Virus record (IMG/VR): IMGVR_UViG_3300043499_000238
Location: 47,141-111,140 of that record
Length of the DNA stretch: 64,000 bases
Reading direction: 5' to 3' (one strand)
Origin: a virus
The notes beneath the pieces are model-generated. The model did not search any database and was not told the DNA's origin. It was given only the letters and a program-made list of their open reading frames with translations. This document shows positions 1 through 64,000 of the stretch, in pieces; the first letter of the stretch is position 1, and each line of letters begins with the position of its first letter. A program made the translations under genes and the position numbers.

Positions 1-545
1 TGGTCGGCCGGGTTGGCCACCACCATGTTCCACGTCATGTGCTGTGGGCCGCAGTCCGAGCCGACCTGAACGACACCGACGAACACCGGATCGTCGTACT
101 CCTTGAAGGCGATCGACGTGCACCCCGACGTCAGCCCGTACTGGTCCATGATCGTGAGCGGATCAGCGGTGTACGGCACGGCGAAGTAGCTCAGTCCCGG
201 CACGTCGAAGCTCGTGTAGAACTTCTGGATGTCGGGCGAGGCCACGATCGAGGGCTGCCCCTCGGCAGCGGTCCCCTCCTCGGGGATGAACGCCGTCGTG
301 TTGACGTCCTGCCATGACGGAGGCACCGCCACCGCGATGGTGTGGCTGTCGTCCACCAGGGGCACGTAGCCCTCGGGGATCGGGATCGTCGTGGTCGGGC
401 CGCTGGGCACGGTCGTGGTCACTCCTGTGGTCGTTGGTGCTGCCGCCACGGTGGTCGGGGCCGTGGCGGCAGGGGTGGGTGGCGGCGCTGGCGAAGATGC
501 GTGCACCAGCGCCGCCAGAACGAGAGCTGCTCCTGAGATGATCAT
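1..545 (-). CDS. Secreted protein with Thr/Pro-rich linker, C-terminus cut by window edge
   Basis: The gene reads leftwards from an ATG at 545 and is still open at base 1. The N-terminus is a short hydrophobic, signal-like segment (MIISGAALVLAALVHA). An Ala/Pro/Thr-rich linker to about residue 60 follows, then a folded domain with motifs such as TIAVAVPPSWQDVNTT and a cysteine pair (LTSGCTSIAF, GSDCGPQHM). The start lies 8 bases after the stop of the next secreted gene, with AGGAAC upstream, so the two are probably co-transcribed. The folded part resembles domains I associate with secreted actinobacterial proteins, including protease-like ones, but no catalytic motif is visible. The signal peptide is short and lacks a basic n-region. 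Confidence 0.72.
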   Translation of the reverse strand, partial: MIISGAALVLAALVHASSPAPPPTPAATAPTTVAAAPTTTGVTTTVPSGPTTTIPIPEGYVPLVDDSHTIAVAVPPSWQDVNTTAFIPEEGTAAEGQPSIVASPDIQKFYTSFDVPGLSYFAVPYTADPLTIMDQYGLTSGCTSIAFKEYDDPVFVGVVQVGSDCGPQHMTWNMVVANPAD

Positions 546-553
546 CGTTGTTC

Positions 554-2581
554 CTAGCAGGTGAGTGGGAGGAGCATCCCAGGCGTGAACCCGGGCGGCA
601 GAGAGACGGACACCACCGGGTCGACCGGAGCCGTGGTGGGTGGTGCTGGGCAAGTCGTGGTGGGCGCAACGACGGTCGAAGTCGTCGTCGTACCCACCAC
701 GACACTCGTGGTCGACGTGATGACCGTGGTCGGTGTGACCACCGTGGTCGTCGTCGGCTCGGGATCGCCGCCAGGTGGCTGCGTGGTCGTGGTCGGTGGT
801 GCCAGGCAGTCGATGTCGTCGGCGTTGATCCGCTGACACATGACCACCTGAGCGGTGTTGCCCGCATCAGCGTCGCCGGTACCAATGATGTTGCCCGCAT
901 CGTCCAGAGCGAGCACCTGCACGGCGTCGCCTGACTGCACCCCGTTCACGTTGTTCCCCTGGCTCACGCTCTGCGTGGTGTTGTTGCCCGTGTTGGCGTT
1001 GGCCAGGCCCAGCGAGATGATCACCGTCACCTGACGCATGTTCGCCTGCGCTCCGGTGGCCGACGTGGTCGTCGTGTCGAGACCCTCGAACGAGGCGTCG
1101 AGGCGCAGCAGCACGCCCTGGAACGGCACGTCGATCCCCCGGCTGACGGCGTCCATCGTGGCGCCGTTGGCAGAGTCGTGCACGAGGGCGAGCATCTCGG
1201 CCATGAAGGCCGCCATCATCACGATCGATGAGGCGTCGTCGGCTGAGAGGGTCTGGATGCCGCCACCCAAGACGTTCCCTCCGGTGTTAGCTGCAGCGGC
1301 TCCCATGTTGGCCACGAGGACGTTCTGCACGATGTCCACCACACCGTCGCCCGATGAAGCCGCAAGAGCAACCTGGCGAACGAACGTGTCGCTGTCGTTA
1401 CCCACTGCGGTGGCGTCTCCACTGGAGATGGCGCCTGCCGCCGGGCCGTACCCGTACGACTGGAGCAGCGCCGGGAGGAGCATGGCGAAGAGGTCTTGTG
1501 CGTAGGCGTTGTCGTCGGTCGGGTCGGCGGAGAGAAGTCCACCAGCTACTCCTGAGATGTCGTTGATACCTGAGTTGGCGAGGGCGAAGCCCACGTTGAG
1601 CACCGTGGCGCGTTGCGTCACGTTGAGGGTCGCAGTGTCCTCACCGAGTAGCTGTGCGTACTGGTCGATGTTGGTGGTCGACAGGTTGCCGGTAGCGGCC
1701 GCATCACCGGCAGTGATCGCACCGCCCGAGCCGCCGGTAGCCCCGGCGCCCGTGACACCGTTCAGTCCGGTGTTCGCCGTACCGAGGCCCATCCACAGTG
1801 AGATGGCGAGCTGCCCGGCGTGGGCGTCGGTGTCCTCGTCGCCCGTCTCGCGCGCCGCCTGGGTGATGTATTGGCCGATATCGAGGCCGGTGGCGTCGGC
1901 GTCGCCCGTGGTGACGCCTGCGGTCAGTCCTGCTCCGCCTGGCGTGCTCGCAACGCCGTTGTAGCCGGAGTTGGCCAGTGCCACCCCAACATTGATGATG
2001 AGGGCCACCTGGACGACGTTGGCGATGGCTTGGTCCTGCAGCGTGATGTCAGCGCCCTGAGTGACGACATTGGCGTCCTGAGAGCCGACAGCGTCTGCAG
2101 CGCCAGTAGCGATGTCAGCAGGAAGCTGCCCACCGCCCGGCTGGCCAGAGTTGTCGACCGCATTGTTGCCTCCCGTGTTGGCGTTGGCCACCACGGTGGC
2201 GGTGACCACGGACTGCTGGTCCTGGTTGACCTGGTTGGGGTTGGAGGTAGGAGCGATCGCCACCGTCGTCTCGGCGTCGACCACCTGCTGCGGCGTGGTC
2301 ACAGAATCATTCGATGATTCGGTACCGACGGGCGCTGGCGCTGTGGTGGCTGCCTCGGTAGGCGCCGGGGTCGTCTCCGGGTCCGTCACCACGATCTGGA
2401 TCGTCGTGGGAGGATCGGTGTCGGGCGCCTGGGTGGTGGGAGCCTCAGTGACCGGCGCCGTGGTGGGCGCCTCGGTCGGCGGAGGTGTCTCCGGTGGAGT
2501 ACTGGCGTCCACCATCGCCGCACCGATCATGGTCAGTGCCGCCGTTGTGACGAAGGCCGTCACGAGCCTGATGCCGCGCAT
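554..2581 (-). CDS. Secreted repeat protein with Asn/Gly-rich beta-type repeats
   Basis: The 675-residue product has a signal peptide of about 25 residues (ending AAMVDA), a Thr/Pro-rich linker to about residue 80, and a long body of degenerate repeats. The recurring core is N-[VM]-G-x-A-x-A-N-[TS]-G-x-N (for example NVGVALANSGYN, MGLGTANTGLN, NVGFALANSGIN, NMGAAAANTGGN, SLGLANANTGNN). It alternates with a G-D-A-x-A-x-G segment followed by Gln-containing strands. A second Thr/Pro-rich stretch and a CPAPPT-containing tail end the protein. Regular N/G/Q spacing suggests a secreted beta-solenoid or curli-like fold; this is inference. I chose ATG 2581 rather than the TTG just before it; AAGGCGG lies upstream. 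Role unknown: surface coat, adhesion or superinfection exclusion are possible. Confidence 0.75.
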   Translation of the reverse strand: MRGIRLVTAFVTTAALTMIGAAMVDASTPPETPPPTEAPTTAPVTEAPTTQAPDTDPPTTIQIVVTDPETTPAPTEAATTAPAPVGTESSNDSVTTPQQVVDAETTVAIAPTSNPNQVNQDQQSVVTATVVANANTGGNNAVDNSGQPGGGQLPADIATGAADAVGSQDANVVTQGADITLQDQAIANVVQVALIINVGVALANSGYNGVASTPGGAGLTAGVTTGDADATGLDIGQYITQAARETGDEDTDAHAGQLAISLWMGLGTANTGLNGVTGAGATGGSGGAITAGDAAATGNLSTTNIDQYAQLLGEDTATLNVTQRATVLNVGFALANSGINDISGVAGGLLSADPTDDNAYAQDLFAMLLPALLQSYGYGPAAGAISSGDATAVGNDSDTFVRQVALAASSGDGVVDIVQNVLVANMGAAAANTGGNVLGGGIQTLSADDASSIVMMAAFMAEMLALVHDSANGATMDAVSRGIDVPFQGVLLRLDASFEGLDTTTTSATGAQANMRQVTVIISLGLANANTGNNTTQSVSQGNNVNGVQSGDAVQVLALDDAGNIIGTGDADAGNTAQVVMCQRINADDIDCLAPPTTTTQPPGGDPEPTTTTVVTPTTVITSTTSVVVGTTTTSTVVAPTTTCPAPPTTAPVDPVVSVSLPPGFTPGMLLPLTC

Positions 2582-2666
2582 CAAATCCGCCTTTCATGCA
2601 AAGGGGCGGGGCCACCGAAGCAGCCCCGCCCCAGGTTCTCCTCAGACTCCTCAGAGGAGAGGTTGG

Positions 2667-3701
2667 TCAGCCTGCGTCGCCGGTCGCCGCGGCCGAGTCG
2701 GCCGTGGTGTTGTCCTGCGTCTGCGTGACCGTCAACGTCGCGGTGTTGGTGGCCGTGGCCGCCCCCGTCGTGATGTTGTTGCTCGCCGTCGAGGCGTTGG
2801 TCCCGGTGTTGGTGTTGCCACCGCTGCTGGTCCCACCCGCACCACCGGTCGCCTCGGCGGCATCGCTGCCGCTGGCGGCCGACGCACCCGAGCCGCCGGA
2901 GGCGGACGAGGTCGAGTCGCTGGACGAGTCGCTGGTGTGGGCGCTGCCGCCGTCGGCGTCGCTGTCGGCGTCCTGCGACGCCGAGTTGCTCTGGTTCACC
3001 GTGTTGGTCGCCGTGTTGCCGCCCGAGTTGGACGAGGCGTCCTGGCTCACCGAAGCGTGCACGGTGGCGTCCTGGTAGACGCTCGCCGAAGCGCTGGCCT
3101 CCGCACCGGTCGGCGTCGAGGACGCCGCGGTGGCGCCGCCAGCCGAGGAGGCCGACGTGGCCGCCCCACCGGTCGCCGTCGCCGTGTTGGTGTTGTCGTT
3201 GGTCTGCTCCTGCGAGATGCCGCCGTTGACGGTGTTGCCCGCCGTGGCCGCACCGGCTGCGATGCCGTTGGTGGCGCCGCTCGTGTTGCCGCCCGTGTTG
3301 CCGTTGGTGGCATCGCTGCCGCCGCCGACTCCGCCGGTCGCCTTCACGCCGCCGCCGCCCTCGGCCGCCGAGGCGCCCGAGCCGGAAGCCGCCGAGACCT
3401 CGTCCTCGGAGCGGTCGCTCGAAGAAGCGTCCCCACCGTTGGCGTCGGAGTTGGACTCCTGGTCGGCGCTGTTGGACTGGTCGACGTAGTTGTACTCGAC
3501 GTTGTCCCCGGTGTTGGTGTACGCCTTCTGGCACAGCTCGACGTCGGCGACGGCCGACTGAGTCACGCTGGAGCTGGCGTCCGAGACGGCCGGATCGGGA
3601 GCCGGTGCCTCTTCGGCGGACGCCGCAGCGCCGACACCGATGGTCAACCCCGCCGAAGCGAGGGTGGCGAGAACGACTCGCCGGGTCTTGGAACGAAGCA
3701 T
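2667..3701 (-). CDS. Secreted Ser/Ala/Gly/Asn-rich repeat protein
   Basis: The 344-residue product starts at ATG 3701 behind a strong AGGAGG. It has a classical signal peptide (basic start MLRSKTRR, hydrophobic core, ASA-E cleavage region near residue 29). The mature protein is almost entirely Ser, Ala, Gly, Asn, Asp and Thr. It contains two long copies of one pattern: N-T/S-G-x-N, then V-x-Q-S-N-S-A-x-Q, an acidic/Ser stretch, a Gly/Ala stretch, then GGNT...TAGNTV or TATNTA. The Q-x-N and N-x-G spacing recalls curlin-type or beta-strand repeats. It is the likely first gene of the leftward block with the 554-2581 gene. Composition is very unlike the phage structural genes, so acquisition from a cellular genome or a host flank is possible. 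Confidence 0.75.
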   Translation of the reverse strand: MLRSKTRRVVLATLASAGLTIGVGAAASAEEAPAPDPAVSDASSSVTQSAVADVELCQKAYTNTGDNVEYNYVDQSNSADQESNSDANGGDASSSDRSEDEVSAASGSGASAAEGGGGVKATGGVGGGSDATNGNTGGNTSGATNGIAAGAATAGNTVNGGISQEQTNDNTNTATATGGAATSASSAGGATAASSTPTGAEASASASVYQDATVHASVSQDASSNSGGNTATNTVNQSNSASQDADSDADGGSAHTSDSSSDSTSSASGGSGASAASGSDAAEATGGAGGTSSGGNTNTGTNASTASNNITTGAATATNTATLTVTQTQDNTTADSAAATGDAG

Positions 3702-3818
3702 TGTGCCTCCTGGTTCAGGGCGTTACCGCCGTTTGCTGCGCCGAGGGGTGCCTGAGTGGAAGCTGACCCGGTTACCCGCCGTCCCCGCCACACCGTGTTC
3801 CTCTCGACTCGGAGCGCA

Positions 3819-3847
3819 ACCTAACACAGATGTGGTGCGTGATGGAA
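3819..3847 (-). promoter_or_regulatory. Possible promoter for the leftward secreted-protein block
   Basis: On the minus strand the sequence reads TTCCAT, 17 bases, TTAGGT. Transcription would begin about 110 bases before the ATG at 3701. The match to a sigma-70-type promoter is moderate. The rest of 3702-3899 holds no gene that I can see. Confidence 0.3.
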
Positions 3848-3899
3848 GCGTTCACACACGCTTCTTTCAAGGATGTGGAGTGTTACGACTAGGTGACAA

Positions 3900-4157
3900 T
3901 CAACGACGTTGGCACCTGCGTGAGCGCCTACGCGACAAGACCCCGAGGTCACCTCCATCCTCGGGGTCTTGGGGTTCGGTCTTCGGCCTGCGGAACATGC
4001 GCAGACTGCGCTCGGGTGTCCACAGCGCCGACAGGTTGGCGCAGCGCGTTCGACGGCCCACCGACGACACGCCGATCGCCGCCTGGGTCAACGGTCGGGT
4101 GGCCGTCTTCGCCCATTCGTCGTACTGCGGTTTCGTGGGAGCTGGGTCGAGCTTCAC
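3900..4157 (-). CDS. Hypothetical basic protein, leaderless start
   Basis: This 85-residue reading frame has good codon usage for the window (mostly G/C third bases). A GTG at 4157 sits 6 bases after the hexamer TACGGT (4164-4169 on the other strand), which matches the leaderless pattern used elsewhere; a longer form starting at 4244 is less likely. The product has a run like PLTQAAIGVSSVGRRTRC that could be part of a small DNA-binding helix pair, and a basic C-terminus (RRRSRRCQRR). No family is recognised. The 3' third contains the 12-bp-stem hairpin at 3937-3970, so the message may end before the stop. Confidence 0.45.
   Translation of the reverse strand: MKLDPAPTKPQYDEWAKTATRPLTQAAIGVSSVGRRTRCANLSALWTPERSLRMFRRPKTEPQDPEDGGDLGVLSRRRSRRCQRR
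3937..3970. terminator. Strong hairpin, probable factor-independent terminator
   Basis: A perfect 12-bp inverted repeat (AAGACCCCGAGG / CCTCGGGGTCTT) surrounds a 10-base loop. There is no clear T-tract on either side, as is common for actinobacterial and actinophage terminators. It lies within the 3' end of the minus-strand gene at 3900-4157. Confidence 0.6.
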
Positions 4158-4163
4158 GCTCCG

Positions 4164-4169
4164 ACCGTA
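4164..4169 (-). promoter_or_regulatory. -10 element of a leaderless promoter
   Basis: TACGGT on the minus strand lies 6 bases before the GTG at 4157, with no ribosome-binding site between. It is a minus-strand member of the recurring TANNNT-N6/7-start family. Confidence 0.45.
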
Positions 4170-4206
4170 GATCCCCAGTGGCGAGGTGATGTTGTGGGTT
4201 ATGTCG

Positions 4207-4235
4207 TTGCAGTCATTCAACGACGTGTCTAGACT
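4207..4235 (+). promoter_or_regulatory. Leaderless promoter with both boxes
   Basis: TTGCAG, a 17-base spacer, then TAGACT, then 7 bases to the ATG at 4243. This is one of the two best-formed members of the family. The predicted start of transcription falls on the A of ATG. Confidence 0.65.
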
Positions 4236-4242
4236 GCCACCC

Positions 4243-4353
4243 ATGAGCTATCGCCGTGGCACCCGCCGCAAGCGCATCGACTGGGGTGGCTACTTCGAGT
4301 GCGCCCTTCTCACTGTCGGGATCACGCTGATCGTCCTCGCGATCGCCATCTGA
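4243..4353 (+). CDS. Tiny single-pass membrane protein
   Basis: The 36-residue product has a basic head (MSYRRGTRRKRIDW) followed by one hydrophobic helix (ALLTVGITLIVLAIAI) that runs to the end. The positive-inside arrangement predicts an N-in anchor. No ribosome-binding site is present; the start is set by the promoter at 4207-4235. It ends 11 bases before the methyltransferase-like gene and is probably co-transcribed with it. No family can be assigned. It is one of several tiny membrane proteins in the window and could be a membrane-acting accessory or exclusion peptide, but that is a guess. Confidence 0.5.
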   Translation: MSYRRGTRRKRIDWGGYFECALLTVGITLIVLAIAI

Positions 4354-4364
4354 ACGGAACCACC

Positions 4365-5006
4365 ATGAACCTCCGATCACGCCTCACTACTCACTCCGAC
4401 ACCGTGGCCGCCCGCAAGCGCGACAAGCGGTGGGCGCACTTCATCGCCACCTTCCCCGATCTCTACCGCATGACCGTGCTTGACCTCGGTGGCACCGTCA
4501 GCTCGTGGCAGCACGCGCCGGTCCAGCCTCTCCATGTCCACTGCATCAACCCGTGGGAGGACGAGGTGACCGAGGGGCGGATCACCTCCGAGCAGGAGGA
4601 CGCCTGCGTCCCTCTCGCCTGGAAGTCACGCCGCCAGGTGTACGACCTCGTCTACTCCAACTCGGTGATCGAGCACGTCGGCGGCCACCGCATGCGTATG
4701 CGGTTCGCCGAGGTCGTGCGGAACAAGGCGGTACGTCACTGGGTGCAGACGCCGTACCGCTACTTCCCGGTGGAGCCGCATGTGATGGCGCCGATGATCC
4801 AGTTCCTCCCCCTGGCGGCTCGGGCCAAGTTTGCCGAGTACTGGCCGCTGCACACCACGCCGCACGACTTCCGCGACTCGGTCGTCACGCAGATGAACAC
4901 CGAGCTGCTGGACATCACCCTGATGCGCCTCTACTTCCCCGGCAGCCAGATCCACTACGAGCGCATGGCCGGTCTGGTCAAGAGCATCACGGCAGTGCAG
5001 GCGTGA
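4365..5006 (+). CDS. Class I SAM-dependent methyltransferase-like protein
   Basis: The 213-residue product has a Rossmann-type motif I (VLDLGGTVSSW, about residues 38-48) and a motif IV/post-IV-like stretch (VYDLVYSNSVIEHVGG, about residues 93-108), as in small-molecule and sugar methyltransferases of the type-11 kind. The acidic residue at the end of the second strand is not obvious, so the fold call is stronger than the activity call. I chose the ATG at 4365 over an upstream in-frame start, because the upstream part overlaps the small membrane-protein gene and has poor composition. The substrate is unknown. Phage-borne enzymes of this kind often modify glycans or nucleotides. The GTG of the next gene overlaps its stop. 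Confidence 0.7.
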   Translation: MNLRSRLTTHSDTVAARKRDKRWAHFIATFPDLYRMTVLDLGGTVSSWQHAPVQPLHVHCINPWEDEVTEGRITSEQEDACVPLAWKSRRQVYDLVYSNSVIEHVGGHRMRMRFAEVVRNKAVRHWVQTPYRYFPVEPHVMAPMIQFLPLAARAKFAEYWPLHTTPHDFRDSVVTQMNTELLDITLMRLYFPGSQIHYERMAGLVKSITAVQA

Positions 5007-5131
5007 ACCTCGATGACCTCGCCGAGTGGCTGGAGCGTCACCCCGAGATCGAGTCGGTGACCATCACCGAGGTCACGGAGACCGTCGTCATACCCGAGCT
5101 GCCTCAGTACTTCAACGAACTTGACGGATAG
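5003..5131 (+). CDS. Small acidic protein coupled to the methyltransferase
   Basis: This 42-residue frame starts at a GTG overlapping the upstream stop codon by 4 bases (GTGA), a typical translational-coupling junction. The product is acidic (LDDLAEWLERHPEIESVTIT...) with alternating helix and strand character. It could be a small partner or regulator of the methyltransferase. No family is recognised. Confidence 0.5.
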   Translation: MNLDDLAEWLERHPEIESVTITEVTETVVIPELPQYFNELDG

Positions 5132-5151
5132 ACCGCTCAGTGATGTATCAT
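5121..5151 (+). promoter_or_regulatory. Leaderless promoter before a tiny membrane gene
   Basis: TTGACG lies 19 bases before TATCAT, and TATCAT lies 6 bases before the ATG at 5158. The spacer is slightly long. No ribosome-binding site is present. Confidence 0.5.
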
Positions 5152-5157
5152 GAAACG

Positions 5158-5307
5158 ATGTTCGCAGCAGTCACGCATGAGACCGTGAAGCGCTCCAACA
5201 CCATCGGGATGCTGGTGATCATCATCCTCGTGCTCCTGGCCCTCCTGGTGCTCGACGTGGTCATCGAGATCGTGCGCATGCACGATCGTCCCAAAGATCG
5301 CCGCTGA
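5158..5307 (+). CDS. Tiny single-pass membrane protein
   Basis: The 49-residue product is hydrophilic at first (MFAAVTHETVKRSNT), then has one long hydrophobic helix (MLVIIILVLLALLVLDVVI), then a basic end (RMHDRPKDRR). Topology is probably N-out/C-in by the positive-inside rule. Its own leaderless promoter lies immediately upstream and a strong hairpin follows, so it seems to be an independent unit. Function is unknown. It resembles the other small membrane proteins in this arm only in size and layout. Confidence 0.5.
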   Translation: MFAAVTHETVKRSNTIGMLVIIILVLLALLVLDVVIEIVRMHDRPKDRR

Positions 5308-5354
5308 CGTTCAGTTAGTCAGCGTCGAGGTCGCTGTCGGCGGACGGCGACAGC

Positions 5355-5390
5355 AAGAGGCCCACTCCTCCACGAGGGAGTGGGCCTCTT
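5355..5390. terminator. Bidirectional terminator between convergent genes
   Basis: A 13-bp perfect stem (AAGAGGCCCACTC / GAGTGGGCCTCTT) with a 10-base loop sits between the plus-strand gene ending at 5307 and the minus-strand gene ending at 5395. The arms end in AA/TT, so it can serve both directions. Confidence 0.8.
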
Positions 5391-5394
5391 CGCG

Positions 5395-5556
5395 TCAGCC
5401 CTCGGGATCGTCCTCGTACAGCGCAGCCAGCTCTTCGCTGGCGGCCTCCATCGCCTCAGCGAGGCGCCCCACGATGGGGTAGGCCGCCGAGGGCAGCGCC
5501 TCTTCGAGATCGATGTGGCAGTGGATCATCGGCTGGCTGAGGTCGAGTCGGTTCAT
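5395..5556 (-). CDS. Small acidic protein after the Thr-rich secreted gene
   Basis: This 53-residue frame starts at ATG 5556 with GAGGGG upstream. That site overlaps the stop of the Thr-rich secreted gene 12 bases away, so the two are coupled. The product is acidic and helical (LVGRLAEAMEAASEELAALYEDD-like C-terminal half). The last base of its stop is next to the bidirectional terminator. No family is recognised. Confidence 0.55.
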   Translation of the reverse strand: MNRLDLSQPMIHCHIDLEEALPSAAYPIVGRLAEAMEAASEELAALYEDDPEG

Positions 5557-5567
5557 GGCGTACCCCT

Positions 5568-7598
5568 CTACCGGGTCGGCGGCAGCTCGGGCGGAGCTGT
5601 CGTGGTGGTCGTGGTCGTCGGCGGGAACGGCCCGTTCGGGTTGGCGCACGCCGCCGTCTCGGGGGGGTACTCCACGAACGCCGTGGCCGTGGGGTTCACC
5701 TCGTAGGTGAGGTTGATGCCGTCGCGTAGGTAGTCGTCGCTCGGGTCGAGCACCCAAAAGCCGTCGCTGTTCAGCTCCCAGCCGGGCACGTCGGCGATCG
5801 AGCCATCGGGGTTCACGGCGGTACCGGGGTACAGCACCTGGACCGTGGTGCCCGGCTCGTAGACCAGCGGCTGCGACGACACGAAGTTGCCGTTGACATC
5901 CCGCATCGTCAGCGTGCCAGTGCGGCCCGCCAGCGACGGGAACTGGTTGCGGAAGATGATCTGGATCGTCGGCACCTCACGCTGGCACACCGTCTCAGCG
6001 TCTCCGAAGGAGAAGAGGCTAGGGATTGGTGGCGGAACGCTGCTGCTCGTCGTCGTGCTTGTCGATGACGGCGATGATGTGGTCGAGGACGACGGGCTTG
6101 TGGTCGTCGTCGTGGGCGTACCCTGCGTCGTCGTCGGAGCAACCGTGGTGGACGTGGTCGTCACCGCGGGGAGCGAGGTGGTCGTCGTTGAGGCCGTCGT
6201 GGTTGTCGGGGCAGCCGTCGTCGTAGTGGTGCCCCCTCCGGGCACGCTCGTGCTCGTCGTCGTGCTGGTGCTGCTGGGGACGGTTGTCGTCGTGGATGTC
6301 GTGCTGCTTGTCGTGGTGGTGGCCGCTGCGGTAGTCGTAGGGCCAGGGGGCTGGGTAGTGGTAGTCGAGGTGCTCGTCGTCGGGGCCACCGTGGTGGTGG
6401 ACGTAGACGTGCTGGTAACCGGCACGGTGGAGGTCGTCGTTGAGGGCGCGGTGGTCGAAGACGTCGATGAGGTTGTTGTACCCGCTGTCGTCGTGGTCGT
6501 ACACGTTCCTGGGTAGGTCACCGAGGCCGTCGCCGTCTCCGGGCCGAGCGAGTAGATCAGGTTGACGTTCTGCGTCGTGTTCGGGTAGGGGATCGTCACC
6601 GTCTGGTTCGACTGGAAGACCAGGAACACCGACCCGCCCGTGCTGAACGACAGGACTCCGGTCTGACCGTCGAGATCCGGCCGGTTGCCGAAGGTGATCG
6701 TGATCGTCGGCTGGCCATCCACGCACGACGTGAAGACGTTAACGCCGAACAGGCTCACCCTCGGCTGCGTCGTCGTCGTCGTGGACGATGTGGTCGTAGT
6801 GGTCACGACGGTAGATGACGTTGTTGGGGCCGTAGACGTAGTCGAGGACGTGGATGTCGTCGGTGGAGAAGTCGTCGTAGTTGAGGTGGGCGGGGAAGTC
6901 GTCGTGGTCGTTGATGTCGGCACCGCCGTGGTCGAGGTGGTCGTGGTCGTGGTCGTTGGCGTACCGGTGCAGCCGAGCACGCTCGGCTCGTCCTGGCCGA
7001 TGTCGTAGGCGATCACGATGGAGCGGCCCTGGCGGTCAGCGAAGAACGCACCGTCGATCACACCGTTCCAGTTGGGGATCGAGTGGATGTCGACCGAGAT
7101 CGGGTTGTCGCCGGTCTGGAGCCGCTCATCGACTCCCGGCGTCCCGACGAACTTGCAGACGAAGACCTTGTGGCTGACCTCAGTCGTCGTGGTCGCGCCA
7201 CCCGGCAGCGTCGTCGTCGTCAGAGCTGGGGAGGTGGTAGTCGTCGTAGTCGAGGAGGGGGCCGTTGTTGACGACGTAGCCGTCGTCGTAGAGGTGGTAC
7301 TGGATGTGGGTGTCGCCGTGGTTGTAGTACCGCCGTCCACGGTGGTGGTGGTGCGAGGAGGCGATGTTGTCGTCGGCGCCACCGTCGTCGTGTACTTCGG
7401 GATGGTCGACGTCGGCGTGATCGTGTTGTGGGTCGTCGTCGTCGGGTTGTCGTGTGGGGTCGTGACCGGCGCCTGTGTGGTCGACGTCTCGTACCCGCCC
7501 CGGAAAGCGTCGCCAGGCACGTCGAAGAACGCCATCGTGGGCGCCCCCACCGCCACCACTGCTGCCACGGCCACAACTGCTGCTACCCGCACCTTCAT
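5568..7598 (-). CDS. Large secreted Thr-rich mucin-like protein with three globular modules
   Basis: The 676-residue product has a signal peptide of about 23 residues (ending GAPTMA). Long Thr/Ser/Pro tracts separate three folded modules. Module 1 (about residues 142-211) contains KVFVCKFVGTPGVDERLQTG, a segment I recognise as recurrent in actinobacterial secreted proteins of unknown role. Modules 2 (about 281-366) and 3 (about 524-650) both open with LF and have the pattern C..[GE].P.I.I.F.N..P.L.G.TG.L, so they are diverged copies of one beta-sandwich. The Thr tracts are likely extended and possibly O-glycosylated. ATG 7598 is preferred to the TTG before it; GGGAGG lies upstream. No membrane anchor is seen. 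Probable role: cell-surface or matrix protein. Confidence 0.72.
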   Translation of the reverse strand: MKVRVAAVVAVAAVVAVGAPTMAFFDVPGDAFRGGYETSTTQAPVTTPHDNPTTTTHNTITPTSTIPKYTTTVAPTTTSPPRTTTTVDGGTTTTATPTSSTTSTTTATSSTTAPSSTTTTTTSPALTTTTLPGGATTTTEVSHKVFVCKFVGTPGVDERLQTGDNPISVDIHSIPNWNGVIDGAFFADRQGRSIVIAYDIGQDEPSVLGCTGTPTTTTTTTSTTAVPTSTTTTTSPPTSTTTTSPPTTSTSSTTSTAPTTSSTVVTTTTTSSTTTTTQPRVSLFGVNVFTSCVDGQPTITITFGNRPDLDGQTGVLSFSTGGSVFLVFQSNQTVTIPYPNTTQNVNLIYSLGPETATASVTYPGTCTTTTTAGTTTSSTSSTTAPSTTTSTVPVTSTSTSTTTVAPTTSTSTTTTQPPGPTTTAAATTTTSSTTSTTTTVPSSTSTTTSTSVPGGGTTTTTAAPTTTTASTTTTSLPAVTTTSTTVAPTTTQGTPTTTTTSPSSSTTSSPSSTSTTTSSSVPPPIPSLFSFGDAETVCQREVPTIQIIFRNQFPSLAGRTGTLTMRDVNGNFVSSQPLVYEPGTTVQVLYPGTAVNPDGSIADVPGWELNSDGFWVLDPSDDYLRDGINLTYEVNPTATAFVEYPPETAACANPNGPFPPTTTTTTTAPPELPPTR

Positions 7599-7705
7599 CA
7601 ACGCCTCCCAGCATCACCAGATCGGACCCAAACTACTCGACCATCCTTGAAGCAGGTGACCCTACTCGCCCTGCCCTTGTTGTGCAATGTGGTTGAATGA
7701 TGGGG

Positions 7706-7711
7706 TACCAT
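7706..7711 (+). promoter_or_regulatory. -10 element of a leaderless promoter
   Basis: TACCAT is 7 bases before the ATG at 7719, with the continuation GGCC found at many other sites here. No ribosome-binding site is present, and the -35 region is weak. Confidence 0.45.
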
Positions 7712-7718
7712 GGCCTGC

Positions 7719-8021
7719 ATGCAGGACTGGAACGTACCAATCGACGTCAGCCACCAGATCGCCAGGGCGATCCTCGGCAAGGTCCGCACCGACCTGATCG
7801 AGATCCACGAGGCCAACGCCTCCTGGGAGCCGTCGCCCGTACCCGACGACTGGCACCCCTCCCCCGACGACCACCTCCAGCCACGGGCCTACGCCATGCC
7901 GCTGCACGTCCTCGGCGATCGGTGGCTGAGACCGAGCCGCAAGGGTGATGTCGTGACGTTCTACGACTACTCGATGACCAACGTTCCACGACGAGGTTGT
8001 ATCCTTGAAGGACCGGGATGA
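7719..8021 (+). CDS. Hypothetical protein at the start of the rightward block
   Basis: The 100-residue product is hydrophilic and rich in Asp, Pro and Trp (for example WEPSPVPDDWHPSPDDH in the middle) and ends with RRGCILEGPG. I chose ATG 7719 over ATG 7710, because 7719 is correctly spaced from TACCAT at 7706-7711 for a leaderless transcript and 7710 lies inside that hexamer. It is the first gene of the rightward phage block, divergent from the Thr-rich secreted gene with 120 bases between. No family is recognised. A small early regulator is possible but unsupported. Confidence 0.55.
   Translation: MQDWNVPIDVSHQIARAILGKVRTDLIEIHEANASWEPSPVPDDWHPSPDDHLQPRAYAMPLHVLGDRWLRPSRKGDVVTFYDYSMTNVPRRGCILEGPG
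8000..8005 (+). promoter_or_regulatory. Possible -10 element inside the end of the preceding gene
   Basis: TATCCT lies 33 bases before the ATG at 8038. Unlike the leaderless sites, this gene has its own AGGAG ribosome-binding site, so a short untranslated leader is expected. Confidence 0.3.
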
Positions 8022-8037
8022 CCCACAGGAGTATCCG

Positions 8038-8475
8038 ATGACCCAGCCCTCCAAGCCCGAGGCCGACTCTCAGCCCCTCGTTGGCGCGAGCGAGGCCGCA
8101 GAGATCATGGACGTCGAGCTGTCGACGTTCTCGCACCTTCGTCGCCGGGAAGAGGCGGTCGAGGGATCGAAGTTCCCCAAGCCCGTGGCGATCCTTCGCT
8201 GCGGCCCGATCTGGAAGACGACCGACATCAAGCGGTTCGCCAACAAGTACGTGGCGCCGCGGCCCGGTCCCAAGCCTGCGGCCGAGGTGGCGAAGCCGAT
8301 CAAGAAGGTCGCTGCCCCGGCCAAGAAGGTGCCCGCCAAGGCGGTCGCCACCAACGGCCACACCGAGCCGGAGAAGGCGCCCGCCAAGAAGGTCGCCGCC
8401 AAGAAGACCGCTCCGCTGCCCACCAAGCGGCCGTTGAAGCGTGCCCCTCGCACCCCGGAGACCGTCGGGGTCTAA
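8038..8475 (+). CDS. AlpA/MerR-type HTH protein with histone H1-like Lys/Ala/Pro tail
   Basis: The 145-residue product has two parts. Residues about 15-75 form an excisionase/AlpA-like winged helix (GASEAAEIMDVELSTFSHLR, then FPKPVAILRCGPIWKTTDIK with the typical pattern for picking a DNA-bound row). Residues about 80-145 are a low-complexity basic tail with repeated PAKK/APAKK units, like histone H1 or the tails of mycobacterial HU. AGGAG 7 bases before ATG 8038 fixes the start. It probably binds DNA strongly. Options are an early regulator, a nucleoid-like condensing protein, or a terminase small subunit given its place upstream of the large subunit. The sequence does not decide between them. 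Confidence 0.72.
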   Translation: MTQPSKPEADSQPLVGASEAAEIMDVELSTFSHLRRREEAVEGSKFPKPVAILRCGPIWKTTDIKRFANKYVAPRPGPKPAAEVAKPIKKVAAPAKKVPAKAVATNGHTEPEKAPAKKVAAKKTAPLPTKRPLKRAPRTPETVGV

Positions 8476-8478
8476 CGT
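8473..8478 (+). promoter_or_regulatory. -10-like element upstream of the KTSC gene
   Basis: TAACGT followed by TGGTC matches the recurring element, but the ATG at 8488 is 9 bases away rather than 6-7, and no ribosome-binding site is seen. Confidence 0.35.
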
Positions 8479-8487
8479 TGGTCAGCC

Positions 8488-8898
8488 ATGGCCTCGAACA
8501 GCGATCGCAGACATCTCTCTACACCGGGAGATGGATCGCGTCCGGGGCCATGGTTGCCGTTCCAGTCGACCCGGCTCAACGTCGCTAGGTACGACTCGGG
8601 CCTGCAGCAGATCCAGGTCATCTTCCGCGACGGCACACCGTGGGTCTACGACCAGGTGCCCCGCAACGTGTGGCGCAACTTCCGTCGAGCACCGTCGCCC
8701 GGTAGGTACATCGAGCGGGTGCTCAACGGCTTCCCCTACTTCCAGGGATCGTTCAGCTACTCAGGCCACCTCGACACGCGCGACGACGAGGAGTTCGGCG
8801 GCGACGTCGAGCCGGAGCGTCAGGTCGTCGGTCAGCAGTTCGGCGGGCCGAGGACAAGCGGCACGCCGCTCCAGTCGGTCGGCAATCCCTGGGTGTGA
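8488..8898 (+). CDS. KTSC-domain protein
   Basis: The 136-residue product carries a KTSC-type domain at about residues 26-85. It shows the family pattern S-T-x-L-x-x-V-x-Y-D, G-L-Q-Q-I-x-V-x-F-x-D-G, then V-P-x-x-V-W-x-x-F-x-x-A-x-S-P-G-R-Y-I. KTSC domains are small folds common in phages and in bacterial stress genes, and their biochemical role is not settled. The C-terminal 45 residues are acidic, then Gly/Gln-rich and probably unfolded. The next gene begins within its stop codon, so the two are translationally coupled. Confidence 0.75.
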   Translation: MASNSDRRHLSTPGDGSRPGPWLPFQSTRLNVARYDSGLQQIQVIFRDGTPWVYDQVPRNVWRNFRRAPSPGRYIERVLNGFPYFQGSFSYSGHLDTRDDEEFGGDVEPERQVVGQQFGGPRTSGTPLQSVGNPWV

Positions 8899-9200
8899 AC
8901 AAGGTCTGGCTCCACACCTACTGGTTGGCGTGGGGGCCGATCGCTCCGTCAGTGACGTCGCTCAGCGATCGCCAGCCACGCATCCAGCGTGCGTGGATGC
9001 GCTCGGTCGCACCTCCCTACTACGAGGGCATCGGCATCGCCATCCGCTTCGGCGTCAACACCCTCCGCTTCGGTACCTGCACACCGCTCGGCAGTGTCAC
9101 CCGGCCGGACCTCGATGACGGGATCATCGAGTCGATCTTCGGCCGCCCCGTCGACAAGGAGCAGGAGGGCACATGGGGTGGCGTAGAGAGAAGCGCCTGA
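8895..9200 (+). CDS. Hypothetical protein
   Basis: The 101-residue frame starts at GTG 8895, overlapping the stop of the KTSC gene by 4 bases. The product is rich in Trp, Pro and Arg in its first half and has the motif IAIRFGVNTLRFGTCTPLGS in the second. Its last 28 bases carry the ribosome-binding site (GGAGGG) and start of the next gene in another frame. No family is recognised. Confidence 0.55.
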   Translation: MNKVWLHTYWLAWGPIAPSVTSLSDRQPRIQRAWMRSVAPPYYEGIGIAIRFGVNTLRFGTCTPLGSVTRPDLDDGIIESIFGRPVDKEQEGTWGGVERSA

Positions 9201-9421
9201 CCGAGTACCCGGTGCACGAGGCGGTGGAGGTCTCGTACCAACGCTCGCTGACGATGGACCGCACGACGTTGCTGACGTGGTCCGAGGCGACGGCCGTCAA
9301 CATCGATCGGCTGCTCGCCGAGTACCGCAAGGGCCAGCCCAGTGCTGCCATCGAAGCGCACCACCAAGCGCTCCAGCTCGTCGGGATGACGCGCGCCATC
9401 TACGAGCAGGCCATCGTCTGA
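9173..9421 (+). CDS. Small helical protein
   Basis: The 82-residue product is mostly helical and moderately charged (from MGWRREKRL to IYEQAIV). AGGAGG four bases before ATG 9173 is a strong ribosome-binding site embedded in the end of the preceding gene, so expression is coupled but independently initiated. No family is recognised. Size and position suggest a small early or regulatory protein. Confidence 0.55.
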   Translation: MGWRREKRLTEYPVHEAVEVSYQRSLTMDRTTLLTWSEATAVNIDRLLAEYRKGQPSAAIEAHHQALQLVGMTRAIYEQAIV

Positions 9422-9439
9422 GGTCATGAAACGGTGTCG

Positions 9440-9445
9440 TACGGT
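9440..9445 (+). promoter_or_regulatory. -10 element of a leaderless promoter
   Basis: TACGGT lies 7 bases before ATG 9453 with no ribosome-binding site. This spacing decides the start of the next gene. Confidence 0.45.
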
Positions 9446-9452
9446 TACCTCT

Positions 9453-9668
9453 ATGAATGTTCCCGTGATCGCTCGCCAGGTGGCCGACGCCCTCCAGCGG
9501 GTGGTCCCTGGTACCGACCTGACCTCCGAGACGTTCGAGGAGGACCGGGTTCGGGTGACGATGAACTGGCGCGACGCACTCGTGCTGATCGACTTCATCG
9601 AGGAGCACAAGAAGGCGATGAGACCTAGCCAGCGTCAGGTGTCGCTCTTCGGCCCTACCGATCAGTGA
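9453..9668 (+). CDS. Small helical protein, leaderless
   Basis: The 71-residue product begins MNVPVIARQVADALQRVVPG and continues with a charged helix-strand-helix pattern (RVRVTMNWRDALVLIDFIEE). An upstream in-frame ATG at 9426 exists, but the residues it would add look non-coding, and ATG 9453 fits the TACGGT-N7 rule. The stop overlaps, tail to tail, the end of the minus-strand gene 9662-10087. No family is recognised. Confidence 0.55.
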   Translation: MNVPVIARQVADALQRVVPGTDLTSETFEEDRVRVTMNWRDALVLIDFIEEHKKAMRPSQRQVSLFGPTDQ

Positions 9669-10087
9669 CGCCGATTGCTGACGAGCTTCATCGGCGGGAC
9701 GGCGACATACAGCCGGTAGTCCCACGGCCCCAGTGTCTCGCCCGGTCGCTCCCTGAGCGGCCAGCCAAGCTTGCGTAGGTCGCGCACCCGGCGGAGCGCC
9801 TCCGAGCCGTGGACGAGCAGGTCTCTGCCAGGCACCCATTGACGGTTGCGGATCCACAGGTGCCGCCAGCACTTCCACATCACCGTGCCTCGTACCGCCT
9901 CGTACTCCAGCGCCGCCAGGATTGAGTTCCAGGTGCCGTCGTAGTTGGGGCCGACGACCGCATGCCCATTGCGTTTCGTCTGCAGCTCGAACGTCCCCTC
10001 GACATGTCCTATCGGTGCACTCTCCCCGTGCAGTGCATACTCCCGTCCCTGCAGGTCACGGAAGATGTACGGCTTGCGTTCAGGCAC
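9662..10087 (-). CDS. Hypothetical protein divergent from the terminase gene
   Basis: The 141-residue product starts VPERKPYIFRDLQGREYALH and includes a motif-rich middle (GPNYDGTWNSILAALEYEAV, MWKCWRHLWI). I prefer GTG 10087 to the GTG at 10102. GATAAT sits 7 bases before 10087, which is the best -10 match among the minus-strand sites, whereas 10102 would lie upstream of it. It is the only minus-strand gene in the rightward block and is transcribed away from the terminase with 47 bases between starts. A lone divergent gene here could be regulatory, but no DNA-binding motif is evident. Confidence 0.6.
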   Translation of the reverse strand: MPERKPYIFRDLQGREYALHGESAPIGHVEGTFELQTKRNGHAVVGPNYDGTWNSILAALEYEAVRGTVMWKCWRHLWIRNRQWVPGRDLLVHGSEALRRVRDLRKLGWPLRERPGETLGPWDYRLYVAVPPMKLVSNRRH

Positions 10088-10094
10088 ATCGTTG

Positions 10095-10100
10095 ATTATC
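10095..10100 (-). promoter_or_regulatory. -10 element of a leaderless promoter, minus strand
   Basis: GATAAT on the minus strand lies 7 bases before GTG 10087. It faces away from TAAGCT at 10123-10128, making a compact divergent promoter region. Confidence 0.5.
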
Positions 10101-10122
10101 ACACACTCGGAGAGGCCCGTTC

Positions 10123-10128
10123 TAAGCT
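10123..10128 (+). promoter_or_regulatory. -10 element before the terminase gene
   Basis: TAAGCT is 6 bases before the GTG start at 10135. There is no ribosome-binding site, consistent with a leaderless message. Confidence 0.45.
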
Positions 10129-10134
10129 GCCCGT

Positions 10135-11721
10135 GTGACGGCAGCCGTACGCGAGATCGCCGAAGAGCGATACGAGGAGTACGTCGAGGAGCAAGAGGAG
10201 GCCGAGGACTTCGTTGAGGTCGACCCCGACTCCGAGGAGTTCATCCACGAGCTGACGATGCGCTGCATGGTCTTCATGGAGGCGCTGGCCGAGATACAGC
10301 TCCACCCCTATCAGAAGGATCTGGCGTACCGCACGATCCAGTCGGTGTTGCTCAACGACGGCGCCGAGATCACCGCCCTGTGGGCACGCCAGTCCGGCAA
10401 ATCGACAGCGCTGGCGTCGATCATCGCGACGATGATGGTGCTGCTGCCCAAGTTGGCGGCCGCCTATCCCGAGCACTTCCCCCAGTTCGCTCGTGGGTTC
10501 CTCGTCGGAGTGTTTGCTCCGACTGAGGAGCAGGCGTACACGGTGTGGTCGAAGATCCACGACATCCTCACCTGCAAGCGCGGCCGCGAGATCCTCAGCG
10601 ACGAGGACATCGAGGACGTGCCGCAGAAGGAAGGCTCCAAGGTCAAGGTCGTCCGCCTCGTCAACAGCGGCTCGCTGTGCCGCATGCAGACCGCCAACCC
10701 GAAGGCGCAGATCGAGTCGAAGACGTACCACTTCGTGCTCCTCGATGAGAGCCAGGACTGCGACTCGGAGAAGGCACGCAAGTCGATCTTCCCGATGCTC
10801 GCCTCGACCAACGGCACCAAGGTGTTCACCGGCACCTGCTCGCGCAAGCGCAACTTCTTCTATGACGCCATCCAGGCCAACAAGCGCAAGGCGCTCCGTC
10901 GAGGCTCCCGGCAGGACCACTTCCAGTACAACTGGAAGGTCGTCGTCAAGTTCAACAGCTTCTACAAGAAGTACATCGCTGGGGAGAAGGAGCGGCTCGG
11001 CGAGGACAGTGACGAGTTCCGCCTGAGCTACGCATGCGAGTGGTTGCTGGAGTCGGGGATGTTCGTGACCGAGGAGTCGTTGGACTTCCTTGGCGATCCC
11101 GGCATGGAGATCCAGCCGTGGTTCGTGGTCGACAAGTGCGTTGCGGGAATCGACGTGGCGCGCACCAAGGACTCGACCGTCGTCACCGTGATGTGGGTCG
11201 ACTGGAACAACCCCGACCCGTACGGCTACTGCCAGCACCGCATCCTCAACTGGCTGGAGATCCACAACAAGCTGTGGGAGCAGCAGTACGCACAGATCAT
11301 CGAGTTCCTGTCGCACTACAACGTCGCGATCGTCGGTGTCGACGGTCAGGGCATGGGCCAGCCCGTCGGCGAGCGCATCGCCCACGAGATGCCGTGGGTC
11401 GACGTGCGCATCCTCAGCTCGGACCAGTCCACCCAGGAGAAGCGCTGGAAGCGGCTCAAGGCGTTGATCGAGCGGCGCATGTTCATCTACCCGGCCGGTC
11501 GCAAGACCAAGAGGCTGCGCTGCTACAAGCGCTTCCGGCTGCAGTTCGAGGAGCTGGAGACGGCGTACAGCGGCAAGTACATGCTCGCCGCAGCGCCCGA
11601 GGCGGTCAACGCCTTCGATGACTACTGCGACTCGGCGGCCCTCGGCGTGGCCGTCACCGAGGACGAGGACTTCGGCGTGGTGCAGGTGGTCGACTCACCG
11701 TTCCATGGTCGCCACCGGTAA
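10135..11721 (+). CDS. terL: Terminase large subunit (DNA-packaging ATPase/nuclease)
   Basis: The 528-residue product is the motor that packages DNA into the prohead. Walker A is seen as WARQSGKSTA (about residues 83-92). Walker B with the catalytic Glu is VLLDESQD (about 201-208), with a coupling-type S/T-rich segment following (ASTNGTKVFTGT). The RNase H-like nuclease domain begins with GIDVARTKDSTVV (about 338-350), then AIVGVDGQGMG (about 398-408), and a late acidic residue in FDDYCDSAALGV (about 492-503). Length and order are normal for the family. It is the first gene of the packaging and head block and uses a leaderless GTG start. Confidence 0.95.
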   Translation: MTAAVREIAEERYEEYVEEQEEAEDFVEVDPDSEEFIHELTMRCMVFMEALAEIQLHPYQKDLAYRTIQSVLLNDGAEITALWARQSGKSTALASIIATMMVLLPKLAAAYPEHFPQFARGFLVGVFAPTEEQAYTVWSKIHDILTCKRGREILSDEDIEDVPQKEGSKVKVVRLVNSGSLCRMQTANPKAQIESKTYHFVLLDESQDCDSEKARKSIFPMLASTNGTKVFTGTCSRKRNFFYDAIQANKRKALRRGSRQDHFQYNWKVVVKFNSFYKKYIAGEKERLGEDSDEFRLSYACEWLLESGMFVTEESLDFLGDPGMEIQPWFVVDKCVAGIDVARTKDSTVVTVMWVDWNNPDPYGYCQHRILNWLEIHNKLWEQQYAQIIEFLSHYNVAIVGVDGQGMGQPVGERIAHEMPWVDVRILSSDQSTQEKRWKRLKALIERRMFIYPAGRKTKRLRCYKRFRLQFEELETAYSGKYMLAAAPEAVNAFDDYCDSAALGVAVTEDEDFGVVQVVDSPFHGRHR

Positions 11722-11733
11722 CGGGGCGGGAAC

Positions 11734-11739
11734 TACGCT
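11734..11739 (+). promoter_or_regulatory. -10 element of a leaderless promoter
   Basis: TACGCT followed by GGGACC directly precedes ATG 11746 (6-base gap). The same TACGCTGGG core is repeated before 12912 and 17094. Confidence 0.5.
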
Positions 11740-11745
11740 GGGACC

Positions 11746-12147
11746 ATGACGATTGCACCGAACCCGCTCTTCCCCGAGCGGACGTCCCAGGCGTACGAGC
11801 TGGCCTTCGCTGCGAACCCTGCGGGCAACCGCGGGGACATGCGGTTCGAGGAGGGCATCGGCACCGACACTGACGTCCCCAACGACTTCGTGCGTGGAGC
11901 GTTCATGGACCCGACCTCGGTTCCCGGGCGGCTCAGCCACAACAACCCCGACATGGTCTACAAGAGCGCCGAGGAGACGATGCGCGAGCGCGCACACGTC
12001 GGCAGCGCTTCGTGGATCGAGGCGCCAGCGATGCTGAGCGACTTCGTCGCCGGAGCGGGCGTCGGCCAGACGCCGCCCTCCTTCGAGATGATCCGCGTGC
12101 CCGGCACCTACATGTACCGCCGGGCGCCAACGGTCATTGACGACTGA
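11746..12147 (+). CDS. Hypothetical protein of the head block
   Basis: The 133-residue product has an extended, Pro/Asn-rich sequence with short acidic stretches (FEEGIGTDTDVPNDF) and a Gly-rich hinge (VAGAGVGQTPPSFEMI). It looks like a flexible virion-associated or processed protein rather than an enzyme. It starts from its own leaderless promoter 24 bases after the terminase stop and is followed by a gene starting 7 bases later. No family is recognised. Confidence 0.6.
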   Translation: MTIAPNPLFPERTSQAYELAFAANPAGNRGDMRFEEGIGTDTDVPNDFVRGAFMDPTSVPGRLSHNNPDMVYKSAEETMRERAHVGSASWIEAPAMLSDFVAGAGVGQTPPSFEMIRVPGTYMYRRAPTVIDD

Positions 12148-12153
12148 GCTGCC

Positions 12154-12714
12154 GTGGCGCGCTCGTACAAGTCAGCGCTGCCGACGTGGTCGACGTACAC
12201 GCCGCACGTCTCCCCGCTCGGGATCCAGGCGCCTGTGAACCAGGAGACCATCTGGCGTAATCGAGCGCGCCAGTTCTCGCCTGCTGGCATCCACGGCGAG
12301 ATGAACCGCGCCATGCTCGGGATCCAGGCACAGGTGAAGGGCACGGGCGCCGGGTACGCCGCTGTGCAGACGGTTGGCCACACGCCACTCATCGACGCCG
12401 CACAGGGCTTCGCCAACCAGCGCCGCGACGCCCAGCGCACCTGGGCGGCGCACATGCAGGACTCGCTCCAGCGTCAGGCGCCCGAGGACATGGTCGCCCC
12501 CGGCGAGGCGCCTCCGCAGGAGGAGACGCAGGTGCGTGCCGCACGTACCGCACCCGACACCGTCAACCCCGCCGACGTGCAGACCCAGGACGCCGCTCGC
12601 GGCTCCGCCGAGCAGATGGTCGGAGGCGTGCTGCGCTCGAAGCGCTCCGGCCCGTCCACCATCCCCGTGTCGATGACCCAGTCGGGCATCTTCGTACCCA
12701 CGAGAGGCAGATAG
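12154..12714 (+). CDS. Hypothetical protein of the head block, possibly virion-associated
   Basis: The 186-residue product starts at GTG 12154. It contains a twice-repeated element (SPLGIQAPVNQETIWRNRARQFSPAGIH and MLGIQAQVKGTG, sharing LGIQA.V), a Gln/Arg-rich helical middle, and a Pro/Glu-rich acidic segment before a short C-terminal beta-like tail ending FVPTRGR. The composition suits a structural or scaffold-like role. No family is recognised. Confidence 0.6.
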   Translation: MARSYKSALPTWSTYTPHVSPLGIQAPVNQETIWRNRARQFSPAGIHGEMNRAMLGIQAQVKGTGAGYAAVQTVGHTPLIDAAQGFANQRRDAQRTWAAHMQDSLQRQAPEDMVAPGEAPPQEETQVRAARTAPDTVNPADVQTQDAARGSAEQMVGGVLRSKRSGPSTIPVSMTQSGIFVPTRGR

Positions 12715-12716
12715 CC

Positions 12717-12872
12717 ATGGCAGATCAGGACTACGTCGGGCAGCTCGCCCCCGGTGAAGAGGCGGCCGGTGGGCCGATCGATGAGCCGTACCAGGGCTTC
12801 GCTCCGTACATGCACCAGGGCCAGTCGATGAACGAGGCGTTCGCCGAGGGCGCTCAGGCCGGTCGCTACTGA
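12717..12872 (+). CDS. Tiny acidic Gly/Gln-rich protein
   Basis: The 51-residue frame begins at ATG 12717, two bases after the preceding stop, with AGAGGCAG upstream. The product (MADQDYVGQLAPGEEAAGG... ending EGAQAGRY) is acidic, low in hydrophobic residues and probably unstructured. Codon use matches its neighbours. Function is unknown. Confidence 0.55.
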   Translation: MADQDYVGQLAPGEEAAGGPIDEPYQGFAPYMHQGQSMNEAFAEGAQAGRY

Positions 12873-12899
12873 TCGACCCGGCCCGATAGGGCCGTCGCT

Positions 12900-12905
12900 T
12901 ACGCT
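12900..12905 (+). promoter_or_regulatory. -10 element of a leaderless promoter
   Basis: TACGCT, continuing GGGCGT, lies 6 bases before the GTG at 12912. No ribosome-binding site is present. Confidence 0.5.
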
Positions 12906-12911
12906 GGGCGT

Positions 12912-13394
12912 GTGGACACCAACTGGGGTATCAGTCTCGTCCGCACCATCGTTGTTCCGCTCTCGATCGGCTTGCTCGTCTCGTTGCTGATCCCCTTCGG
13001 TGGCGGCTCTTCCTCCTTCGTCGGGATCGCAAGAGTCGCCACCATCTTCTCGATCGCCGTGGCGTGGTATGTCTGCGCCCGTCTGGCCCAGCGCGCACGC
13101 CCGCAGCTCGGCTTCCTCCTCGGAGTCTCTGTCCGACCTCGGTACGGAGAGGACGGTGAACACGAGCTAGCGCCGTCCCTCCGACGCACGCTCGTGCCGC
13201 TCGCCGTCGCCACGGCGGTCGGGTGCTTGGTTGCGGCGTTCATCGGGGGCGCCACGCCTGCACTGGCCGTCGTGGCGGCCGCACTTACGTACTACGGAAG
13301 CCTCCGCTACATCGAGGTCTACGCCCGTCCCTACTCGACAGCTCGGGACGTCGCTGGGTGGTTCCTCGGCGCCCGAGCTGTCCCCTACTACTGA
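12912..13394 (+). CDS. Membrane protein with about four helices
   Basis: The 160-residue product shows two pairs of hydrophobic segments: about residues 8-27 and 37-58, then 96-114 and 116-136. A charged cytoplasmic-type loop (RPRYGEDGEHELAPSLRRT) lies between the pairs. It is too long and complex for a typical small holin. It lies in the head block between the terminase and a large hypothetical gene. Possible roles are envelope interaction during infection or superinfection exclusion; the sequence does not decide. Confidence 0.6.
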   Translation: MDTNWGISLVRTIVVPLSIGLLVSLLIPFGGGSSSFVGIARVATIFSIAVAWYVCARLAQRARPQLGFLLGVSVRPRYGEDGEHELAPSLRRTLVPLAVATAVGCLVAAFIGGATPALAVVAAALTYYGSLRYIEVYARPYSTARDVAGWFLGARAVPYY

Positions 13395-13403
13395 GGAGTC
13401 GAC

Positions 13404-14858
13404 GTGCCGAGGAAGAAGGCCGCAGCAGCGCCAGGACCGATGTCACCGGACGAGCTGCGCGCCGCATACATCCCCGGCGTGGGGCCGCAGGGATCGATCA
13501 ACGGCGTCAAGCCGCACCGCACCGCCGCCGGTCGTGAGAAGCAGCGGGCCGCCCGTGAGGAGATGCACCGCACGATCCCGCAGCAGGAGCTGCCCGAGTC
13601 GGGCGAGGCCGTGCGCATGCCCAACCCGAAGTCAGCCAAGTTCCACAAGCCAGCCGTGATGAGCGAGGCCGAGTCGGTGCAGGCGGCCAACGCTCGTGCG
13701 TCTCGCGCTGCGTGGGAGCAGACGCCCGAGGGCAAGGCGCGCACCGCCAACATGAGCGACCTGATGGGCGCCGATGCCAAGGGGATGTCGATCCGCCAGG
13801 TGTACGGAGCCAAGAAGGCACCGACGCGCGACCCCGGCCCGGTGACCGGTCAGCTACAGCTCCCCGGCATGGCCGACCCCCACGCAGCTCCGCGCCCGGC
13901 GCGCTGGGAGGAGCTGTCGGAGGCCAACCGCAGCCACGCCCTCAAGGGGCTGGCGCTTCACGGCACGAGCATCGAGCAGATGATCGGCGACTATGGAGCG
14001 CAGATCGACCAGGCCCACCACCGCGCCTGGCAGGCCGGTGCCGAGCGGCCCTTCTCGCAGGAGTTCTACAGCGTCGGTGAACCACGCCAGGTGATCAGCC
14101 AGTCGGCGCACGAGCTGGGCATCCCCGAGCAGATCCACTCGCACATGAACGCCCTCACGTCGCCGAACACCAAGTTCAGCCAGCGCACCAAGGAAGGCGA
14201 GACGGTCTACCCCAACAACCGCGCCGCCGAGCACGCAGTGCGTCACGTCCAGCAGGGTGGTGATCCGGCCGACCTGACCAACGCCTTCTCGACCACCGGC
14301 ATGGAGCGCTGGAAGGGCGAGCACGCCCAGGGCTACGAGAAGAACATGATCAAGGCGGCGTCGTCGTACCAGCAGCACGAGGCTGGCGTTCCTCCGGCGG
14401 AGTGGGTGACCGGCAAGAAGGGCGAGGGTCCGTTCGAGTCATCGCCCAAGACCGGCCCGTACTCCAACTCGTGGAACGACTCGCACCCGCAGTTCTTCGT
14501 CAGCGACGTGCACTCCGGTGGCGGCGGCTTCCTCCCCCACCTCTCATCGGACAAGCCGGTGCCGATGGAGGGCGGTCAGATCAAGCGCACCGCCTCGGGC
14601 AAGAAGGCGTCGGTGAAGAGCGAGCGCGAGGTCGGCATCGAGCGCACGCCGTTCTTCCATGCCGCTGCCGACTACGCAGCGCGCCAGGCGCACGAGGCCC
14701 GCGGCATCGCTCACGTACGGGAAGGCCAGGCGGTGCAGTGGGGCGAGGAGCAACTGCAGCGCGGTGAGGCCGGGATGCGCGGCGCCCCCAAGCAGCGCGA
14801 CGTCTACCCGGCGGCGGTCAACACCAAGCAGTTCAACCACCCGTCGCTGTTCGACTGA
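13404..14858 (+). CDS. Large hypothetical head-block protein
   Basis: The 484-residue product starts at GTG 13404 with GAGGAG upstream. It begins with a basic Lys/Ala stretch (MPRKKAAAAPG), has a helical middle (ALKGLALHGTSIEQMIGDYG), and then conserved-looking segments such as LTSPNTKFSQRTKEG, YPNNRAAEHAV and FFVSDVHSGGGGFLPHL. The C-terminal part has IERTPFFHAAADYAARQAHE and a short QFNHPSLFD end, similar to endings of other actinophage proteins I recall but cannot name. The His/Asp-rich motif near FVSDVHSGGG could be catalytic. No confident function; a minor virion or injected protein is possible. Confidence 0.6.
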   Translation: MPRKKAAAAPGPMSPDELRAAYIPGVGPQGSINGVKPHRTAAGREKQRAAREEMHRTIPQQELPESGEAVRMPNPKSAKFHKPAVMSEAESVQAANARASRAAWEQTPEGKARTANMSDLMGADAKGMSIRQVYGAKKAPTRDPGPVTGQLQLPGMADPHAAPRPARWEELSEANRSHALKGLALHGTSIEQMIGDYGAQIDQAHHRAWQAGAERPFSQEFYSVGEPRQVISQSAHELGIPEQIHSHMNALTSPNTKFSQRTKEGETVYPNNRAAEHAVRHVQQGGDPADLTNAFSTTGMERWKGEHAQGYEKNMIKAASSYQQHEAGVPPAEWVTGKKGEGPFESSPKTGPYSNSWNDSHPQFFVSDVHSGGGGFLPHLSSDKPVPMEGGQIKRTASGKKASVKSEREVGIERTPFFHAAADYAARQAHEARGIAHVREGQAVQWGEEQLQRGEAGMRGAPKQRDVYPAAVNTKQFNHPSLFD

Positions 14859-14868
14859 GGAGACCACG

Positions 14869-15060
14869 ATGAGCAACTACGAGAACGAGCGGGAGATGTG
14901 GGACGACATCGCCCGCAACGATCGCCCGAGCGGCCGCATGATCCGTCGGGTCGGTGTGCACCCCAGCAACTTCGGCAAGGGACCGGCGCTGCAGAAGAAC
15001 GCGAGCGGAAGTGGGTACCACGTCAAGGGCGCCCCCGGCTTCGAGGACGATCCCGACTGA
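14869..15060 (+). CDS. Small hydrophilic protein
   Basis: The 63-residue product starts at ATG 14869 with GAGGAG upstream, 10 bases after the previous stop. It is polar and charged (YENEREMWDDIARNDRPSGR) and ends GAPGFEDDPD. An upstream in-frame start would overlap the preceding gene and is unlikely. No family is recognised. Confidence 0.55.
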   Translation: MSNYENEREMWDDIARNDRPSGRMIRRVGVHPSNFGKGPALQKNASGSGYHVKGAPGFEDDPD

Positions 15061-15091
15061 TGGCCAGTTACCACTACCCAAGGGGAAGACA

Positions 15092-15310
15092 ATGAAGCAG
15101 CTCGCAACCGTCATGCTCGCCGAGATCATGGACTCGCCGGACTTCGCCGAGATCATGTTCCTCGTGGCGTTCATCCTGTTCGTCATCGAGGTCGTGCGTC
15201 TCGCCGTCGGCCGCGGCTCGGCGTGGGACTTCCACTGGATCCTCGTCGTCGCCGGTCTCGCCTGCATCTCTCTCGGGCTGCTCGCCCTACCGACCGGCGC
15301 AGCACCGTGA
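15092..15310 (+). CDS. Small two-helix membrane protein
   Basis: The 72-residue product starts at ATG 15092 with AAGGGGAAG upstream. It has two hydrophobic helices (about residues 20-38 and 48-66) joined by a short turn with charged residues (GRGSAWDFH). The layout is compatible with a class II holin or another small membrane effector. However, two better holin candidates flank the endolysin near 40-42 kb, so this may do something else. It overlaps the next tiny membrane gene by 4 bases. Confidence 0.55.
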   Translation: MKQLATVMLAEIMDSPDFAEIMFLVAFILFVIEVVRLAVGRGSAWDFHWILVVAGLACISLGLLALPTGAAP

Positions 15311-15417
15311 CGCCAGCCGTGCTGTCGGCGATCCTCGCTGATGGCATCTATGTCGGCGGCGGCTTCCTGCTGCTGGTGCTCGTCATCATCCTGATCGTCA
15401 TCCTGCTGCGGAGATAG
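15307..15417 (+). CDS. Tiny single-pass membrane protein
   Basis: The 36-residue product starts at a GTG overlapping the preceding stop (GTGA). One hydrophobic helix (GGGFLLLVLVIILIVILLRR) fills the C-terminal half, with a basic end. It is coupled to the two-helix membrane protein before it, so the pair may act together. No family is recognised. Confidence 0.5.
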   Translation: MTPAVLSAILADGIYVGGGFLLLVLVIILIVILLRR

Positions 15418-15419
15418 CG

Positions 15420-15635
15420 ATGGCCGCCCACGATCATCTCGGCGCCCAGTTCGGTGTCGGCGACACCGTGCACGTACCAGGCCACGGGCCGGTCACCGTC
15501 GAGTCGATGAACAAGCGCTACTTCTCCGGCACCACGGCGTCCGGTGAGCGTCTCGGTCAGACCGGCATCGGTCTGGCCGCCGGGCAGGGGATGCGTGGCG
15601 GCACCCCGTGGCGGGTCGAGAGAGGCGCCGAGTAG
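15420..15635 (+). CDS. Small beta-rich protein
   Basis: The 71-residue product starts at ATG 15420, 2 bases after the previous stop. The pattern FGVGDTVHVPGHGPVTVESM resembles a small SH3-like or KOW-like beta barrel, followed by a Gly-rich segment and the ending GGTPWRVERGAE. It precedes the larger putative transferase gene by 3 bases. The fold suggestion is weak. Confidence 0.5.
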   Translation: MAAHDHLGAQFGVGDTVHVPGHGPVTVESMNKRYFSGTTASGERLGQTGIGLAAGQGMRGGTPWRVERGAE

Positions 15636-15638
15636 CTC

Positions 15639-16433
15639 GTGACGATCCGAGGCCGTATCTACCGAGGGGAGGTGCGCCACGCCGTTCCGACGTACCAGCA
15701 CCCCGACCCAGCGGCGCATGCGGCCGAGGATCCCGAGGGCTTCCTCCACCAGTGGATGCAGCCGCACTACCCGTACCCGAAGGGCTGGACCGGCGACGCT
15801 CCCACCGTCGGCCAGCACTGGACGCGCTCGCCGCAGAGCATCCCCGAGCGCTTCATCGAGCCGGTGCTGCTGCGCCCGCAGCCGGGTGTGCCGATGGGCA
15901 AGCGTGAGCAGACCGCCGTGATGCGCCGGGAGGCGACCGAGCAGGACACGGGTGGCCCGGGCTACGGCATGCCCGGCCACGAAGAGCACCAGGAGATGAT
16001 GCGCAAGTACGCGGCGCATGCCGACCGAGCTGACCGTCAGGGCATCAACACGTACCACGATCTCTCCGGCGGCGACCCGGACCGCCCGGGAGCGGCCAAG
16101 CCGTACAAGATGGCCGTGGTGTGGGAGGGCCAGCACCATGAAGCTGCCGAGCAAGGCACCAACTACGAGGACGAGCTGAACATCCCCATGGGTGAGCACG
16201 TCACCGTCACTGGTGCGCGCATCTACGTACCGAAGCCAGGCGTGGAGCACGACTTCCGGGCGCGCCACCCGTCGGTGTTCACGCCCGAGGAGCACGCCCA
16301 CGCACGGGCCGACGTGATCACTCGATCGGCGTACAGCCACATCGACCCCCACTCGTCTATCCCTTGGAGCCGGATCCAGTTCGAGAACGCTCAGCAGCTC
16401 AAAGTCGATCGCTACCGGGGAGGGTCGCGCTGA
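15639..16433 (+). CDS. Possible ADP-ribosyltransferase-fold protein
   Basis: The 264-residue product starts at GTG 15639. Three spaced elements fit the general layout of ADP-ribosyltransferases: an Arg-containing first strand (RGRIYRGEV), a second block (VGQHWTRSPQSI) about where the S-T-S type motif falls, and an acidic third block (YEDELNIPMGEHVTVTGARI). Between the second and third lie about 100 residues of helical, His/Glu-rich sequence. I see the pattern only by eye, and catalytic residues cannot be fixed. If correct, this would be one of two such proteins in the head block and could be carried in the virion to modify host targets. Confidence 0.45.
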   Translation: MTIRGRIYRGEVRHAVPTYQHPDPAAHAAEDPEGFLHQWMQPHYPYPKGWTGDAPTVGQHWTRSPQSIPERFIEPVLLRPQPGVPMGKREQTAVMRREATEQDTGGPGYGMPGHEEHQEMMRKYAAHADRADRQGINTYHDLSGGDPDRPGAAKPYKMAVVWEGQHHEAAEQGTNYEDELNIPMGEHVTVTGARIYVPKPGVEHDFRARHPSVFTPEEHAHARADVITRSAYSHIDPHSSIPWSRIQFENAQQLKVDRYRGGSR

Positions 16434-16844
16434 GCTACAGTGATCTTGAACGTTGGCGTGAAGAAGGGGACGAGTTATGCGACAACCGGCTCGCCCTGGA
16501 GTAGTCGCTGACGACGGGGTCGGGCCGCAGGCACGCAGGTCCGGTTGGTCCGACCCCGACCATTCGATGGAGGGCACGTACTGGTGATCTCGATCGGTGC
16601 TGGTGAAGCACGGGCACTTGCCCCTGACGCTTTCCTTGGATGCGACGTACAGCCTTCTGGTTCGCCGGACTGGCCGAGGCGGGACACCATGGTCTGTCGT
16701 TCAGGGAGAGAGACCCGGATGGATCCAGAGACCGACGAGGGCATCGGGTAGGCGTTCACGGACGTTGAGAAGTGCGGGGGGACCGTGATCCTCCCAATGC
16801 GGCGACGTGCCCTCCCTCAATCCAGCGAGCAGTACGGTTGGTCC
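16434..16844. other. Long intergenic stretch with one hairpin
   Basis: About 410 bases without a convincing gene. Third-base G/C bias is weak in all frames. One short plus-strand frame (16545-16751, TTG start, or GTG at 16582) gives a plausible but unsupported 55-68 residue peptide. An 8-bp inverted repeat (GGGGTCGG 16516-16523, CCGACCCC 16550-16557) could be a terminator after the gene ending at 16433 or part of a structured RNA. No tRNA-like cloverleaf was found. The promoter for the next gene is at its right end. Confidence 0.5.
16833..16838 (+). promoter_or_regulatory. -10 element of a leaderless promoter
   Basis: TACGGT, continuing TGGTCC, lies 6 bases before ATG 16845 with no ribosome-binding site. 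Confidence 0.5.
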
Positions 16845-17057
16845 ATGGCCAAGCACGAGCACATGACGCCGGTCGACGCCGTCACCCACGCCGCGCTCAT
16901 CGGGCACTTGATCCGCGGCACGGTGGTCGAGGGCAAGAGCTTCGTGGAGGCACACGCCGATGCCCGCAAGGCTGTTGGCGCCGGAGCGGAGAGCCACGTC
17001 CGTCACGCCGGTCCTGCGATCGATGAGGCGCTCTACCCGTCGTGGGCGCAGCCATAG
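16845..17057 (+). CDS. Small helical protein
   Basis: The 70-residue product starts MAKHEHMTPVDAVTHAALIG. It is a compact helical, His/Ala-rich protein ending YPSWAQP. I chose ATG 16845 over an upstream in-frame start at 16785, because it is correctly placed after TACGGT and the upstream extension lacks coding character. It lies between an intergenic stretch and a structural-type gene. No family is recognised. Confidence 0.55.
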   Translation: MAKHEHMTPVDAVTHAALIGHLIRGTVVEGKSFVEAHADARKAVGAGAESHVRHAGPAIDEALYPSWAQP

Positions 17058-17081
17058 CTCCCCCGTGATCGGGGCCAGATC

Positions 17082-17087
17082 TACGCT
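17082..17087 (+). promoter_or_regulatory. -10 element of a leaderless promoter
   Basis: TACGCT, continuing GGGGCC, lies 6 bases before ATG 17094. It is nearly identical to the element before 11746. Confidence 0.5.
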
Positions 17088-17093
17088 GGGGCC

Positions 17094-17561
17094 ATGACGA
17101 CCCCTGCTCCCGTCCTCACGATCACGCCCGCCTCCGTGAACCGGACGGCCGCCGATCTCACCCCCACCGTGAACCTCGCCGACACGGCGACGCACACGCC
17201 CGTCGCCACCGGCCGCTCGTTCCGGTTCGACGCCGTTGCCGTGAAGGCGACCGTCGGCGCTACCGGAGCAGGCATCTCCTCCGCAGTGCCGTACCCCGTC
17301 AACCTTGCCGCCGGTACTCGCCAGGGCAGCGTCGCCACGACGAATACCGACGGCACCGGCACGAGCGCCAACGTTGCGCTCACCGTGACCGACGCAGTCG
17401 CCACGCAGTACGCCACGCCGGTCTACGTCGAGAACAACAAGAACGTCAGCCGCTGGTTGCCCGAGCAGCTCCCCAACGAGTACCGCGACCCCACGCTGTC
17501 GACGCCGGGGCTGCCCACGGCGACGGGCGTGTACAACGCCCGTACCCGCGGCGTCATCTGA
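17094..17561 (+). CDS. Beta-rich structural-type protein, possible capsid decoration protein
   Basis: The 155-residue product is rich in Thr, Ala and Val with alternating strand patterns (FRFDAVAVKATVGATGAG, ANVALTVTDAVATQYATPVY) like an Ig-like or decoration fold. It ends with a Pro-rich tail (LPEQLPNEYRDP). It has its own leaderless promoter, as expected for an abundant product. A head decoration or minor head role is plausible from composition and position, but no family is recognised. Confidence 0.55.
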   Translation: MTTPAPVLTITPASVNRTAADLTPTVNLADTATHTPVATGRSFRFDAVAVKATVGATGAGISSAVPYPVNLAAGTRQGSVATTNTDGTGTSANVALTVTDAVATQYATPVYVENNKNVSRWLPEQLPNEYRDPTLSTPGLPTATGVYNARTRGVI

Positions 17562-17562
17562 C

Positions 17563-18660
17563 GTGCCTCGGGTGGCCGAGCCACCTGGGCAGGCTGGGTC
17601 CACCCGTCTAGCCCGCGAGCACGTCGACCGTACGCGCGACCTGACAGCAGCGGCCGCTGCGCCGGGCGACACCAACGCTGCTGTCGACGCTCACCAGCAC
17701 GCCGTCAGTCGTGTGCAGGACCACGCCGGGCGCATGGGCGTCAACCTCGTTGACCTCCCGCCGATGAACCCCAAGCCGTTGCGGCCGGGACAGGTGAGCC
17801 AAGGCACGCTGTGGGACTCCCGCTCGATGAAGCCGTCGCCGGAGCACCAGTGGGCGGCGCACGGCTACTCCCCCGAGCGCCGCGACGCCATCGCCGCCGC
17901 GATCCCCAAGGTGGGTGTCTCGTCTTCCTTCTCGTACCCCGGCGGTAGCACGGGCGTGCCGTACACGGGCGAGGTCACTGGCGGTGTGTATCCGGCGATC
18001 GGTCAAGTCGGCGGCAAGCGCAAGAACCAGGTGGCTGCGACACGCAACTCGGTGGTCGACATCCTCGCTCGATCGACGGCGCCGTTGGGCGACATCGTCA
18101 ACGCCACGCCGGACATCAAGGTGCAGCCGATGGCGAGAGCGGCCGGTCAGCACCGCACGAAGATGCGCGGGTGGGAGGACGAGCCGTTCGTCCGTGAGAT
18201 CAAGCTCCACCCCGGTGGCGGCCCGGCGCGCACCCGTGCCCAGGTCGAGCACACCGTGCTCCACGAGTTCGGGCACAACGTCGACTTCGAGCGTGACCGT
18301 AAAGCCTTCACCACCAACGCACGATTCAACCTCCCGGCGGTGGAGGGGTTCGCCGAGGGCTACGCCGCCAAGCACCGGGTGGGGCGGCGCAACGAGCCAC
18401 CCGTTCCGTACTCCGGCGTTGCCGCCTACAAGAGCATGCACGGTCGCTCCTCGTTCGGTGAGAACTTCGAGCGTGCAAGCGGGCGATCGCTCCCTCAGGC
18501 GATGGGTGCGCAGAAGCATCTCGGTGAGCAGTGGTCGCAGGGCAAGCTCTTCACCGGATCGAGCGAGACCGGTTTCGTCAAGGATGAGAACGAGCCACTC
18601 CCCACGATCTCGAATGCCGAGTGGGACCACCTCACCGGGCGCAACCGTGCCCGCCGTTGA
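17563..18660 (+). CDS. Putative zinc metallopeptidase (HExxH) in the head block
   Basis: The 365-residue product starts at GTG 17563, one base after the preceding stop. At about residues 234-238 it has HEFGH in the context VEHTVLHEFGHNVDFE, the classic two-His zinc site with catalytic Glu. About 20 residues later comes VEGFAEGYAAKHR, whose Glu fits the third ligand of gluzincin-type enzymes (E-x-F/Y-A). The first 150 residues are Pro/Ser-rich and probably act as an adaptor or pro-region. It directly precedes an ADP-ribosyltransferase-like gene and the portal. Roles to consider are prohead maturation or a virion-carried enzyme. The protease call rests on motif and spacing. Confidence 0.75.
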   Translation: MPRVAEPPGQAGSTRLAREHVDRTRDLTAAAAAPGDTNAAVDAHQHAVSRVQDHAGRMGVNLVDLPPMNPKPLRPGQVSQGTLWDSRSMKPSPEHQWAAHGYSPERRDAIAAAIPKVGVSSSFSYPGGSTGVPYTGEVTGGVYPAIGQVGGKRKNQVAATRNSVVDILARSTAPLGDIVNATPDIKVQPMARAAGQHRTKMRGWEDEPFVREIKLHPGGGPARTRAQVEHTVLHEFGHNVDFERDRKAFTTNARFNLPAVEGFAEGYAAKHRVGRRNEPPVPYSGVAAYKSMHGRSSFGENFERASGRSLPQAMGAQKHLGEQWSQGKLFTGSSETGFVKDENEPLPTISNAEWDHLTGRNRARR

Positions 18661-18961
18661 CCATCTCAACGGCGAGCTGTTCCACGGCACCGCTCACCCG
18701 TTCGAGCCGGGCGACATCGTCAGCCCCACCGACACCGAGCACACCGAGTTCCCGACGGCGTGGGCGACACCACGGATGGACGAGGCCAACCAGATCGCAC
18801 GGGCCAAGGTGCGTCGGCACAACCGTCGCAACCCCGACGACCCAGCCACCGAGCACGTCTTCGCCGTCGAGCACATGAGCAAGCCGGTCGATGTGTGGGG
18901 ACGAGCCAACGTCGCCGCAGACCCCGTTGGCTTCCGCGTACTACGTAGGGTTGGTCCGTGA
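18647..18961 (+). CDS. Arr-like small ADP-ribosyltransferase-fold protein
   Basis: The 104-residue product starts at GTG 18647, inside the last codons of the metallopeptidase gene. It opens with GELFHGTAHPFEPGDIVSP, which matches the start of rifamycin ADP-ribosyltransferase-like folds (F-H-G-T ... G-D-x-I-x-P). It continues with TAWATPRMDEANQIARAK (strand plus helix) and VFAVEHMSKPVDVWGRANV (third core block with Asp). The His of HGT is the expected NAD-binding residue; the Tyr of the canonical triad is not clear. The substrate is unknown. The portal start overlaps its stop by 4 bases. This pairing beside the portal suggests a virion-linked or early-injected role, by inference. Confidence 0.65.
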   Translation: MPAVDHLNGELFHGTAHPFEPGDIVSPTDTEHTEFPTAWATPRMDEANQIARAKVRRHNRRNPDDPATEHVFAVEHMSKPVDVWGRANVAADPVGFRVLRRVGP

Positions 18962-20649
18962 GCATCGCCTTCTGGCCTCCGAGCTACCGCGCCGGTACCT
19001 CGGACCTTGCCATCCAGATCTCGCCGCTCGGCCTGGTCGACCTCAGCAACGAGGAGATGGAGGTCCACGGCATCCGCCTCAGCAGGTACTCGCTCTACTG
19101 GGCGCACTACCTCGGCCACCACTGGGCGTACCGCCGTGAGGTCGGCGAGCCGCAGTTCACGTTCAACTACGTGCGGGCACTGAGCGACTACCTCACGAAC
19201 TTCACCTTCGGCCGTGGCGTCACCTTCCAGTCGCCGCCAGCGACCGCCGCCATCGTGCCCACACTCCTCAAGCGAGTGTGGGAGGGCGACAACCGCAAGG
19301 CCGCACTGCTGTGGGAGATGGGACAGATCGCCTCGGTAACCGGCGACCTCTTCGTCAAGGTGGCGTACGAAGACCCGTTCGTTGACCCGGCGGGACGGGT
19401 CCATCCTGGCCGGGTTCGGATACTCCCTCTGAACCCGGCCAACTGCTTCCCGCAATGGCACGAGCACGACCGCACACGGCTGCTCAGCTTCAAGCTCAAG
19501 TATCGCTTCTTCTCCACCGACCAGACCGGCACGCGCATCGTCAATACCTACGTCGAGCGCGTCACCGACAACGGCATCGAGGAGTACGTCAACGACGAGC
19601 TGATCTCGGCCCGCCCCAACCCGCTGGGCGTGATCCCGATCGTCTACATCCCCAACATCATGGTGAGCGGCTCACCGTGGGGACTGAGCGACATCGGCGA
19701 GGTGATCCCGCTCAACCGTGAGTACAACGAGAAGGCGATCGAGATCTCCGACATCGTCAACTACCACTCCGCTCCCGTCACGGTGATCACCGGGGCCAAG
19801 GTGCCGCAGTTGGAGAAGGGTGCGCGCAAGACGTGGTTCCTGCCCAAGGACGCCAAGGTCGAGACTCTGCAGTCCACCTGGCAGCTAGAGCACATGCTCG
19901 GCTACATGGAGGTCGTCAAGCGGGGCATGCACGAGATGACCGGCGTGCCGGAGCAAGCGCTCGGGCAGGTGCAGCCGATCAGCAACACCAGCGGCGTGGC
20001 GTTGGCGATCCAGTACGCGCCAACGATGCAGCGCTTCCGCATGAAGAAGAACAACTTCGAGACGGGCTTCCAACAGATCAACGAGCTGGTGCTCTTGACG
20101 CTGTTCCAGAAGGAACCCATGTCGATGCAGTTCAACCCCATGGAGGATCTCGCCCCCAAGCCGGGACAGCTCACAGCGCTCGATCCCGCTGACCCCAACA
20201 GCTACGAGACGTCGGTCTACTGGCCCGAGCCACTGCCGGTCGACGTGCTCGTCAAGCTCAACGAGATCGCACAGAAGATGCAGCTCGGCATCGAGTCCAA
20301 GCGCGGTGCGCTCGCCGACCTCGGTGAGGAGTTCCCCGACGCCAAGCTCGCCGAGATCTTCGCTGAGATCCTCGAAGACTCCAAGGATCAGGGTGCGTTG
20401 CAGCTCCAGAACAGCGCCATCCAGTCGGCGATCGTTGCGCTCACCGGCATGGTGCCCCAGGGCGGCGAGGTGGCCGACACCGGACAGCAGGGTGCCGACA
20501 GCGGCTCGCCTGACGCTGGTGGTACCGGCATCATGCCTGGTCTCGTGCTCGATCAGAACACGATGAACCTCATGAACGAGCTGACGACTCGGGCGTACCT
20601 GCCTCGCATGGGACAGTTCAGGAATCCCTCCAACGCAGGCATCGAGTAG
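18958..20649 (+). CDS. Portal protein
   Basis: The 563-residue product forms the dodecameric ring at the head vertex through which DNA passes. It shows typical SPP1 gp6-type features: an N-terminal clip/wing region with NYVRALSDYLTNFTFGRGV, the mid-protein GDLFVKVAYEDP, then PLNREYNEKAIEISDIVNYH and the stem/crown region GYMEVVKRGMHEMTGVPEQALG followed by SNTSGVALAIQYAPTMQR. The acidic, Gln/Gly-rich C-terminus is probably disordered. GTG 18958 overlaps the preceding stop (GTGA). Length is usual for the family. Confidence 0.9.
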   Translation: MSIAFWPPSYRAGTSDLAIQISPLGLVDLSNEEMEVHGIRLSRYSLYWAHYLGHHWAYRREVGEPQFTFNYVRALSDYLTNFTFGRGVTFQSPPATAAIVPTLLKRVWEGDNRKAALLWEMGQIASVTGDLFVKVAYEDPFVDPAGRVHPGRVRILPLNPANCFPQWHEHDRTRLLSFKLKYRFFSTDQTGTRIVNTYVERVTDNGIEEYVNDELISARPNPLGVIPIVYIPNIMVSGSPWGLSDIGEVIPLNREYNEKAIEISDIVNYHSAPVTVITGAKVPQLEKGARKTWFLPKDAKVETLQSTWQLEHMLGYMEVVKRGMHEMTGVPEQALGQVQPISNTSGVALAIQYAPTMQRFRMKKNNFETGFQQINELVLLTLFQKEPMSMQFNPMEDLAPKPGQLTALDPADPNSYETSVYWPEPLPVDVLVKLNEIAQKMQLGIESKRGALADLGEEFPDAKLAEIFAEILEDSKDQGALQLQNSAIQSAIVALTGMVPQGGEVADTGQQGADSGSPDAGGTGIMPGLVLDQNTMNLMNELTTRAYLPRMGQFRNPSNAGIE

Positions 20650-20719
20650 CGTTCGACCTCTTCACGCTGGGTAGATAACCTCTACTGGCACAACGTCGAA
20701 CCACCGCCGGAGGCTTTCA

Positions 20720-21577
20720 ATGTCGGACAGCAACACCATCCAGGTCGATCAGACGGGTGGGCAGCCCGCCAACAGCACAGGTGGTGCCAATCCGCTCAGT
20801 ACCGGCAACGGCTTCCTCACTGGTGTGCAGCCCGCTGCACAGCCGGGGAGTGTGACGCAGACCAACCCGCAGGGTCTGTCGGCGGCCGAGCTGGCGTTGG
20901 TTCAGCAGCACGCCGCCCAGGCTGCTCAGGCCGCCGTCGCACCGCAGGGCGAGACGCTCGCCGAGATGCAACAGCGCATGGCCGCCATGCAGACCGAGCT
21001 GGACGCCGCCCGTACCGCTCGTGAAGCGTCCGAGGCCGAGGCCGCTGCTGCCGAGCAGGCCCGCCTCGATGCCGAGCGTGCCGCCGCCGAGAGCACCATG
21101 TCGGCCACCGAGCTGGTCGGTCAGGTGCGTGCCGAGATGCAGGCCGAGTTCGCCGCGATCCAAGAGCGCGCCGCCGCCAGCGAGGCGCTGCTCGAACGTG
21201 AGCGTCGGTACAGCGCACTGCAGGACTACAAGGCGCAGCGTCTCGCCGACCCCGAGATCGCCGCCGCCGTGATGCCGCACCTCCACCCGTACATCGTTGG
21301 TGGCAGCGAGCAGGAGATCGAGGAAGCGATCGCTCGGGCGGCGCAGACGTCCAGCAGCATCGTGGCCGAGTTCCAGCAGTACCAGCAGCAGTACCGCCAG
21401 CAGGCACCCGGCGTGTCGCCGACGGCGCCGACGACCGGCCCGCTGGAGCAGCAGCAGTCGACGCGCCCGATGAGCGCACAGGAGATCGCGGCGCTCCCCG
21501 ACGCCGAGTACGCACGGCTGCGGCCACAGTTGCTGCGCGCTGCGGGACAGCAGTTCCGCGCCCAGCGCGGAGGCTGA
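20720..21577 (+). CDS. Scaffolding protein
   Basis: The 285-residue product lies immediately before the major capsid gene and has scaffold features. These are a polar, Gly/Asn/Gln-rich start, a long Ala/Glu/Gln/Arg coiled coil (about residues 75-170, as in EMQQRMAAMQTELDAARTAR), and a Gln-rich C-terminal part ending in a short basic helix (RPQLLRAAGQQFRAQRGG) suited to capsid binding. GGAGG precedes the ATG. The 70 bases upstream hold TAGATAACCT, a possible promoter. No protease motif was seen within it. Confidence 0.82.
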   Translation: MSDSNTIQVDQTGGQPANSTGGANPLSTGNGFLTGVQPAAQPGSVTQTNPQGLSAAELALVQQHAAQAAQAAVAPQGETLAEMQQRMAAMQTELDAARTAREASEAEAAAAEQARLDAERAAAESTMSATELVGQVRAEMQAEFAAIQERAAASEALLERERRYSALQDYKAQRLADPEIAAAVMPHLHPYIVGGSEQEIEEAIARAAQTSSSIVAEFQQYQQQYRQQAPGVSPTAPTTGPLEQQQSTRPMSAQEIAALPDAEYARLRPQLLRAAGQQFRAQRGG

Positions 21578-21605
21578 TAGCTCCCGTCGTACGAAAGGGT
21601 CGAAC

Positions 21606-21611
21606 TACTGT
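21606..21611 (+). promoter_or_regulatory. Possible promoter for the major capsid gene
   Basis: TACTGT would start transcription near 21618, giving a leader of about 45 bases with the strong site AAGGAGTAACTC before ATG 21664. No convincing -35 box is seen. Separate expression of the capsid gene is expected, because a terminator-like hairpin follows it. Confidence 0.4.
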
Positions 21612-21663
21612 CTCTTGTAGGTCAGCAGCTCGTCTGATCGTCGCGACCTTCAAGGAGTAACTC

Positions 21664-22791
21664 ATGCCCGATATCTCAGGTGGCATCTCGGGTACTGGCA
21701 ACCTGTACTCGGGTGTGTCCGGTGGATCCAACCCGGCTGCCGTCCCGGTTGGTGGTGCCTTCCTCGGGGTGCAAGTGCCACCCGCCCCCAGCGGTCTCGT
21801 GACCCAGGGCTATCCGCAGGGGACGGCGATCACCGGCTCCACGACGATGACCCCCGCGGTCCAGACGATCTGGTCCAAGGAGATCCTCTTCCAGGCGATG
21901 CCCATCCTGAGGTTCGAGCAGTTCGCGGTCAAGAAGACCGAGCTGGGCGTCACCCCCGGCCTGACCGTGAACTTCATGAAGTACAACAACCTTGACGTCG
22001 ACAGCGTCAACGGTGCGACCCTCACCGAAGGCATCCGCATGAGCACTCGTGCGCTGTCGGCCTTCCAGTTCCGCATCACGGTCGCCGAGCAGGGCACCGC
22101 CGTCGCCGTCTCCGAGCTGCTGCTGCACGCCTCGTTCGATGACGTGATGGCCTCGGCCTCTCGCCTGCTCGGGCGCCACATGGCGCAGTCGATGGACTAC
22201 CAGGCCCGCAACACGCTGATGCTGGCGCCGGGGTCCGAGGTCTACGGCTACGACGACGCCGCCCCCTGGCAGGGCGCCTCGACCAACATCTACGAGCCGG
22301 GCACCAAGGCGGCCAACGCCGCCGCAGTGACCGGCGCCGTGGCCGCCACCAACAAGTACTACCTCACCCCGCACACGGTGAAGGACGCAGTGCAGGCGCT
22401 GGCGTCGCTCAACATCCCCCGCCTCGGCGAGACGTACGTCATGTTCGCCCACCCGGCGCAGGCCCGCCGGTTGCGTGACTCCCCCGAGTTCATCGAGGTC
22501 ACGAAGTACGCCGCCCCCGGCAACTTCATGCTCGGCGAGATCGGCCGCCTGTGGGACGTCGTCATCATCGAGACCACGCAGGTCAACTACGCCGCTGCGG
22601 GTGCGGGCAACAACTACTACGACGGGATCATGATCGGCGACAACGCCTTCGGTCACGCCGTGTCGTTGCCGGTCGAGCTTCGCGATGGCGGAGTCCTCGA
22701 CTTCGGGCGTGAGCACGCTCTGGCGTGGTACGCCATTTGGGGTTGGGGTTCGATCACGCCGCAGGCCGTGGTCCGCGTCCTGACGAACTGA
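21664..22791 (+). CDS. Major capsid protein
   Basis: The 375-residue product is called by order (portal, scaffold, capsid) and by sequence. It has a disordered Gly-rich N-arm, then TPAVQTIWSKEILFQAMPIL and LRFEQFAVKKTELG, a central AQSMDYQARNTLMLAPGSEV, and the P-domain-like MFAHPAQARRLRDSPEFIEV followed by LGEIGRLWDVVIIETTQVNY. The pattern is like the N4 gp56 family of HK97-fold capsids. The strong ribosome-binding site and the downstream hairpin fit very high expression. The family assignment is less sure than the function. Confidence 0.88.
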   Translation: MPDISGGISGTGNLYSGVSGGSNPAAVPVGGAFLGVQVPPAPSGLVTQGYPQGTAITGSTTMTPAVQTIWSKEILFQAMPILRFEQFAVKKTELGVTPGLTVNFMKYNNLDVDSVNGATLTEGIRMSTRALSAFQFRITVAEQGTAVAVSELLLHASFDDVMASASRLLGRHMAQSMDYQARNTLMLAPGSEVYGYDDAAPWQGASTNIYEPGTKAANAAAVTGAVAATNKYYLTPHTVKDAVQALASLNIPRLGETYVMFAHPAQARRLRDSPEFIEVTKYAAPGNFMLGEIGRLWDVVIIETTQVNYAAAGAGNNYYDGIMIGDNAFGHAVSLPVELRDGGVLDFGREHALAWYAIWGWGSITPQAVVRVLTN

Positions 22792-22821
22792 ACCCCTACC
22801 AAGCCCTCAGGGGTTGAGGAC

Positions 22822-22845
22822 GGAGCGCCCCTTCGGGGGCGCTCT
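22822..22845 (+). terminator. Hairpin after the capsid gene
   Basis: A 10-bp stem (GGAGCGCCCC / GGGGCGCTCT, one G-T pair) is closed by a TTCG tetraloop, 30 bases after the capsid stop. A new leaderless promoter follows at once, so this marks a transcription unit boundary. Confidence 0.75.
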
Positions 22846-22851
22846 GTCGCG

Positions 22852-22857
22852 TACCGT
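22852..22857 (+). promoter_or_regulatory. -10 element of a leaderless promoter
   Basis: TACCGT lies 6 bases before GTG 22864. The gap contains GGAGG, but only 1-2 bases from the start, which is too close to work as an ordinary ribosome-binding site. Confidence 0.45.
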
Positions 22858-22863
22858 GGAGGT

Positions 22864-23373
22864 GTGGCCGCCAGCGATCACGTCAACCCTGATCAGCTCC
22901 AGCTCTTCATGACGGGCACGGAGTTGAAGGGTGCGATCACCGACTCGATCGACCGCAATCCGCTCGGTGGCTTCGGCGGCACGATGGACAAGATGTGGGC
23001 GACCAAGCTGCGCCAGTCCAAGCGCCCCGCCGACCATCCCGGCCATGGTGCTGGCATCTACCAGTCGATGAAGCAGCACGGGTGGAACCCACCCGAGCAG
23101 GTGTGGGGTGACGAGGCTCCTGGGTGGGACAACGCAGGCTTCGAGATCAACCACGTCCGCAAGTACGGAGGCATCCCCGAGTGGGACCGTACCGAGGTCT
23201 CTGTCACGGGCGCCCACCACCGCATCGCTGCGGCCGCCGACATCGAGGCCAAGACCGCTGGCACGAAGAGGCCGCGCACGATCTACTTCCCGACGGCCAA
23301 CAACCAGTACGAGCACCCGTCGATCATCCCGCCAGATCGCACGCCAGCGAAGAGCGATCGCCTTGCCCGCTGA
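22864..23373 (+). CDS. ParB/sulfiredoxin-fold protein
   Basis: The 169-residue product has the layout of ParB-like nuclease or sulfiredoxin-fold phage proteins. There is an N-terminal QLQLFMTGTELKGAI, then GHGAGIYQSMKQHGWNPPEQVW (the strand-helix that sets what residues to read), and the signature VTGAHHRIAAAADIEAK at about residues 113-129, corresponding to the G-x-H-R-x-A-A nucleotide-binding motif. Such proteins may bind or hydrolyse nucleotides or act on DNA. The activity here is not known. It is followed by a GNAT gene with an 11-base overlap, an arrangement suggesting a functional pair. Confidence 0.7.
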   Translation: MAASDHVNPDQLQLFMTGTELKGAITDSIDRNPLGGFGGTMDKMWATKLRQSKRPADHPGHGAGIYQSMKQHGWNPPEQVWGDEAPGWDNAGFEINHVRKYGGIPEWDRTEVSVTGAHHRIAAAADIEAKTAGTKRPRTIYFPTANNQYEHPSIIPPDRTPAKSDRLAR

Positions 23374-23701
23374 CGAACACCTCGGGCTGCAGTTCGACTA
23401 CGACAACCCCGAGCTGGGCACAGCGAAGGTCGTCCACCGGGTCACAGCGAGAGCAGGCCCACTGTTGAACGAGGTGGGGCGGATGCTCTGGAACAGTCGC
23501 AGCATCCTCAACATCGACGTCGATCCGCAGCACGCACGTCGTGGGGTGGCGACATCGATGTGGAACGAAGGTCACCGGCTCGCCGAGCAGAACGCTCGCG
23601 TCCCCGCACCCAAGCACTCACCCGATCGCACAGCGATGGGCGATGCATGGGCGCGCTCGGTCGGAGGGCAGCTTCCCCGGCGCAAGAGAGACGCTGGTTA
23701 G
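23363..23701 (+). CDS. GNAT-fold acetyltransferase-like protein
   Basis: The 112-residue product has GNAT motif A: ILNIDVDPQHARRGVATSMW (about residues 48-67), including the R-R-G-V-A acetyl-CoA pyrophosphate loop, followed by a helix and the segment PKHSPDRTAMGDAWARSVGG. It is short for a GNAT and lacks a clear N-terminal half. The best start is TTG 23363, which overlaps the ParB-like gene by 11 bases; no ATG or GTG fits. The substrate is unknown. The compact form with HS..RT..G.AWA near the end is a phage-type variant. Confidence 0.65.
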   Translation: MPADEHLGLQFDYDNPELGTAKVVHRVTARAGPLLNEVGRMLWNSRSILNIDVDPQHARRGVATSMWNEGHRLAEQNARVPAPKHSPDRTAMGDAWARSVGGQLPRRKRDAG

Positions 23702-23704
23702 AGT
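23699..23704 (+). promoter_or_regulatory. -10 element of a leaderless promoter
   Basis: TAGAGT, continuing TGGCC, lies 7 bases before ATG 23712. The hexamer overlaps the stop codon of the GNAT gene. Confidence 0.5.
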
Positions 23705-23711
23705 TGGCCTG

Positions 23712-24119
23712 ATGCCACCCCGAGCACGTACCCCAGCAACACCCGCAGAAGTCGAAGTCGAGGTGACGCCTCCCGACGACCTTGGTCCCTCGGGTGTGCG
23801 CAGCCTGGAGCCGGAGCCTGACCCCGAGACGGACTACGACGGCGTGGACGAGGTCGAGCAGCCGCGCGATGACATCGCCACCACGCAGAACTTCTACGGA
23901 GGGCACCCCACGCAGGGTGTCAACGAGGTGGTCGAGATCCAGCCGGAGATCCTCGAAGGTGACGAACCGACGTACCGCATCCGCCTGACCCAGGACATCG
24001 ACACGATCTTCATCGGCATCGACAACCCGATCCCACCGATGAAGAAGGACGTCCTCTACGAGGTCAACCAGCGCGTCTACGACTACCTCCTGCCCAAGGG
24101 CTTGATTCAAGGGAAGTGA
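23712..24119 (+). CDS. Hypothetical neck/head protein
   Basis: The 135-residue product has an acidic, Pro/Glu-rich N-terminal 60 residues (probably disordered) and a folded C-terminal part: EVVEIQPEILEGDEPTYRIR, then DIDTIFIGIDNPIPPMKKDV and a helix ending in LPKGLIQGK. It is beta-rich and could be a head-completion or decoration protein. ATG 23712 is set by the TAGAGT-N7 rule rather than by the longer in-frame option. The next gene starts 3 bases after its stop. Confidence 0.6.
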   Translation: MPPRARTPATPAEVEVEVTPPDDLGPSGVRSLEPEPDPETDYDGVDEVEQPRDDIATTQNFYGGHPTQGVNEVVEIQPEILEGDEPTYRIRLTQDIDTIFIGIDNPIPPMKKDVLYEVNQRVYDYLLPKGLIQGK

Positions 24120-24122
24120 CCA

Positions 24123-24464
24123 ATGGCCAAGACATCCGCCAGCAACGATGAGCCGACCGGCGAAGAGGTCGACGCTCCAGAGCAGACCGACGCTCCGCCC
24201 GAGGAGACTCCGCCGGAGGGCGAGGAAGCAGAGCAGGCCACCGAGAGCGAGCCGCAGGCGGCGACGTTCGAGCTGCCGCCCACGCTCAAGGACGCCGGTC
24301 TCAACGGCGTCGTCGCCACGTCGTCGGGTCAGTACAGCACGCCCGGCGGTTCGAGCTTCTTCCTCACCCCGGGGCAGGGCTATGCCATGTCGCCCGAGGA
24401 CGCACAGGCGTTGATCGACATGGGTGTGGCCAAGGCTCTGGATGACACCAGCGCTCCGACCTGA
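24123..24464 (+). CDS. Hypothetical acidic protein
   Basis: The 113-residue product has an N-terminal 50 residues rich in Glu, Pro and Thr, followed by a compact domain (FELPPTLKDAGLNGVVATSS through MSPEDAQALIDMGVAKALDD). It resembles small phage head-tail connector partners in size and place, but no family is recognised. The stop overlaps the ATG of the collar-domain gene. Confidence 0.55.
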   Translation: MAKTSASNDEPTGEEVDAPEQTDAPPEETPPEGEEAEQATESEPQAATFELPPTLKDAGLNGVVATSSGQYSTPGGSSFFLTPGQGYAMSPEDAQALIDMGVAKALDDTSAPT

Positions 24465-25903
24465 TGCCCTACAACGTCCCCAACGGCCCCGACGTACCCG
24501 TCGTAGATCTCGCCGAGCCTGACTCGGGGGACTTCCTCGCGCTCGGCTACCAGCGCACGGGAGTGGTGTCAGGGGGCACGGTGACCCAGTCGGGGTCGCC
24601 GAACATGACGGTGTTGGTGGCGGCTGCCGAGATCGTCATCGAGGGCGTGCCGATCACCAAGACCGCAGGGTCGGTGGTGCTCGATGCCTCTACGGCCAGC
24701 CCGCGCTTCGACCTCATCGGTTGGAACGTGGCTGGCGCCCCGGTGGCGATCAAGGGCACGCCGTCCAACAACCCGTCGTTCCCGGTGTTCGACCCGTCGG
24801 TGTTCTGCGTGACGGCGGCGATCTACGTGACCGCCGGTACGTCGACCATCACGTCGCCGTACATCGTGCAGAAGCAGGTGGTCCCACCGCTCGCCCTGCG
24901 CCGCCACTACGCCAACGACACCGACATCGTCATCGAGTCGACCACGCCGATGCGTGGTGCCAACGCCTTCCGCCTGCTCGCCAGCGGCGCAATGCAGTGG
25001 CTCTCCAGCACGCTCGCCTCGATCAACGAGACGGTGATGGAGATGGTGGCGACGCTGCAGATCCGCCAGACCGCCAACACCGACAAGGCGTTGATCCTCA
25101 AGGTCACCGGGACGGGCGTCAAGGGCAACAACATCTTCGAGGTGCAGGGCGCCTCGGCGCTCGCGCCGCTCGTCGGCATCGACACCATCGGTCGCTTCTT
25201 CGCCACCAACCTCCGCGTTGGCAACGGCTCGCCCGAGGGAGCGGTCACCGCTGATGCTGGCACGCTGTTCATCAACGAGGCGCCGACCGACGCCAACACG
25301 GCGTTGTACGTCAAGCTCACCAACGGCGTCGCCACCGGGTGGGCTGCGCTCGGTGCGTTCGTACCGTCGTCGCAGGCGGTGCCCGTTGGCACGGTGATCG
25401 CCTGGCCGGGTGTGCTCGTCTCGATGCCCGTCGGCTACCTCTACTGCGACGGCACCGAGTACGCCTCGTCCGCCTACACCGCTCTGTCGGACTGGTGCGC
25501 CGGTCGCTTCGGTGCGGCCGCCGTCGGCAACTTCAAGCTGCCCGACTACCGCGGCCGCACGCTGTTCGGTGTGGAGGGCACGCTGGCCACGGCGCCCGGT
25601 ACCAACGTCGGCGCAGACACGGTCACGCTCACGCTCGACCAGATCCCGTCGCACACGCACCCGACGACCGAGACGCCTCACGGCCACGCTCAGGACGGCG
25701 CCTACCTCTACAAGGTCGACCAGGTGTACAGCCCGCCGTGGAACATCGACCACAACGACAGCACCGGTCTCGGTGTCGGCGTCGAGGCCAACGACTCGGA
25801 CCACACGATCGAGACCGGTCTCACCGTGCAGGCGGTGGGTGGCGGCCAGCCCTTCTCGACCTACCAGCCGTCGCAGTCGACCTACTGGATCATCAAGACG
25901 TAG
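24464..25903 (+). CDS. Tail-collar-domain fibre protein
   Basis: The 479-residue product has an N-terminal beta-structured region with VTQSGSPNMTVLVAAAEIVI and ASTASPRFDLIGWNVAGAPV, which is typical of proteins that begin tail fibres. The C-terminal phage tail collar domain (about residues 305-400) has GTVIAWPGVLVSMPVGYLYC, NFKLPDYRGRTLFGVEG and QIPSHTHPTTETPHGHA, ending with QPSQSTYWIIKT. The His-rich loop is the usual metal-binding part of collar fibres. Its place between head and neck genes, far from the other fibres at 43-54 kb, is unusual and could point to a head- or neck-attached whisker. Confidence 0.85.
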   Translation: MPYNVPNGPDVPVVDLAEPDSGDFLALGYQRTGVVSGGTVTQSGSPNMTVLVAAAEIVIEGVPITKTAGSVVLDASTASPRFDLIGWNVAGAPVAIKGTPSNNPSFPVFDPSVFCVTAAIYVTAGTSTITSPYIVQKQVVPPLALRRHYANDTDIVIESTTPMRGANAFRLLASGAMQWLSSTLASINETVMEMVATLQIRQTANTDKALILKVTGTGVKGNNIFEVQGASALAPLVGIDTIGRFFATNLRVGNGSPEGAVTADAGTLFINEAPTDANTALYVKLTNGVATGWAALGAFVPSSQAVPVGTVIAWPGVLVSMPVGYLYCDGTEYASSAYTALSDWCAGRFGAAAVGNFKLPDYRGRTLFGVEGTLATAPGTNVGADTVTLTLDQIPSHTHPTTETPHGHAQDGAYLYKVDQVYSPPWNIDHNDSTGLGVGVEANDSDHTIETGLTVQAVGGGQPFSTYQPSQSTYWIIKT

Positions 25904-26067
25904 TGGCTGGCTTCGAGCGCTTCTTCGGTCACCGCGACGCTGTCGACGGGATGCTCTACACCGGCAAGAGCGACGACCCCACCGACCCCGGCACCGACAA
26001 CTTCGAGCCGGGCTTGGCCAAGATGGTCGACGTCGCCCAGTCGGACGACACGCTCGACAGGGACTGA
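25903..26067 (+). CDS. Tiny acidic protein
   Basis: The 54-residue frame starts at GTG 25903, sharing one base with the preceding stop. The product (VAGFERFFGHRDAVDGMLYT... ending DDTLDRD) is acidic and Asp/Pro-rich. It follows the collar fibre and ends 14 bases before the next leaderless start. No family is recognised. It could be a small assembly partner of the fibre. Confidence 0.5.
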   Translation: MAGFERFFGHRDAVDGMLYTGKSDDPTDPGTDNFEPGLAKMVDVAQSDDTLDRD

Positions 26068-26069
26068 TC

Positions 26070-26075
26070 TAGCCT
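26070..26075 (+). promoter_or_regulatory. -10 element of a leaderless promoter
   Basis: TAGCCT, continuing GGCCTC, lies 6 bases before ATG 26082 with no ribosome-binding site. Confidence 0.5.
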
Positions 26076-26081
26076 GGCCTC

Positions 26082-26942
26082 ATGGGCCGTACCATCGAGT
26101 CGCTGATGGTCGACGCTCGCTCCTGGCTGCGTGACTTCCCGACCTACTTCACCGCCACCTCGTCGGCGACGGCGGCGTCGCACCGCACGATCGAGCTGCC
26201 TCACAAGAACATCCTGTACGCCGGGCTGGCCGTGTGGGCCACCGACGGCACGACGACCTGGCAGGGCGTGCTCGATGACCACGAGGTGACCGTGGCGGCC
26301 GCCGAGTTCGGCTACCAGCTCGATGAGCGCAACGGGCTGCTGCGCATCACCACCACGCCGACGACGACCCCGTTCACGAACACCACGCACATCAACGTCG
26401 AGGGCTACTACGTCGAGTGGGTCGCTGACCCCGACCTCAAGTTCCACACCGTCAACACGATCGCCGAGTACGGCTACGGCAACCCGAGCTGGACCCTGGA
26501 GACGATCGGAGACGTCGAGGCCGACCTCGTCTCACTGCGCTCCGCAGTCGATGCGATGTACGCCCTGCTGGTCGAGTACTCGCGCGACATCGACGTGTCG
26601 ACGCCGCAGGCGATGCACATCCCGGCGACGCAGCGCTTCCATCAGGTGAACGCTCTGCTGTTCGGGCCGGGCGGCCTCAACGAGAAGCTCAAGGAGAAGG
26701 AGAACATGCTCGGCGTCGGCCTGGGGGCCGCCGAGGTGGGCACCCTGCGCCGTGTGAGCAAGACCACCAACCGGCTCGTGCCGGTGTACGTGGTGCGCGA
26801 GTACGACGACATCTCGCGACCGCGGCGCCTCTTCACCGAGCCGGACACGCCGGGCCAGTTCACGCCGCCCGCTGGCTTCGTACCGGGGCGCGCCGTGATC
26901 GCTGCGCAGGGTGGCACCTTCCCCGACGAGCCGAACCCGTGA
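26082..26942 (+). CDS. Probable neck/head-completion protein
   Basis: The 286-residue product shows an N-terminal helix (TIESLMVDARSWLRDFPTYF), a beta-rich middle (ILYAGLAVWATDGTTTWQGV, YYVEWVADPDLKFHTVNT), and a helical segment (ADLVSLRSAVDAMYALLVEY) before a Pro-rich tail. It stands first in a set of four genes between capsid and sheath, where connector and neck proteins lie in contractile phages. I infer a head-tail connector role. No family signature is firm. Confidence 0.6.
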   Translation: MGRTIESLMVDARSWLRDFPTYFTATSSATAASHRTIELPHKNILYAGLAVWATDGTTTWQGVLDDHEVTVAAAEFGYQLDERNGLLRITTTPTTTPFTNTTHINVEGYYVEWVADPDLKFHTVNTIAEYGYGNPSWTLETIGDVEADLVSLRSAVDAMYALLVEYSRDIDVSTPQAMHIPATQRFHQVNALLFGPGGLNEKLKEKENMLGVGLGAAEVGTLRRVSKTTNRLVPVYVVREYDDISRPRRLFTEPDTPGQFTPPAGFVPGRAVIAAQGGTFPDEPNP

Positions 26943-26943
26943 G

Positions 26944-27549
26944 ATGGCCTCCCCTCGCAACGAACTGAGCCACGTCCGCCGACAGCTCAACTGGTACCAG
27001 CGCGAGCACGGCGAGGTCGTGATGTGGTTCGAGCTGGACGGCAAGCAGTCGAGCTACGACGACACCTTCAACGTCCGCAACAAGGTGTACCGGCCGGGCG
27101 TCGCCGTACCGACACTGTGGGTCATCTACACCGAGGACACGCAGGAGTCGAACCCCGAGGGCAGCAGGCACAACCCGTCGTTGCAGTTCGCCGTGTCGAT
27201 GTGGGAGTTCCGTCGTGTCGGCATCTCCGATCCCTACGACTTCGAGCGCCACCTCAACGACCTCGTCGTCTACTACGGCGAGTACTTCTCGGTAGGCGAG
27301 TTCTCCCCGCAGGGTCGGCTGTGGCGCGACGACGTGATCCTCGCCGTCAACACCACGAAGGTGTACCCCGAGGAGGAGTTGGTCGGCAGCGAGATCCCCG
27401 ATGCCGACTACGTCGCTGAGTCGACGCGCCCATCGCTCGGCATCAACGCCAGCGAGCCGCAGACGTACGTGCTTTATCCACCGCCAGCCCCACAGGCTGT
27501 GACTACCGGGACGATCTCCGGTGGCTACTCCTGGGTGAAGGCTCCGTAG
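26944..27549 (+). CDS. Probable neck protein
   Basis: The 201-residue product starts at ATG 26944, one base after the preceding stop. It is an alpha/beta protein with LNWYQREHGEVVMWFELDGK, PTLWVIYTEDTQESN and FSVGEFSPQGRLWRDDVILA. Such proteins in this slot usually close the head or join neck and tail. The last 50 residues are Pro/Gly/Ser-rich. The call is from position and size; no family was recognised. Confidence 0.6.
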   Translation: MASPRNELSHVRRQLNWYQREHGEVVMWFELDGKQSSYDDTFNVRNKVYRPGVAVPTLWVIYTEDTQESNPEGSRHNPSLQFAVSMWEFRRVGISDPYDFERHLNDLVVYYGEYFSVGEFSPQGRLWRDDVILAVNTTKVYPEEELVGSEIPDADYVAESTRPSLGINASEPQTYVLYPPPAPQAVTTGTISGGYSWVKAP

Positions 27550-27565
27550 CTCGAACCCCCGCAAG

Positions 27566-27571
27566 TACTGT
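27566..27571 (+). promoter_or_regulatory. -10 element followed by a possible leader peptide
   Basis: TACTGT, continuing TGGCC, is a clear member of the element family. The nearest start is a GTG 5 bases on (27577), which opens an 11-codon frame. The next real gene begins at 27626. Confidence 0.45.
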
Positions 27572-27576
27572 TGGCC

Positions 27577-27612
27577 GTGAGACCGGATTGCGCCCGGCTC
27601 CCCAACAGTTAG
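27577..27612 (+). CDS. Possible 11-residue leader peptide
   Basis: GTG 27577 to TAG 27612 would encode VRPDCARLPNS. It lies just after the TACTGT element and ends 13 bases before the start of the next gene, which has no ribosome-binding site. Translation of the leader followed by reinitiation is one explanation. It may also be chance. Confidence 0.2.
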   Translation: MRPDCARLPNS

Positions 27613-27625
27613 CGAGTGCGTAGCA

Positions 27626-27931
27626 GTGGCGACAACGCTGTTTGAGTTCAACATGCCTGCCATCGATCTCCTCAGTGGAGTGCGGTTCGGTGCTGATCTC
27701 AACGACCTCCTCAACGGCATCGAGGAAGAGGTGCGCAGCGCTCTCACCGCTGAGGCGCCAGCCGAGAGCTACGAGGTGGAGTGGGCCGACGGTGGCCTCA
27801 GCATCGGGCTGACCGGCGACCAGGCCGAGCGCGAGTTCGGTACGCCGAGCGTGCCGATGCAGCCGCACGTACGCAACGCCGTGATGATCGCTGCCGAGAA
27901 CGTGCGGCCGCGACTGGTGATCACCTCGTGA
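27626..27931 (+). CDS. Small neck/tail-completion-type protein
   Basis: The 101-residue product starts at GTG 27626. It is an alpha/beta protein (helices IDLLSGVRFGADLNDLLNGI and EEEVRSALTAEAPA, strands SYEVEWADGGLSIGLTG). Size and place fit head-tail joining or tail-completion proteins of contractile phages. There is no ribosome-binding site, so it may depend on the short leader reading frame before it. The next gene overlaps its stop by 4 bases. Confidence 0.6.
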   Translation: MATTLFEFNMPAIDLLSGVRFGADLNDLLNGIEEEVRSALTAEAPAESYEVEWADGGLSIGLTGDQAEREFGTPSVPMQPHVRNAVMIAAENVRPRLVITS

Positions 27932-28674
27932 CCACCACCACGCCCGACCGGCGCGTCGACCAACTGCATCGCGGCCTCATCTTCGCCGAGTCGTCGGCGT
28001 TGAAGGCCAAGCTGTCGGGGATCTCCGTCCCTCGACCTGGCGGGGATCCCCGGCGTGTGCGCACGTACTTCCGCTACCCCGACGAGCAGACCGAGCGCAT
28101 CTACCCGTTCATCACCATCGAGTTCATGTCGATGCAGCTCGCTCGGGACCGCGCCCACTCGGCGCAGATGGTGCCGATCGACTACTGGCCGAGCGAGTAC
28201 GCCACCTTCGCCGAGTACGCCGAGGCGCACAACCTCACCGAGTGGACCGGCCGGGTCGGCAGCTCCGAAGCGGTGATGTGGCACCCGTACAACATGCTCT
28301 TCCAGATCTCGGTGCACAGCCGCGATCCGATCGACGCCATGTACCTCGACGGGCAGCTCATCGGCACGCACTACATCCCCGACCGTTGGGGCTACCTCGA
28401 CATCCCCGAGGACGGCTCGTGCCGCTGGCTCGACCGCCTGGAGATGCGCACCGCCAACTACATCGAGGGCAACCCGCAGGCGATGAACCAGACCGTGTTC
28501 CGCACGATCTACACCGTCTCGGTCAACGCCCACGTACCGCCGATCGACCCCAACGTCTTCTTCCAGGCGCTGCGCATCGTCGGCGTCATCCTCAAGATCT
28601 CGCTCCGCCCTGGATCGGATCCTGTGGTCCTCGGCTCGTGGATCAACGAAGCACCAGAAGCACCCTCCCCGTAG
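27928..28674 (+). CDS. Probable neck or tail-terminator protein
   Basis: The 248-residue product starts at GTG 27928, overlapping the preceding stop (GTGA). It mixes strands and helices (FITIEFMSMQLARDRAHSAQ, WGYLDIPEDGSCRWLDRLEM, VFRTIYTVSVNAHVPPIDPN). It is the last gene before the sheath, the usual slot for a neck or tail-terminator protein such as T4 gp14/gp15 analogues. I recognise no motif. The functional call comes from synteny only. Confidence 0.6.
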   Translation: MTTTTPDRRVDQLHRGLIFAESSALKAKLSGISVPRPGGDPRRVRTYFRYPDEQTERIYPFITIEFMSMQLARDRAHSAQMVPIDYWPSEYATFAEYAEAHNLTEWTGRVGSSEAVMWHPYNMLFQISVHSRDPIDAMYLDGQLIGTHYIPDRWGYLDIPEDGSCRWLDRLEMRTANYIEGNPQAMNQTVFRTIYTVSVNAHVPPIDPNVFFQALRIVGVILKISLRPGSDPVVLGSWINEAPEAPSP

Positions 28675-28686
28675 AAGGACGGCACC

Positions 28687-30300
28687 ATGGCCACCATCAC
28701 CGACACCTACTTCCCCGGCGTCCACGTCGTAGAGCGGCCGTTCCAGCCGGGGATCAAGAACACCGCCGATGTCACCGCCTTCGGCGCCTTCATCGGCAGG
28801 TCCGACCAGGGGCCGACCGTCCCCACCGAGTGCCGCTCGTGGGTGCAGTTCGTGGGCCTCTTCGGCTCGCACTACACCGACCTGCACAACGCCGTCTACG
28901 ACTTCTTCTCCAACGGCGGGCGTCGGTGCTACGTCGTGCGCCTCGCTGGTGTCGGCGGAGCTGTGGCCTCGCTGCCGGTGTACGACGTCGCCGTGCCCGA
29001 GACGCCGGGTGCCGCCACGCCGATCTTCACCGTCACGGCGACCAACCCGGGCACCTGGGGCAACTCGCTCTACCTCGGTACGTACCCGCGCGACCCAACG
29101 AACTACCGCTTCGACGTGGCGCTGTACAAGGTGCCAGCGGGCGTCACGTTCGATGAGACCAAGCGCAACAGCGAGTACCTGGTCGACCAGTGGAACGACG
29201 TCACGCTGTTCCCCAACGACGAGCGCTACCTCTACACGGTGACCAACCCGCCGTCGGCGACCGGCTCTGCCCTCGTGACCTTCTCGGGCACGAGCTACGA
29301 CGCATCGCTGCCGAACAACCCGACCAACCGCCCAATGCCTGGGACCGGTGGTCCGTACCCCGGCTTCACGGGTGGGGTCGACGGCAGCTACACGGGCGGC
29401 TACGACCCGGCCATCGCCTACCCCGCCGCCATCGCAGCGATGCAGGTGGTGCCCGGGCCGTACGTGCTCAACATGCCGAACATGACGACGGGGTCGATCG
29501 TCAAGGGCGCCATCCAAGACGCCGCCGCCCGCGGCGACGTGTTCGTGGTGTGCGACTGCCCACTCGGACAGACCCCGACGCAGATGGCCACCTACGTCAA
29601 CACCACGCTCGGACTGAACGCCTTCCAGTCCAACATCCCGAGCTTCGGCGCCATCTACTATCCGCAGGTGTTCATGCCCGCCATCGGTGCCGCCTCGCCG
29701 GGCCGTACTGCTCTGCGCCCCGCAGGTGGGGCGATCATCGGCACGTACATGGCCACCGACGACCAGCGCGGCCCGTGGCGCGTGCCCGCCGGTCGTGACT
29801 TCCGCCTCGGCGGTGCGCTGCAGGTCGAGTACTCGCTGACCGAGGCCGACCTCACGTCGTTGAACAACAACAACATCAACGCACTGCGCGTGATGATGGG
29901 CACGGGTGTGTCGATCATGGGCGGGCGCACGATGAAGAAGACCGCCGCCGACATGTACATCAACGTGCGCCGCACGCTGATGGAGGTCACCCGCAGCCTC
30001 GTCAACGCCACCGAGCCGTACGTGTTCGAGAACAACGACGCACGTCTGTGGGAGCAGCTCGGCGGAGTGTGCGTCGCCTACCTCAACAACATCTTCACCC
30101 AGGGTGGGTTGAAGGGCGGCTCGCCCAGCGACGCCTACTACGTCCGCTGCGACGACACCAACAACACGCCGCAGACCGTCTCGCAGGGCGTGGTCAACAT
30201 CGAGGTCGGTGTTGCTCTGCTCACCCCGGCCGAGTTCATCATCATCACCATCGGCCAGTACGAGGGCGGCGCCACGGCGACCACCTCGGTCAGCATCTGA
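28687..30300 (+). CDS. Contractile tail sheath protein
   Basis: The 537-residue product starts with ITDTYFPGVHVVERPFQPGI, the classic N-terminal sheath arm (Y-x-P-G-V-x-V-x-E). It continues with TADVTAFGAFIGRSDQGPT and FFSNGGRRCYVVRLAG. The C-terminal domain IV has RMMxx-like NALRVMMGTGVSIMGGRTMK, the conserved INVRRTLMEVTRSLVNATEP and the handshake end strand EFIIITIGQYEGGA. Length is normal. A good GGACGGCACC-type leader precedes ATG 28687. The sheath contracts around the tube to drive infection. Confidence 0.95.
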   Translation: MATITDTYFPGVHVVERPFQPGIKNTADVTAFGAFIGRSDQGPTVPTECRSWVQFVGLFGSHYTDLHNAVYDFFSNGGRRCYVVRLAGVGGAVASLPVYDVAVPETPGAATPIFTVTATNPGTWGNSLYLGTYPRDPTNYRFDVALYKVPAGVTFDETKRNSEYLVDQWNDVTLFPNDERYLYTVTNPPSATGSALVTFSGTSYDASLPNNPTNRPMPGTGGPYPGFTGGVDGSYTGGYDPAIAYPAAIAAMQVVPGPYVLNMPNMTTGSIVKGAIQDAAARGDVFVVCDCPLGQTPTQMATYVNTTLGLNAFQSNIPSFGAIYYPQVFMPAIGAASPGRTALRPAGGAIIGTYMATDDQRGPWRVPAGRDFRLGGALQVEYSLTEADLTSLNNNNINALRVMMGTGVSIMGGRTMKKTAADMYINVRRTLMEVTRSLVNATEPYVFENNDARLWEQLGGVCVAYLNNIFTQGGLKGGSPSDAYYVRCDDTNNTPQTVSQGVVNIEVGVALLTPAEFIIITIGQYEGGATATTSVSI

Positions 30301-30314
30301 GGAGGAGCATCACC

Positions 30315-30941
30315 ATGGCTGGAGTAGCACAACTCACGTCCCCCATCACGTCGAAGCCAGCGATCCGCGATCCGCTGCGCAACTTCGTCTTCCGTGTCGA
30401 CTTCGTCGGCAATGCGAAGATCGGCAAGGGCTTCGCCGCCATGGGCTTCATCTCGGTCTCCGGTCAGGGGATCAACACCGAGATGATCCCGTACCGCGAG
30501 GGCGGCGACAACACGATCACGCGCAAGATGCCCGGGCAGTCCGACGTCGGCCCGCTGCAGCTCATCCGCGGCGTGTTCATGCACCCGACCTCGCCGCAGT
30601 ACGAGTGGTTCAAGAACGTCTTCTCGGTGCAGTGGGGCAAGGGCAACACCGAGTGGGCCGACGACTTCCGCTGCAACGTGATCGTGCGCGTCAACAAGCA
30701 CCCAGTCACCAAGTGGAACCAGAACGGCCAGGGCGATCCCCGCGGCAACCTCTCCGCCGGGATGCTCACCTACTACTACAACTGCTGGCCGTCGGCGATG
30801 CAGTGGAACGACCTCAACGCTGGCGACAACTCGGTGATGGTCGAGACCATGACCCTGCAGCACGAGGGCTTCGACGTGTACTACGGCGAGGGAACGTTCC
30901 CCAACGGTGCACAGGGCGGCGTCAACACGCCCAACACGTAG
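30315..30941 (+). CDS. Tail tube protein
   Basis: The 208-residue product directly follows the sheath, with GAGGAG before ATG 30315. It has the T4 gp19-type pattern: an N-terminal PLRNFVFRVDFVGNAKIGKG, then GFISVSGQGINTEMIPYREG, TITRKMPGQSDVGPLQLIRG and a C-terminal YYYNCWPSAMQWNDLNAGDN followed by METMTLQHEGFDV. This family builds the hexameric rings of the inner tube. Length is a little above T4 gp19 because of an insertion after residue 110. Confidence 0.93.
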   Translation: MAGVAQLTSPITSKPAIRDPLRNFVFRVDFVGNAKIGKGFAAMGFISVSGQGINTEMIPYREGGDNTITRKMPGQSDVGPLQLIRGVFMHPTSPQYEWFKNVFSVQWGKGNTEWADDFRCNVIVRVNKHPVTKWNQNGQGDPRGNLSAGMLTYYYNCWPSAMQWNDLNAGDNSVMVETMTLQHEGFDVYYGEGTFPNGAQGGVNTPNT

Positions 30942-30953
30942 TAGTACGTCACC

Positions 30954-31868
30954 ATGACGAGCGAGCAGACAGAGATCCCGGTCAACCCCGAGGACGAGAT
31001 CTTCGACATGTCGAAGTGGTCGACCACGCCCCCGGGCCTGGCCGCCACCGACGACGAGTCGTCACCGGAGACCAAGAACGACGCTCTGCGTCAGATGCTC
31101 GAACCGGCGCGTCCGGGCATCCCGGTGATCGATGATCCGCCACCGGGGACGGCCGAGCTGTTGTGGGGGATCGAGCGTGACGGTCGCCGCTACCGCACGG
31201 CGTTGGTGCGTGAGTTGACCGGCGCCGACGAGGAAGCGATCGCTCGCCTGCCATCGGGCAGCCCCAACTTCAACGTCATGGTGGTCGACCTCCACCTGCG
31301 CTGTGCCGTCACGCAGATCGGCGTGGTCGACGTCGAGCAGGACAAGGACGTGCTCGGTGAGCTGTTGATCTCGGACCGCGACATCCTGTTCAAGGAGGTG
31401 CTCCTCACCACCTACGGCAAGACCCGCGAGTACGAGAACGTCGCCTGCCCGACATGCGGGTTCGAGATGGACCTGCACATCGACATCGAGGGGTTGATCG
31501 AGGTCCGCAACCCGAAGACGTTCGAGAGCGACAAGTTCACCGTCACGCTGCGCGACGGCAAGCAGGTGCTGATGCGCTTCGTCAACGGCAAGGATCAGAT
31601 CTCGGTGTTCCACAGCGGCTCCAAGCGGCTGACCGCCCCCGAGGCCAACACAGCGTTCCTCGCTGCGTGCGTGGAGCGCGTCGACGGCAAGGCGGTGGCC
31701 GACCCCGAGGCGTGGGCGCTCGGGCTGGGGATCGCCGACCGGCGCATACTCGTGGACTCACTGCTGGACATCCCAGCCATCGGCTTCAAGGAGGTTGAAG
31801 TGCCCTGCGACAAGTGTGGAGAGAACCTCCCCACCGTGTTCGGTTGGGCCGACCTTCTACCGAGTTAG
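30954..31868 (+). CDS. Tail-assembly/baseplate protein with two CxxC pairs (gp26-like)
   Basis: The 304-residue product lies between tube and tape measure. It has an acidic start, a middle with LLTTYGKTREYENVACPTCG and a second pair near the C-terminus (VPCDKCGENLPTVFGW). Together these four Cys could bind zinc. T4-type phages carry a gp26-like baseplate hub/assembly protein with Cys pairs in this neighbourhood, so that is my leading call. The other option is the short form of a tail assembly chaperone. Its last 74 bases overlap the next reading frame in the +1/-2 register, a position where programmed frameshifts are common. Confidence 0.72.
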   Translation: MTSEQTEIPVNPEDEIFDMSKWSTTPPGLAATDDESSPETKNDALRQMLEPARPGIPVIDDPPPGTAELLWGIERDGRRYRTALVRELTGADEEAIARLPSGSPNFNVMVVDLHLRCAVTQIGVVDVEQDKDVLGELLISDRDILFKEVLLTTYGKTREYENVACPTCGFEMDLHIDIEGLIEVRNPKTFESDKFTVTLRDGKQVLMRFVNGKDQISVFHSGSKRLTAPEANTAFLAACVERVDGKAVADPEAWALGLGIADRRILVDSLLDIPAIGFKEVEVPCDKCGENLPTVFGWADLLPS

Positions 31869-32040
31869 CTACCAGGCGGTCTACGCCAACTACACCCGGC
31901 TGGTCGAGACGTTCGGCTGGAACCCGACGATCTGCAAGGCACTGACGATCAGAGAGCGCCGGTACTGGATCCAGTACCTCGACTACAAGCAGCGGCTGGA
32001 GCAGTTCAACAAGATGATGGCCCCGACACAGCAGAGGTAG
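31795..32040 (+). CDS. Overlapping small ORF, possible frameshift extension
   Basis: The distinctive part after the overlap (VSYQAVYANYTRLVETFGWN ... KMMAPTQQR, about 58 residues) is helical and hydrophilic, with normal codon use. The frame has only weak starts: TTG 31795 immediately behind GGAGG, or GTG 31816 without a ribosome-binding site. Either it is expressed by coupled re-initiation, or it is joined to the preceding gene by a +1 or -2 shift in 31795-31868. The tape measure starts 7 bases after its stop. In most tailed phages this slot holds the frameshifted tail assembly chaperone. Confidence 0.6.
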   Translation: MKCPATSVERTSPPCSVGPTFYRVSYQAVYANYTRLVETFGWNPTICKALTIRERRYWIQYLDYKQRLEQFNKMMAPTQQR

Positions 32041-32046
32041 GTAGGT

Positions 32047-35000
32047 GTGCCCGAGACAATGATCGGCGGTGGACCGCAACTCCCACCTCGATCTGGTTCG
32101 TGGATCGGTGGCAAGTCCACCCCGCTGACCACCATCGGCGCGCAGGTCAAGGTCGACGGGCTGCGTTCACTGGAGCAGGCGCTGGCGTCGATCGCCAAGC
32201 ACTCCAAGACCATCCGCGACAACTTCGACGCCATCAACAAGGCGGGCCGTACCGGCGGTTCGATCTGGAGCAAGCTCGGTAGCGGAGGCGCAGCGCCCAG
32301 CTCGGGCAACACATCGATGCCGTGGGCCACCCCGCTCATCCAGCGAGGCCCACAGCCGACCATCACGGCTGGCGCACCACAGCGAGCAGCAGCGACGACT
32401 GGTGCGGCTCCTGGCGGCGGCCAGGCGCCTCCGGCGGGCGGAGCCACATCCACTCCGTCTGCTGGAGGCAGTGGGGGCAGCACGATGCCGTGGCTGTCCC
32501 GTACCGGCTTCATGCTCTCGGCGGTCACCACCGGGGCCAACATCCTCAGCAACCGCATCGGGCGCAACATCGCCGAGAGCGCACCCATCTCCTCGCAGAT
32601 GGCGCTCTTCTCCTCGATGTACTCGGGGATGCCGTACCAGGGCCAGGAGATGCGGCGCTTCGATGCGTCGGGTCGCTACGGCGGCACCCGCCAGGATCAG
32701 GCCGCCACCCAGGCGCTCGCTCTGCGCTACGGCCAGACCCCGCAGCAGGCGACCAACTTCATGTCGGGCATCGGCAACATGGTGCAGGCGTTCGGCGGCA
32801 CGATCTCCTCGACGCAGGCGGCCTCGCAGGCCGGTGGCTTCCTCGATCCGATGGTGCTGCGTCGTCAGATCTCCTCGGGCATGACCCCGGCGCGCGTTGG
32901 CGGTCAGGTGCGCAACCCGATGACGGTGGCGCAGGAGTACATCAAGAACTACGAGCAGCGCCGCAACGGCGGCACGAAGCTCAACGAGTTCGACTTCATC
33001 AACCTGCAGACACCTGGCTCGGCGTTGCGCATCACGTTCGCCCGTCTGTACGGACTCGATGACGCCTCGCTCGATCTCATCTCCACCGCCGGGATGCAGA
33101 CCGCACGCGCTGGTGGGTCGCTCAACTACAACTCGTCGGCGGCGATCGCCGGGCAGCTAGGGATGGATCGCAGCAAGCTCGGCCTGCAGGCCACCAGCCT
33201 GCTGACGACCAAGGGCCGCCGTGAGGCCAGCTTCTTCAACCAGAACGAGGGTGGCATGAACACCCAACTGGCCATCGAGGAGTCGACGCAGAAGGCGCTC
33301 ACCGGTCTGGAGGATGCAGCCAGCGGACTGACCAACACCTTCGCCGCACTCGACAAGGTGATCAAGGCAGCGACCGCCGGACTGGGGCTGCTCATGGGCG
33401 GCTCGATGCTCGCTGGTGGCATGGGTGGTGGTGGCGGGTTGCTCGGGTTGCTCAAGGGCGGCAGCCGTTCCGCCGCCGGAGCGCCCGGAGCAGTGACTGC
33501 CGCCTTCGGTGGTGGCGGTGGTGGCGGTATCGCTGGAGGGTTGGCCACGGCGGGGATGGCGATCGGTGGCACCGTGATGGCGGGCAGCGCCATCCAGTCC
33601 GCCGTCAACACCAACAGCCTCGGTGGCTTCGCCGGGTCGGTCGGCAAGGGTGCGGCCGCCGGGGCGATGCTTGGCAGCGTCATCCCCGGCGTCGGCACCA
33701 TCACCGGCATGCTCATCGGTGGAGGCATCGCCGCTGGGCTGTCCGGCGCCAGTTGGCTGACGAGTGGCGACGAGAAGGCCAACGCTGCGGCGCGCGAAGC
33801 CTCAGGTGTCCAGGCGTCGAACATGAGCGACAAGGAGATCATCAGCGCCTTCTTCGACTGGAACCACCATGCCCCGCAGGGGTCGTACGTCCAGGTCGAT
33901 GACTGGAAGAACGTCACCTCCAGCGACCCCGACACGGCGGGACTCATCGACGTCTTCCAGAGACGTCGTGCGACGTTGATCGCTCAGTGGATGCAGGACG
34001 TCATGCAGCGCGACCCCAATGCGTTCACCAGCATGATGAGCCAGCTCGCCAAGGCGGACGAGACGACCCCGGGGAAGGAGGCGCAGGACTGGACCGCCAT
34101 CACGAACGGCTTCCTCGCTCTCGCCTCCAACGCCAAGCCCAGCGACGACGACTACAACTCGTGGGGCGACAAGCTCATCAAGATGTCGCGCGCCGCTCGG
34201 TCACCGTCGTGGAAGAACGCCTACCGAGGCTCGCGTGCGATGTTCGACATGTACACCGAGTACTTCGGTGGCATCGAGCACCCCATGCGGTTCCAACCGA
34301 TCTACACAGAGAAGAACTATGCGGTGATGGATCAGTTCGGGACGTCGCTCTCGGACTACTCCATGGCCAACGTGACGCAGCCGACGGGCGACCCCACCGA
34401 CACGTCGAGCAACACATCGAACACCGCCAACTCGGCGAACTACTCGTACGTCGATCGCATGCCGATGGCGAAGCCGCCCGACGACAGCTCGTGGGGCGGT
34501 CTCGACTCCCGCATGAAGAAGCGCTTGCTCGCACTGTTCGCTGCCTCGGGCGGCTCGGTGCGCCTCGGTGGTGGTGGCGGCACGCGCTCCACCGAGCAGC
34601 AGCGCAAGATGTTCCTCGATCGCCACCGGGTCGACCCCAACGGCGACATCACCTGGGATGGCAAGAAGTGGAGCCTGATCCCCGGCAACGCAGCGGCCGC
34701 ACCGCCCGGGCGGTCGATGCACGAGATCGGTCTCGCCGCCGACCTCGATGGCCCAGGCGTCGGTACGTGGCTGCAGAAGAACGCCTCACGCTTCGGACTC
34801 AAGACGTTCGCCAACGTCAACCACGAGCCGTGGCACGTCCAGCTTTCCGAGCTGCCCAACAGCCGTCGCGAGTACGAGGGCGGTGACTACGGCGCCACCA
34901 GTACCGAAGACCCCGTCGCTGCCACCTCCGAGTCGACCCCGGCGAACGCTGGGTTGGCTGGTTCGATAGGAGCGTCCGGCCTCGGCGGCACGAGTGGTGG

Positions 35001-35757
35001 CGCTCTCAGCCTCGGCATGTCCAGCCTCTCCATCCTGCAGGGCGGTGCCCCAGCGGGTGGTGGCGGTGGTGGGATGGAAGGGACCGGCGGGCAGACCACC
35101 GCCAGCCAGACGGCCGACGTCAACTACTCGGGCAGCGGGCCACTCACCGGCAAGCAGATGGCGCAGATGCTGTACAACCAAGGCTTCCGAGGCGACGCCC
35201 TGGTGATGGCGCTGGCGATCTCCAAGCGCGAGTCGGACTGGGATCCCAGTGCCTACAACCCCAACCGCAGTACCGGTGACGACAGCTACGGCCTGTTCCA
35301 GATCAACATGCTCGGCGATCTCGGTGTGTCGCGGCGCAACGCTTACGGGCTGCACGACAACAAGGATCTGCTCAACCCGAACACCAACATCCGTGTCGCC
35401 TGGGAGATGTCGCAGCACGGCAGCAACTTCAACCCCTGGGGCGGCTACAAGGGGATGGCCGACAACTACAACACCGACATGGACTCGGCCCGCAACATCG
35501 TTGCGAGCATGCACCTCGGTGACGCCTCGTTCGACACCGGCCAGGTCGGTACCGGCGGGCTGGTGCTGCCGAGCGGTGGCGTCGGTCGCAGTGCCACCAG
35601 GCAGGACGTCGCCAGCGGCAATGGTGGTGGTGTTCACGTCCATGTCACGATCCAGTCCACCGGCAACTACACCTACGACGCCCAGCGGTTGGCCAAGGCC
35701 GCCCGCCCGGCACTGGAAGCGGAGTACGCCGAGGTCTCAGCGAAGAGGAACACGTAG
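32047..35757 (+). CDS. Tape measure protein with M15 peptidase and lysozyme-like domains
   Basis: The 1236-residue product sets tail length. Residues 1-800 include helical segments and a Gly/Ala-rich membrane-active stretch (about 435-575). About 820-955 is an M15 (VanY-type) peptidoglycan peptidase with the zinc motifs SMHEIGLAADLDG and NHEPWHVQLSE, and an Arg-rich lead (GGTRSTEQQRKMFLDRHRVD). About 1030-1140 is a lysozyme/SLT-like glycosidase with AISKRESDWDPSAYNPNRST and GLFQINMLGDLG, where the Glu of KRESDWD is the likely catalyst. The end has HVHVTIQSTGNYTYDAQRLA. GTG 32047 is the start. The two hydrolases would open the cell wall during DNA entry. Confidence 0.92.
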   Translation: MPETMIGGGPQLPPRSGSWIGGKSTPLTTIGAQVKVDGLRSLEQALASIAKHSKTIRDNFDAINKAGRTGGSIWSKLGSGGAAPSSGNTSMPWATPLIQRGPQPTITAGAPQRAAATTGAAPGGGQAPPAGGATSTPSAGGSGGSTMPWLSRTGFMLSAVTTGANILSNRIGRNIAESAPISSQMALFSSMYSGMPYQGQEMRRFDASGRYGGTRQDQAATQALALRYGQTPQQATNFMSGIGNMVQAFGGTISSTQAASQAGGFLDPMVLRRQISSGMTPARVGGQVRNPMTVAQEYIKNYEQRRNGGTKLNEFDFINLQTPGSALRITFARLYGLDDASLDLISTAGMQTARAGGSLNYNSSAAIAGQLGMDRSKLGLQATSLLTTKGRREASFFNQNEGGMNTQLAIEESTQKALTGLEDAASGLTNTFAALDKVIKAATAGLGLLMGGSMLAGGMGGGGGLLGLLKGGSRSAAGAPGAVTAAFGGGGGGGIAGGLATAGMAIGGTVMAGSAIQSAVNTNSLGGFAGSVGKGAAAGAMLGSVIPGVGTITGMLIGGGIAAGLSGASWLTSGDEKANAAAREASGVQASNMSDKEIISAFFDWNHHAPQGSYVQVDDWKNVTSSDPDTAGLIDVFQRRRATLIAQWMQDVMQRDPNAFTSMMSQLAKADETTPGKEAQDWTAITNGFLALASNAKPSDDDYNSWGDKLIKMSRAARSPSWKNAYRGSRAMFDMYTEYFGGIEHPMRFQPIYTEKNYAVMDQFGTSLSDYSMANVTQPTGDPTDTSSNTSNTANSANYSYVDRMPMAKPPDDSSWGGLDSRMKKRLLALFAASGGSVRLGGGGGTRSTEQQRKMFLDRHRVDPNGDITWDGKKWSLIPGNAAAAPPGRSMHEIGLAADLDGPGVGTWLQKNASRFGLKTFANVNHEPWHVQLSELPNSRREYEGGDYGATSTEDPVAATSESTPANAGLAGSIGASGLGGTSGGALSLGMSSLSILQGGAPAGGGGGGMEGTGGQTTASQTADVNYSGSGPLTGKQMAQMLYNQGFRGDALVMALAISKRESDWDPSAYNPNRSTGDDSYGLFQINMLGDLGVSRRNAYGLHDNKDLLNPNTNIRVAWEMSQHGSNFNPWGGYKGMADNYNTDMDSARNIVASMHLGDASFDTGQVGTGGLVLPSGGVGRSATRQDVASGNGGGVHVHVTIQSTGNYTYDAQRLAKAARPALEAEYAEVSAKRNT

Positions 35758-37028
35758 TGGCGAACAACGCAGCTCATACCCCAGCCACCGATGCGGTGGG
35801 GCGCCAGCAGGCCAACGCCACGTACACGATCAGCAACGACTACCTCTACCCACGGCGCACCGTGCCGCCGATGTTGCGGCAGTCGTACCTCGATCGCGGC
35901 GCCGAGACCAATCCCTACAAGAACATCGGACTGCTGCGTGGCTTCATCTACCCGATCGACATCAACAGCTCCGAGGCGACGGCGGCGATCACGTCGGGTA
36001 ATGGTGACGACCCGCTGTCGGCATCGGACAAGGCGCGCCAGGAGGTCGTGGACGCCTACAACCTGGCCAACTCAACGGCAGCAGCAGGTGCGACGGTGTT
36101 GGCGGCGGCGCTCGCTGCCACACCGCTGGCAGCGGTTGGTCCGTCGCGCGGCTCGGGCACACTCGCCGCCACCGCCAACGACCCGGTGAAGCAGCCCAAG
36201 CGGATCCGTTACGCCGAGGGCAAGCAGTTCCAGTTCAACCCGATGGCGTTGTCGGTGACGATCGGCATGACCGGCGTGGCTCCCACCGAGACCGTGCAGA
36301 CCGAGGGCACCGCCGGGAGCATGATGGTCGGCCAGGGCGAGACCGGCATCCAGCTCTACTTCGATCGCTCACTGGAGACGGCGGCCGCATCACGAGGTGC
36401 GTTGACGGTCAACGGTCACTCGGTCGATCCGATCTTCGCCGACATCGGTGTGCAGAAGGATCTGTGGGACGTCTACCGGATCATCCTCGGCGGTGACGAG
36501 AACTACTTCTCCAAGATCGGCAACAAGATCATCAACATCGACAACGCATCTGGCGTACAGATGCAGGTGCGCCCCGGTAGCGCCACCGACATGTTCGGCC
36601 GCCTCTTCGACCTCGGTGCCTCCGGTACCAAGGCGTGGGGTCGGCGTGTCGCTCTGTTCTTCAATCCCAACCTCGTGATCATCGGCGACGTCACGAGCAT
36701 CGGCTTCGTGTACGCCGAGTTCAACGCCAACTACGTACCGACCAAGGCCAAGCTCGACCTCGGCATCCAGATCCTGAGCACCACCTCGGAGTCGGGCGCC
36801 GACGCCTTCAACGGCACCGACACCACCACCGACACCACCGACGACAGCACCAGCAGTTCCAGCAGCAGCTCCAGCTCCAGCAGCAACGACGACACTCCCA
36901 ACGCCTCGACCGTCAACGGTGCGGTGCGTACGGTCAACGGCCGTGTCGTCGTCACGCGCTCCACGCCCAACGGTGGTGGCTCGAACACCTACACCGTCAA
37001 CCCAGTCGATCTCCACCTCCAGGTCTGA
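35757..37028 (+). CDS. Tube-initiator/CIS-tube-like baseplate protein
   Basis: The 423-residue product starts at GTG 35757 sharing a base with the tape measure stop. The key motif is KQFQFNPMALSVTIGMTGVA (about residues 157-176), the F-x-F-N-P signature seen in tube-like proteins that cap the baseplate (Afp7/Pvc7 and gp54-like). It is followed by beta strands QLYFDRS and a domain with VALFFNPNLVIIGDVTSIGF. A Ser run near residues 363-377 is a linker to a short C-terminal beta tail. It precedes the LysM gene, which is usual for this class. The role is to seed tube growth. Confidence 0.72.
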   Translation: MANNAAHTPATDAVGRQQANATYTISNDYLYPRRTVPPMLRQSYLDRGAETNPYKNIGLLRGFIYPIDINSSEATAAITSGNGDDPLSASDKARQEVVDAYNLANSTAAAGATVLAAALAATPLAAVGPSRGSGTLAATANDPVKQPKRIRYAEGKQFQFNPMALSVTIGMTGVAPTETVQTEGTAGSMMVGQGETGIQLYFDRSLETAAASRGALTVNGHSVDPIFADIGVQKDLWDVYRIILGGDENYFSKIGNKIINIDNASGVQMQVRPGSATDMFGRLFDLGASGTKAWGRRVALFFNPNLVIIGDVTSIGFVYAEFNANYVPTKAKLDLGIQILSTTSESGADAFNGTDTTTDTTDDSTSSSSSSSSSSSNDDTPNASTVNGAVRTVNGRVVVTRSTPNGGGSNTYTVNPVDLHLQV

Positions 37029-37034
37029 GGCACC

Positions 37035-37301
37035 ATGACCGCTCGCTACGCCAACGAACAGCTCGTCTCGATGCCGCACGCCAGTGGCGTGCAGGTGCAG
37101 ACCGTGATCCGGCGGCCGCACTTCTGGATCAACCAGCCGTACATCACGTACACGCTCACCGCCGCCGATGCGATGTGGACCATCGCCGATCGGTACTACC
37201 TCAACTCGCAGGACTGGTGGGTGATCGCCGATCTCAACCCGCACTTCCCCTGCCCCGACGACTTGCTGTACGGGATGACGCTGCTGATCCCTGTGGGCTG
37301 A
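37035..37301 (+). CDS. LysM-type baseplate protein (gp53-like)
   Basis: The 88-residue product is nearly all one LysM-like domain: YTLTAADAMWTIADRYYLNS followed by WWVIADLNPHFPCPDDLLYG and a strand ending LLIPVG. T4 gp53-type wedge proteins and their relatives in contractile systems have this domain and sit beside the hub. It is coupled to its neighbours (6 bases before, 1 base after). Probable function: joining the hub to the wedge. Confidence 0.85.
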   Translation: MTARYANEQLVSMPHASGVQVQTVIRRPHFWINQPYITYTLTAADAMWTIADRYYLNSQDWWVIADLNPHFPCPDDLLYGMTLLIPVG

Positions 37302-37302
37302 C

Positions 37303-38325
37303 ATGGGCGACACCTTCATGGTCGGTGACCTTGCTCTGCAGGCCACCACGTTCACCATCGAGGAGCGTTGCGGGCAGCACGACCTGCTGTCGATCTCGGG
37401 CACACAGTCGACGGCGTTGACGAAGTACGCCGGGCAGCCCGCCAAGCTGACCGCCTGGCAGGGGTCGGCCACGCGCGCCATCCACGGGTATCTCGACACC
37501 CACGCCATCTCCACCGGCTTCAACAAGGACATGGTCGTCACCGGCTACGTGCTCGGTGCGTCGAGCGTGATGCGCTCGGGCGCCGAGCGCCAGTGGAAGG
37601 ACAAGCGCCCCTTCGACATCGCCCGCGACATCGTGCGTCCCTACGGCTTCTGCCTGGAGATGGACACGTACCAGTACACGATCCCGCTGTTCGTGCAGTC
37701 GGCCGAGAGCGACTGGCAGTTGCTCGCTCGGCTGGCTCAGGAGATCGGCATGGCGCTGATCGGTACCAACGTGGTGATCCGCATGGTCGATCCCTCGTTG
37801 GAGATCCGCCGACGGCGGATGCGGCCGCTCTACAAGTTCAACGTCAACAAGCTCTTCAACTACTCGATCAGTGCCTCGCCGGTACCGCTCGGCTACGAGG
37901 CGCGCGTGTTCGCTGGCGTCGACAAGTTCGGCGAGTCGTTCAGTGTCACCGCCAACCCCGACGCTGCCGTCACCCTGCCAGCGCCGGAGACCGTGCGCTC
38001 ACTGGAGGATGCGATCAGCGCTGCCGAGCGCATCGGGCGGCGACGTCACCGGCTGCGCCGTGCGACGTGCTCGTTGAAGTTCACGCCAGGGCTGCGCTCG
38101 GGCACCACGGTGGCGCTGACCAACGGTGCCGACACCAACGTCTGGTTCGTCCACGAGGCGACGCACGTCAAGTCGTTCGAGGAGAGCTACACCTCGCTCG
38201 TGCTCAACCGCGACGAGGACGACCAGACGGCGACGTCGCCGGTCTGGCAGAGCGTGCAGTGGCCGCAGCCGACGCTCCAGTCGGCGCGCTGGATCGCACC
38301 GTCGCGCTGGGAGCGTGAGCTGTGA
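37303..38325 (+). CDS. Baseplate hub protein (gp27 / late-control D-like)
   Basis: The 340-residue product has the gp27/gpD/VgrG N-terminal pattern: early strand-rich TTFTIEERCGQHDLLSISGT, then FDIARDIVRPYGFCLEMDTY (helix-strand after a tube-like barrel) and SDWQLLARLAQEIGMALIGT, a hallmark helix in these hubs. A C-terminal beta domain ends near VWFVHEATHVKSFEESYTSL. It would form the trimeric hub linking tube and spike. The spike gene follows with a 4-base overlap (GTGA). Confidence 0.88.
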   Translation: MGDTFMVGDLALQATTFTIEERCGQHDLLSISGTQSTALTKYAGQPAKLTAWQGSATRAIHGYLDTHAISTGFNKDMVVTGYVLGASSVMRSGAERQWKDKRPFDIARDIVRPYGFCLEMDTYQYTIPLFVQSAESDWQLLARLAQEIGMALIGTNVVIRMVDPSLEIRRRRMRPLYKFNVNKLFNYSISASPVPLGYEARVFAGVDKFGESFSVTANPDAAVTLPAPETVRSLEDAISAAERIGRRRHRLRRATCSLKFTPGLRSGTTVALTNGADTNVWFVHEATHVKSFEESYTSLVLNRDEDDQTATSPVWQSVQWPQPTLQSARWIAPSRWEREL

Positions 38326-40064
38326 GCCGCGACATCCTCACCCTCTACGAAGCGCGGGTGCGCAAGTTCGATCAGTCGACCGGCGTCGCCACCGTGGTGA
38401 TGCCAGGGCCGTACGGCATGGAGCCGATCGAGGCACCGCCGTTCGCCCGTGGTGTCTTCGACCCGTACACCATCGAGCCGCTCGTGGTCGGCGACCGCGT
38501 GTTGGTGACGATGAGCGAGAACCAGCCGCCCGAGTGGATCTCCTCCAACAGCGACTGGATGGCCAAGGGCGACGATCGCTGGGTCGACATCTACGGCGAC
38601 CGGATGACGGGGACGTTGGAGATCGTTGCTGGCATCGAGTCGCTGCGGCTCGCCCGGTACGGGTTCACCACCCCGCACATGGGCTTCTACAGCGACGACT
38701 TCCTCACTCGCTACGGCTACATCATGGGTACGCCGACGGACCTGCGCGCGGTGAGCACCAGCGGCACGGTGTCGCTGTGGGGAGCGGCCAGCGTTTCGCT
38801 GTCGGCCACCGGTCTCGGGGTCACGATCCCCAACCCGAACATCCTCGACTTCGGTGCTACCACCCGGCAGATGCTCAACCTCTACGGGTCGACGTACGCC
38901 GCTGGTGTCCAGGGGAGCACGCTGTTCCTCCGCACGGGCGGTGGCTTCAACATCTACCGAGGCGGCGTCTTTGCACCTGGCGTTGCCGATCCCGGTGGCG
39001 GTGTCAACGTCTTCACGATCCGCAGCGACGGTGTGATCGAGGGCTTCACACGCATCCAGGGTGTGATGCGGCCGCAGACGGGCGCTGGTGTGTGGGGCAG
39101 CGGTTCGTCCTACATCGCCTTCTACAACGCCACGACTGACCCTGACGCTCTCGGCACACGCACTGGCTACGTCGGCTTCTCAGGTACCGACATGTACCTC
39201 AACAACGAGAACGGAGTGAACACTCGCATCGCCTCCGGCTCGGGCGTGCTGCTCTTCATCCAGAACGTCACCGAGGTCAGTCGCATCGAGCCAAGCGGCC
39301 AGGCGTGGGGTCGCACCATCGGCACCTACAACACCACGAGCGGATTCGACATCCGCACCGATGGTCGGTTCATCTCCTCGATGGACGGCGGCTCTGCCTA
39401 CAACTGGATGATCAACATGGGTGCGGCCGACACCAACGGCGGCGTCTTCCTGACACTGCGCCGCGGCACTCCCACCGCTGCGCAGATCGGCTCGATCACT
39501 CAGGTCTCCACGACAGGTGTCAACTTCAACCAGACATCGCACGGCCCATGGAAGGGCAACGTTCGAGATCTCGATGACGACGAGGCACTGGAAAGGTTGG
39601 CGCGCTGGCGCCCCGTCGCTTACCAGTGGAAGTTCGACGCCGACGGCATGCAGGACGAGGAGGGCACTCCGAGCGGAGACATCCAGCACGGCTTCATCGC
39701 CCAGGAGCTGTACGAGGTACAACCCACCGCCGTCACCAAGGGCTTCGGTGTGCAGACCGAGGAGAAGGTGTGGGCCGAGCGCAAGGCCAACCACGAGGCG
39801 GCGCAAGCGGTACGTGAGATCGAGATCGAGGAGTGGGAGCAGCTCGACCCCGAGACTCGTAGCGCCCCGCCCGAGCGCATCGCTGACTTCGATGAGCCGG
39901 ATCCGTTCATGCCGTGGGGGCAGGACAACTCCAAGCTCGTGCCCGACATGGTGGCTGCGATGCAGGCGATACTGCGAAAGGTCGAAGCGCAGGAGGACGA
40001 GATCGCTGCGCTGCGAGATGAGGTAGCGCTGTTGCGGTCAGCCCCGGGCGGAGAGACCAGCTAA
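38322..40064 (+). CDS. Spike: gp5-like OB domain, beta fibre and S74 chaperone domain
   Basis: The 580-residue product begins with a gp5-type OB fold (about 5-75: ARVRKFDQSTGVATVVMPGP, then VVGDRVLVTMSENQPPEWI) that docks on the hub. Residues about 90-395 are a strand-rich fibre with Gly/Ser/Asn turns. A C-terminal S74 intramolecular chaperone begins near residue 405 with TSHGPWKGNVRDLDDDEALE; the Ser and Lys five residues apart match the self-cleaving dyad spacing. HGFIAQELYEVQPTAV is typical of the domain. A final coiled coil (ILRKVEAQEDEIAALRDEVA) ends it. It is unusual that the spike itself carries the S74 chaperone. Confidence 0.85.
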   Translation: MSRDILTLYEARVRKFDQSTGVATVVMPGPYGMEPIEAPPFARGVFDPYTIEPLVVGDRVLVTMSENQPPEWISSNSDWMAKGDDRWVDIYGDRMTGTLEIVAGIESLRLARYGFTTPHMGFYSDDFLTRYGYIMGTPTDLRAVSTSGTVSLWGAASVSLSATGLGVTIPNPNILDFGATTRQMLNLYGSTYAAGVQGSTLFLRTGGGFNIYRGGVFAPGVADPGGGVNVFTIRSDGVIEGFTRIQGVMRPQTGAGVWGSGSSYIAFYNATTDPDALGTRTGYVGFSGTDMYLNNENGVNTRIASGSGVLLFIQNVTEVSRIEPSGQAWGRTIGTYNTTSGFDIRTDGRFISSMDGGSAYNWMINMGAADTNGGVFLTLRRGTPTAAQIGSITQVSTTGVNFNQTSHGPWKGNVRDLDDDEALERLARWRPVAYQWKFDADGMQDEEGTPSGDIQHGFIAQELYEVQPTAVTKGFGVQTEEKVWAERKANHEAAQAVREIEIEEWEQLDPETRSAPPERIADFDEPDPFMPWGQDNSKLVPDMVAAMQAILRKVEAQEDEIAALRDEVALLRSAPGGETS

Positions 40065-40065
40065 C

Positions 40066-40071
40066 TAGTGT
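40066..40071 (+). promoter_or_regulatory. -10 element before the lysis genes
   Basis: TAGTGT, continuing TGGCTGC, lies 7 bases before ATG 40079. The hexamer is close behind the spike stop. It probably drives the lysis genes separately. Confidence 0.5.
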
Positions 40072-40078
40072 TGGCTGC

Positions 40079-40426
40079 ATGACCGGCTCCATCACACCGC
40101 CGCCCGCGGGCACCACCTTCACCAAGGATCCGGTGCTGATCACGACCGTCGTGTTCTTCATCATCTTCGGTGTGGCCTCGTTGCTCACGGCGACCGGTGT
40201 CTTCTCCGACACGGTCGGCGGCATCATCATGGGCATCATCACCGTGCTGTGGGGCGGCGTGCAGTTGATGATGGTCAAGCCCGCCACCGTGCCGCGACAA
40301 CCGCTCGCCGAGCTGGCCTACGAGAACCAGCAACCTGCTGGCTCCGTCATGCCTCCGTCCACTCAGGTGGTCGAGGTAGCCGATCTCCCCATCGATCAAC
40401 AACCACCAACAGGAGCAACACAATGA
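40079..40426 (+). CDS. Holin-like two-helix membrane protein
   Basis: The 115-residue product has two hydrophobic helices (about residues 21-39 and 46-64: LITTVVFFIIFGVASLLTA, GGIIMGIITVLWGGVQLMM) and a polar, Pro/Gln-rich C-terminal tail. Two helices, small size and a place two genes before the endolysin fit a holin. The short acidic gene overlaps its stop. Typical holin dual-start features are not obvious. Confidence 0.68.
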   Translation: MTGSITPPPAGTTFTKDPVLITTVVFFIIFGVASLLTATGVFSDTVGGIIMGIITVLWGGVQLMMVKPATVPRQPLAELAYENQQPAGSVMPPSTQVVEVADLPIDQQPPTGATQ

Positions 40427-40554
40427 GCGACGACGACACCGCCACTGACGTCGAGGCGATCCCCGCCGGGGAAGAGACCGACGACGACTTCGTGAGCGAT
40501 CCCGTCGACCCCGATGCGGATGACGACGACAACGACGTCGATGACGATGGCTGA
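40423..40554 (+). CDS. Tiny highly acidic protein
   Basis: The 43-residue frame starts at ATG 40423, overlapping the preceding stop. The product is almost half Asp/Glu (DPDADDDDNDVDDDG at the end). It overlaps the endolysin start by 8 bases. An acidic peptide between holin and endolysin could modulate lysis, but it may be no more than a translational coupler. Confidence 0.5.
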   Translation: MSDDDTATDVEAIPAGEETDDDFVSDPVDPDADDDDNDVDDDG

Positions 40555-41590
40555 GGTCAAGTACCCGTACGGGTACGCCAACCCTCCGGCGATGCTCACG
40601 CTCGATGAGATCTTCGCCAAGGCGCCGGTCGCCATGCTCCACTCGGAGTACAAGAAGCGCTTCAAGGGGCTGATGGTCGCGGGCGGCGGCAGGTTCAGCA
40701 TCGGAGGCGCCGGGCGCACGACCAAGCAGCAGGAGACCGTGTTCCTGCAGCGGCACCACGAGGTGAAGAGCGGAGGGTGCTGCGGCTACAACGGCAAGCG
40801 GTACCAGCTCAACACCGGCATGGCGCACGCTGCGCCGCCTGGTCGCTCGTTCCACGAGCCGCTCGTGCAGGGTGCGGCGTCGGCTGTCGACGCCATCGGC
40901 GACCTCAAGTGGGCCGCCCTCAACTGCGAGGCGTACGGCCTGGAGCAGGCGACGTGGGGCGGGGAGATCTGGCACTTCCAGTTCTCCGAGTTCCCGCACA
41001 GCGTTGCTCAGTGGCAGAAGTCGGGCAGCCCTGCACCGCAGAACTGGAAGCTGCCCACGTCGGGCGGCGGAGGTGGCAGTCCCACGCCGCCGGTCCAGCC
41101 GAACACGTACACCGTCAAGTCGGGCGACTCGTGGTACGGGATCGCCAGCAAGGTCGGCTGCACGCCGGAGGCGCTGGTCGCCGCCAACCCGCCTGCCACG
41201 ATGAGCACCGTCATCCATCCGGGCGACGTGCTCAAGCTCCCGAGCGGAGTGGCGCCGCCTGCGAGTACCGACTGGAAGGCGTACGGCGCCGCCGCCAAGA
41301 CGCCGCCAGGCAACCCGCAGCTCGTGCTCGGGGTGATCCACCCCAACGCACAAGAGGTGCAGGCGATCCTCTGCTCGATGCCCAAGCCCGCCGCCGACGG
41401 CGGAGCACCGTGCTACCCGCCGGAGAAGGTCGACAAGGACACCGTCAAGGGCGGGCCGCCGACCGACAACCTGTGGGGCGACCAGAGCGTCGCTGACCTC
41501 AAGTGGTGGCAGGGCAAGAACGGGCTGACGTCCGACGGTCAGTTCGGCCCGAAGACCTCCTCGAAGATGACGAGCGTGCGCGGCAAGTAA
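40547..41590 (+). CDS. Endolysin: M15-like peptidase, LysM and peptidoglycan-binding domain
   Basis: The 347-residue product has three parts. Residues about 40-170 resemble an M15/VanY peptidase: RTTKQQETVFLQRHHEVKSG, GRSFHEPLVQGAASAVDAIG and EIWHFQFSEF supply possible zinc ligands His, Asp and His. Residues 187-233 are a LysM domain (YTVKSGDSWYGIASKVGCTP). Residues 270-345 are a PG_binding_1-type domain (LWGDQSVADLKWWQGKNGLT, FGPKTSSKM). The peptidase is related in layout to the one in the tape measure. It would cleave the host wall at lysis. I chose ATG 40547 over an earlier in-frame ATG inside the acidic gene. Confidence 0.88.
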   Translation: MAEVKYPYGYANPPAMLTLDEIFAKAPVAMLHSEYKKRFKGLMVAGGGRFSIGGAGRTTKQQETVFLQRHHEVKSGGCCGYNGKRYQLNTGMAHAAPPGRSFHEPLVQGAASAVDAIGDLKWAALNCEAYGLEQATWGGEIWHFQFSEFPHSVAQWQKSGSPAPQNWKLPTSGGGGGSPTPPVQPNTYTVKSGDSWYGIASKVGCTPEALVAANPPATMSTVIHPGDVLKLPSGVAPPASTDWKAYGAAAKTPPGNPQLVLGVIHPNAQEVQAILCSMPKPAADGGAPCYPPEKVDKDTVKGGPPTDNLWGDQSVADLKWWQGKNGLTSDGQFGPKTSSKMTSVRGK

Positions 41591-41616
41591 CCCCCCAGCA
41601 CCCTGATCGGAGGACG

Positions 41617-41976
41617 GTGCCTGAGCAACCACAGCGTCCTCCACGAGTGCCGCTCATGCCTCGTCCTCCGATCAGGAACATGACGGACTTCATCGTCTTC
41701 GCCTTCATCACGATCATCGTCTTCATCCTGATGTCGGCGGCGGTGACGCTCGTGCTGATGTCCATCTTCCGGCCCGAGCAGGACAACGCGCGGCTGGTGA
41801 CCATACTGGCCGACGTGACCACGTCGTTGATCTCGGCGCTGGTCGGCTTCCTCGCTGGCAAGGGCCAGGGGCGTAGCGACGCCGAGGAGGCGCACAAGGA
41901 GCAGGAGCTGCGCATCGAGGAGATCAAGGCGCACGTCCCAGCACCGACGCCAGTGGGCAAGGACGGCGACGTGTGA
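41617..41976 (+). CDS. Second holin-like or spanin-like membrane protein
   Basis: The 119-residue product starts at GTG 41617 with GGAGG upstream. After a Pro/Arg-rich head it has one strong hydrophobic segment (about 27-49: FIVFAFITIIVFILMSAAVT...) and a second weaker one (about 68-85, TTSLISALVGFLAGKGQ), then a charged helical tail. It directly follows the endolysin and could be a second holin or antiholin. The collagen-like gene starts at a GTGA overlap with its stop. Confidence 0.6.
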   Translation: MPEQPQRPPRVPLMPRPPIRNMTDFIVFAFITIIVFILMSAAVTLVLMSIFRPEQDNARLVTILADVTTSLISALVGFLAGKGQGRSDAEEAHKEQELRIEEIKAHVPAPTPVGKDGDV

Positions 41977-42761
41977 GACCGATGCAGGGCATTGTCGCCA
42001 TCGCCGTTGTCGGTACGGCGGTCACTTGCGGTGCTGTCGCTGCAGGCGTCAACATCCGCAACGGCAACGAGCTACCACCTGCGCCGGTCAACGTGGTCGA
42101 CGTCAACGGTGCTGGTGTCGTGGAGACACCAGGCGGTGGCTCAGTCGTTGTCATCGAGGGCGAGCGCGGCCCGCAGGGCGTTCCCGGTGACCAAGGTGAG
42201 CAAGGAGACCAAGGTGAGCAGGGCATCCAAGGAGAGCAGGGCGACCCGGGTCCGCCGGGCAGTGTCGGCGAGCAAGGACCGCCTGGGAGCACGGGAGAGC
42301 GTGGTCCTGTTGGGCCTGCTGGCCGTGACGGGAGTCCTGGTCTCGCTGGCGCTCAAGGCGAGCAAGGCGCCCAAGGAGTCCCCGGTGACACCGGAGGCGT
42401 CGGACCGCCCGGTGAGGTAGGTCCGCAAGGCCAGCAGGGCGAGCAGGGAGCTACCGGAGCGCAGGGTCCGCCGGGCCAGGACGCTCAGAACGTGCCCGTG
42501 CCCGGGCCTCAGGGCGAGCAGGGCGCTGCTGGTCCAGCAGGACCGCCAGGACCGGCCGGGGAGTCCGTTACCGGCCCGCAGGGTCCACCGGGAGCGCAGG
42601 GCGCTCAAGGCGAGCCAGGAGCGCAAGGAGAGCAAGGTCCGCAGGGCGAGCAGGGACCAGCGGGCCAGGACGGTGGCTCGTGCCCTGGCTCGATCCAGAC
42701 GTTCATCGTGCACGTACTCGACGGCCCCAACAAGACGATCCAAGCGTGCGTAGTTGGGTGA
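41973..42761 (+). CDS. Membrane-anchored or secreted collagen-like protein
   Basis: The 262-residue product starts at GTG 41973. Residues 4-27 are hydrophobic ([20 protein letters not shown]), an uncleaved anchor or signal. From about residue 55 to 235 it is Gly-X-Y collagen repeats rich in Pro, Gln and Glu ([20 protein letters not shown]), with a few breaks. It ends with a short non-repeat tail ([20 protein letters not shown]), possibly a trimer cap. Collagen-like proteins occur in tail fibres and in phage-coded surface proteins. The hydrophobic start here points to the envelope rather than the virion. Its start overlaps the preceding gene's stop by 4 bases, so it belongs to the lysis block. 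Confidence 0.82.
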
Positions 42762-42800
42762 GGTCACCGCCGAGTTAGTCCTGCGTGGGAAACTGGCGAG

Positions 42801-43331
42801 GTGACCATGACGTCGAGCGTCTTCGGTCCCGGCACCTGGTCGATGGACTACTTGGTGACGGGCGGCTGGGCCTACGCGCCCATCGGTGACGTCTACCCGC
42901 TGGAGCCGATCTGGTCGGAGAGCCATGGCGTCACGGGCGAGACCATCAACGTCGCCGACGAGCAGAACTACTACTCGCTGGTGTGCCCGTACTACGCCGA
43001 CATCGACCCGTACTTCATCGTGCAGGTGACCGAGGACGACCTCGACACCGAAGACGTCGAGGAGGACGTGCCGATCGGCCCCGTGTCCACCACGGCGTGG
43101 TGCTGGCTGCCGTGGGGCTGGAGCACCGAGCACCAGGTGCTCGTGCAGCAGGTGATGAGCGGCACCGCTCCCGACGAGGTGTGGACCGGCAAGTTCAAGG
43201 TCACGTTCGAGAAGCCACTGCGCCAGGCGATCGGTCCCAACACGTTGGCCAAGTTCGCCTTCGACTTCTGGATCACCGGGGACATGGAGCGCATCCGGTT
43301 GGCCTTCGGCGACGTGGTGTTCCGACGGTGA
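42801..43331 (+). CDS. Fibre-region beta-rich protein
   Basis: The 176-residue product starts at GTG 42801. It is rich in Trp, Tyr and Val, with an acidic insert (TEDDLDTEDVEEDV). Sequence like WCWLPWGWSTEHQVLVQQVM and KFAFDFWITGDMERIRLAFG suggests a beta-sandwich, perhaps a binding module. It leads the rightward fibre block and overlaps the next gene by 4 bases. No family is recognised. Confidence 0.6.
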   Translation: MTMTSSVFGPGTWSMDYLVTGGWAYAPIGDVYPLEPIWSESHGVTGETINVADEQNYYSLVCPYYADIDPYFIVQVTEDDLDTEDVEEDVPIGPVSTTAWCWLPWGWSTEHQVLVQQVMSGTAPDEVWTGKFKVTFEKPLRQAIGPNTLAKFAFDFWITGDMERIRLAFGDVVFRR

Positions 43332-43573
43332 CCGACACCATCAACGAGGCTGCGCTCGGGCCGAAGCGCAAGTTCACGGCGACCGTCGCCTTCCCGCAGT
43401 CGCGCGTGACCACGGCGCGCAGTGACGAGGTCGACTTCGTCACCGGCCCTGGCGGAACGCCGGGGACACCCGGGCCTCCCGGGCCGCAGGGCGAGTGGAC
43501 GAAGATGACCCAGGCCGACTACGACGCCCTGCCCAACAAAGACCCCAACGTTCTGTACGTGATCATCGGATAA
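43328..43573 (+). CDS. Short collagen-linker tail-fibre protein
   Basis: The 81-residue product starts at GTG 43328 (GTGA overlap). Residues about 40-56 are a brief Gly-X-Y collagen stretch (GGTPGTPGPPGPQG). The rest ends with MTQADYDALPNKDPNVLYVI, the short ADYDAL-P-KD-LYVI motif that ends many actinophage minor tail proteins. Such pieces act as fibre adaptors. It belongs with the two genes around it. Confidence 0.68.
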   Translation: MTDTINEAALGPKRKFTATVAFPQSRVTTARSDEVDFVTGPGGTPGTPGPPGPQGEWTKMTQADYDALPNKDPNVLYVIIG

Positions 43574-43586
43574 GGAGCAACCGGCC

Positions 43587-44168
43587 ATGCGCCACTTCGG
43601 CACCAGCTACCAGTTCGCCCACCATCGCACCGTCGATGGCGAGCGCTGTCTCATTTGGGGCAACGGCATTGGGGAACTGCTGATCCCCGTCAACTCGATC
43701 GAGTACGCCGAGGCTCTCGGCGATCGTGGTTGGCAGAACAACGCTCTCGTCAACGAGGGCGAGGACGAGTTGCTCAACACGTACTTCCGTGGACTGGCCA
43801 AGAAGACCACGCTCTACGGGCGGCTGTACGGCGCCGGGACCATTGTCGAAACGTCGACCCTCGCTGCTCCGGTGGCGACCGAGCTTGCTGCCACGAACGG
43901 CTACGCCCCGGCCACGCAGTGTGCATGGACGGTCGGCAACACCGACTTCGGTGCGCCCGCCGATGTCTCCGGCTCGCAGACGACGACTTCGACCACCAAG
44001 ACGTTCACCGCCACGGGTGGAGCGTGGGCACCAGCGGTGCAGCTCATCCTGTCCGATGCGGCCACCGGTACGTCGGGCAAGCTCATCGCCTGGGTGGCTC
44101 TGTCGGCCACCCGTACGCTCGCCGCCACCGACACTCTCGACGTCTCGGTTGCTGTTGGCCTGAACTAG
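43587..44168 (+). CDS. Minor tail/fibre protein
   Basis: The 193-residue product starts at ATG 43587 with AAGGAGCAA upstream. The first 80 residues include CLIWGNGIGELLIPVNSIEY and YFRGLAKKTTLYGRLYGAGT, as in tail-fibre bases. The second half is a Thr/Ala-rich beta domain (AWAPAVQLILSDAATGTSGK, LSATRTLAATDTLDVSVAVG). Its place and composition fit a fibre subunit. No named family. Confidence 0.62.
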   Translation: MRHFGTSYQFAHHRTVDGERCLIWGNGIGELLIPVNSIEYAEALGDRGWQNNALVNEGEDELLNTYFRGLAKKTTLYGRLYGAGTIVETSTLAAPVATELAATNGYAPATQCAWTVGNTDFGAPADVSGSQTTTSTTKTFTATGGAWAPAVQLILSDAATGTSGKLIAWVALSATRTLAATDTLDVSVAVGLN

Positions 44169-44171
44169 CTC

Positions 44172-44885
44172 ATGGCCGCTTCGGCCGTCAGCTTCAACGG
44201 CACGAACACCCGGTACACCCGAACGGCGCTCGGCCTGGGCGGCTCGTTCACGATGGCATGCTGGGTCAAGATCGTGGTCGACCAGAACACCTACACATCG
44301 GTACTGGCCCAGGGCGACGGAGCGAGCAACTACTACCACCTCGGTACCGGTAGCACCGGCACGCTGTTCACCAGAGACTCGACGTCAGGTGCTGGGGCCA
44401 ACAGTGGCTACGACTTCCCGATCGGTACGTGGGTGTACATCGCCACCGTCAACGACACCGGAGCGGGCAACGATCTGATGGGCTACAAGCCCGCTGGCGG
44501 GTCGTGGACGCCTCTCGCACTGGGCGCTGCCACAGTCACGGGACCGAGCGATACCAACACGTTCTACATCGGGGCTGACTCGTTCGGCGGCTGGCTCAAC
44601 GGCTCGGTCGCCGCCGTCAAGATCTGGACCGTTGCACTCACCGACGCTGAGCTACAGGCCGAGGCCGCCACCTACGCACCGGTCAAGACATCCGGGCTGT
44701 GGGCGGCGTACTCGTTCGAGAACGGCCCGCAGACCAACGACGAGAGCGGTAACGGTAGGACGTTGACGGCAGCAGGAACGCCGACCCTCGACGCCTCGGG
44801 GCCACCCATCACCGGTAGCGGTCCACCGCCGACGTTCATCCTCACGCCGATCGTCGCCGTGCCAGCCATGCCCATGGGAGGATAG
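44172..44885 (+). CDS. LamG/concanavalin-like fibre protein
   Basis: The 237-residue product is largely one LamG-like jelly-roll domain: VSFNGTNTRYTRTALGLGGS, SFTMACWVKIVVDQNTYTSV, a central GYDFPIGTWVYIATVNDTGA, and the C-terminal AAVKIWTVALTDAELQAEAA followed by ENGPQTNDESGNGRTLTAAG, the usual end of such domains. Such domains bind glycans. It probably recognises the host surface. Related modules appear in the 1805-residue protein (LTWCCWFKTTSL, FKVWKAALTQAQLEAEMA). Confidence 0.82.
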   Translation: MAASAVSFNGTNTRYTRTALGLGGSFTMACWVKIVVDQNTYTSVLAQGDGASNYYHLGTGSTGTLFTRDSTSGAGANSGYDFPIGTWVYIATVNDTGAGNDLMGYKPAGGSWTPLALGAATVTGPSDTNTFYIGADSFGGWLNGSVAAVKIWTVALTDAELQAEAATYAPVKTSGLWAAYSFENGPQTNDESGNGRTLTAAGTPTLDASGPPITGSGPPPTFILTPIVAVPAMPMGG

Positions 44886-44889
44886 GTAC

Positions 44890-45396
44890 ATGACCGAAAC
44901 GTTCGCAGCACCTGGATCGCCGTGTACCGCACGAGCCAACTCTGGTGCTTCCATGGTCTCGGGTGAGGACGTACTCACCTGCGACAAGGTGCTCGGCGCC
45001 TACGGCGAGCACTCCGGCAGCCACCACGATCCGATGAAGGGCGATTGGAGCCAGATGCTCGCCGACCCAGCCTTTGATCCACTGGCCGGTACGGTCCCCT
45101 ACGACCCAGCCGAGCTGCCTCCGGGGATACCGCTGACGTTGACGAGCAGCAACCCGACCGGACTCACTCAGGGCACCAGCAGCAACACCGTTGTGTTGAC
45201 CGGCAGCGGCTTCGTCGATGGCTTGATGGCCGGACTCAACGGGGTCGCGGTCCCGACGACGTTCACCGACGAGACGACGGCATCGTTCGTCACCGTGGTC
45301 GAGATGACGGAACCGGCTGGCCAGGCGGCGATATACGTCTACATCCCCGGTGGCGATCGGTCCAACGACATTCCATTCACGATTTGGGGGGCGTAA
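44890..45396 (+). CDS. IPT/TIG-domain fibre protein
   Basis: The 168-residue product has a C-terminal IPT/TIG-like Ig fold (about residues 78-165): LTLTSSNPTGLTQGTSSNTV, VLTGSGFVDGLMAGLNGVAV and IYVYIPGGDRSNDIPFTIWG. The N-terminal 75 residues include CTARANSGASMVSGEDVLTC with two Cys. It lies within the fibre block and its stop overlaps the next ATG. Such Ig modules are common in tail decorations. Confidence 0.72.
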   Translation: MTETFAAPGSPCTARANSGASMVSGEDVLTCDKVLGAYGEHSGSHHDPMKGDWSQMLADPAFDPLAGTVPYDPAELPPGIPLTLTSSNPTGLTQGTSSNTVVLTGSGFVDGLMAGLNGVAVPTTFTDETTASFVTVVEMTEPAGQAAIYVYIPGGDRSNDIPFTIWGA

Positions 45397-45863
45397 TGAG
45401 GTGGTCTCTCGCAGGCCGCTCAGCGGCGACAGCAGCGACGGCGAACCACTGTGCCTGTCAGCTCTGGAACGCATCCTCGACTCGCACCATTTGGGTGACG
45501 GCGATCGGCTGGAGCAAGACCGTTGCCACGGCCGATCAGGTGGCGTTGAAGCGCTCGACGGCACGAGGCGCCACCCCGGCGACCACGGTCACGCCGACGA
45601 TCGCCTCCGACTGGGAGCGTGAGATCATCCCGCCGTCGCTGGCGGTGCTGGAGCTGGCGCTGTTCACCACTCAGCCCACGCTCGAAGGTGTGGCGCTGTT
45701 CCAGTACAGCCTCCCGGCTGCGCAGGCGTCTGGCTTCATCCTGCCGTTCGAGACCAAGGATCTGCAGGGGATCAAGCTCATCCCCGGTGCAGGGTTGTGT
45801 CTCTACACACCGGTCGCCACCATCCTGCAACCGGCTGACGTCTTCTTCAACATCTACGAGTAG
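45396..45863 (+). CDS. Fibre-region protein
   Basis: The 155-residue product starts at ATG 45396, overlapping the previous TAA. The first 60 residues have CACQLWNASSTRTIWVTAIG and the rest is beta-rich (LAVLELALFTTQPTLEGVAL, LIPGAGLCLYTPVATILQPA). It resembles small structural tail proteins that add receptor-facing beta barrels. No family is recognised. It stands just before the giant adhesin. Confidence 0.6.
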   Translation: MRWSLAGRSAATAATANHCACQLWNASSTRTIWVTAIGWSKTVATADQVALKRSTARGATPATTVTPTIASDWEREIIPPSLAVLELALFTTQPTLEGVALFQYSLPAAQASGFILPFETKDLQGIKLIPGAGLCLYTPVATILQPADVFFNIYE

Positions 45864-45873
45864 GAGCTGAGCC

Positions 45874-48800
45874 GTGCCGATCTATCGGACCGGCGCTGGC
45901 ATCTACACCGTCGTCCAGACGTGGGGTCAACTGACTGGTGGTGCTGTTGACGTAGCGAGCTTCGTCTCGCAGGTCAACGTCGCTGCGCCGCCGGTCGTCC
46001 CGCAGCGTTACGTCTCGCCGCTGAACATCGCCGTCCCATCGCTCTACCTCGTCCCCACCCCGACTGCCTACGTCGAGACCGGGCTGTCGATCTCGATCAC
46101 CGCCACCGTCGCCACCGTGACGGAGTCGGCCAAGTACAGAGAGCCGTGTGTCGTCACCGGCACTCCCTACCTCTACCCCACCACCGGCCGGGCCACCACG
46201 CCAGACCCCGGCATCCCTCCCTATCCCTTCCACTGGCTGGCCAAGCTGCGTGGTCCGCAGAGCACCTCGGCCTCCGACCAGTACGTCGCCAGCCAGGGCG
46301 CCGCATCCGGCTCCTACTCCTACGAGTTGGCCCGCCGTGGTACCTCGACGGCGACATCTGCGACTGGTGCTTACGTCAGTAGTGACGGGACTAACCGCTT
46401 CTTTGCCTCTGCTACGGCGCCGATCGACAAGGTGAATCCTCAGTACATCGCCGCCAGCATTCAGGACGACACCGTCAACACACGAGCCATTGTGTACACG
46501 TCTCCCGATGGCACGACGTGGACCCAGTACGGCTCCAACTCGAACACCAGGGTCACGGCGCTGTTCGACTCCAACGATGTGGTACGTATCGGGGGTCGAG
46601 CTAACGACACCAGCCTTGGTCGGTGGGACGACCGCATCTACTGGGTCGAGATGCGTAGCGGCCTCACCATCGGTGGTGGGACGTTGCTGTGGCGCTTCGA
46701 TGCGTCGGAGTGGGGTACCAGCACGACGTTGGTCGACCCTCGTGGTCTGACATGGACGTTGTCGGCAGCCGGTGCCATCGTCCAGCCGCCGGGTGTCGAG
46801 GCGACGGTCACCAGCACTGACATCTACCGCCAACATGAGCCTGGCCTCTCCATCCCGATCACAGCAACGGTCACCTGCACCGATGCGCTGAGGCACGCCT
46901 ATCAGGATCTCGGCCTCTCGATCACCATCGCCGCTGCCGTTACCGCAACCGACGTGGCCCACCGCAAGGAGATCGGCCTGTCACTGCCGATCGTCGGAAC
47001 GACAACGACATCCGACATCATCCACCGCAAGGAGCTTGCGCTCTCCGTTGCGATCGCGGCGACCGTCGCCTGCACCGACACCTACCACGCAGGGTCCACC
47101 AGCCAGAACTACAACGAGACCGGGCGCGTCCTGGCCATCGCCGCCACGACCACGCTGCCCACCACCTCGGCGCACTACCACGAGATCGGCACCCCGACCG
47201 CAGCTCCCTACCGCTTCGCCGAGGACTGGAACACCGCCGACGCCAGCAACTGGGACTTCCTCAAGTGGCCGCACCAGCGTCCGTTCGACTCGATCTCGGG
47301 CGGCGTGGGGATGATGGCGACGGGTGGCAGCCCGACGCAGGTCTACGGCGATACGTACGTCGAAGACTTCGAGATGACGGTCAAGATGACGTGGCCGTCG
47401 TCCATTGGCGGGCAGTATCCCGAGATCGCCTGGCGAGTCGCCGACGGCATGGGGAACATCGGCAGCATCACCGCCTACGCCATCCAGATCAACGGCTCGG
47501 GCAACGGCATCGACATCTTCAAGATCGGTGCGTACTCCTCGATCGGCAGCGCCTCCGACGCTTCGCTGTTTGCTGCTGGCACACGGTGGTTCAAGATCCG
47601 TGTGGTCGGCAACAACCACAAGGTCAAGTGGTGGCTCGACGGCTCGGCCGAACCAGGCACCTGGAACATCGACGCCACCGACGCCACGCCCCTCACCGAC
47701 TCCGCCGGTCTGCCAGTCGTGGGAGGTGGCATCGGCTTCCGCTACTGGGGCGCTACGCAGATCTGGTACGACGACCTCACCGTCACCGACCTGAACAGCA
47801 CGCCACTGCCGATCGACGGCTCGCTCCGCATGCTGAGCCACGGCAAGGTCAACATGGCGGGCAACGCCAACGTCTTCAACGTCGACACCGACCTGACGTG
47901 GTGCTGCTGGTTCAAGACGACCTCCCTCGTCGTCGGCTGCCCGGTGATGTCGTTGTTCAACGGCGGCTCCAACTACTGCATCACGACCCTGCAGTCCGAC
48001 GGTGTGCTGCGCCAGTACATGAGCACGGGCGACTTCAACATCGGCACCACCCTCTCGCTCAACACTTGGTACTTCATCGCCCTGTCTCGCTCGATCACCG
48101 GAGGCTCCGACCTCTACTGGGCGCCGCAGGGCACAACGACGTTGAGCAGTGTGCACAGTGCCAGCGTCGGTGTCGTCACCGGTCAGCCGCTGCGCCTGCT
48201 GTCGGACGAGTACGGCAGCAGCCCCTACGAGATGGGTGCCGCCTTCAAGGTGTGGAAGGCAGCGCTCACCCAGGCCCAGCTCGAAGCGGAGATGGCGACC
48301 TACAGCGCCGTGCGCACCGCCAACCTGTTCGCCTCGTGGCCCATGCGCAACGGGCTGAGTCCGTACTCGGAGAACCCCGTCGACAACAACCTGCTGCTCT
48401 ACTACGAGGCGGGCGGCATGGTCTCGGGGCCGGTGGCTTCCTTCCTCACCGATGCACCGGTACCGAGTGGTGGTGCGGGCAGTGGGTTGGCGATCGCGGT
48501 GGCAGCGGTCACCACTGCGACGGACAAGAAGGCGTACGCCGAGCTGGCGCTCTCCATCCCGATCGCAGCGACCGTCACCGAGACAGACCTGATCCACCGC
48601 AAGGAGCTGTCCCTCCCGCTCCCGGTGGCGGCAACGGTCACCGAGACCGGCGGGGCGCACTTCAAGGAGCTTGCGCTATCGCTCCCCATCGCCGCCGTCG
48701 TAGCGGTCAACGACGCCTTCGGCCACCTCGGCAACTTCTCGGACCTCAACCTGTCGATCCCGATCTCTGGCGCTGTGGTGACGACCAGCAAGGCGACGTT

Positions 48801-51291
48801 GAAGGAGCTTGTGCGCTCCATCCCGGTCGCCGCCACCATCACCCGCACCGACGTGTACACCGTCGGCTCTTCCCCCCTCATCCAAGAGGGCTTCCGCTGG
48901 CGCAACGACGACGGGTCCGAGACGACGGCGACGTGGCTGGCGGCGCAGGACACCAACGCCTCGCTCGCCCTCGCCTCAGCGGCACGGCTGCGCATGGTGG
49001 TCGACTCCGCTGCCGACCAGTCCTTCACGCCGACGCTGTACTACAAGAAGTCCACCGACTCGACGTGGCTGCCGGTGCCGGTCGGGGCGGGCGGTGGTGG
49101 TCCGGTGTACATCGCTACGTCGCCCAACGTCACTGCCGGTGGCCAGGCGACGACGGCGTTGCTCACCTCGCCCTCGGGCAAGACGACGACCGACTTCTCA
49201 GTGGGCCGGATGTGGGACGACGAGAACGGCAGTGACGTCCTCACGCTCAGCAGCGGTGGCGGCGGCACGACGCCAGTGACGATGACGATGCAGAGGATGA
49301 AGCCGTCGGCGGCGCTCAACGAGAACCTCACCGTCCGAGCGAAGGTGCTCGTCACTGCCGACGGGAACGTGCCCGGGCAGGGCGCCCCGCCGGGGTACGG
49401 CAACACCAACCAGCCGGTCGGCACCGTCACGTTCTACGACGGCGGGGTGCCGATGCTCACCACGCTGATCAACATCTTCGGTGAGGCCGACGTCGTTCGT
49501 GACGACCTGAGCGTGGGCACCCACAACATCACCGCCACCTACAACGGCACCGCCACCTACGCCACGGCGTCCGCCGGTCCGGTCGTCCAGACGATCACGG
49601 CGGCGAAGGTAGCCCCGACGCTGAGCACCTGGCAGGCCAACTACGACAGCTACGACCTCGCCAAGATCACCGAGTGGTACCAGTACAACACCGGCCACCT
49701 GGCGCAGGGCTTCGATCACTCGACGTTGTGGAACCCGGCCGGTGGCTCCAGCCTCGCCGACGTCGAGATCGACGCCGCCTGGCTGGCCGCCAACGCTGCG
49801 GCGGGCAAGGTCGTCAACACGGGCGGCAGCAACTGGACGATCACCGGACTCCGCTCGTCACGGTTCGAGATCAGGGTGAGCAACCTGATCTTCAACCACT
49901 GCCTCGCCAAGCGGGTGAACTTCGCCACGGTGTGGGGTGGAGGCTTCGGCTTCTACCAAGTGGGCGTCGGCACCGACAACATCACCATCACCAACGTCAC
50001 CTTCAACTACTGCACCGGCTTCACCGACGGGACCGGCGTCGAGTCCGGTGGCTGGGGCACCAACATCGGTACGTACGGCGATGCGATGGGCTACGACCCG
50101 GCCACTCCGGCGCCCAACCAGGTCGTCTTCAACTACTGCGAGTTCTCGCAGTGGCGGGCCGGGTTCCTCACCCAGGGTGGCGTCACCGCCAACTACTGCT
50201 GGGTCCACACCCTCGACCTGTACGGCCTCGACCCGCACAACACGTCGGGGTCGATCAGGGACCAGTACACGACGTTCTACCGCAACCTGTTCTGTGACGG
50301 CACGTCGTCTGACATCTCGCTCTACGCCGACAACAACCCGTACACCAACTTCTGGCTCACTGAGAACATCCTCTGGTTGGACGGCGACCACGCCTCTCAG
50401 GAGATCAACTTCCCAGTGCGCGGCACCGGTTGGTCGCCGCTGCTGCCGGGCTACGTGCGCGAGTGCGTCGGCAACCTGGCGCAGGATGGCTCCGGCGGTG
50501 ACTTCGCCTACTTCTCGAAGGTCGCCGGTAACCGCATGCTCGGTGCTGGCAAGAAGATATGGGGTTGCGCCGATGCGGTGCAGACCACCAACGACCCGTC
50601 AGTGCTGACGCTGATGCCGCCCAGCGAGTACTTCGGGCACGCCTCCGTCTACGACACCTACACCTTCACGCCGTCGCCCAACTCGACGCTGTTCCTGTTC
50701 CAGGGGACCGGCCAGTTCGCTCACGCCACGACGCCGAGCCTGGCCGTCACCGACTCGGCAGGAGGTGGTAGCTGGGCGGCGGTGACCGGAGCGTCGACAC
50801 CGATCGAGGGCTACTGGGGCAACACCAACTACGGCATGTCGGCCTCCCTGGTGACCCAGCAGCCGGGTGCCACTCCGGTGTTCCGTCACCTCACCATCGA
50901 TCCGTACTCCGGTAGCAGTGCCGAGGGTGTGGCGGCGACGATGGTCGTGGAGGTCACCGGGCGCACCGGGATGACGTTGGCCAAGCCGGTGGTGCTCAGC
51001 GCCAAGGGCAATGCCACGTCGTTCGGCGCCCACCTCGGCACGTTCAGCTCGGGCACGTTGGCGTCGCCTGCCACGAGCGGTCACCTGGTGATGTGGTTCA
51101 TCGCCTTCCGCCACGATCTCGAAGGTGGCATCCCCGCTCCGCCCGCTGGCTGGTTCATGACCGGCAACAACTGGGACCGTGAGGTGGGGACCGCCCTGCT
51201 GTGGCGCAGGGACTTCACCGGCAGCAGTGTCACCATCTCCGACATGGGCGTGCTCGACGTCGCCGTGTCGATCCTCTGTGAGTTCAACTGA
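45874..51291 (+). CDS. Giant multi-domain tail adhesin with 21-residue beta repeats
   Basis: The 1805-residue product starts at GTG 45874 with AGGAGC upstream. Modules in order: N-terminal base; a LamG-like domain (about 105-310, with DRIYWVEMRSG and LLWRFDASEWG); a repeat array (about 316-440); a 3-keto-disaccharide-hydrolase-like/LamG pair (about 445-860); a second repeat array (about 869-1000); a short domain with a beta insert; a Big_3/5-like Ig domain (about 1147-1246, VGTVTFYDGGVPMLTTLINI); a right-handed beta-helix-like region (about 1284-1526, ITNVTFNYCTGFTDGTGVES); and a C-terminal beta-sandwich. The repeat is [HY]x[KE]E-x-x-L-S-I-P-I-A-A-T-V-T-x-T-D. It is probably the main receptor-binding fibre. 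Confidence 0.85.
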   Translation: MPIYRTGAGIYTVVQTWGQLTGGAVDVASFVSQVNVAAPPVVPQRYVSPLNIAVPSLYLVPTPTAYVETGLSISITATVATVTESAKYREPCVVTGTPYLYPTTGRATTPDPGIPPYPFHWLAKLRGPQSTSASDQYVASQGAASGSYSYELARRGTSTATSATGAYVSSDGTNRFFASATAPIDKVNPQYIAASIQDDTVNTRAIVYTSPDGTTWTQYGSNSNTRVTALFDSNDVVRIGGRANDTSLGRWDDRIYWVEMRSGLTIGGGTLLWRFDASEWGTSTTLVDPRGLTWTLSAAGAIVQPPGVEATVTSTDIYRQHEPGLSIPITATVTCTDALRHAYQDLGLSITIAAAVTATDVAHRKEIGLSLPIVGTTTTSDIIHRKELALSVAIAATVACTDTYHAGSTSQNYNETGRVLAIAATTTLPTTSAHYHEIGTPTAAPYRFAEDWNTADASNWDFLKWPHQRPFDSISGGVGMMATGGSPTQVYGDTYVEDFEMTVKMTWPSSIGGQYPEIAWRVADGMGNIGSITAYAIQINGSGNGIDIFKIGAYSSIGSASDASLFAAGTRWFKIRVVGNNHKVKWWLDGSAEPGTWNIDATDATPLTDSAGLPVVGGGIGFRYWGATQIWYDDLTVTDLNSTPLPIDGSLRMLSHGKVNMAGNANVFNVDTDLTWCCWFKTTSLVVGCPVMSLFNGGSNYCITTLQSDGVLRQYMSTGDFNIGTTLSLNTWYFIALSRSITGGSDLYWAPQGTTTLSSVHSASVGVVTGQPLRLLSDEYGSSPYEMGAAFKVWKAALTQAQLEAEMATYSAVRTANLFASWPMRNGLSPYSENPVDNNLLLYYEAGGMVSGPVASFLTDAPVPSGGAGSGLAIAVAAVTTATDKKAYAELALSIPIAATVTETDLIHRKELSLPLPVAATVTETGGAHFKELALSLPIAAVVAVNDAFGHLGNFSDLNLSIPISGAVVTTSKATLKELVRSIPVAATITRTDVYTVGSSPLIQEGFRWRNDDGSETTATWLAAQDTNASLALASAARLRMVVDSAADQSFTPTLYYKKSTDSTWLPVPVGAGGGGPVYIATSPNVTAGGQATTALLTSPSGKTTTDFSVGRMWDDENGSDVLTLSSGGGGTTPVTMTMQRMKPSAALNENLTVRAKVLVTADGNVPGQGAPPGYGNTNQPVGTVTFYDGGVPMLTTLINIFGEADVVRDDLSVGTHNITATYNGTATYATASAGPVVQTITAAKVAPTLSTWQANYDSYDLAKITEWYQYNTGHLAQGFDHSTLWNPAGGSSLADVEIDAAWLAANAAAGKVVNTGGSNWTITGLRSSRFEIRVSNLIFNHCLAKRVNFATVWGGGFGFYQVGVGTDNITITNVTFNYCTGFTDGTGVESGGWGTNIGTYGDAMGYDPATPAPNQVVFNYCEFSQWRAGFLTQGGVTANYCWVHTLDLYGLDPHNTSGSIRDQYTTFYRNLFCDGTSSDISLYADNNPYTNFWLTENILWLDGDHASQEINFPVRGTGWSPLLPGYVRECVGNLAQDGSGGDFAYFSKVAGNRMLGAGKKIWGCADAVQTTNDPSVLTLMPPSEYFGHASVYDTYTFTPSPNSTLFLFQGTGQFAHATTPSLAVTDSAGGGSWAAVTGASTPIEGYWGNTNYGMSASLVTQQPGATPVFRHLTIDPYSGSSAEGVAATMVVEVTGRTGMTLAKPVVLSAKGNATSFGAHLGTFSSGTLASPATSGHLVMWFIAFRHDLEGGIPAPPAGWFMTGNNWDREVGTALLWRRDFTGSSVTISDMGVLDVAVSILCEFN

Positions 51292-52571
51292 TGGCCAAGT
51301 ACACCGAAGTTGAATGGAGCCTGCGGCTACAGGCTCCGGCGACCAGCACCGAGGTCTACCAGTTCCGCCTCTACGACGGGAGCACGCCACTCACCGTCGC
51401 TGTGACGCCACAGCTCACGGTGGCTGCGGTCGTCAACTACAACGAGACCGGTCGCTCGATCACCGCCGTCGGAACGTTGGCGGCGACCGACAGGCAGGGG
51501 AACAAGGAGCTGGCGCGCTCGATCCTGGTGACGGGGACGGCGGCGACCACCGAGCTGATCCATCGCAAAGAGATCGGCGTGGCCCTGCCGATCGCCGCCA
51601 CGGTCACGGAGACAGACCAGGCGGACTTCCACGATCCTGGCCTCTCGATCCCCATCGCCGCCACGGTCACCTGCACCGACGTCTTCGGTCACTTCGGCAA
51701 CTTCACCGAGCTGAACCGCTCCATCCCCATCGCCGCCACCACCACGATGGTGGAGCAGGCCGACTACCACGAGACGGCGCTCTCGGTCACCGCCACTGCC
51801 ACGACCACCGCCACCGACACCTGCAAGCGCCGGGAGCCGAGCCTCTCCATCCCCGTCGTCGCAGCAACGACGTTGGCCGTCGACCAGGCCGACTACGAGG
51901 ACCACCCGGTCAGCTTCTCGATCGACAGCACCGTCACGGTGTTCGACAACCATTCGTCGCCCGGGCACTACGACGAGACGGATCGCCCGATCTTCATCTC
52001 GGCGACTGTCACGCTGCCGGTCGACCAGGCGGACTTCGACCAGCTCGGTCTCAGCGTGGCGGTGGCGGCGACGACCACGGTCACCGATCTCCTCCACCGT
52101 TACGAGCCGCAGCTCTCCATCCCGGTGTCGGCCACGACGGCACTTACCGACCGCCTTCACCTCTACGAGCCGACCAGTGTGCTCATCGACGCCACGGTCG
52201 ACGCCACCAGCCAGGCTGACTATGAGGACCACCCGGTCAGCATCACGGCTGCTGCCACCGTCACGATGCCGATCGAGTCGGTCGGGCGGCACGAGCTGGC
52301 GATGCCGGTCGCCATCACCGCGACCATCGACGCCACCTACCGTTCGAGCTACCGACAGCTCGCTCTGCCGATCGACGTGATGGCGACGACGTCGATGGGC
52401 GACTCGCTGCACGGGGTGATGCTGTTGGTCGTGCTAGCTGTCGCCAGGATCACCTGCACCGACTTCCGGTCGAGGGTGGGGATCGTCATGATCAACGACG
52501 CTGATGCGATGTACCTCGGCGACGAGGAAGTGTTCGCTGTGTTCGCAGGCGCCGACCGGGCCTGGCCCTAA
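51291..52571 (+). CDS. Fibre protein built of 21-residue beta repeats
   Basis: The 426-residue product starts at ATG 51291, sharing a base with the giant adhesin stop. After a 45-residue beta start it is almost wholly the same 21-residue repeat as in the adhesin (HRKEIGVALPIAATVTETDQ, then FHDPGLSIPIAATVTCTD and so on). There are about 14 copies to residue 395, with some spaced by short inserts. It ends with AMYLGDEEVFAVFAGADRAW, the short cap motif of many minor tail proteins. A thin rigid beta-solenoid or hairpin rod is a fair model. It is a paralogue or partner of the adhesin arrays. Confidence 0.8.
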   Translation: MAKYTEVEWSLRLQAPATSTEVYQFRLYDGSTPLTVAVTPQLTVAAVVNYNETGRSITAVGTLAATDRQGNKELARSILVTGTAATTELIHRKEIGVALPIAATVTETDQADFHDPGLSIPIAATVTCTDVFGHFGNFTELNRSIPIAATTTMVEQADYHETALSVTATATTTATDTCKRREPSLSIPVVAATTLAVDQADYEDHPVSFSIDSTVTVFDNHSSPGHYDETDRPIFISATVTLPVDQADFDQLGLSVAVAATTTVTDLLHRYEPQLSIPVSATTALTDRLHLYEPTSVLIDATVDATSQADYEDHPVSITAAATVTMPIESVGRHELAMPVAITATIDATYRSSYRQLALPIDVMATTSMGDSLHGVMLLVVLAVARITCTDFRSRVGIVMINDADAMYLGDEEVFAVFAGADRAWP

Positions 52572-52581
52572 GGAGTAACTC

Positions 52582-52926
52582 ATGCCGCTCAACGACACCT
52601 GTCTCAACATCGGTGCCAGCGCCATGCGCTCGGCGCTGGCGTGGGTCTCACTGCACAAGGCGATCCCCAACGGTGCGGGCAACAACGAGACGACGGCACC
52701 GCGCGTGGCGTCAGCGTGGGCACCACCGATGGTGGGCGATCTCGTCTCGGCCTCGCTGGCCTTCACGGGTGGCATCCCCAACGGGCCGATCGCCGCCGTG
52801 GGCTTCTGGAACCTCTTCGCAGGTGGCACGTTCTACGGCTACTACGTGGTGGAGGGCGACAAGGTCTTCAACGCATCGGGCCAGTTCACGCTGGGTGCCT
52901 TCACCCTCGTCGGCTCCAGCTCCTGA
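52582..52926 (+). CDS. Small tail-fibre protein with a strong ribosome-binding site
   Basis: The 114-residue product resembles a small actinophage minor tail family (ALAWVSLHKAIPNGAGNNET, LVSASLAFTGGIPNGPIAAV, GFWNLFAGGTFYGYYVVEGD, FNASGQFTLGAFTLVG). The ribosome-binding context AAGGAGTAACTCATGCC is identical to that of the major capsid gene, suggesting high expression. It may form a trimeric or multimeric tip decoration. Confidence 0.68.
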   Translation: MPLNDTCLNIGASAMRSALAWVSLHKAIPNGAGNNETTAPRVASAWAPPMVGDLVSASLAFTGGIPNGPIAAVGFWNLFAGGTFYGYYVVEGDKVFNASGQFTLGAFTLVGSSS

Positions 52927-52928
52927 TC

Positions 52929-52934
52929 TAGGCT
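52929..52934 (+). promoter_or_regulatory. -10 element of a leaderless promoter
   Basis: TAGGCT, continuing GGCCACA, lies 7 bases before ATG 52942. Its first bases are near the stop of the preceding gene. Confidence 0.5.
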
Positions 52935-52941
52935 GGCCACA

Positions 52942-53289
52942 ATGGGCTACCTACCGTCACCCCGCGCCCAGGTCAAGGACAACGCCGCAGGCGTGGTGAT
53001 CCCTGACTCGGCGCAGCTCCCGGCGGCCCACACCGACTTCATGAAGATCGTCGGAGCGATCGAGTCGAACCTCGTGCTGCGGCTGCCGAGCATCGCCCAG
53101 GCGACGACTGCTCCCTACGATCTCTCGCCGCTGCAGAACGGCATGGTCGTGGTCACCACGTCCGCCCCCTACGAGGTGTACTTCCGTGCCAATGGTGCAT
53201 GGGTGAAGATCTACCCGAGGATCTACAACGGCACGACCGTCCCATCGGCTGCGCTCGGCGTGGACGACGACCTCTACATCCAGTACTAG
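52942..53289 (+). CDS. Small fibre or tail protein
   Basis: The 115-residue product has an N-terminal helical part (AHTDFMKIVGAIESNLVLRL) and a C-terminal beta part (LQNGMVVVTTSAPYEVYFRA, ending GVDDDLYIQY). The ending resembles fibre-adaptor domains. It starts without a ribosome-binding site, next to a TAGGCT element. No family is recognised. Confidence 0.58.
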   Translation: MGYLPSPRAQVKDNAAGVVIPDSAQLPAAHTDFMKIVGAIESNLVLRLPSIAQATTAPYDLSPLQNGMVVVTTSAPYEVYFRANGAWVKIYPRIYNGTTVPSAALGVDDDLYIQY

Positions 53290-53295
53290 GCCGCC

Positions 53296-54972
53296 GTGCC
53301 CGCCAGCGTCAAGAAGGCCGGGGTACACAAGCCGACGGTGCAGCCGTACGTCAAGGTCGGCGGCACGCAACGCCCGGGCAAGAAGCTGTACCTCAAGAAG
53401 GCTGGAGCTTGGGGCGAGGTGTGGCCTCGCATCCCCAACCCGCCGACCAACGTCAAGATGACGACGACGGTGGTGGGCGACAACGTCGTCATCAACGGCT
53501 CGTGGTCGGCGCCGGTCGCTGGCGGCTGGCCGTGGAACGTCTACCGAGTGCGCATCCACTTCCCCAACCGCACGGGCCGCGCACAGATGACGCCGTGGGT
53601 GGAGAAGACGCCCGGCCAGCTCACCTTCTCCGACGACAACGAGGGCGTCGGCTGGCAGCACGCAGCGGGCGAGAAGGTACAGGTCGAGGTGTGGACGGTG
53701 CGCAAGGCCACCAGCAACGAGCTGGAGCAGACCAGCGCCATCATCGCCTCGACGGGTCTCTCGATCCCCGGCGCCACCGCACCGCCAGTGATCCCCACGC
53801 TGCCCGGCCCGCCAGCACCGACGAGCTTCGACGTCAACATCTCCGAGTGCGAGATGACGCAGACGTGGGTGCACCCAGGTGGCAACTCGCTCAGCCGCTT
53901 CGAGATCCAGACGTGGCTGACCGGCGGCGCCGTCACGACGTACACGGTCACCGCTGCCTCTCGTAAGTGGACGACCTTCCCGTGGAACGCCGACACCATC
54001 GGGCGCGCCACGGTCAACACACAGATCCGCGCTGTCGGCCCGGGCGGTGCGAGCGTGTGGACCAAGATCTCCGGTGTCATGCCGGGGCCGGTGTCGCTGT
54101 CGAACTACGGGTACTCGGGCGGCGTGTCGGGCGCCTCGCTGTTCTGCACGGTCGACAACATGGACGACGGCGTGGTCGTGTACACGCAGAAGTACGGCGC
54201 CAATCCGGTGCTGCAGAGCACCAACGCTGGCAACGCAGGCAAGGTCACGTACGGCTACACCAACTCGTTCAGCCACGCCCGCGACAACGTCACGCGCTAC
54301 CGCCTCGGCTTCCTCCCACGCAACGCCACGGCTGGCCCTGCGCTCGGCTGGACGGGGCGCCCGCAGTGGGGTGGGTGGTGCATCAAGATCCCCAACCCCG
54401 TGTTCATCAAGCCGGTCGACTGCAACACCTGGTGGTCGATCCCCATCCCCGGCAAGTGGCGCACCAACCCGCAGGCTGACAACTGGTTCTACCAAGGCAA
54501 GTCGATCAGCGGGAACAGCTACGGCACGCTCTTCTACCAGACGCAGGTGCCCGACTACTTCGCTGTTGCGCGCATCGGCTACTCGGTGACGATCACCTCG
54601 TGGGACGTGTACACCAAGCGCACCAACACGGGCGGCCTGGTCGCAGCGGTGGCGCTCAACACCTGGACCCACGCACGCGACAACGACGTGTACGACTCGG
54701 CACCCGGGCTGGTCGACGGGCCGTTGGTCGGGCCGTCGCTCGCCCGTGACCAGAAGATCTGGCTCGCCCTGCCGATGGGATGGTTCGCCAACATGATGTC
54801 GTTGGCAGCTCGCGGCATCACCTACTACGTGCCGCCAGGCCAGGCTGACAATCAGCTCCGCCCCGAGATCGGCAACGTCTCGAACCGCTACATGATCCTC
54901 GACAAGCCGACGTACGGCTCCACCCTCGACGGGCAGATACCCGGGACGCTGAGGATCTACCACGATGCCTAG
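53296..54972 (+). CDS. Minor tail protein with Fn3/Ig-type modules
   Basis: The 558-residue product starts at GTG 53296. It opens with KKLYLKKAGAWGEVWPRIPN, a motif like the VYV/VWP caps of actinophage tail tips. A series of Fn3-like beta modules follows (NPPTNVKMTTTVVGDNVVIN; PPAPTSFDVNISECEMTQTW), then a unique 250-residue C-terminal part with repeated aromatic/Gly patterns (GYSGGVSGASLFCTVDNMDD, TSWDVYTKRTNTGG). It lies just before gp25 and overlaps it by 8 bases, so it may be a baseplate-attached fibre base. Confidence 0.7.
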   Translation: MPASVKKAGVHKPTVQPYVKVGGTQRPGKKLYLKKAGAWGEVWPRIPNPPTNVKMTTTVVGDNVVINGSWSAPVAGGWPWNVYRVRIHFPNRTGRAQMTPWVEKTPGQLTFSDDNEGVGWQHAAGEKVQVEVWTVRKATSNELEQTSAIIASTGLSIPGATAPPVIPTLPGPPAPTSFDVNISECEMTQTWVHPGGNSLSRFEIQTWLTGGAVTTYTVTAASRKWTTFPWNADTIGRATVNTQIRAVGPGGASVWTKISGVMPGPVSLSNYGYSGGVSGASLFCTVDNMDDGVVVYTQKYGANPVLQSTNAGNAGKVTYGYTNSFSHARDNVTRYRLGFLPRNATAGPALGWTGRPQWGGWCIKIPNPVFIKPVDCNTWWSIPIPGKWRTNPQADNWFYQGKSISGNSYGTLFYQTQVPDYFAVARIGYSVTITSWDVYTKRTNTGGLVAAVALNTWTHARDNDVYDSAPGLVDGPLVGPSLARDQKIWLALPMGWFANMMSLAARGITYYVPPGQADNQLRPEIGNVSNRYMILDKPTYGSTLDGQIPGTLRIYHDA

Positions 54973-55360
54973 GACGTTGATGATCCCGCTGACGCTCAAC
55001 AGCGACGGCACGTTCGCCACCACCGACGACCCCGTGCAGGTGGTGCGCCTGCGCATCCTCGACCTGTTGGTCACCAGCAACTGGGAGCGCGTGCACCGCC
55101 CGACGCACGGGTGCGATCTCGAAGGCTTCCTCTACACCAACGTGGTCGACCACATCCTGGCGTTGAAGGCCGACGAGATCATGACCACGATCAACAACAC
55201 GCTGACGTACGGAGAGGTGGTGCAGGTACGCCTGACGCCAGTGCCTGCTCCCGAGTCGGCCGTGGCGGTCGAGGTACTGTACCGGGTGTACGCAGGCGGG
55301 GAGATCGAGTCGTTGGTGCAGACCTTCACCGGGGTCGCTGAGGAAGGGAACCCGTCATGA
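54965..55360 (+). CDS. Baseplate wedge protein gp25-like
   Basis: The 131-residue product has the gp25/GPW pattern: VRLRILDLLVTSNWERVHRP followed by GCDLEGFLYTN, corresponding to the conserved 'E-R..P.f-G..l..l.f' core, then DEIMTTINNTLTYGEVVQVR and a C-terminal beta hairpin (SAVAVEVLYRVYAGG). gp25 sits in the baseplate and starts sheath polymerisation. The next gene overlaps by 4 bases. Confidence 0.88.
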   Translation: MPRTLMIPLTLNSDGTFATTDDPVQVVRLRILDLLVTSNWERVHRPTHGCDLEGFLYTNVVDHILALKADEIMTTINNTLTYGEVVQVRLTPVPAPESAVAVEVLYRVYAGGEIESLVQTFTGVAEEGNPS

Positions 55361-56853
55361 CCGACATCAGCGTCACCAGCACCATCACCGATCAGTCGGT
55401 GCTCCCGTTCGACTACACGTCGCGTGACTTCGCTGCGTTGATCAACGACATCACCCGGCGCATGTCGCAGGAGATCCCCGGGTGGGAGGCGACACCGGCC
55501 AGTCTCGACATGGCGTTGCTCGATCAGGTCGCCTACGTCGGTGACATCCTCAACTTCTACATCGACCGCATGGCCGCCGAGGCGTACATCCAGTCGGCAG
55601 TGATGCGTGAGTCGGTGCTCAACCTCGCCTACGCCTTCGGCTATGTGCCGACTCCGCAGACCGCCGCCCTCGCTGCGGTCACGTTCACCAAGTCGCTCAT
55701 CGTCACCAGCGACATGACGATCCCGGCGGGCACCCAGGTGTACGCCAACTCGGGTGGTGATCAGGTGATCTTCGAGACCACCGCCGACCTCGTGATCCTC
55801 ACCGCCAACCAGACCGGCACCGTCAACGTGAGGGAGGGGCTGTCGGTCACGATGGAGTCGATCGGCGTCAGCTCGGGCGCCGAGCGCATGCAGTTCCCTC
55901 TGCTCAACCGCAACGTGATCAAGGACTCGGTCGTGCTCTACGTGCGCGACGGTGGCTTCGACGCAGCGACCGGCCAGCCCACACTGGTGCCGTGGACGCA
56001 GGTGCAGCGGATGATCGACACCGATGCCGTCGACCGTGCGTTCACGATCTTCGTGGACGAGAGCGGGCTGTCGATCATCCGCACTGGTGACGGCGTCACC
56101 GGCCGCATCCCCACGACCGGTGCCGCCATGTACGCAAGCTACCGCTACGGCAAGGGGGCAACCGGCAACGTCGCTGCCAACACCATCCGCTCGATGGTCA
56201 CGGGTGGTGACATCGCCACCAAGATCGACTCGCTGACCAACGCCGCACCGGCTGCTGGCGGTGCCGACGCCGAGTCGATGGCGTCGATGCGCACCAACAT
56301 CCCGCGCTCGCTGCGCGCCCTCGATCGAGCGGTGACTCTGCAGGACTACGCCGACCTCGCCGTGCAGGTGCCCGGTGTGGCCAAGGCGGCTGCAGGTGCG
56401 GTGCTCAACACCAACGTGTCGCTGGCGATCCTCGGCTTCAACTACTCGATCGCCGACGCTGCGCTCATCGCTGCCACGCAAGCGTTCATCACCGCTCGCA
56501 AGATGATCGGCACCACGGTCACCATCATCGGCCCCACCTACAAGCTGTTCAACGTCACCGGCACGTTGGTGGTCAGCCCGCTGTATGTGCGGGCGAGTGT
56601 GCTCGCTCAGGTCAACGCAGCGATCACCAAGTACTACGACTTCTCGACCGTGGACTTTGGCTTCACCTCGCGCCTGTCCGACCTCTTCGCCGCCGTGATG
56701 TCGGTGCAGGGCGTCGCCAACATGGCGATCAGCCAGCACTACGTGCAGGGCGACACCGCACTGCTCAACCAGAACATCACCATCCTCTACAACGAGTTCC
56801 CCAAGGTCGGCACCCTGTCGATCTCTGCATCGGGAGGCATCGTCCCGACATGA
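55357..56853 (+). CDS. Baseplate wedge protein, gp6/J-like
   Basis: The 498-residue product starts with PFDYTSRDFAALINDITRRM, then LDMALLDQVAYVGDILNFYI and DRMAAEAYIQSAVMRESVLN, the conserved N-terminal region of baseplate J/gp6 proteins. Beta-rich middle domains follow (FTKSLIVTSDMTIPAGTQVY) and a C-terminal part containing RALDRAVTLQDYADLAVQVP, the hallmark J-type motif, then TTVTIIGPTYKLFNVTGTLV. It forms the wedge dimer ring. ATGA overlaps join both neighbours. Confidence 0.92.
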   Translation: MTDISVTSTITDQSVLPFDYTSRDFAALINDITRRMSQEIPGWEATPASLDMALLDQVAYVGDILNFYIDRMAAEAYIQSAVMRESVLNLAYAFGYVPTPQTAALAAVTFTKSLIVTSDMTIPAGTQVYANSGGDQVIFETTADLVILTANQTGTVNVREGLSVTMESIGVSSGAERMQFPLLNRNVIKDSVVLYVRDGGFDAATGQPTLVPWTQVQRMIDTDAVDRAFTIFVDESGLSIIRTGDGVTGRIPTTGAAMYASYRYGKGATGNVAANTIRSMVTGGDIATKIDSLTNAAPAAGGADAESMASMRTNIPRSLRALDRAVTLQDYADLAVQVPGVAKAAAGAVLNTNVSLAILGFNYSIADAALIAATQAFITARKMIGTTVTIIGPTYKLFNVTGTLVVSPLYVRASVLAQVNAAITKYYDFSTVDFGFTSRLSDLFAAVMSVQGVANMAISQHYVQGDTALLNQNITILYNEFPKVGTLSISASGGIVPT

Positions 56854-59800
56854 CCGACACGAGTATCCGCCGGTCGCTCGCACTGCGCAGCGGCACTGGT
56901 AGCTCGGCGCTCCGTCCGAGCACCGTCGGGTACGCCGACTTCTCCGGTGTCGTCGCCGAGTACCTGTCGTTCGATCGTGCTCCGGCGGCCTCGATCCTCA
57001 CCATCGAGTACGCCGTCAAGGTCAAGGTCGACGCACTCGGTGTGGTCAGCCGACTGTCCGGCTGGGCGGGTGGCTCGCTCTTCCAGATCAACGCCGGGAA
57101 CACGCTGTCGATCTCGCTGACGAGCGCTGCAGCCACCCAGGTCGGTAACGCTGCGTCGAACGCCACGGTCCCGGCTGGCGTCGCCACAGGGCCGGTGTGG
57201 CTGCGCGCCAAGCTCACCTGGACCACCGCCGTGTGCGAGTACTGGTACAGCACCGACCCCACCGACGTGTACGAGCAGGTCGCTACGTGGACCTCGATCG
57301 GCACGCCGCAGACCGGCACCAACGCCGCCGCCGCACTGCTCACCAACGTCTCGATCAAGCCCATCGTCGGCAACCTCGCCGTCTCCGGCACCGCCTCGTT
57401 GGCGGGCAACATCTACGCATACGCCGAGCTGATCAACGGCGTGAAGACGGCGTGGTTCGTCAGCTCCGACATCCCACGCTCTCCGGCCACCTCCTTCGTT
57501 GCATCGGGAGGTGGGCCGACGTGGACGGGGACCGGCGCCGCCCTGGTGTTCGTGCCCACGCAGAACTACCAAGGCGCACTGCGCTCCGACTACATCTACA
57601 ACCCCTCGCTCCTCGGGCTGCAGCAGGACACGATCCTCGCCGTCTACGGCGTCAACCACCACACGGCGCGCGTGAGCTACCAGTCGGGCAACATCCCGGC
57701 GCACCCGACGCTGGGTGGCTTCCAAGAAGCGATGGTGGTGCGCTCGACGGCTGGCTTCCCGGCGACCAACCTCGACGGTGCGATGGTGCTGCGCTACCTC
57801 GCCAACGATCCCTCGCTGGCCGGTGGGTTGGCCTCGGTGGTCGACTCCGAGCTGCTCGGGCAGCAGTGGTACTACTACGCCCTCTTCGTGCGCTACGACG
57901 CCTCCAGCGGGTGGTTCAAGGTGGCGGAGCAGTCATGGCTCAGCCCAGCGCGCTACGGCTATCCCGAGCGCCTCTGGCGTGGCTTCCCCAACTACTACCG
58001 GCGCATCGACCAGGGTGTGTGGCTCGACCCCGGCTACCTCCGGCGCATCTGTAACGTCATCGGCTTCGAGTTCGACGTGCTGCGCTCGTACGCCGCCACC
58101 GTCGGCGACGTGTGGGACTTCGAGCGCATCTCGGCCAAGCTCCTGCCCGAGGCCGGGGCGGCGCTCGGACTGGTCAAGCAGTCGGCCAACGGCGACCGCC
58201 GACTGCGCACCCTCGCTGGCAACATCATGGCCCTGCGCAAGCAGAAGGGCACGACGGACGGCGTCGAGGGGTATGTGGCGGCGCAGACCGGCTGGCCCAC
58301 GCGTGTGTACGAGGGCATCAACCTGCTCCACCGCACGCAGCACACCGAGTGGCCCTACAGCTTCACCGCACAGGACGGCTCGGCCACGCCTGCCACCGAC
58401 AACCACCCCGGCTGGACGTCGAGCTATGGCCTGCCGCCGACGTACACGCTGTGCGGTCAGCTCTCGCGCCAGATCGCTGCGGGTGGTGAGGGCAACGCCG
58501 CACCGATCGCCATGCCCGACGGTTCGTTCTACCTCCGCCTCACCAACAACACGGGCGGCAACAGCCAGCTCGTGTTCCAGTACGGGCACGGCAGCTACGC
58601 ACCGCACTCCGCCATCCCGGTGATCGAGGGGCACAGCTACATCTTCTCGACGGCGATGAAGGCGTACGCCGCAGCGACTGCGGTGACAGTCTCGCTGCAC
58701 TGGATCAACGAGCTGGGTGTGCAGATCGGTGCGGCGAGCACGACGGTGCTCACCGCGATCGGCACGACGTGGGTGCGCCAGAAGACGGCGGCGGGCACCT
58801 GCCCGGTCGGTGCGAAGTACTGCTCGATCCGCTTCTACTCGGCGGCCACCCTGCCCAACACGACGGGTCACATCAACATCTTCAAGCCGATGCTGGTGGA
58901 CCTGGCCTGGCGGCCCGAGGGCATCCCGACACTGGCCAACAACGTGCCGCTGTCCTCGAACCTCGCTGCCGACCTCGGCACGTTCGTGCACCAGGACTAC
59001 TACGAGGCGCCGAGAGAGGTGAAGATCAACGTCTACCCGATGCGCACCAACCTCGCCCTCAACTCCGACTTCCTGCTCAACAACCTCCCCGCTGGTGCGT
59101 GGGCCACCTACGACTCGCCGAGCTACGCACAGTTGCCGGTGGCGTACTCCTCGTACGCCGACATCGTGGACGCCGAGCCTGGTGACTCCGAGACCACCTA
59201 CCTCGACATGGCGCAGGGGCTGGCGCCGTTGGTCGGCTCGGTGCCGACGCTCACGTTCGACACCACCAACGGCGGCCGCCTCACCGCCAACAAGGCGAGC
59301 GTGCCGTTCGGCTTCACGCTGATGCACACCTTCTTCCCAGCCACCGACCTCGGTGGGATGAGTGCAGCGGTGGTGGCCTCGACCAACGTCGTGCCGAACA
59401 CCGACGCTCCCTACCTCACGCCTACGGTGAGCACGGTGACCACGCCCGACCCCGGTGTGCTGCCTCCCGACGATGGCGTGCTGCTGTTCAAGATCCGCGG
59501 GCCGCTCACCGCCTCCGAGGGATCGGTCGCCGGTCAGATGGCGGGCACGCCCAACGACGGCTGGGAGATCCGCCGTGGCTACACGTTCGGCACCCTCTAC
59601 CCCGACCGCATCGCCTGGATCGACGCCGAGGTCGGTGGCCCTGCGGGCACCGTGTACGTCAGCCACGTCGCTGGTGCTCCGCCCACCGGCAAGGACGAGA
59701 TCATCGCCATGGCGTGGCACTGGGACGCCGTCGCCAAGCAGCGGCGCCTCACGGTGTCGATGTCGCCCGACGGCATGACGTGGTCACCTCTGCCGTCTCG

Positions 59801-60578
59801 TCTGTGGAACGCCATAGGCGCCACGCTCGACTCGCCTGCCGTGTTGCGCATCGGCGGCACCACCACGAGCACCGGCATCTTCAACGGGCGCATCTACTGG
59901 GTGGAGATGCGCACCGGTACCAACCCGGCGGCAGGCGACCTGCTGTGGCGCTTCGACGCTGCTGACTACCCGGGCACCGGTACCTCGTGGACCGACCCTC
60001 GTGGCCGTACGTGGACGATGAGCAGTGCGTCGGCGATCACCAGGCCCAACCCCGGCACCACGATGTCGATGGCGTTCGAGTGGTACACGGCGGCCAGTGG
60101 CCTCAACCGCATCAACGTGCCGCCGGACCCACCCGGGTCGAGTGGCGTGCCACTGCGCACCCAGTCGCCGACCTATCTCCTGACGACCACGCCGACGCGC
60201 TACGAGGTGGTCAACGCACAGCCACCGGCCAACGCTCTGTACGGACGGCTCATGCTCATCTTCTCCAACACGGTGACGTTCAACGCCGTGTTGGAGAACG
60301 CACTGATCGAGGACGCTCCCTACCCCGAGAGCTACTTCAACGGGGACTGGAACGACGGCGACGACGGTGACTTCTTCTACGCCATCGGCAAGGGCTACAC
60401 CGGGGCTGCCCACCTCAGCCCGTCGGTGTACTACCAGCAGTTCAGGCACTTCGCCTCGGGTGTGAGCGGCAGCGACTCGCTGTCGCAGTTGATGCCCTAC
60501 CTGCTGCCGTTCCGCAAGCCGTTCAAGGTGATCACGGCAGGTACGACCCCAACAGGGTTGTACAACGCCATTCCCTAG
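56850..60578 (+). CDS. Baseplate wedge gp7/gpI-like protein with large LamG-type additions
   Basis: The 1242-residue product starts within the gp6 stop (ATGA). An N-terminal beta module (about 28-215) is LamG-like. Residues about 370-495 carry the tail-protein-I pattern: WRGFPNYYRRIDQGVWLDPG, then LLPEAGAALGLVKQSANGDR and IMALRKQKGTTDGVEGYVAA. Several jelly-roll carbohydrate-binding-like modules follow (about 500-850), and a LamG-like domain at about 863-1070 with GRIYWVEMRTGTNPAAGDLL and LLWRFDAADYPGTGTSWTDP. A C-terminal gp7-like wedge end includes YNAIP. The LamG part is a paralogue of the one in the 1805-residue adhesin. Confidence 0.8.
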   Translation: MTDTSIRRSLALRSGTGSSALRPSTVGYADFSGVVAEYLSFDRAPAASILTIEYAVKVKVDALGVVSRLSGWAGGSLFQINAGNTLSISLTSAAATQVGNAASNATVPAGVATGPVWLRAKLTWTTAVCEYWYSTDPTDVYEQVATWTSIGTPQTGTNAAAALLTNVSIKPIVGNLAVSGTASLAGNIYAYAELINGVKTAWFVSSDIPRSPATSFVASGGGPTWTGTGAALVFVPTQNYQGALRSDYIYNPSLLGLQQDTILAVYGVNHHTARVSYQSGNIPAHPTLGGFQEAMVVRSTAGFPATNLDGAMVLRYLANDPSLAGGLASVVDSELLGQQWYYYALFVRYDASSGWFKVAEQSWLSPARYGYPERLWRGFPNYYRRIDQGVWLDPGYLRRICNVIGFEFDVLRSYAATVGDVWDFERISAKLLPEAGAALGLVKQSANGDRRLRTLAGNIMALRKQKGTTDGVEGYVAAQTGWPTRVYEGINLLHRTQHTEWPYSFTAQDGSATPATDNHPGWTSSYGLPPTYTLCGQLSRQIAAGGEGNAAPIAMPDGSFYLRLTNNTGGNSQLVFQYGHGSYAPHSAIPVIEGHSYIFSTAMKAYAAATAVTVSLHWINELGVQIGAASTTVLTAIGTTWVRQKTAAGTCPVGAKYCSIRFYSAATLPNTTGHINIFKPMLVDLAWRPEGIPTLANNVPLSSNLAADLGTFVHQDYYEAPREVKINVYPMRTNLALNSDFLLNNLPAGAWATYDSPSYAQLPVAYSSYADIVDAEPGDSETTYLDMAQGLAPLVGSVPTLTFDTTNGGRLTANKASVPFGFTLMHTFFPATDLGGMSAAVVASTNVVPNTDAPYLTPTVSTVTTPDPGVLPPDDGVLLFKIRGPLTASEGSVAGQMAGTPNDGWEIRRGYTFGTLYPDRIAWIDAEVGGPAGTVYVSHVAGAPPTGKDEIIAMAWHWDAVAKQRRLTVSMSPDGMTWSPLPSRLWNAIGATLDSPAVLRIGGTTTSTGIFNGRIYWVEMRTGTNPAAGDLLWRFDAADYPGTGTSWTDPRGRTWTMSSASAITRPNPGTTMSMAFEWYTAASGLNRINVPPDPPGSSGVPLRTQSPTYLLTTTPTRYEVVNAQPPANALYGRLMLIFSNTVTFNAVLENALIEDAPYPESYFNGDWNDGDDGDFFYAIGKGYTGAAHLSPSVYYQQFRHFASGVSGSDSLSQLMPYLLPFRKPFKVITAGTTPTGLYNAIP

Positions 60579-60582
60579 CTGG

Positions 60583-60588
60583 TACTGT
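60583..60588 (+). promoter_or_regulatory. -10-like element
   Basis: TACTGT, continuing CGACC, precedes ATG 60598 by 9 bases, slightly beyond the usual gap. No ribosome-binding site is seen. Confidence 0.35.
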
Positions 60589-60597
60589 CGACCCCTC

Positions 60598-60852
60598 ATG
60601 GTTGCGGCAGCGGTCTCGTGTGGCGTGCTGGCGATCTTCGCACTCATCACACTGCGCAGCATGCGCCTGCTCGGCGATCGCGTCTTCGACTTCCAGGTGT
60701 ACATCTCGATGGGTGCGGCCGCCGCCTACCTCGCCCTCAACGACGCCAGCTTCGAGGCGTACGTGATCTCGCTGGCGACGCTACGGTTCGTGATCTTGTT
60801 GTGGGACGTGATCGATCTGTTGAAGATCCGCATGGGTGAGAGGCGCTTCTAA
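60598..60852 (+). CDS. Small membrane protein
   Basis: The 84-residue product has three hydrophobic segments: about residues 3-20 (AAAVSCGVLAIFALITL), 32-48 (FQVYISMGAAAAYLALN) and 53-72 (YVISLATLRFVILLWDVIDL). The end is basic (KIRMGERRF). It begins a small gene block after the baseplate. It could be a membrane partner of the next two genes or another lysis or exclusion factor. No family is recognised. Confidence 0.58.
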   Translation: MVAAAVSCGVLAIFALITLRSMRLLGDRVFDFQVYISMGAAAAYLALNDASFEAYVISLATLRFVILLWDVIDLLKIRMGERRF

Positions 60853-61112
60853 TGGGTGAGCCACTTGACGACCTGATCCGCCTCGCCGAGGAGATGTCGC
60901 GACGCAGGCTGCTGACCCAGTTCGGTGTGCACGACAGAGAGCAGTTGGCTGCGTTGAAGGAGCACCTGGAGTCGGCACCGAAGCCGCCCGGCGGGCTTCC
61001 CGACGCCTCCCTCTTCTGCGGTGCCCCGATCTACTACGACGAGGACGTCCCGGTAGGGATCTTGCGTTGCTACTTCAACGACAACACGACGCAGGACGTG
61101 AGGCTGACGTGA
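60852..61112 (+). CDS. Hypothetical protein
   Basis: The 86-residue product starts at ATG 60852, sharing a base with the preceding stop. The N-terminal half is a charged helix (LDDLIRLAEEMSRRRLLTQF) and the C-terminal half contains LFCGAPIYYDEDVPVGILRC, a beta-like segment with two Cys. It overlaps the next gene by 4 bases (GTGA). No family is recognised. Confidence 0.55.
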   Translation: MGEPLDDLIRLAEEMSRRRLLTQFGVHDREQLAALKEHLESAPKPPGGLPDASLFCGAPIYYDEDVPVGILRCYFNDNTTQDVRLT

Positions 61113-62086
61113 CGGTGCTCGGCATCTTCGGCGACAAGGACGCACCAGCACTACTGGTGACCGCCGCCCTCAACGACATGCTCGAAGCTCACCTCGTTGA
61201 TCACGAGGGTGAGGACTTCTGGCTGTGCGTCGGCGTGCGCAAGCCGCTCGCCATCTACCAGACCATCATCGGCTGGGCGCTGCACAACGGTCTGTACGTC
61301 GCCGTGTACACCAAGTTCAACACGCCCTCGTGGGAGGCGGTGTTCGGTAACGGTGAGTTCGAGGTAGCGGAGTGGCACCACTCCGACCGATGGATGCTCG
61401 ACGTTGTAGAGCGGCTCTCCGCCGAGCACAACGCAACGATCTACGCCCTGATGGGCGATGAAGATCCACCAGTAGATGTCCGCCGTGCGCTAGTACGTGC
61501 GCTGGACAGCGGGCTGGAGGTACGAGACCTCGCAGAAGCAGGTCTCACGTACGTCGGCGTCGCCGACAACCCCATTAGACAAGGGAGCAACACCATGGCC
61601 AAGGAAGAGATGACACTGGAGCAGGCCGGAGAGCTTGCCGACGAAGGAGATGCCGAGTCGATCCAGGCACTGGTCGACCTCGCCGAGCGCTTCGAGCTGG
61701 ACCCCGACGACTACCCGACGTGGGTCGAGCTGGGCACCGTGCTCGACCCGCTGCTCGCCGAGGCTGAGGCCGAAGCGGAGGGTGGCGAGGGCGAAGGCGG
61801 AGAGGCCGAGCCGGATGACGAGGCGCCCCGGCGCAACCGCGGCGGCAACATCTCCGCCGAGGATCTCGAAGAGAAGAGCGTGCCCGAGCTGCGTCAGCTC
61901 GCCAAGCAGCTCGGTGTCGACGGGTGGGAGAAGAACCGCTCGGCCAAGCTGATCGAGGGCATCCTCGAAGCACAGGGCAACGGTGACGGCCCCCCTCGTC
62001 GGGCGGCCGCAGCCGCGGACGACGACACCCTGCTGGCAATCCTGGCGCGGGGTCTGCGGGCCTTCGCCGACGCACTATCGAGCTGA
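61109..62086 (+). CDS. Two-part protein: Rossmann-like domain plus acidic linker and SAP/Rho-N-like domain
   Basis: The 325-residue product starts at GTG 61109. Residues 1-160 look like a nucleotide-binding alpha/beta domain: VTVLGIFGDKDAPALLV, then IYQTIIGWALHNGLYVAVYT and HNATIYALMGDEDPPVDVRR. A linker of about 70 Glu/Ala/Gly residues follows. About 250-285 is a SAP/Rho-N-type helix-extended-helix (LEEKSVPELRQLAKQLGVDG, then KNRSAKLIEGILEAQG), a nucleic-acid-binding motif. An in-frame ATG at 61595 with AAGGGAG upstream could make a 163-residue short form carrying only the acidic linker and SAP part. Confidence 0.65.
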   Translation: MTVLGIFGDKDAPALLVTAALNDMLEAHLVDHEGEDFWLCVGVRKPLAIYQTIIGWALHNGLYVAVYTKFNTPSWEAVFGNGEFEVAEWHHSDRWMLDVVERLSAEHNATIYALMGDEDPPVDVRRALVRALDSGLEVRDLAEAGLTYVGVADNPIRQGSNTMAKEEMTLEQAGELADEGDAESIQALVDLAERFELDPDDYPTWVELGTVLDPLLAEAEAEAEGGEGEGGEAEPDDEAPRRNRGGNISAEDLEEKSVPELRQLAKQLGVDGWEKNRSAKLIEGILEAQGNGDGPPRRAAAAADDDTLLAILARGLRAFADALSS

Positions 62087-62178
62087 ACCCTGGCGCCAAG
62101 CTTCCGCTTGACTTTGATGACGTCTTCCTGATCACCCGAGAGCGCCCGATCCCTCGCAAGACGGGTCGGGGTGTTCGG

Positions 62179-62526
62179 ATGACGATGTACGACCACTGGC
62201 GCGAGATCGTCTACGACGCTGTCGACGCCAAGGGCGGCATCGTCCGCATGGGACCGAGCATCTTCAACAAGCACATGTCGATCCTGCGCGAGCGCTACGA
62301 GGTCACGGCGATCCGCGATGGCTTCCGTCGGTTCGCCGCACTTGTTGAATCGGGTAAGGTCGACGTCCGGGGCAAGTCCGCCTGGTTCGTCTTCTTCGGA
62401 CGGTACGAGCGGTTCATCCCGCAGTTCAAGCCTGCCGAATCCATCGCCGACGTCGAGAGGAAGCCCGTGAAGACGCTCGCCGACTTCAAGCCACAGACCG
62501 GGCGCAACGTGCTCGCACCTCCATAG
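62179..62526 (+). CDS. Hypothetical protein with uncertain N-terminus
   Basis: The 115-residue product from ATG 62179 (or ATG 62185) is mainly helical and basic (YDHWREIVYDAVDAKGGIVR, FGRYERFIPQFKPAESIADV). No ribosome-binding site precedes the ATG. The frame stays open with coding-like content to about 62074, starting with residues such as LNPGAKLPLDFDDVFLITRE, but without ATG, GTG or TTG. A non-standard start or a -1 shift from the preceding gene is possible. Function unknown; a DNA- or RNA-binding role is conceivable. Confidence 0.5.
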   Translation: MTMYDHWREIVYDAVDAKGGIVRMGPSIFNKHMSILRERYEVTAIRDGFRRFAALVESGKVDVRGKSAWFVFFGRYERFIPQFKPAESIADVERKPVKTLADFKPQTGRNVLAPP

Positions 62527-62534
62527 AACGAGAG

Positions 62535-62556
62535 CGGCCCCCCTTCCGGGGGGCCG
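62535..62556 (+). terminator. GC-rich hairpin terminator
   Basis: A perfect 9-bp stem (CGGCCCCCC / GGGGGGCCG) with a TTCC loop lies 8 bases after the preceding stop. It closes the long rightward structural block. Confidence 0.75.
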
Positions 62557-62692
62557 TCCTCATTGTGACTGACCAACACCATCACCACCGCACCGGGCTA
62601 CCAACCCCAACACAGAGTGCCTCTGGCAACTTCCATCAACAGAGGAGTGACGATGCAACTGTCGCTCCTCACTCTACACGAAAGGGTGAGTG

Positions 62693-63343
62693 ATGCAACA
62701 TCATTCAACAGCAGACAGGCCACCTCTCACGGTGGCGCCCGACCCGGTCCGAGACCTCTTCTTCGCCTCCCACATCGGGGCCGAGATCGCCGTCGGGCGG
62801 TCGGAGCACACCAACGTGGTGACCATGAAGCACTTCGACCTGTGCCACGCCTGGCGCTCGCCGCAGTGGATGCTCGTCCACGGGATGCCCAAGTTCTCCA
62901 ACCACGAGTGGCGGGTGCTCGACCACGTCATCTTCAACGGGCGGATGGCCGAGGGGTACCAGACGTGGACGGCGATCAGGGGTGGCCAGCAGACGATCAA
63001 CAAGTCGCTCGCCTACGAGACGGCGATCGATACGCACAACGTCAGCAGGGTCATCGCTCGCCTGCACAAGGTCGGGCTGCTCGACTACGGCGAGTCGCAT
63101 TCGAGGGAGTCGGTCTACCTCACCGAGCACTTCCACCGCATGATGTTCGAGGTCCGATGGCGAGCCGAGCTACGTAACTCAGCCCCCCAGGCGGTGAAGC
63201 AGATCCTCATTGTTGAGGACTGGAAGTGGATGATGGAGCGGGTCGACAAGGTCTTCCGGTGCGACCCGGACCTCAGCTACACACGTCGGGACGACCGCCG
63301 TCGTGCTCTCGGGGAGGCGCTGTATCCGCTCTTGCGTCGCTAA
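62693..63343 (+). CDS. Winged-helix protein, possible replication initiator
   Basis: The 216-residue product starts at ATG 62693 (or GTG 62690), with AAAGGG upstream. Residues about 63-150 form a winged helix: HEWRVLDHVIFNGRMAEGYQ, QQTINKSLAYETAIDTHNVS, RVIARLHKVGLLDYGESHSR, then the wing strand ESVYLTEHF. This is the arrangement of plasmid Rep and phage replication initiators and of related repressors. The C-terminal part is basic (VDKVFRCDPDLSYTRRDDRR). Four palindromic iterons begin 6 bases after the stop, which strongly suggests it binds them. A repressor role cannot be excluded. Confidence 0.62.
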   Translation: MQHHSTADRPPLTVAPDPVRDLFFASHIGAEIAVGRSEHTNVVTMKHFDLCHAWRSPQWMLVHGMPKFSNHEWRVLDHVIFNGRMAEGYQTWTAIRGGQQTINKSLAYETAIDTHNVSRVIARLHKVGLLDYGESHSRESVYLTEHFHRMMFEVRWRAELRNSAPQAVKQILIVEDWKWMMERVDKVFRCDPDLSYTRRDDRRRALGEALYPLLRR

Positions 63344-63348
63344 CTCGT

Positions 63349-63431
63349 GGTGCACGAGGTACACCGGGGCTGGTGTATGAGGTACACCAGGCCGGTGTGC
63401 GAGGTACACCGCTCGGTGTATGAGGTACACC
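63349..63431. repeat. Four palindromic 17-bp iterons
   Basis: Consensus GGTGTATGAGGTACACC, at 63349-63365 (GGTGCACG... variant), 63372-63388, 63394-63410 (GGTGTGCG... variant) and 63415-63431. Each is itself an inverted repeat (GGTGTA / TACACC with a 5-base centre). Start-to-start distances are 23, 22 and 21 bases, about two helical turns, so bound proteins would lie on one face of the DNA. Confidence 0.85.
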
Positions 63432-63482
63432 ACGATATGGCTATCTACCAGGGCAAACGGGGGGTCCAAGAAGCCAATGCTT

Positions 63483-63517
63483 AGTAGAGCTACTTCCGAG
63501 TAGAGCTTCGCTCTACT
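63483..63517. repeat. Direct and inverted AGTAGAGC repeats
   Basis: AGTAGAGC occurs at 63483-63490 and 63499-63506, and its complement GCTCTACT at 63510-63517. The second and third copies form an 8-bp stem with a 3-base loop; the first could pair in competition. Confidence 0.75.
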
Positions 63518-63546
63518 CTCCAGTGCTCTCATTTGAGGATGAACCT

Positions 63547-63567
63547 CTCCGGCGGGCGACGCCGGAG
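63547..63567. other. Hairpin
   Basis: CTCCGGCG and CGCCGGAG make a perfect 8-bp stem with a 5-base loop (GGCGA). It could be a terminator ahead of the next promoter or a structural part of the origin. Confidence 0.6.
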
Positions 63568-63576
63568 GTGCTCTGA

Positions 63577-63605
63577 TTGCATTGAGAGGTACAGCGGTGT
63601 TGAAT
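63577..63605 (+). promoter_or_regulatory. Leaderless promoter with both boxes
   Basis: TTGCAT, a 17-base spacer, then TTGAAT, then 6 bases to ATG 63612. With the site at 4207-4235 it is the best-formed promoter of the set, although its -10 box starts TT rather than TA. Confidence 0.55.
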
Positions 63606-63611
63606 GACACG

Positions 63612-64000
63612 ATGACCACCGAACCACTACCGGGTGCTACCCCGCAGGTACTGAGACGCCGTGGTGAGTTGGTGGGCAACGCCTTTCGCACCATCGGTAC
63701 CCGCCCCTCTTCCACCAGCGGTAAGCCAGTGCTCATCCGTGACAACATCGCTCCGTATCTCCAGAGCATTGGCTGCCCGCTCCTCTTCCCCGGCCCGCTC
63801 TCCCTCCTCACCATCGACAACGCAGCACTGCGCAACTCGATCGATGACTCCGCCAAGGCGGGTGGCTGGGTCAAGCGCGCCGGGTGGGCGATCTCCCCGA
63901 GCATCGAGATGCTCTCCACTGCCACCGAGTACGCCGCCGTCGCATGCTCTGAGTTCCTCCGACGTGGTCGCGCCGTCGCATGGCGCACCGTCGAGCAAGT
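63612..64000 (+). CDS. Hypothetical protein, cut by the right edge
   Basis: The frame opens at ATG 63612 and is still open at 64000 (at least 129 residues). An in-frame GTG at 63597 is possible but overlaps the promoter. The start is polar (MTTEPLPGATPQVLRRRGEL); then follow RDNIAPYLQSIGCPLLFPGP and a helical, Arg-rich stretch (YAAVACSEFLRRGRAVAWRT). Codon use is coding-like. No family is recognised from the visible part. Its place after the origin-like region suggests an early or replication-linked gene. Confidence 0.6.
   Translation, partial: MTTEPLPGATPQVLRRRGELVGNAFRTIGTRPSSTSGKPVLIRDNIAPYLQSIGCPLLFPGPLSLLTIDNAALRNSIDDSAKAGGWVKRAGWAISPSIEMLSTATEYAAVACSEFLRRGRAVAWRTVEQ

What the first reader, a model, noticed from the sequence alone, without database searches (positions are those of the whole stretch)
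17563..23701. Enzyme-like genes scattered through the head module
Within 6 kb around portal, scaffold and capsid lie an HEFGH metallopeptidase, an Arr-like ADP-ribosyltransferase, a ParB/sulfiredoxin-like protein and a GNAT, with another possible ADP-ribosyltransferase at 15639-16433. All are small and linked to structural genes by overlaps or shared promoters. Head-encoded enzymes can be packaged and injected to reprogram the host, as with T4 Alt (established). A set with this many different activities would be an injected-effector kit.
Basis: inference. Interest (0 to 1): 0.7.

Follow-up and report, generated by a model that had tools for sequence, protein, structure and literature searches.

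The report
Shared address tag on phage enzymes
A bacterial virus carries several unrelated small enzymes around its capsid genes that begin with the same short amino-acid tag, and more than a hundred related environmental-virus genes do likewise with local variants of the tag, which most likely is an address label that loads the enzymes into the particle for injection; this is not yet shown in the laboratory.

Summary
The enzyme genes are real and lie in the head module: an Arr-fold ADP-ribosyltransferase, a ParB-like protein, a GNAT, an HExxH metallopeptidase and, by motif only, a second ADP-ribosyltransferase. Four unrelated window proteins (15420, 18647, 22864, 23363) start with the same peptide, about MxAx[DE]H[LV][GN]. 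Relatives carry it or a dialect (LNPxQF, NLSxxQF, MGRNNxDF) on GNAT, Arr, ParB, metallopeptidase and other bodies. In loci fetched by GNAT body motifs only, N-termini of unrelated enzymes resemble each other more within a locus than between loci (0 of 1000 permutations reach this); residues 21-35, 41-55 and the C-terminus do not. Codons vary synonymously and upstream DNA is not conserved, so selection acts on the peptide. The same domains fused in giant proteins lack the tag. The closest working analogue is the T4/P1 capsid-targeting sequence. I infer that the tag loads polyvalent-type effectors into the head for injection. Against this: some tagged genes lie far from head genes, no virion proteomics exists, and the receptor is unknown. 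Existence of the tag: about 0.95 sure; capsid delivery: about 0.6.

The parts
15420..15635 (+). Small 71-aa protein with the DHLG tag (MAAHDHLGAQ|FGVGDTVHVP); its homologue in L006 has another start (MAIRGRVPR|FGVGDTVHVP): a swapped tag
15420..15449 (+). Tag codons, MAAHDHLGAQ
15639..16433 (+). Possible R-S-E type ADP-ribosyltransferase (YRGE, HWTRS, NYEDE); starts MTIRGR, a second possible tag class
   Evidence: structure model failed
17563..18660 (+). HExxH metallopeptidase-like protein (HEFGH...EGFAEG); no N-terminal tag in the window, but homologues in L035, L051 and L081 start with LNDSQF, VNQVQF and VNSTQF
18647..18961 (+). Arr-fold ADP-ribosyltransferase with the DHLN tag, overlapping the portal gene by 4 nt
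18647..18676 (+). Tag codons, MPAVDHLNGE (poorly ordered in the model, mean pLDDT 55 for residues 1-10)
18958..20649 (+). Portal protein
20720..21577 (+). Scaffold-like protein, candidate receptor of the tag (inference)
   Evidence: (Phage_scaffold E=0.004), position
21664..22791 (+). Major capsid protein, N4-gp56 family
22864..23373 (+). ParB/sulfiredoxin-like protein (AHHR) with the DHVN tag
22864..22896 (+). Tag codons, MAASDHVNPDQ
23363..23701 (+). GNAT acetyltransferase-like protein with the EHLG tag
23363..23392 (+). Tag codons, MPADEHLGLQ

Best explanation
The small enzymes around the capsid genes are single-domain members of the phage polyvalent-protein repertoire (ART, GNAT, ParB-like, HExxH), as separate genes. 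A short N-terminal tag, general form [LI][SNG]xxQF with the local dialect M[APTS]Ax[DE]HLGxQ, is carried by unrelated bodies and acts as a protein address. Shown: it is N-terminal, conserved as protein, shared between unrelated bodies, specific to genome or lineage, and swapped on homologous bodies. Inferred: it is a capsid-targeting sequence in the manner of T4 internal proteins and P1 DarB, bound by an assembly component (perhaps the scaffold), so that many different enzymes are loaded into the prohead and enter the new host with the DNA to modify host proteins or defences.
For: Tag on four unrelated window proteins and many in relatives. Loci selected by GNAT body motifs only: a tag regex hits 64% of solo GNAT, 56% of Arr and 50% of ParB N-termini, against 1-4% of internal 24-mers, 12% of other genes and 0 of 5 giant fused proteins. 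N-termini of different families resemble each other within a locus (19.9 vs 14.7, 0/1000 permutations), while residues 21-35, 41-55 and the C-terminus do not. Synonymous codons vary and upstream DNA is not conserved. Tag swaps on homologous bodies. Tagged genes next to portal, capsid and TerL in several genomes. No tag in 185 genes of cargo-poor isolate regions. The same domains are fused near the portal in Mycobacterium phage Tonenili. [quoted passage not shown] 30 N-terminal residues of P1 DarB target a reporter to the capsid (PMC9024508).
Against: No virion proteomics or receptor. In G000 two tagged ParB-like genes lie at 16.7-17.4 kb, about 40 kb from the head genes; G009 and G010 also have tagged genes 20-40 kb away, and the stretch behind a long array in L209 encodes an endolysin and an HslV-like peptidase. 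The window's metallopeptidase lacks the tag. Several dialects coexist in one genome. Tag statistics use my own gene calls and regexes, and some loci were fetched by the tag itself; the GNAT set avoids this.
Confidence: 0.6

Rival explanations
1. The tag is a docking site for a common partner that is not the virion, such as a phage adaptor, antitoxin or chaperone, or a host complex; the enzymes are made late and act in the producing cell.
For: Tagged genes also occur away from the head module and in arrays with no recognised head gene nearby; tags are also seen on small proteins without an enzyme signature.
Against: The domain repertoire is that of proteins argued to be packaged (PMC5512222); many tagged genes adjoin portal and capsid genes; N-terminal packaging tags on unrelated cargo have direct precedent.
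Confidence: 0.27
2. The N-terminal motif binds the replication sliding clamp (QLxLF type) and brings the proteins to replicating DNA.
For: ParB-like members read DQLQLF or EQMRLF; QLxLF-like strings are enriched at N-termini.
Against: On Arr, GNAT and other bodies Q-F is followed directly by the domain's own first strand, without the L-F pair; the MGRNNxDF dialect has no such motif.
Confidence: 0.05
3. The shared start is a DNA-level feature: a recombination boundary or translation-initiation element that happens to encode the peptide.
For: Effector genes differ between related genomes and overlap their neighbours.
Against: Synonymous codons vary freely at the conserved residues (R as CGC, AGA, AGG; G as GGT, GGC, GGA) and 24 nt upstream are not conserved.
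Confidence: 0.02
4. Ordinary accessory genes that sit in the head module by chance, with no common delivery.
For: The genes are variable: core head genes are found in 60-83 of 83 loci, these genes in 1-8.
Against: A shared, lineage-specific N-terminus across unrelated families is not expected for independent accessory genes.
Confidence: 0.06

Closest known systems
T4 internal proteins (IPI-III) with N-terminal capsid targeting sequence; Alt
   Same: Short N-terminal sequence shared by diverse packaged proteins whose bodies differ; variable between related phages; Alt is an injected ADP-ribosyltransferase (PMC3012670, PMC9391042, PMC5512222)
   Different: Unrelated phage lineage (N4-gp56-type capsid, relatives in actinobacteria); enzyme set of ART, GNAT, ParB and HExxH types; packaging not shown; tag not compared letter by letter with the T4 sequence
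P1 Dar system (DarB N-terminal 30-residue capsid signal)
   Same: N-terminal packaging signal on an antirestriction protein (PMC9024508)
   Different: One very large protein with a shown signal, against many small ones with a shared, unproven tag
Phage polyvalent proteins (Iyer et al. 2017)
   Same: Same domain types, late structural gene context, solo versions noted in phages
   Different: There the domains are fused in one chain; here they are separate and tagged. I found no mention of an N-terminal tag in the passages read or in my literature searches
Mycobacterium phage Tonenili gp097 (L145 11503-13758)
   Same: GNAT homologous to the window's, together with ParB-like and ART-like segments, about 4.4 kb upstream of the portal
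   Different: 751-aa fusion without the tag
Streptomyces phages BRock, GiJojo, Alone3 and pSt2308
   Same: Same TerL, portal, scaffold and capsid order; portal 53-57% identical
   Different: No tagged enzyme genes in the 29-kb head regions

Membership tests
T4-type internal proteins with capsid targeting sequence | Short N-terminal sequence shared by proteins with unrelated bodies | tested here: met
T4-type internal proteins with capsid targeting sequence | Proteins present inside the head and injected | not testable with these tools
   no isolate or proteome; tblastn of effector proteins against phage records found no tagged isolate
T4-type internal proteins with capsid targeting sequence | Tag removed by the prohead protease | not tested
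   no prohead protease identified
T4-type internal proteins with capsid targeting sequence | Sequence homology to the T4 CTS | not tested
   T4 letters not compared
Polyvalent proteins | Two or more conflict domains in one polypeptide | tested here: not met
   the window genes are single-domain; fused versions exist in L145, L214, L217 and L225
Polyvalent proteins | Domain repertoire MPTase, ART, GNAT, ParB near virion genes | tested here: met
Arr (rifampin ADP-ribosyltransferase) fold | Arr/ART fold with the FHGT histidine | tested here: met
   Z 11.7 to Arr-2, rmsd 2.6 over 97 residues; histidine invariant
Arr (rifampin ADP-ribosyltransferase) fold | Pfam Arr-ms curated cut-off | tested here: not met
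   homologue L108 18.3 bits against 25; window protein no hit
GNAT | Pfam Acetyltransf gathering score | tested here: met
   by homologues in L094 and L126; window protein itself no hit
ParB/sulfiredoxin superfamily | GxHR-type motif and ParB_N match | tested here: met
   HHR invariant in 14 sequences; ParB_N best E 1e-5 in 2 members; window protein itself no hit
HExxH metallopeptidase | HExxH plus third acidic ligand | tested here: met
   HE[FI]GH and EG conserved in 5 sequences; Zincin_1 only E=0.039
Sliding-clamp binding proteins | QLxLF/QxxLF motif in all members | tested here: not met
   only ParB-like members fit

The most novel reading that the evidence does not exclude
A large group of environmental phages uses a short N-terminal address code ([LI][SNG]xxQF, with lineage dialects) to load arrays of different single-domain enzymes into virions, an unfused alternative to giant polyvalent proteins; the code would allow injected effectors to be predicted from sequence alone.
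Probability: 0.5. Interest if true: 0.9.

Novelty: new variant of a known kind. Interest (0 to 1): 0.76.

Why it matters
Which phage proteins enter the host with the DNA is usually unknown without proteomics. A readable N-terminal tag would pick them out in metagenomes, give a source of new host-modifying enzymes and antidefence proteins, and offer a way to load chosen proteins into phage heads. It would also explain how phages keep many effectors without fusing them into giant proteins.

Tried and rejected
Direct Pfam, PHROG and NCBIfam scans of the window enzymes: no significant hit. Megablast against phages: none. Capsid protein in genome contigs: none; the portal found Actinomadura, Streptomyces and Saccharothrix contigs without tagged cargo. 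A pairwise N-terminal score within whole genomes was too noisy to count pairs, though tags led the lists in several genomes. A DNA-pattern search for the tag in IMG/VR gave 37 hits, of which about ten are true gene starts. Structure of 15639-16433 failed. A search with the ParB alignment could not be made; the metallopeptidase alignment found only known relatives. DNA-boundary and clamp-binding readings rejected as above. My dialect comparison on hand-picked tagged proteins is selected for tags and is only illustrative; one search is the fair test.

Full report
The window is bases 47141-111140 of a 111,140-base IMG/VR virus record, 66% G+C. Its head module runs TerL 10135-11721, portal 18958-20649, scaffold-like 20720-21577, major capsid 21664-22791 (N4-gp56 family; portal), then tail genes. 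Relatives with 54-90% identical portals include 80 IMG/VR loci, Streptomyces phages BRock, GiJojo, Alone3 and pSt2308, and contigs of Actinomadura, Streptomyces and Saccharothrix genomes, so an actinobacterial host is likely (inference).

Observation. Their identity is supported mostly through relatives: Arr fold for 18647-18961 (model pLDDT 79, Arr-2 Z 11.7), GNAT for 23363-23701, ParB-like for 22864-23373, HExxH metallopeptidase-like for 17563-18660. The possible second ADP-ribosyltransferase at 15639-16433 rests on motifs conserved in one homologue; similar YRG...HWT motifs occur in tagged proteins elsewhere, such as L184 3049-3402, but its model failed. No promoter evidence was found. The core head genes are conserved in 60-83 of 83 loci, whereas these genes are in 1-8: a variable cargo slot.

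The tag. In the window, 15420 (MAAHDHLGAQ), 18647 (MPAVDHLNGE), 22864 (MAASDHVNPDQ) and 23363 (MPADEHLGLQ) share an N-terminus while their bodies are unrelated; two more ParB-like genes with it lie elsewhere in the same genome. Relatives carry it on further bodies: an HEMGH protein and an ART-like protein in L004, ART-like proteins in L006, L092 and L094, ParB-like proteins in L099, L125 and L126. Other genomes have dialects: LNPRQF in L010 and L011, MSHxALNxEQF in G009, and MGRNNxDF on five consecutive Arr and GNAT genes in L094/G001. The string [DE]H[LVI][GNS] is found 30 times in the first 13 residues and 46 times elsewhere, where 6% would be expected at the start (P=5e-17), with permuted controls at chance. 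Some of those loci were fetched by the tag. In loci not so fetched, [LIMV][GNS]x(1,2)QF still gives 25 N-terminal hits against 4.8 expected (P=2.5e-12).

A fairer test. I fetched 70 loci using only conserved stretches of the GNAT body. In these, N-termini of solo GNAT, Arr and ParB proteins match a tag regex in 64, 56 and 50% of cases, against 1-4% of internal 24-mers, 12% of other genes (many of which are themselves effector-like), and none of five giant fused proteins. Among pairs of proteins from different families, the mean N-terminal score is 19.9 within a locus and 14.7 between loci, reached in none of 1000 within-family permutations; residues 21-35, 41-55 and the last 15 residues show no such effect. 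The consensus of tagged members is (A/S)A-x-[ED]-[NSH]-[LI]-[SN]-x-x-Q-F.

Level of selection. The conserved residues are written with different synonymous codons even in neighbouring genes, and the 24 nucleotides upstream differ. This argues against a recombination boundary or an initiation signal. Homologous bodies carry different tags: 15420 has DHLGAQ where its L006 homologue has IRGRVPR before the same FGVGDTVHVP; GNATs carry EHLG, DHVN, GRNN, LNPEQF or NLSxxQF; Arr proteins DHLN, GRNN, ISVDQF or NLSxxQF; ParB-like proteins DHLG, LNPQQF or LGPQF; metallopeptidases LNDSQF, VNSTQF or VNQVQF. In the Arr model residues 1-10 have mean pLDDT 55 and the first strand starts at residue 11, so the tag is outside the confidently folded domain.

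Mechanism. The enzyme types are those of phage polyvalent proteins, which Iyer et al. argue are packaged and injected, with solo GNATs noted next to mycobacteriophage structural genes (PMC5512222). Tonenili gp097 fuses two GNAT domains (Pfam) with ParB-like and ART-like segments (read from the sequence), upstream of the portal, and has no tag. [quoted passage not shown] By this analogy I infer that the tag loads separate effectors into the prohead, an alternative to fusing them. The receptor is unknown; the scaffold is my first guess.

Against this, several tagged genes lie far from head genes, and the stretch after the L209 array encodes an endolysin and an HslV-family peptidase. The window's own metallopeptidase is untagged. 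No isolate with the tag was found, so nothing is known of virion content. A non-virion common partner is the main rival. Sliding-clamp binding is unlikely, since only ParB-like members have QLxLF.

Literature. My searches found no description of such a tag outside T4 and P1, but the library lacks most subscription papers and preprints, so novelty of the tag is provisional. I file it as a new variant of a known kind: it works like a capsid-targeting sequence, without being shown to be one.

Noticed in passing
L084 14665-17947 (G000 same coordinates, outside the window): A second cluster of tagged small genes in this genome, near nuclease-like genes: two DHLG/DHLS ParB-like genes and an LSKQF 297-aa protein.
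   Followed up: partly
L094 12529-13997 (G001 92403-93871): Five consecutive genes, three Arr and two GNAT, all starting MGRNN/MGRNK-x-DF; G001 792-977 starts MGANNEDF.
   Followed up: yes
window 15639-16433; L006 6466, 6655, 6831; L084 17738: Another recurring start, M[AT]IRGR, possibly a separate tag class.
   Followed up: partly
window 13404-14858, 17563-18660; L004 5569-6837; L035 11761-12732; G001 90616-92274: Larger cargo-like proteins carry an internal motif such as QGTLWD, QGKLFQ, QGMLFDP, QLQLPGM some 20-100 or more residues in; possible second docking or cleavage motif.
   Followed up: no
G001 80291 and 82518; G010 61223; L099 9130-9384; L050 9401-9604: Small proteins with an FNDRR or WNDRR motif recur near the head module in relatives.
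   Followed up: no
L145 11503-17811 (Mycobacterium phage Tonenili): Repeated linker-like strings (xRTAG, GARIxAAE) between domains of gp097 and in the neighbouring gp258 and gp257; possibly processing sites.
   Followed up: no
L209 12522-13880; similar-sized genes in L187, L198, L205: Long effector arrays are followed by genes of about 164, 247, 182 and 104 aa; in L209 these include an endolysin and an HslV-family peptidase.
   Followed up: partly
window 554-3701 and 5568-7598, minus strand: Proteins with signal-like N-termini and long Thr/Pro-rich stretches, on the opposite strand to the head module.
   Followed up: no
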